A stretch of 11,608 bases of DNA, taken from positions 1 through 11,608 of the forward strand of contig JAAEMC010001023.1 of NCBI GenBank assembly GCA_024225895.1. Direction: 5' to 3'. The stretch is from Desulfobacteraceae bacterium. GTDB taxonomy: Bacteria > Desulfobacterota > Desulfobacteria > Desulfobacterales > Desulfobacteraceae. The position numbers were made by a program, and so were the translations under genes. The notes beneath the pieces are model-generated. The model was given only the letters and a program-made list of their open reading frames with translations. It made no database searches and was not told the DNA's origin. This document shows, in pieces, positions 1-11,608 of the stretch (its first letter is position 1; every line of letters begins with the position of its first letter).

Positions 1-489
1 AGGTTAATAAATATGTACTCGGCAAAGGGTGATCTGGTCCTGGATCCCTTTTTGTGTATGGGAACAACAGCATTGGCAGCCATGGTATCCGGTCGAAACA
101 GTGTTGGTTATGAAATTGATAACACACTTCAATATGCCAATACCCGGTTAAAAAAAGCATTTATACAAACTTCTCAGCAAATAATCCGGCAAAGACTTTT
201 AAATCACATTGATTTTGTTTGTCAGCGAATAAAATCCAAGAAAAAATTAAAATATAAGAATTCTCATTATGGATTCCCGGTAATTACTAACCAGGAAAAA
301 GAACTTTTATTGAATGATCCGGTTGATATGGAAAATGTTGATGAAAATCTGATTAGAGTGAATTATTCTACGCAACCCCAGCAAGAATTCTGTAAGGACT
401 GGTCTGATCTATTATCCCAAAAGAATATGGACAACTTTTCAATCAGACATTTCAAAAAGAGTCCGGATCAGCAGCAATCCCCTTTTTAA
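1..489 (+). CDS. DNA methyltransferase (N4/N6, beta-class-like), 3' part only
   Basis: The C-terminal end of a site-specific DNA (cytosine-N4 or adenine-N6) methyltransferase. The frame is open from the first base (codons reading RLINM), so the true start lies outside the window; the ATG at 13 is internal. The stretch NMYSAKGDLVLDPF, then L-C-M-G-T-T and VGYEID a little later, is the SAM-binding motif I region of the N6_N4_Mtase family (usual form DPF.G.GTT). Motif I near the C-terminus is the order expected when the catalytic (D/S)PPY motif lies upstream, so that motif is probably cut off. About 130 residues follow motif I, lysine-rich and then acidic, with no domain I recognise. Odd: the first glycine of DPFxGxGTT is a cysteine (TGT). 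The gene is visibly AT-rich relative to the genes that follow and converges with the methyltransferase gene at 532. It may be a restriction-modification or orphan enzyme; specificity cannot be read here. Confidence 0.85.
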   Translation, partial: RLINMYSAKGDLVLDPFLCMGTTALAAMVSGRNSVGYEIDNTLQYANTRLKKAFIQTSQQIIRQRLLNHIDFVCQRIKSKKKLKYKNSHYGFPVITNQEKELLLNDPVDMENVDENLIRVNYSTQPQQEFCKDWSDLLSQKNMDNFSIRHFKKSPDQQQSPF

Positions 490-531
490 ACACCGATGTG
501 ATATTGAAACTGCCTTTTTTAAAAATTGATT

Positions 532-1974
532 TTAAAGCGATGTTATAAAAGATTCCCCTTTTGAAAGGATCTCTTCTTTATCCTGGGGCCTTGTCAGGTT
601 GTTTAAAAGATCACAGGTCTTTTCTTTTAAAAGTCTGGATGCTTTTGGCTGGCCTTTTTCATTCCATTTATCAAGGGTGAGAAAGGGCCAGATGGTGCTG
701 GAGAATTGCGAGTCCCTAAAATATTTCATGGTGAGACCGGACATCATAAAATTACCGCCGGGGCCGATGGCTTCGATATCATCAAATCCCACGGATTCAT
801 CTTCTAAGGAAAATCCCGCCATAAAGGATCTGGATTGGTGGATGAGATCATCTGCGTAAACTACCATTTCAGGCGAAAATACAAGGGAATCAAAACTGCC
901 GCCCACAAAAGGCACCATTCCTGCGGCACCGGTAATGCTTGTGAAATGATTGATACAAAGGGTTGTGCCGGCTAAAAGATCCGCGCCCCATCCATTTCCG
1001 CTGCCGGATGTACCGCAGTGGGGTATTTTGTAAGATGCCATCATTTCTGCACAGGCCAGGTTTAAAAGCAGGGTGGCAGGAGAATAAAAACTGCCGGCAT
1101 TTTTCATGTCAAACGCAGCGGGAAGGCTCCCTAAGATAATGGGCGCACCTTCTTTTACAAGCTGGCTGTAGGTCAGCCCTGCCAGAAGTTCAGCCAAAAG
1201 CACTACCAGGGTCCCGGCAGGGGTGATGGGGCAGGTGGCCCCTGACATCCCATAGTTGGAAAAGATCACGGGAAGGCCTTTGCCAATGGCTGTATCCATT
1301 TTCTGTGTGGTTTCGACATTCAATACCAGCGGGGTAATGGGATTAACATAGGGAATAAGGAAAGGCTTGTCAGCCAGATCTCCATGGATATGTTCGCAAA
1401 GGTCCAATGCCGGGTGAAAGGATTCAAAATCTGAAATCAGCATCACCAACGGTTTGGTAGTGTTGGCCGTCATTTCCAGAATCCCGTAAAGATCTGCCGT
1501 TTCCGGGGGCAGGTCCTGGATCACGCCCGGTGTGGAAAGAAAATCATAGGCAGTCAGGTTATGGGCAAGCCCTGCAGCTTTAACCATGTGTTGCCGGTGA
1601 AAAGGGGTGATGCTGTCATCAGCCGGGTCTTGAAAATGGAGGTTGGTGCAACCGACACCAAAGACGGTATCCTGTGCCTCATCTCCTTTCAGTTTAAAGC
1701 AGGGATTGCCTGAGCGGTCATGGATTTGTATGCTGGATGGGGCAGCATTAATTGCCCATTGGACAAGGTCTTTTGGAATTTGGATGCGCTTGCTTTTTCC
1801 TGCTTTTCCTATTGCTTTTTCAAACAGATCTTTTGCATGTGGATCATCCACCTCGATACCGGTGGTTTCAAGAACTTTTATGGCATCGCTGTGAACCTTG
1901 GCGATCTGTTCCTGGGTCAAGACCTTGAGTTTGGGGTTTATATCCAGCACGTGCGCACTCCTTATTTTGTTCAA
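532..1974 (-). CDS. MttB-superfamily methyltransferase lacking pyrrolysine
   Basis: A 480-residue member of the trimethylamine methyltransferase (MttB, COG5598) superfamily, which moves a methyl group from a quaternary or tertiary amine to a cognate corrinoid protein in the cytoplasm. Family marks: N-terminal VHSDAIKVLETTGIEVDD, central TPAGTLVVLLAELLAGLTYSQ, C-terminal EAIGPGGNFM. No amber codon occurs in frame. Aligning its KIPHCGTSGSGNGW with LPSYVAGG-Pyl-GDSK of the mttB at 5502 puts a serine (about residue 325) at the pyrrolysine site. It therefore belongs to the non-Pyl branch, whose characterised members act on glycine betaine (MtgB), proline betaine, carnitine or similar; the substrate here is unknown. 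The start is taken as TTG at 1974, because the stop TGA of the upstream regulator overlaps it as TTGA and no earlier start exists in frame. The Shine-Dalgarno is poor, so translation is probably coupled. It is the last gene of the leftward unit; no corrinoid-protein gene is adjacent. Confidence 0.9.
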   Translation of the reverse strand: MNKIRSAHVLDINPKLKVLTQEQIAKVHSDAIKVLETTGIEVDDPHAKDLFEKAIGKAGKSKRIQIPKDLVQWAINAAPSSIQIHDRSGNPCFKLKGDEAQDTVFGVGCTNLHFQDPADDSITPFHRQHMVKAAGLAHNLTAYDFLSTPGVIQDLPPETADLYGILEMTANTTKPLVMLISDFESFHPALDLCEHIHGDLADKPFLIPYVNPITPLVLNVETTQKMDTAIGKGLPVIFSNYGMSGATCPITPAGTLVVLLAELLAGLTYSQLVKEGAPIILGSLPAAFDMKNAGSFYSPATLLLNLACAEMMASYKIPHCGTSGSGNGWGADLLAGTTLCINHFTSITGAAGMVPFVGGSFDSLVFSPEMVVYADDLIHQSRSFMAGFSLEDESVGFDDIEAIGPGGNFMMSGLTMKYFRDSQFSSTIWPFLTLDKWNEKGQPKASRLLKEKTCDLLNNLTRPQDKEEILSKGESFITSL

Positions 1975-2639
1975 ACGGTTAAGTAATCATCTGGAACAAG
2001 TTTTTTGACATCAATATGGTTCATGGTACTGAGCAGGTGATCTTCCATTTCAATTTCAGCCTGCTCTCTATCCATGTTTTCCAGCTGGTCAACGATTCTT
2101 TTATGTTCGTAAGGTGACTGGGTCTTAACATCCAAAAGCTGATGAAAAGGATCAAAAAGGATCAGGTAGATGCTGGTTTTCTGCATCAATTCCCTGATGT
2201 ATTGCACCAGTACCTGATTGCCTGATTTTTCAGCAATGGTTATGTGAAAAGCATCATTGATGTGATGGTACTCGTTTGTTTTCTTGGTGTGAAGGATCTC
2301 TTCCTCTTTAGCGATCAATCTGCGCAGTATTTCATAATCCTTGGGTTGCAGTTTATCAATTGTCAAAGACACAGCCATTTTCTCAAGCTGGGCCCTGACC
2401 TGGAATGATTCCTTGATTTCCTCCAGGGTCGGATTGACCACAGAAGCACCTTTATGGGGCTCATGCTCTGCCAACCCCTCATAAACAAGGCGCTTGATGG
2501 CCCCTTTGACTGTTGCCCGGCTCATATTCAGGCTTTCGGCCAGAGAAACCTCTTTGAGTTTACTGCCCTTTTTAATGTAGCCTTTGATAATGGCGACTTT
2601 AATTTTATTATAGGCCAAGTCTTCTAAATTACCGGCCAT
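1971..2639 (-). CDS. GntR-family transcriptional regulator, FCD (FadR) subfamily
   Basis: A 222-residue cytoplasmic DNA-binding protein. Residues about 8-70 form a GntR winged helix-turn-helix (SLAESLNMSRATVKGAIKRL, then EGLAEHEPHKGASVV). Residues about 75-210 form the all-helical FCD ligand-binding domain. Likely metal/ligand residues are visible: D129 and H132 in NDAFHITIAEKSGN, H179 in YEHKRIV and H201 in MEDHLL, in the usual FCD spacing. Such regulators usually bind small carboxylates or amino acids and release DNA when the ligand is present. The ATG at 2639 has a clear AGGAGG five bases upstream (plus-strand 2645-2650). The gene begins 16 nt after the ATPase gene and overlaps the following methyltransferase gene by 4 nt, so it is inside the operon it probably controls. 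A fitting operator lies at 5319-5331 between the two divergent units. That it governs both units, and which ligand it senses, are inferences. Confidence 0.93.
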   Translation of the reverse strand: MAGNLEDLAYNKIKVAIIKGYIKKGSKLKEVSLAESLNMSRATVKGAIKRLVYEGLAEHEPHKGASVVNPTLEEIKESFQVRAQLEKMAVSLTIDKLQPKDYEILRRLIAKEEEILHTKKTNEYHHINDAFHITIAEKSGNQVLVQYIRELMQKTSIYLILFDPFHQLLDVKTQSPYEHKRIVDQLENMDREQAEIEMEDHLLSTMNHIDVKKLVPDDYLTV

Positions 2640-2655
2640 GAGAACCTCCTGTGGA

Positions 2656-3417
2656 TTACAAAATATGGGCCAGAAACTTTCTGGTCCGGTCTTCTTTTGG
2701 GTTGTTGAAAATTTCTTCGGGCGGGCCTGTTTCCACCCAGTTACCGTTGTCCATGATCATCACCTGGTCTGCCACGTCCCTTGCAAAATGCAATTCATGG
2801 GTCACGGCGATGATGGTCATCCCTTCTTTGGAAAGTCGTTCCATGACTTCCACCACCTCTGCCACAAGTTCCGGGTCCAATGCCGAGGTCGGCTCATCAA
2901 AGAGCATGACCTTGGGTTTCATGGCAAGACTTCTGGCAATAGCCACCCGCTGCTGTTGTCCGCCGGAAAGGCAGGATGGATATTCATCCCTTTTTTCGGT
3001 CAGTCCCACCCAGTCCAAAAGCTCTTCTGCATAGGAAACAGCCTCGCTTTTCTTTTGTTTTAAAACAGTGACAGGGCCTTCAATAATATTTTCCAATGCC
3101 GTCATATGGGGAAATAAATTAAAGGACTGGAAACACATGCCGGTCTTTTTGCGGATGTCCAGAATATGGCCGGACCGTTTTTTATCACTTTCTCCGGCCT
3201 GAATAACCGTACCATCCACTTCAATGGTTCCGGCAGTGGGCTCTTCCAAAAAATTGACACACCGCAAAAGGGTACTTTTGCCCGATCCTGAGGCGCCTAA
3301 AATAACGACGGTTTCTCCCTTATTTACGGAAAGGTCAATGCCGCGCAGGACATGATTCCGGTTTCCGAATACTTTGTGAATATTGGTCAGTTTTACCATG
3401 GGTTTTTCTTTTGCCAT
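2656..3417 (-). CDS. ABC transporter ATP-binding protein, polar amino acid type (GlnQ/HisP-like)
   Basis: A 253-residue ATPase that powers the adjacent importer from the inner face of the membrane. All nucleotide-binding motifs are intact: Walker A GASGSGKST (residues 41-49), Q-loop glutamine Q97 in MCFQSFNLFPHM, signature LSGGQQQR (150-157), Walker B VMLFDEP with D174 and E175, D-loop SALD (178-181) and switch histidine H207 in VTHELHFA. The ending, MIMDNGNWVETGPPEEIFNNP, is typical of the GlnQ/HisP/ArtP family, and length is normal. Start ATG 3417: an AGGAGG sits inside the last codons of the permease gene, nine bases upstream, and the two genes are only 3 nt apart, which points to translational coupling. 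It works with the permease (3421-4284) and the binding protein (4394-5245). Substrate specificity is not set by this subunit. Confidence 0.97.
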   Translation of the reverse strand: MAKEKPMVKLTNIHKVFGNRNHVLRGIDLSVNKGETVVILGASGSGKSTLLRCVNFLEEPTAGTIEVDGTVIQAGESDKKRSGHILDIRKKTGMCFQSFNLFPHMTALENIIEGPVTVLKQKKSEAVSYAEELLDWVGLTEKRDEYPSCLSGGQQQRVAIARSLAMKPKVMLFDEPTSALDPELVAEVVEVMERLSKEGMTIIAVTHELHFARDVADQVMIMDNGNWVETGPPEEIFNNPKEDRTRKFLAHIL

Positions 3418-3420
3418 TGT

Positions 3421-4284
3421 TTACATCCTCCTGTCGCCGCGGGCCATGTGTTCTTCAATTTTTTCCTGAAAATATTGGAGCACGATACACATCATCCAGT
3501 AAATCATTGCCACCATGACAAGCATTTCAAGGGATTGAAAATGCCGCCTGCCCACTTTCATGGCCCGGTAGGTCATTTCCCATACCCCCATGAGAGAAAC
3601 CATGGCAGAGTCCTTGACCATGGCAATAAATTCATTGGAAACCGGTGGTATGATTACCCGCATGGCCTGGGGAAAGATCACTCGTTTCATGGTCTGGCCG
3701 CTGGTCATGCCCAGAGCCTTGGCAGCCTCTGTTTGTCCGATTTTAATGGATTGAATTCCCGCCCGGACAGTTTCCGTCATATACGCGCCGTAACAGACAC
3801 CCAAAGCCAGGATACCGGCCGGAATGGCATGCAGTGTAAATAAACTTTGTATCCCGGTAAGACCGAGTCCTTCCAGGGCCAGGCCAATCTGGGGCAGGGC
3901 CAGGTACCACATGTAAATCTGAACCAGTAAAGGGGTTCCCCGGATAAGAGAGACATAGGCTGTGGCAATACTGTTGATAACGGGATTTTTGGAAAGTCTT
4001 CCCAATGCTCCTATCACTGACAGAATACACGCAAGTGAAATGGCCAGAATAGAAACCAGGATGGTATACCCGCCGCCTGCCAGGATAAACGGGAGCCATT
4101 TTGCCATAAACTTGAAATCAAGCCCTATAACGATCAATGTTGTAATCATTAAGATGCCAAGGACTATAAAAGAGATAATCAGTTTTCGTTTATACTTTTT
4201 TTGTTGGTTTATATTTTGCGCAAGAACGCGTTCTGCCTCCGGTGGAATACTGGAAAGGGTTGGGTCCAAAGTATCGCCGTTCAT
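3421..4284 (-). CDS. ABC transporter permease, polar amino acid type (HisM/GlnP family)
   Basis: A 287-residue inner-membrane protein. After a hydrophilic cytoplasmic N-terminus of about 34 residues come membrane segments near 35-54, 66-92, 107-130, 150-170 and 253-272. The cytoplasmic EAA loop that docks to the ATPase is clear at 170-206: TETVRAGIQSIKIGQTEAAKA followed by LG and then FPQA. SLIRGTPLLVQIY (112-124) is the other family hallmark. The N-terminal tail plus extra first helix make it longer than the commonest 220-250-residue permeases, as in some GltK/YecS-like members. Only one permease gene is present, so it probably works as a homodimer. Start ATG 4284 has AAGGAG six bases upstream (plus-strand 4291-4296). 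A strong hairpin separates it from the binding-protein gene upstream. Confidence 0.95.
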   Translation of the reverse strand: MNGDTLDPTLSSIPPEAERVLAQNINQQKKYKRKLIISFIVLGILMITTLIVIGLDFKFMAKWLPFILAGGGYTILVSILAISLACILSVIGALGRLSKNPVINSIATAYVSLIRGTPLLVQIYMWYLALPQIGLALEGLGLTGIQSLFTLHAIPAGILALGVCYGAYMTETVRAGIQSIKIGQTEAAKALGMTSGQTMKRVIFPQAMRVIIPPVSNEFIAMVKDSAMVSLMGVWEMTYRAMKVGRRHFQSLEMLVMVAMIYWMMCIVLQYFQEKIEEHMARGDRRM

Positions 4285-4290
4285 TCAATG

Positions 4291-4296
4291 CTCCTT
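4291..4296 (-). promoter_or_regulatory. Shine-Dalgarno of the permease gene
   Basis: Reads AAGGAG on the minus strand, six bases before the ATG at 4284. This gives the permease its own strong initiation site after the intercistronic hairpin. Confidence 0.8.
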
Positions 4297-4333
4297 ATAC
4301 TTTTTTGTAAACTATCGCCAGGCAATTGCTAAG

Positions 4334-4379
4334 AAACGGTTTTAAGCAGATCCGGCCAAAGATCCGCTTAAAACCGTTT
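4334..4379 (-). terminator. Large intercistronic hairpin after the binding-protein gene
   Basis: Two 19-nt arms, 4334-4352 and 4361-4379, are complementary except for one A-C mismatch, around an 8-nt loop; the outer part pairs AAACGGTTTTAAGC with GCTTAAAACCGTTT. On the minus strand it lies 14 nt after the stop of the solute-binding-protein gene and about 50 nt before the permease start. There is no clean U-tract after the arm on the transcribed strand. I therefore read it as a partial terminator or 3'-end stabiliser, the usual device that lets the binding protein be made in excess over membrane components. Confidence 0.75.
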
Positions 4380-4393
4380 TCAGGGTCTGCAAA

Positions 4394-5245
4394 TTACAAT
4401 TTGGGAATCAAGTTGGTCCCATAGTATTTTTCAGACAATTTAACTAATGTACCGTCATCATACATGGATTTGATTACTTCGTTGAGTTTGGTTAGCAAAG
4501 AGTCGCTGTTGGCGCGGCTTTTATCAAGGGCAAAGCAAATGGGTTCAAAATAAGCGGGTTCACCCAGCATTGTTAAGGGGCAGCCTTTGCCGCATCCTGT
4601 GCGGATGGCTTCGGCAATGGTCTGCCTGGATGAGAAAACGGCATCCAGTCTCAGGCCGTCACCTAAAGACAAGTCTTCAATGTGGTTGGCATCGGTGGGA
4701 TAGGTTTTCAGATTCCCTGCTTTCCAGTTCTGAAAAGTGATTTTTGTATCTTCAATCACCAAATCTTTTTGAAGGTATCTTTCATTGGTGGTTTCACTGG
4801 CGACCCCGATTTTTTTGCCGGCCAAATCTTTTATGGTTTTAATGGTTTTGTTGTCTTTATGTATGGCAAACTGGGCCGGGGAGCTGTAATAAGGCGTGGT
4901 GAACAAAAGGGCATTTTTTCTTTCTTTGGTCGGAGTCATGGAACCAATGGAGAGATCCCATCTTTTTCCCCATTTACCTGCTGTGATCAGATCCCAGTCC
5001 GGGGTGACAAATTTCACTTTAATTCCCATTCTTTTAGCAACTTCCTTTGCCACACTGACATCAAATCCTTCCAATTCCCCTTTGTCATTTAAAAAACTCT
5101 GGGGGGCATAGTTGGCATCAGTGGAAACTACGATGGTTTTTGCCGCCATGATTTCATCCAGGACAGTGCCGCCTGCAAATCCTGTTCCCGTAAAAACAAG
5201 CAATGCCGTAAGGGTTAGGGCCAAACTTCCAAATACTTTTTTCAT
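4394..5245 (-). CDS. Periplasmic solute-binding protein, family 3 (amino-acid type)
   Basis: A 283-residue extracytoplasmic receptor that captures the substrate for the ABC importer encoded downstream. The N-terminus is a Sec signal peptide: MKK, then a hydrophobic core SLALTLTALLVFTGTG, with likely cleavage after GFA near residue 24. Mature-protein hallmarks of SBP_bac_3: IVVSTDANYAPQSF (38-51), LEGFDVSVAKEVAKRMGI (58-75), SIGSMTPTKERK (99-110) and LAGKKIGVASETTNERYL (141-158). RTGCGKGCPL places two cysteines (C218, C222) in a short loop, unusual for the family and possibly a disulfide. The start chosen is ATG 5245, seven bases after AGGAG (plus-strand 5253-5257); the GTG six codons upstream contains that ribosome site and is rejected. 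It is the first gene of the leftward operon. The substrate may be a methylated amine or N-methylated amino acid by context, but the sequence does not prove it. Confidence 0.95.
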   Translation of the reverse strand: MKKVFGSLALTLTALLVFTGTGFAGGTVLDEIMAAKTIVVSTDANYAPQSFLNDKGELEGFDVSVAKEVAKRMGIKVKFVTPDWDLITAGKWGKRWDLSIGSMTPTKERKNALLFTTPYYSSPAQFAIHKDNKTIKTIKDLAGKKIGVASETTNERYLQKDLVIEDTKITFQNWKAGNLKTYPTDANHIEDLSLGDGLRLDAVFSSRQTIAEAIRTGCGKGCPLTMLGEPAYFEPICFALDKSRANSDSLLTKLNEVIKSMYDDGTLVKLSEKYYGTNLIPKL

Positions 5246-5283
5246 GCTGATTCTCCTGTTCACTTCCTATTGATTATAGTTGC

Positions 5284-5304
5284 CCGGCTGATTGATCCAG
5301 CCGG
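5284..5304 (-). repeat. Small hairpin in the leader of the binding-protein transcript
   Basis: Perfect 7-bp inverted repeat CCGGCTG / CAGCCGG (5284-5290 and 5298-5304) with a 7-nt loop, about 40 nt upstream of the binding-protein start. It would form in the 5' leader of the leftward mRNA. It has no U-tract, so it is not an obvious attenuator; a role in RNA stability is possible. Confidence 0.45.
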
Positions 5305-5318
5305 AGGTTTAATCATTT

Positions 5319-5331
5319 ATTGTTGAACAAT
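5319..5331. promoter_or_regulatory. Candidate operator for the GntR/FCD regulator
   Basis: Perfect palindrome ATTGTT-G-AACAAT (6-bp arms, one central base). Its core TTGTTGAACAA fits the t.GT-N3-AC.a skeleton reported for FadR-subfamily GntR operators. It lies between the two divergent units, just downstream of the candidate leftward promoter and about 7 nt before the -35 of the rightward one, so a bound protein could affect both. Assignment to the regulator at 1971-2639 is inference from position and family. Confidence 0.55.
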
Positions 5332-5337
5332 TTTTGA

Positions 5338-5366
5338 TTGACAAAAGTATAAAACTTCTGTAGAAA
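5338..5366 (+). promoter_or_regulatory. Candidate sigma-70 promoter of the mttB unit
   Basis: A perfect -35 TTGACA (5338-5343), a 17-nt spacer, and a -10 of TAGAAA (5361-5366, four of six matches). Transcription would start near 5373, giving an mttB leader of about 130 nt. The -35 and spacing are good, the -10 is weak, which would suit an activated or derepressed promoter. Confidence 0.5.
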
Positions 5367-5372
5367 TGTCAA
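5346..5372 (-). promoter_or_regulatory. Candidate sigma-70 promoter of the transporter unit
   Basis: On the minus strand a perfect -35 TTGACA (5372-5367) is followed after 15 nt by TATACT (5351-5346, five of six matches). The spacer is shorter than ideal. It overlaps the rightward promoter almost completely: the two TTGACA boxes face each other as an inverted repeat, so polymerase could probably occupy only one at a time. Confidence 0.4.
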
Positions 5373-5380
5373 GAATAAAT

Positions 5381-5400
5381 GTTGCTAACTAAGTAGTAAC
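5381..5400. repeat. Imperfect palindrome just after the mttB transcription start
   Basis: GTTGCTA...TAGTAAC arms (5381-5387 and 5394-5400) pair at six of seven positions plus a G-T wobble, around a 6-nt centre. It lies about 8 nt after the predicted rightward start, a place where a repressor would block elongation. It could be a second regulator site; no protein can be assigned from sequence. Confidence 0.35.
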
Positions 5401-5501
5401 ACCAAAAACCTTTAAAAAAAATATTAAAGCGGCACCCTTTTCAAAGGATTTGAACAGGGGGCCAACAAATTGATTAACATATAGCTGTGAGGTGAAATCG
5501 T

Positions 5502-6983
5502 ATGAAACGTAATTTGCATGCCGGACGCCAGCTTAGTTCCGGACTGAGTCTCAACATCCTGACCGATGATGAATTGGATGAGATTCATTTCGGTACCCTT
5601 GAGGTTCTCAACGAGACAGGGGTCTTTGTCGAAGACGAAGAAGCCCTGGATTGTTTTGAAAAGGGTGGGGCTGTTGTGGACCGTGAGACAAAAAATGTAA
5701 AGATTCCGCCCTATGTGGTGGAGGATGCTATTCGCAGTGCACCTGGCAAGGTGGTGCTCCACGGCCGTGATCCCAAACATGACATTGTTCTGGAGAACAC
5801 ACGGGTTCATTTTACCAATTTCAGTGAAGGGGTGATGATCAATGATCCCTTTACCGGAGAAAACAGGGAACCGGTTAAAGAGGATCTGGTCAATTCCGCG
5901 AAAGTGATTGATTACCTGCCGGAGATTGATTTTTGTGAAAAGGCCCTGGGTGCACATGACGTGAACCAGGATTCCGTACCGCTTCACAATGCAGAAGCTT
6001 ATTTGACCAATACAAGCAAGCATTGCGCCTTTGGTCCGGGCAATGGCAAATTCTTGGAAAAGATTATCCAGATGGGCCATGTCATCGTGGGCGGGGCAAA
6101 GGAATTTGCAAAACGCCCCATCGTTTCTTTTACCACCTGCCCGGTAAGCCCCTTGACCCTGATTTCCGACTGTTGTGAAATCATCATGGCTGCTGCTAAA
6201 AACAATGTGGTCTGCAATATTCTGTCCATGGCCATGGCCGGCGGTACCGCTCCTGTGACCCTTGCAGGGACGCTGGTAAATCACAATGCAGAAGTGCTTT
6301 CCGGTATTACACTGGCACAGCTTACCCGAAAGGGAACTCCCGTGATTTACGGAAGCTCCACCACTGCCATGGATTTGAAACTGGCATCTGCAAGTGTTGG
6401 AACGCCGGAGTGTGCCGTCATCAGCGGGGCAGTGGCACGACTTGCCCGCTATTATGCATTACCGAGCTATGTTGCCGGTGGGTAGGGCGATAGCAAAATA
6501 TCAGATACCCAGACTGGCCATGAAAAGACATTAACCGGACTGATACCCGCATTGGCAGGTGCCAATATGATTTACGGTTCGGGAATGCTGGAAAGCGGCA
6601 TTACCTTTGATTTTGGCCAACTGGTTTTAGATTGTGAGTTCGCGCGTATGATCAAGCATACCATCCAGGGAGTTCCTGTGAATGATGAGACCCTTGCAGT
6701 CGATCCTATCAAGGAGATAGGACCGGGCGGAGATTTTCTCATGCACAAACACACATTCAACCATATGAGAGAACAGTCCCAGCCGGAAATGATTGACCGC
6801 AGAATGCGGGGAGCCTGGGAAAAAGCTGGCGCTACCAGCGCCTATGAAAGGGCCTTGGAAAAAGTAAGATATATTATTGAAAACCATAAACCCGATCCTT
6901 TGCCGGACGATGTACTCAAAAAGATCCGGTCCATTGTCACTGACACGGAAAAGGAAATGGGGATAAAACCCAAAAGCAAATAG
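5502..6983 (+). CDS. mttB: Trimethylamine methyltransferase MttB, pyrrolysine-containing (amber codon 328)
   Basis: Transfers a methyl group from trimethylamine (or a close relative) to the cobalt of a corrinoid protein in the cytoplasm. The gene is 493 residues, like archaeal MttB (about 495). Its in-frame TAG at 6483-6485 is decoded as pyrrolysine 328; translation continues in the same frame to 6983. Proof in the sequence: LPSYVAGG-Pyl-GDSK, then TQTGHEKTLTGLIPALAGAN and IYGSGMLESG follow the known MttB active-site context without a break, and upstream PVTLAGTLVNHNAEVLSGIT and YGSSTTAMDLK are family hallmarks. A tRNA-Pyl gene ends the same cluster. Start ATG 5502 has GAGGTGA seven bases upstream. 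The gene also ends in TAG, followed 15 nt later by a second in-frame TAG; the end carries a 14-bp tandem duplication. It is first in the rightward unit, 40 nt before the flavoprotein gene. Annotation as two ORFs or a pseudogene would be wrong. Trimethylamine is the default substrate from the family, not shown here. Confidence 0.96.
6466..6494 (+). promoter_or_regulatory. Possible RNA hairpin enclosing the pyrrolysine amber codon
   Basis: GCTAT (6466-6470) pairs with ATAGC (6490-6494), and GCC (6474-6476) with GGC (6486-6488), separated by a 3:1 internal loop. The UAG at 6483-6485 sits at the 3' side of the 9-nt apical loop. It is short and may be chance. Pyl insertion is thought not to need a strict recoding element, so this is only a candidate context effect. 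Confidence 0.25.
6483..6485 (+). other. In-frame amber codon decoded as pyrrolysine
   Basis: TAG at codon 328 of mttB. It lies at the site where pyrrolysine is found in MttB proteins, after VAGG and before GDSK, with uninterrupted homology on both sides. The decoding tRNA is encoded at 11340-11412. Confidence 0.95.
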
Positions 6984-6997
6984 CCAAAAGCAAATAG
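6970..6997 (+). repeat. 14-bp perfect tandem duplication spanning the mttB stop
   Basis: CCAAAAGCAAATAG occurs twice in a row (6970-6983 and 6984-6997). The first copy ends with the mttB stop codon. Since 14 is not a multiple of three, the second copy is read in another frame, but the mttB frame still meets a TAG at 6999-7001. Looks like replication slippage. Confidence 0.9.
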
Positions 6998-7023
6998 ATA
7001 GTTTTTGAAAGAAGGAAAACCAA

Positions 7024-9489
7024 ATGGATACAAAAAATATTAATCTGCCGAAACATGCCAGTGTGGTCATTGTCGGCGGCGGCATCATCGGCTGCTCCAT
7101 TGCCTACCATCTAGGGCATATGGGGTGCAAAGATGTGGTACTTTTGGAGCGGGATGAACTGACATCCGGAACAACGTGGCATGCAGCAGGGCTGATGGTC
7201 ACCTTTGGCTCATCATCTGAAACTGCAACTGAAATGCGGATCTACGGCCGGGATCTTTACAACAGCCTGGAAGCTGAGACCGGCCTTTCCAGCGGGTTTA
7301 CGCCGGTGGGTTTTATTGAAGCCGCCAGCAACGCGGACCGTTTGGAAGAGTACCGCCGTGTAGCAGCATTTAACAGATACTGCGGCGTGGATGTCAATGA
7401 AATCTCTCCCCGGGAAATAAAAGATCTTTTCCCCTTGGCAAGGGTAGATGACCTTTTAGCCGGCTTTTATGTGAAAGAAGACGGCCGGGTTAATCCTGTA
7501 GACGGCACCATGGCTCTGGCCAAAGGCGCCAGGAACCAGGGCGTTAAGATCATCGAAGGTGTGGCTTCCACAGGTGTTATCAAAAAAGACGGCAAAGTGG
7601 CCGGGGTAAAAACCAATTATGGCGACATTACCGCGGATGTAGTTGTTAACTGTGCCGGTATGTGGGCTCGCCAACTGGGTGATGTTGACGGAGTTAATAT
7701 CCCCAACCAGGCAGCAGAACATTATTACCTGATTACTGAAGAAATCGACAATATCCCCAAGAATATGCCTGTTTTGGAAGATCCTTCCCATTACGGTTAT
7801 TACAGGGAAGAAGTCGGAGGGCTTATGATCGGTCTGTTTGAGCCGGTCTGCGCGCCCTGGAAGCTTAATAAAGTTCCGGAAACCTTTTCATTTGGTGAGA
7901 TTGAACCGGATTGGGACCGCATGGGACCCTTTTTAGAAAAAGCCATGTCCCGTGTGCCTATTACCCAGGAACTGGGCATTAAGAAATTTTTCTGCGGGCC
8001 GGAAAGCTTTACAGCCGACTTGAGCGCCATTATTGGTGAAGCACCTGAAGTTAAAAACTATTTTGTTTGTGCCGGACTGAATTCAGTCGGCATTATCATG
8101 GGCCCGGGCCTGGGACGCATGATGGCCCAGTGGATTATGGAAGGCGATCCTGGAGTGGATATTACAGGATTTAACATCGACCGGCTGCACACATACCAGA
8201 ACAACAAGGAATACCGTGCGCACCGAACTGTTGAATCCTTAGGAAAAGTCTATAAATGCCACTATCCGTTTAAATCGGCTGAAACAGCCAGAGGTGCTAA
8301 ACAATCTGCTTTTTACGAGCGTTTGAAAGATCAGGGAGCCTATTTTAAAGATGTTTCCGGCTGGGAAGGCGCGGACTGGTTTGCAGGAGAAGGCCAAAAA
8401 GCCAAGATCGAAAAGCATTCCTGGGGTAAAGATGCCTGGTTCAAAAACTGGGAAGCTGAACATAAAGCCACCCGTGAAAATGTCATTCTCATGGACATGT
8501 CCTTTATGTCAAAATTCATGGTACAGGGCCGGGATGCCGGAAAGGTGCTGAACTATATCTCTGCCAATGATGTCAATGCAAAGATCAACCAGACAACCTA
8601 TACGCCGTGGCTCAATGAAAAAGGTAAACTTGAAGCAGACCTTACGGTAACAAAACTTGAAGAAGAAAAATTTCTTGTAGTGGTTACCGATACCATGCAC
8701 CGTCATGCAGAAACCTGGTTAAAGAGAAATATCCCGGCAGATGCCCATTGCTTTGTAACTGATATGACCTCTGCCTATGCCCAGCTGAATGTCCAGGGAC
8801 CCAAATCCCGTGAACTGATGCAGGCTGTTACGGATGCAGATATGTCCAACGATGCATTCCCTTACCGCCATGCCCGGGAGATTGCCATTGGATACGGCCG
8901 GGCCATTTGTGTCCGCCTCACCTATCTGGGTGAACTGGGATATGAGTTATACATCCCCACAGAACAAGCCGTACATGTCCATGATACGCTTGTGGAAGCA
9001 GGCAAAGAGCTTAACCTCACCCATGCAGGCCTGAAAGCTTTGGGCAGTTTAAGAATGGAAAAAGGGTACAGGGATTACGGTCATGACATGGATAACACAG
9101 ATGATCCCTATGAATGCGGATTGGGATTTACCATTAAACTGGATAAACCAGGCGGTTTCATCGGAAAAGAAGCCTGTGAAAAGAAAAAGGCTGAAGGTCC
9201 TTTAAAAAGGCGCCTTGCCCAGGTCCTGGTTAAAGACCCCGAACCCATGATGTATCATGCAGAAGTGATCATACGGGATGGCAAGAATGCCGGATATGTA
9301 AGATCCGGTTCTTATTGCTGGACCCTTGGCGGCGCTGCCGGGCTGTTTATGATCGAGGCAGATGAAGCCGTGGATCAGGCATATATTGACAATGGCAAAT
9401 GGGAAATTAATATTGCCGGCAAAGTCTATCCGGCCCAGGTTTCCTTAAAACCAATGTATGATCCTCAAATGAAAAAAATAAAGGCGTAA
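7024..9489 (+). CDS. FAD-dependent oxidoreductase / aminomethyltransferase fusion (dimethylglycine or sarcosine dehydrogenase family)
   Basis: An 821-residue cytoplasmic flavoprotein that oxidises an N-methyl group of a secondary or tertiary amine and hands the formaldehyde-level carbon to tetrahydrofolate. Residues about 12-390 are the DAO/FAD domain: VVIVGGGIIGCSIAYHLG (14-31), and TWHAAGL with H53 at the position of the histidine that binds FAD covalently in dimethylglycine dehydrogenase. FVCAGLNSVGIIMGPGLGRM closes the FAD fold. Residues about 395-460 link to a GcvT-like half (about 460-820): LNEKGKLEADLTVTKL carries D539 at the expected folate-site aspartate, with YLGELGYELYIP and CGLGFTIKLDK following. 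Length matches mammalian and Arthrobacter relatives (830-860). ATG 7024 has AAGGA seven bases upstream. Placed between mttB and etfBA, it probably uses ETF as electron acceptor. Dimethylglycine, sarcosine or dimethylamine are possible substrates; the sequence does not decide. Confidence 0.92.
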   Translation: MDTKNINLPKHASVVIVGGGIIGCSIAYHLGHMGCKDVVLLERDELTSGTTWHAAGLMVTFGSSSETATEMRIYGRDLYNSLEAETGLSSGFTPVGFIEAASNADRLEEYRRVAAFNRYCGVDVNEISPREIKDLFPLARVDDLLAGFYVKEDGRVNPVDGTMALAKGARNQGVKIIEGVASTGVIKKDGKVAGVKTNYGDITADVVVNCAGMWARQLGDVDGVNIPNQAAEHYYLITEEIDNIPKNMPVLEDPSHYGYYREEVGGLMIGLFEPVCAPWKLNKVPETFSFGEIEPDWDRMGPFLEKAMSRVPITQELGIKKFFCGPESFTADLSAIIGEAPEVKNYFVCAGLNSVGIIMGPGLGRMMAQWIMEGDPGVDITGFNIDRLHTYQNNKEYRAHRTVESLGKVYKCHYPFKSAETARGAKQSAFYERLKDQGAYFKDVSGWEGADWFAGEGQKAKIEKHSWGKDAWFKNWEAEHKATRENVILMDMSFMSKFMVQGRDAGKVLNYISANDVNAKINQTTYTPWLNEKGKLEADLTVTKLEEEKFLVVVTDTMHRHAETWLKRNIPADAHCFVTDMTSAYAQLNVQGPKSRELMQAVTDADMSNDAFPYRHAREIAIGYGRAICVRLTYLGELGYELYIPTEQAVHVHDTLVEAGKELNLTHAGLKALGSLRMEKGYRDYGHDMDNTDDPYECGLGFTIKLDKPGGFIGKEACEKKKAEGPLKRRLAQVLVKDPEPMMYHAEVIIRDGKNAGYVRSGSYCWTLGGAAGLFMIEADEAVDQAYIDNGKWEINIAGKVYPAQVSLKPMYDPQMKKIKA

Positions 9490-9504
9490 ATTACAGTACT
9501 TCTG

Positions 9505-9581
9505 TAGGGGCGGACCTATGTGTCCGCCCGTCATGGAAGGATATGGATTTGTAAACGGGCAGGCCTGTGTGTCTGCCCCTA
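9505..9581. repeat. REP/BIME-like double-hairpin element
   Basis: A 77-bp intergenic element with inverted ends TAGGGGC (9505-9511) and GCCCCTA (9575-9581). It holds two similar GC-rich hairpins: GGGCGGAC/GTCCGCCC (9508-9515, 9522-9529, loop CTATGT) and GGGCAGGC/GTCTGCCC (9557-9564, 9571-9578, loop CTGTGT, one G-U pair). The two units share the core CCTRTGTGTC and face each other. This is the build of REP/BIME elements or small MITEs mobilised by RAYT-type transposases. It sits between the flavoprotein gene and etfB, where it could slow 3' decay of the upstream mRNA or reduce read-through. No transposase is in the window. Confidence 0.75.
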
Positions 9582-9613
9582 TAAGGTTTTTCAGATAGCA
9601 AGGAACAAGATAT

Positions 9614-10384
9614 ATGAAAATTTGTGTATGCGTAAAACATGTGCCGGATACGGCAGCCACCATAAAACTGGCTGGGGATACCGCCTTTGATGACGCAGAT
9701 GTGAAATTCATCTCCAATCCCTATGATGAGTTCGGCATCGAAGAAGCGGTGAGTATTGTTGAAAAAGAGGGCGGGGAAGTGGTGATTGTGACTATAGGCA
9801 AAGAAGCTGCCACATCCACCATCAGAAGCGCCATGGCCATGGGTGCCCACCGGGCCATCCATGTGAAAACCGACGGCCAGTTTCTGGACAGTACCTTGAC
9901 TGCCAGGGCATTGAAAGCGGTTATGGAAGAAGATGGTTTGCCGGATTTGATTTTTACAGGCAAAGGGTCTGTGGATACTGAAAGCTTTCAGACCCAGTAC
10001 CGCCTGGCCAAATCCCTTGGCCTGCCTATCGTAAATGAAGTCTCAACCCTGACGCTTGAAGGGCAAAAAGCCATTGCCCAAAGAGAGATTGGCGGCGGTG
10101 AAAAACAGGTGCTTGAATTGGGCCTGCCTTGTGTTATCGGGGCGACAAAAGGCCTGAATGAACCCAGATATCCCAAGTTCCCGGATATTATGAAAGCCAA
10201 AAAGAAAGAGATCAAAGAGATGGCGCTTTCCGAGCTGGGGATTAATGAAGCCGACGCAAAAGTGACAATGGAAAAAATGGAAGCCGTACCGGAACGTTCC
10301 GGTGCGAAAATGATTGAAGGATCTGTGGATGATCAGGTGACAGAGCTTGTCAGAATCCTTAAAGAAGAAGAGAAGGTTATATAA
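9614..10384 (+). CDS. etfB: Electron transfer flavoprotein, beta subunit
   Basis: A 256-residue subunit of the cytoplasmic EtfAB heterodimer, which accepts electrons from acyl-CoA, dimethylglycine or sarcosine dehydrogenases and passes them on, usually to quinone through ETF:quinone oxidoreductase. N-terminal MKICVCVKHVPDTAATIKL and NPYDEFGIEEAV (35-46) are typical. LNEPRYPKFPDIMKAKKK (181-198) is the ETF-beta signature and partner-recognition loop. The AMP-site segment is divergent: TGKGSVDTESFQTQYRLA (115-132) in place of the common GKQ.ID.D..QTG form. ATG 9614 has AAGGA nine bases upstream. It follows the REP-like element and precedes etfA by 11 nt. Context says the adjacent flavoprotein is its electron donor. 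I cannot tell from sequence alone whether it bifurcates; the simple gene context argues for a non-bifurcating role. Confidence 0.95.
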   Translation: MKICVCVKHVPDTAATIKLAGDTAFDDADVKFISNPYDEFGIEEAVSIVEKEGGEVVIVTIGKEAATSTIRSAMAMGAHRAIHVKTDGQFLDSTLTARALKAVMEEDGLPDLIFTGKGSVDTESFQTQYRLAKSLGLPIVNEVSTLTLEGQKAIAQREIGGGEKQVLELGLPCVIGATKGLNEPRYPKFPDIMKAKKKEIKEMALSELGINEADAKVTMEKMEAVPERSGAKMIEGSVDDQVTELVRILKEEEKVI

Positions 10385-10395
10385 GGAGAGGATCA

Positions 10396-11328
10396 ATGGC
10401 AAATACAGCAATTTTAATTGAAACTGAAAATAGTGTTGTAAAAGAGACCAGCTTGGGTGTGATGACCGCCGCAGCCGGTGAAACGATTTATGCTCTGTTA
10501 CTGGATGAAGATGCCGGCGCAGTCAAAGAAAAACTGGCAGAATACGGTGCCGCAAATATCGTTACCGTAAAAGCAGGTGATGACCTTTCAAAGAATCCTG
10601 ATCTTCAAGCAGAAGCATTGGTGGCTGCCGTAAAAGAATATGGCTGTCAAACCCTTTTAGGAACAGCAAGCTCAACCGGCAAGGATCTTTTTGCAAGGGT
10701 AGCGGCCATCAAGGATGTCCCATTGGTATCCGATTGTGTGGCAGTGAATGTTGCCGATAAAACAGCAAAAAAATCCCATTTTTCAGGCAAGACCTTTGCA
10801 ACTCTGAAAATTAATGATGATTTTCTTTTGTGCACTGTCCGGCCCAATTCGGTTGAACCCGTTGCAGCAGCGGCTGCCGGAGAGGTGATCGAGTTTAATG
10901 CCGATGTGGCTGATCCGGGACTTGTGAAAATTGTGGAAGTCAAAAAAGATACCGGTAAAAAACTGGATCTGACCGAAGCACCGGTAATTGTCACCGGAGG
11001 CCGTGCAATTAAGGCAGCAGAAAATTATTCAATGCTGGAAGCCTGTGCCGATAAATTGGGCGCTGCTGTCGGTGCTTCCAGGGCCGCTGTTGATGCAGGA
11101 TATGCCCCCCATACCATGCAGGTCGGCCAGACCGGGAAAACCGTGAGCCCCAAGCTTTATATTGCCTGTGGCGTGTCCGGTGCCGTACAGCATTTTGCCG
11201 GGATGAAAACCTCCAAGGTGATTGTGGCTATTAATGAAGATAAAGACGCTCCTATATTTGCCAAATGTGATTATGGTATTATAGGTGATATCTTTGATGT
11301 GGTTCCGGCATTAACGGAGAAATTGTAA
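10396..11328 (+). CDS. etfA: Electron transfer flavoprotein, alpha subunit
   Basis: A 310-residue partner of EtfB carrying the FAD. The C-terminal FAD domain is intact: GASRAAVDAGY (226-236, with R229), QVGQTGKTVSPKLYIACGVS (242-261), SGAVQHFAGM (261-270) and NEDKDAPIFAKCDYGIIGDI (280-299), closely matching the family. The N-terminal domain (1-190) is the usual less conserved alpha/beta fold; length is normal. ATG 10396 has AAGGAGAGG just upstream, overlapping the end of etfB. Only 11 nt separate its stop from the tRNA-Pyl gene, with no promoter or terminator visible between them, so the tRNA is probably made by read-through of this transcript and then cut out. Confidence 0.96.
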   Translation: MANTAILIETENSVVKETSLGVMTAAAGETIYALLLDEDAGAVKEKLAEYGAANIVTVKAGDDLSKNPDLQAEALVAAVKEYGCQTLLGTASSTGKDLFARVAAIKDVPLVSDCVAVNVADKTAKKSHFSGKTFATLKINDDFLLCTVRPNSVEPVAAAAAGEVIEFNADVADPGLVKIVEVKKDTGKKLDLTEAPVIVTGGRAIKAAENYSMLEACADKLGAAVGASRAAVDAGYAPHTMQVGQTGKTVSPKLYIACGVSGAVQHFAGMKTSKVIVAINEDKDAPIFAKCDYGIIGDIFDVVPALTEKL

Positions 11329-11339
11329 TCAATTAATGC

Positions 11340-11412
11340 GGAGGGTGGATCGGATGAGATCACATGGACTCTAAATCCATGCAGCCGGGTGCAACTCCCG
11401 GGCTCTCCGCCA
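11340..11412 (+). tRNA. pylT: tRNA-Pyl, anticodon CUA (amber-decoding)
   Basis: A 73-nt tRNA with encoded CCA. Acceptor GGAGGGT pairs with GCTCTCC (7 bp, including G-U pairs), discriminator G. A single base separates acceptor and D stems, the D arm is GATC-GGATGA-GATC, the anticodon stem has 6 bp (CATGGA/TCCATG) with loop CTCTAAA and anticodon CTA at 11371-11373, the variable loop is 3 nt (CAG), and the T arm is CCGGG-TGCAACT-CCCGG. The one-base junction, long anticodon stem and short variable loop are diagnostic of tRNA-Pyl, and the sequence closely resembles the Desulfitobacterium hafniense molecule as I remember it, with one extra D-loop base. It is charged by PylRS and decodes the UAG of mttB. 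No separate promoter is evident. Confidence 0.97.
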
Positions 11413-11437
11413 AATTCTTATGTAACACAAGAATTTG
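11411..11437 (+). repeat. Inverted repeat directly after (and touching) the tRNA-Pyl CCA end
   Basis: CAAATTCTT (11411-11419) and AAGAATTTG (11429-11437) are perfectly complementary over 9 bp, with a 9-nt loop. The left arm begins with the last two bases of the encoded CCA. No U-tract follows, so it is a weak terminator candidate; it may be a 3' processing or protection structure. Confidence 0.5.
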
Positions 11438-11449
11438 CAAGGCGAAAAG

Positions 11450-11467
11450 TTTTGATTAAAATCAAAA
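11450..11467. repeat. AT-rich palindrome downstream of tRNA-Pyl
   Basis: TTTTGATT and AATCAAAA (8-bp arms, 2-nt centre AA). Such a tight loop is poor as an RNA hairpin; it is more likely a protein-binding palindrome, or chance in AT-rich DNA. Confidence 0.3.
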
Positions 11468-11545
11468 AATACAAAAAAGACTATAGATTCCGTATCTGGA
11501 TGAAATTGATTCGGGTCTTAAATTTGAAATTACATTAAAGAAAAC

Positions 11546-11608
11546 ATGACTATGAGAGATATAATTATTGAAAATTCGTTTTTGATGGTCATGTTTATAC
11601 CTTCGGTA
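11546..11608 (+). CDS. Possible 5' end of an unidentified gene, cut by the window edge
   Basis: From ATG 11546 (or ATG 11552) the frame stays open to the end of the window, giving MTMRDIIIENSFLMVMFIPS. The ribosome site is weak (AAAG a few bases upstream) and the peptide is too short to place. In other bacteria pylT can neighbour pylS or pylBCD, but the residues seen do not match any Pyl protein start I know. Treat as unproven. Confidence 0.2.
   Translation, partial: MTMRDIIIENSFLMVMFIPSV

Follow-up and report, generated by a model that had tools for sequence, protein, structure and literature searches.

A predicted mRNA stem-loop behind the in-frame amber codon of Desulfobacterota mttB genes

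A predicted mRNA stem-loop lies behind the in-frame amber codon of the mttB gene in an 11,608-nt stretch of DNA from a Desulfobacteraceae bacterium (contig JAAEMC010001023.1, assembly GCA_024225895.1), which is the whole stretch analysed and is called the window below. Folding, pair counts and the conservation of synonymous sites in related copies indicate that this stem-loop is probably a real RNA element kept by selection. The codon that precedes it, UAG at 6483-6485, is almost certainly decoded as pyrrolysine (Pyl) by Pyl-tRNA(CUA), positions 5502-6983 thus forming one gene. The reading of amber as pyrrolysine in such mttB genes is already published and is not new. The features of the window are listed in Table 1.

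Table 1. Features of the window, with the basis of each assignment
Feature	Position	Strand	Basis
Non-Pyl MttB-family methyltransferase	532..1974	-	AGC at Pyl column
GntR/FCD regulator	1971..2639	-	Profile matches
Amino-acid-type ABC transporter, ATPase	2656..3417	-	Profile matches
Amino-acid-type ABC transporter, permease	3421..4284	-	Profile matches
Amino-acid-type ABC transporter, substrate-binding protein	4394..5263	-	Profile matches
mttB, trimethylamine--corrinoid methyltransferase, 493 codons	5502..6983	+	TIGR02369, PF06253, 7xcl alignment
In-frame amber codon, probably read as pyrrolysine	6483..6485	+	Codon 328; 7xcl column; TAG in 51/51
Rfam RF02510 PYLIS_3 match	6483..6582	+	80.9 bits, gathering 38; drawn pairs unsupported
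Predicted mRNA stem-loop	6535..6582	+	Folds, pair counts, synonymous-site peak, synonymous-shuffle folding
Dimethylglycine-dehydrogenase-like flavoprotein (DAO, FAO_M, GCV_T domains)	7024..9489	+	Domain matches
Electron transfer flavoprotein, beta-subunit-like	9614..10384	+	Profile matches
Electron transfer flavoprotein, alpha-subunit-like	10396..11328	+	Profile matches
pylT, tRNA-Pyl, anticodon CUA	11340..11412	+	tRNA call; near-identical in relatives

Position and sequence of the stem-loop

Counted from the T of the amber codon, the stem-loop extends from +52 to +99 nt. Its outer arms are 6535-6542 and 6575-6582, its inner pairs join 6548-6549 to 6568-6569, and its apical hairpin is made of the arms 6551-6556 and 6561-6566 around the loop AGGU (6557-6560). 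The TTG at 6552, which the original prediction had taken for a mis-annotated start, sits within the 5' arm of this hairpin; neither the hairpin nor the tRNA-Pyl gene had been mentioned in that prediction. The consensus of the apical hairpin is RUUGGC-AGGN-GCCAAY, the wobble base of the loop being variable and the outermost pair of the stem alternating between A-U and G-C (76 copies: A-U 43, G-C 27, G-U 1, C-C 5). At the codon level, positions +21 to +27 read CCC GCA TTG GCA GGT GCC AAT in 29/29 close copies, bar one GGC, and mostly CCG GCG TTG GCA GGT GCC AAC in a clade near 61% identity.

When 51 nt of the window were folded, a free energy of -19.5 kcal/mol was obtained (z -3.09), and the identical stem-loop was present in a 181-nt fold. 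A more extensive multi-branch fold predicted for the window, from +26 to +141, was rejected, since most of its additional pairs occurred in 61 copies no more often than independence would give; the exception was +44/+122, with 0.70 against 0.57 expected under independence. An overlapping gene was likewise discarded as the source of the codon conservation, no other-frame ORF of at least 60 aa in the ORF listing covering the whole of 6534-6584. As for a likeness to bacterial SECIS elements, a search of 6400-6750 with E up to 5 listed just two matches, PYLIS_3 and a snoRNA hit attributable to chance.

Conservation, folding and covariation

In 29 close copies, the synonymous codons located 15-45 codons behind the amber were conserved far above the rest of mttB. 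The best 12-codon window reached an observed/expected ratio of 2.61 (z 5.1; 32 rows, gene mean 1.39, sd 0.24), and the highest among 2271 windows in six neighbouring genes was 1.88, these controls having 15-21 rows against 32 for mttB and partly lower identity, so that they are not perfectly matched. Codons +17 to +33 were also folded against synonymous shuffles that keep the protein and the codon make-up. The mean z was -2.16 in 61 TAG copies versus -0.26 in 16 non-Pyl and -0.37 in 8 archaeal copies; it fell under -1 in 45/61 TAG copies, and the other windows tried in TAG copies gave values of -0.72 to +0.59.

Pairs were counted in 62 aligned gapless copies and compared with shuffles, which ignore relatedness. 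The apical hairpin was paired in 93.8% of 372 cells, and 31 cells were changed on both sides versus 11.1 in shuffles (reached by 0/500). The outer stem, columns 53-59 with 94-100, was paired in 82.5% of cells versus 78.5% in shuffles (again reached by 0/500), two of its pairs being broken in 25/62 and 27/62 copies. For the whole stem-loop of 15 pairs, 87.3% of 930 cells were paired, slid versions giving 26-48%, and 60 cells were changed on both sides versus 23.1 in shuffles, a count that 0/500 shuffles reached.

Simulation along the tree gave p 0.0034 for the 15-pair total, a structure that was picked on the same data as tested and whose extended stem came from RIBOSUM scoring. No single pair fell under p 0.05 in this simulation, the outer apical pair having p 0.10; switches of the latter pair numbered 3 on well-supported branches and 6 on all branches, and the sign test was not significant. 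With its default scoring, RNAalifold kept only 3 hairpin pairs (-1.21 kcal/mol). A test of hairpin versus TAG by independent pairs contained just 2 pairs and had no power.

Distribution of the hairpin among mttB copies

Among 76 non-redundant Desulfobacterota TAG copies, six hairpin pairs formed in 61, five in 10, four in 2 and two in 3. At least five of the six apical pairs were therefore present in 71/76 TAG copies, versus 0/16 non-Pyl copies that were aligned at 34% identity or more; the TAG copies below five pairs were L064, L157, L125, L126 and L158. When all 48 non-Pyl family members were considered, most of them too distant for a comparable hairpin column, one formed six pairs and one five. 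In held-out copies, fetched after the hairpin had been seen and absent from the first set, at least five pairs were found in 24/27 TAG and 0/10 non-Pyl copies, with a Fisher value of 8e-7 that overstates the case because the copies are related. In the tree, 14 of the 16 non-Pyl rows grouped in a single clade next to the Firmicutes copy, with the remaining two as long branches at the root; TAG loss and hairpin absence therefore coincide, for the most part, only once.

Five or six pairs were found in 0/8 archaeal TAG copies (Thermoplasmata-type by their titles, not Methanosarcina), and the single Firmicutes TAG copy examined formed only three of the six; the five-pair row of that group is a non-Pyl gene. 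Since 5/76 Desulfobacterota copies, the 8 archaeal copies and the Firmicutes copy all have fewer than five pairs, the hairpin is not required in every Pyl-mttB. The Firmicutes copy (L061) has no in-register hairpin. One codon upstream in this single sequence, at 11041-11056 (65-80 nt after its TAG), UGCGCU-AGGU-GGCGCA could give six pairs around the same AGGU loop. The 16-nt hairpin sequence recurs unchanged in the TAG copy L127 (G078:C156:34943-36361), whose product is only 41% identical to the MttB of the window and whose branch in the tree is very long.

Possible role of the stem-loop

We tentatively propose that Desulfobacterota mttB genes contain a true cis-acting Pyl insertion element, namely a stem-loop in two tiers, 52-99 nt behind the UAG, with a conserved AGGN loop. 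Selection at synonymous sites would have kept it in paralogues with as little as 41% identity, and non-Pyl paralogues are without it; that it acts in Pyl insertion is a still somewhat doubtful proposition. As to its action, we infer, with reserve, that the stem-loop might bias UAG towards pyrrolysine over release. At the UAG, Pyl-tRNA would compete with the release factor. Messenger RNA that starts 52 nt downstream of the decoded codon is beyond the mRNA entry channel of the ribosome. A direct contact of the SECIS/SelB kind at the moment of decoding is therefore unlikely, the outer arm starting at that distance. Instead, the stem-loop could make ribosomes slow down or queue, protect the transcript or recruit a factor, and it would mark the Pyl UAG off from terminal UAGs such as mttB's own TAG at 6981-6983. 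Against a recoding role stand the distance of +52 nt, which is far from the decoding site, and the statement on E. coli in a review (PMC8211752) that no cis element is needed in that host.

A real stem-loop with another job, whether a binding site for a regulator on DNA or RNA, a transcription-pause hairpin or a stability element within mttB, is a serious possibility, although it falls short of a probable one. A DNA-binding protein could equally well recognise the core, whose sequence, ATTGGC-N4-GCCAAT, forms a near-perfect dyad; the stem-loop is at least 50 nt away from the UAG; and its lack in non-Pyl copies is largely one event, as the single clade of 14/16 rows indicates. However, the arms outside the dyad need wobble of the RNA type, columns 59-94 being U-G in 62/62 copies and columns 55-98 being G-U in 32 and G-C in 26 of the 62. 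In TAG copies ranging from 41 to 100% identity the hairpin also sits a constant number of codons behind the UAG, it occurs in both TAG copies of the tandem locus L049, and 55/55 matches to its core in the 1.03 Mb examined fell, by their coordinates, within TAG-mttB copies.

It is improbable that the hairpin is a by-product of the amino-acid constraint (LAGAN) combined with codon bias. Non-Pyl copies that have LAGAN do get up to 4/6 pairs for free (CTGGCNGGNGCCAAY), but the synonymous codons are themselves conserved, Leu +23 being TTG in 70/76 TAG versus 2/16 non-Pyl copies, and the six neighbouring genes have no comparable synonymous peak. Moreover, the shuffle z of -2.16 is confined to the TAG copies, and six TAG copies have ALSGCN instead of ALAGAN, yet 5/6 pairs stay.

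The mttB gene and its amber codon

The mttB frame starts with ATG at 5502 and, after 327 sense codons, reaches TAG as codon 328, from which it continues in the same frame to a terminal TAG at 6981-6983, making 493 codons in total. A standard-code ORF listing divides it into an ORF of 327 aa and another of 143 aa that starts with TTG at 6552. LPSYVAGG precedes the TAG in this frame, and GDSK and GHEKTLTGLIPALAGAN follow it. The in-frame TAG, the continuation to 6983 over 493 codons, the motifs as MttB hallmarks on both sides and the split into two apparent ORFs with a start at 6552 had been put forward in the original prediction and were confirmed in the sequence.

With a residue at 328, the product scored 751.8 bits with TIGR02369 (Pyl-dependent MttB; curated cut-off 525), its residues 16-483 covering model positions 2-469, and 323.4 with the Pfam MTTB model. 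In the solved MttB 7xcl, the unusual residue X, its pyrrolysine (334 by own count), falls in the alignment column of codon 328 and has the LPSYVAG context in common with it; 7xcm has K at that column. Codon 328 was TAG in 51/51 matches of at least 53% identity, the window's own copy included; matches under 45% identity had either TAG (8 archaeal) or a sense codon at this column. Because the product fills the TIGR02369 model and the TAG is present in all 51 near matches, the in-frame TAG is not there by chance. Compared with the 28 nearest of 40 relatives, the gene had a median pN/pS of 0.14 before the TAG and 0.19 behind it, the latter value showing that the downstream region is also under selection. 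Pyrrolysine 328 would be the active-site residue through which MttB removes a methyl group from trimethylamine and hands it on to a corrinoid protein.

At the other end of the gene, a terminal TAG was found in 8/53 TAG-site copies with a visible gene end, and 6 more copies run off their contigs. In the window, a second in-frame TAG, at 6999-7001, follows the terminator, so that a product read through the terminator would be up to 20 residues longer. With UAG serving as a terminator here as well, a signal that sets its two uses apart would be helpful. A 14-nt tandem repeat, CCAAAAGCAAATAG twice, makes up the 3' end of mttB (window 6970-7001).

Pyrrolysine machinery

The tRNA-Pyl of the window is almost identical to those of 7 relatives compared, in 6/7 of which pylSn follows. 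The source genome (4.64 Mb, 1184 contigs, 81% complete) also contains a contig, C681, which encodes a corrinoid protein, a methyltetrahydrofolate-type methyltransferase, and PylB, PylC and PylD, the last three scoring 477.2, 409.4 and 231.1 bits, each above its cut-off. The corrinoid protein upstream of pylB scored 196.1 against a cut-off of 215.3 for TIGR02370 (MttC-like).

No match to PylSc or PylSn was found in this 81% complete genome with NCBIfam models or with alignments of the proteins of relatives; the same models do detect the PylRS halves of relatives (128.9 and 292.9 bits). In locus L042 the gene order is mttB, flavoprotein, etfB, etfA, pylT, pylSn, mttC, pylB, pylC, pylD and pylSc, and L025, L026, L031 and L036 have the same order minus Etf and mttC. 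The pylSc gene follows pylD in six loci (these five and L037), and C681 stops 42 nt after pylD, so pylSc quite possibly lies just past its end; in L019, no pylSc was seen in the 2 kb examined after pylD. In the relatives translated, pylSn starts about 15-80 nt after pylT. No pylSn is present in the window's 196 nt behind pylT (11413-11608), a stretch with no convincing match among the loci compared. The absence of PylRS from this genome is presumably an assembly gap. The Desulfotignum cluster (L037, 14063-16572) comprises pylT, pylSn, pylD and pylSc, with no pylB or pylC match between them.

A survey of 86 genomes of the family, with thresholds of E 1e-100 or better for TAG-bearing mttB and E 1e-30 or better for PylSc, gave the former in 30/86, the latter in 28/86 and both in 25. 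The other family genomes with a TAG-bearing mttB had PylSc in 25/29, and in 13/13 of those with 200 contigs or fewer. TAG-bearing mttB without PylSc was found in G000, G019, G039, G042 and G055, which have 420-1184 contigs each, and PylSc without TAG-bearing mttB in G033, G052 and G064. Several TAG-mttB paralogues can occur in single genomes, as in G038, where an in-frame TAG is present in 5/7 matches (E 1e-100 or better).

Absence of both PylRS and pylBCD from the genome had been expected to speak against the original prediction: pylBCD proved to be present, and PylRS was the part not found. That the two apparent ORFs are one Pyl gene is upheld by the 7xcl column, by selection on both sides of the TAG, by the tRNA-Pyl of the window and by pylBCD in the genome. 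Actual read-through, a PylRS and the MttB chemistry may be expected in this organism.

That the TAG is a true stop is very improbable, whether the gene would then be dead or truncated or a second polypeptide would be started anew at TTG 6552. Such a reading would fit the failure to find PylRS in this genome and the conservation of the TTG at +23, but the gene is conserved over its full length with selection downstream of a TAG kept in 51/51 near matches, tRNA-Pyl and pylBCD are present, the TTG belongs to the hairpin arm, and copies of the clade near 61% identity do not retain the ATG five codons further on. Both forms were rejected on conservation, selection and Pyl machinery. An ordinary amber-suppressor tRNA that would put a standard amino acid at 328 is scarcely credible; nothing was found in its favour, the sole tRNA called in the window being a tRNA-Pyl nearly identical to those of 7 relatives, with pylSn following in six, and pylBCD being kept.

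Neighbouring genes and a possible dimethylamine route

The flavoprotein gene directly follows mttB in 19/31 close loci; of the others, the contig ends in or at mttB in 5, less than 1 kb is left in L040, and 6 have room but no flavoprotein. No match to the Pyl enzymes for dimethylamine (MtbB, TIGR02368) and monomethylamine (MtmB, PF05369) was obtained in the incomplete genome, which raises the possibility of a Pyl-free dimethylamine route. The arrangement suggests, no more, that dimethylamine is passed to the flavoprotein and Etf (7024-11328) in place of a second Pyl enzyme. Rfam mtbB matches occur near mttB in the loci L061, L065 and L157. The nearest solved relatives of the product of the non-Pyl methyltransferase gene (532-1974) are 2qne and the glycine betaine methyltransferase 9yce, and dimethylglycine from this enzyme is an equal candidate for the substrate of the flavoprotein.

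Comparison with known systems

The solved MttB proteins of Methanosarcina (PDB 7xcl, 7xcm and 7xcn), whose organism we take to be M. barkeri, resemble the window's product in their whole-length homology and in the unusual residue at the same column. They differ in being archaeal, and the 8 archaeal copies examined, none from Methanosarcina, were without the hairpin.

The amber finding was already known, since Kivenson et al. (2021) described the locus in close relatives, with Pyl at 327 of 485 in the MttB of marine Desulfobacula-like Deltaproteobacteria (PMC8318568). As far as its description of the locus goes, that locus shares with the window the amber codon, tRNA-Pyl, a lysine/arginine/ornithine-type binding protein, ABC genes, a regulator and a non-Pyl MttB. 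L027, a contig of the bbl-31 genome of Kivenson et al. (CORE_19_RING_Bin_00001), has the window's upstream gene order at 87% identity, and its contig ends in mttB. The main text of the article contains 0 mentions of electron transfer flavoprotein, sarcosine or PYLIS, and in the portions dealing with the locus neither a dimethylglycine-dehydrogenase-like gene nor an mttB mRNA structure is named (PMC8318568).

The Rfam family PYLIS_3 (Pyrrolysine insertion sequence mttB) matches the window, but its 8 drawn pairs exclude the window's hairpin. Only 4/8 of them form in the window, and in the 62 copies 67.9% of their cells were paired versus 68.5% in shuffles, 399/500 shuffles being at least as high. 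The PYLIS_3 pairs were accordingly rejected as the cause of the codon conservation, having no support beyond shuffles. The model also exceeded its gathering score in 5/7 non-Pyl MttB-family copies from 11 sources (L130, L133, L023:11988, L054:5977 and L049:4942) and was silent only in two, of 25-27% identity. Since non-Pyl copies match too, PYLIS_3 detects MttB coding sequence and not a Pyl signal. PYLIS elements are reportedly also treated in Zhang 2005, Namy 2007 and Longstaff 2007. In their treatment of mttB, Theil Have et al. (2013) reported no sign of a common structure, on the basis of 13 listed genomes that included one deltaproteobacterium (PMC3639795). The PYLIS of mtmB and mtbB, as presented in the same paper, involve, as does the present stem-loop, the notion of a structured region that reaches as far as 100 nt behind the UAG (PMC3639795).

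Implications

Among open-licence PMC papers, as distinct from the subscription literature, no description of a hairpin behind the mttB amber was found. If the proposed role is true, the stem-loop would be, as far as this literature search shows, the first cis element of mttB to be backed by covariation, and it would account for the use of UAG both as pyrrolysine and as terminator in these bacteria, even within one gene. The stem-loop bears on the old question of whether UAG is read as Pyl by competition with the release factor alone or with the help of an mRNA signal; one review, in its account of the matter, describes Pyl UAG as lacking a specific mRNA context. A co-varying hairpin tied to the TAG copies makes this question testable with a few synonymous changes.
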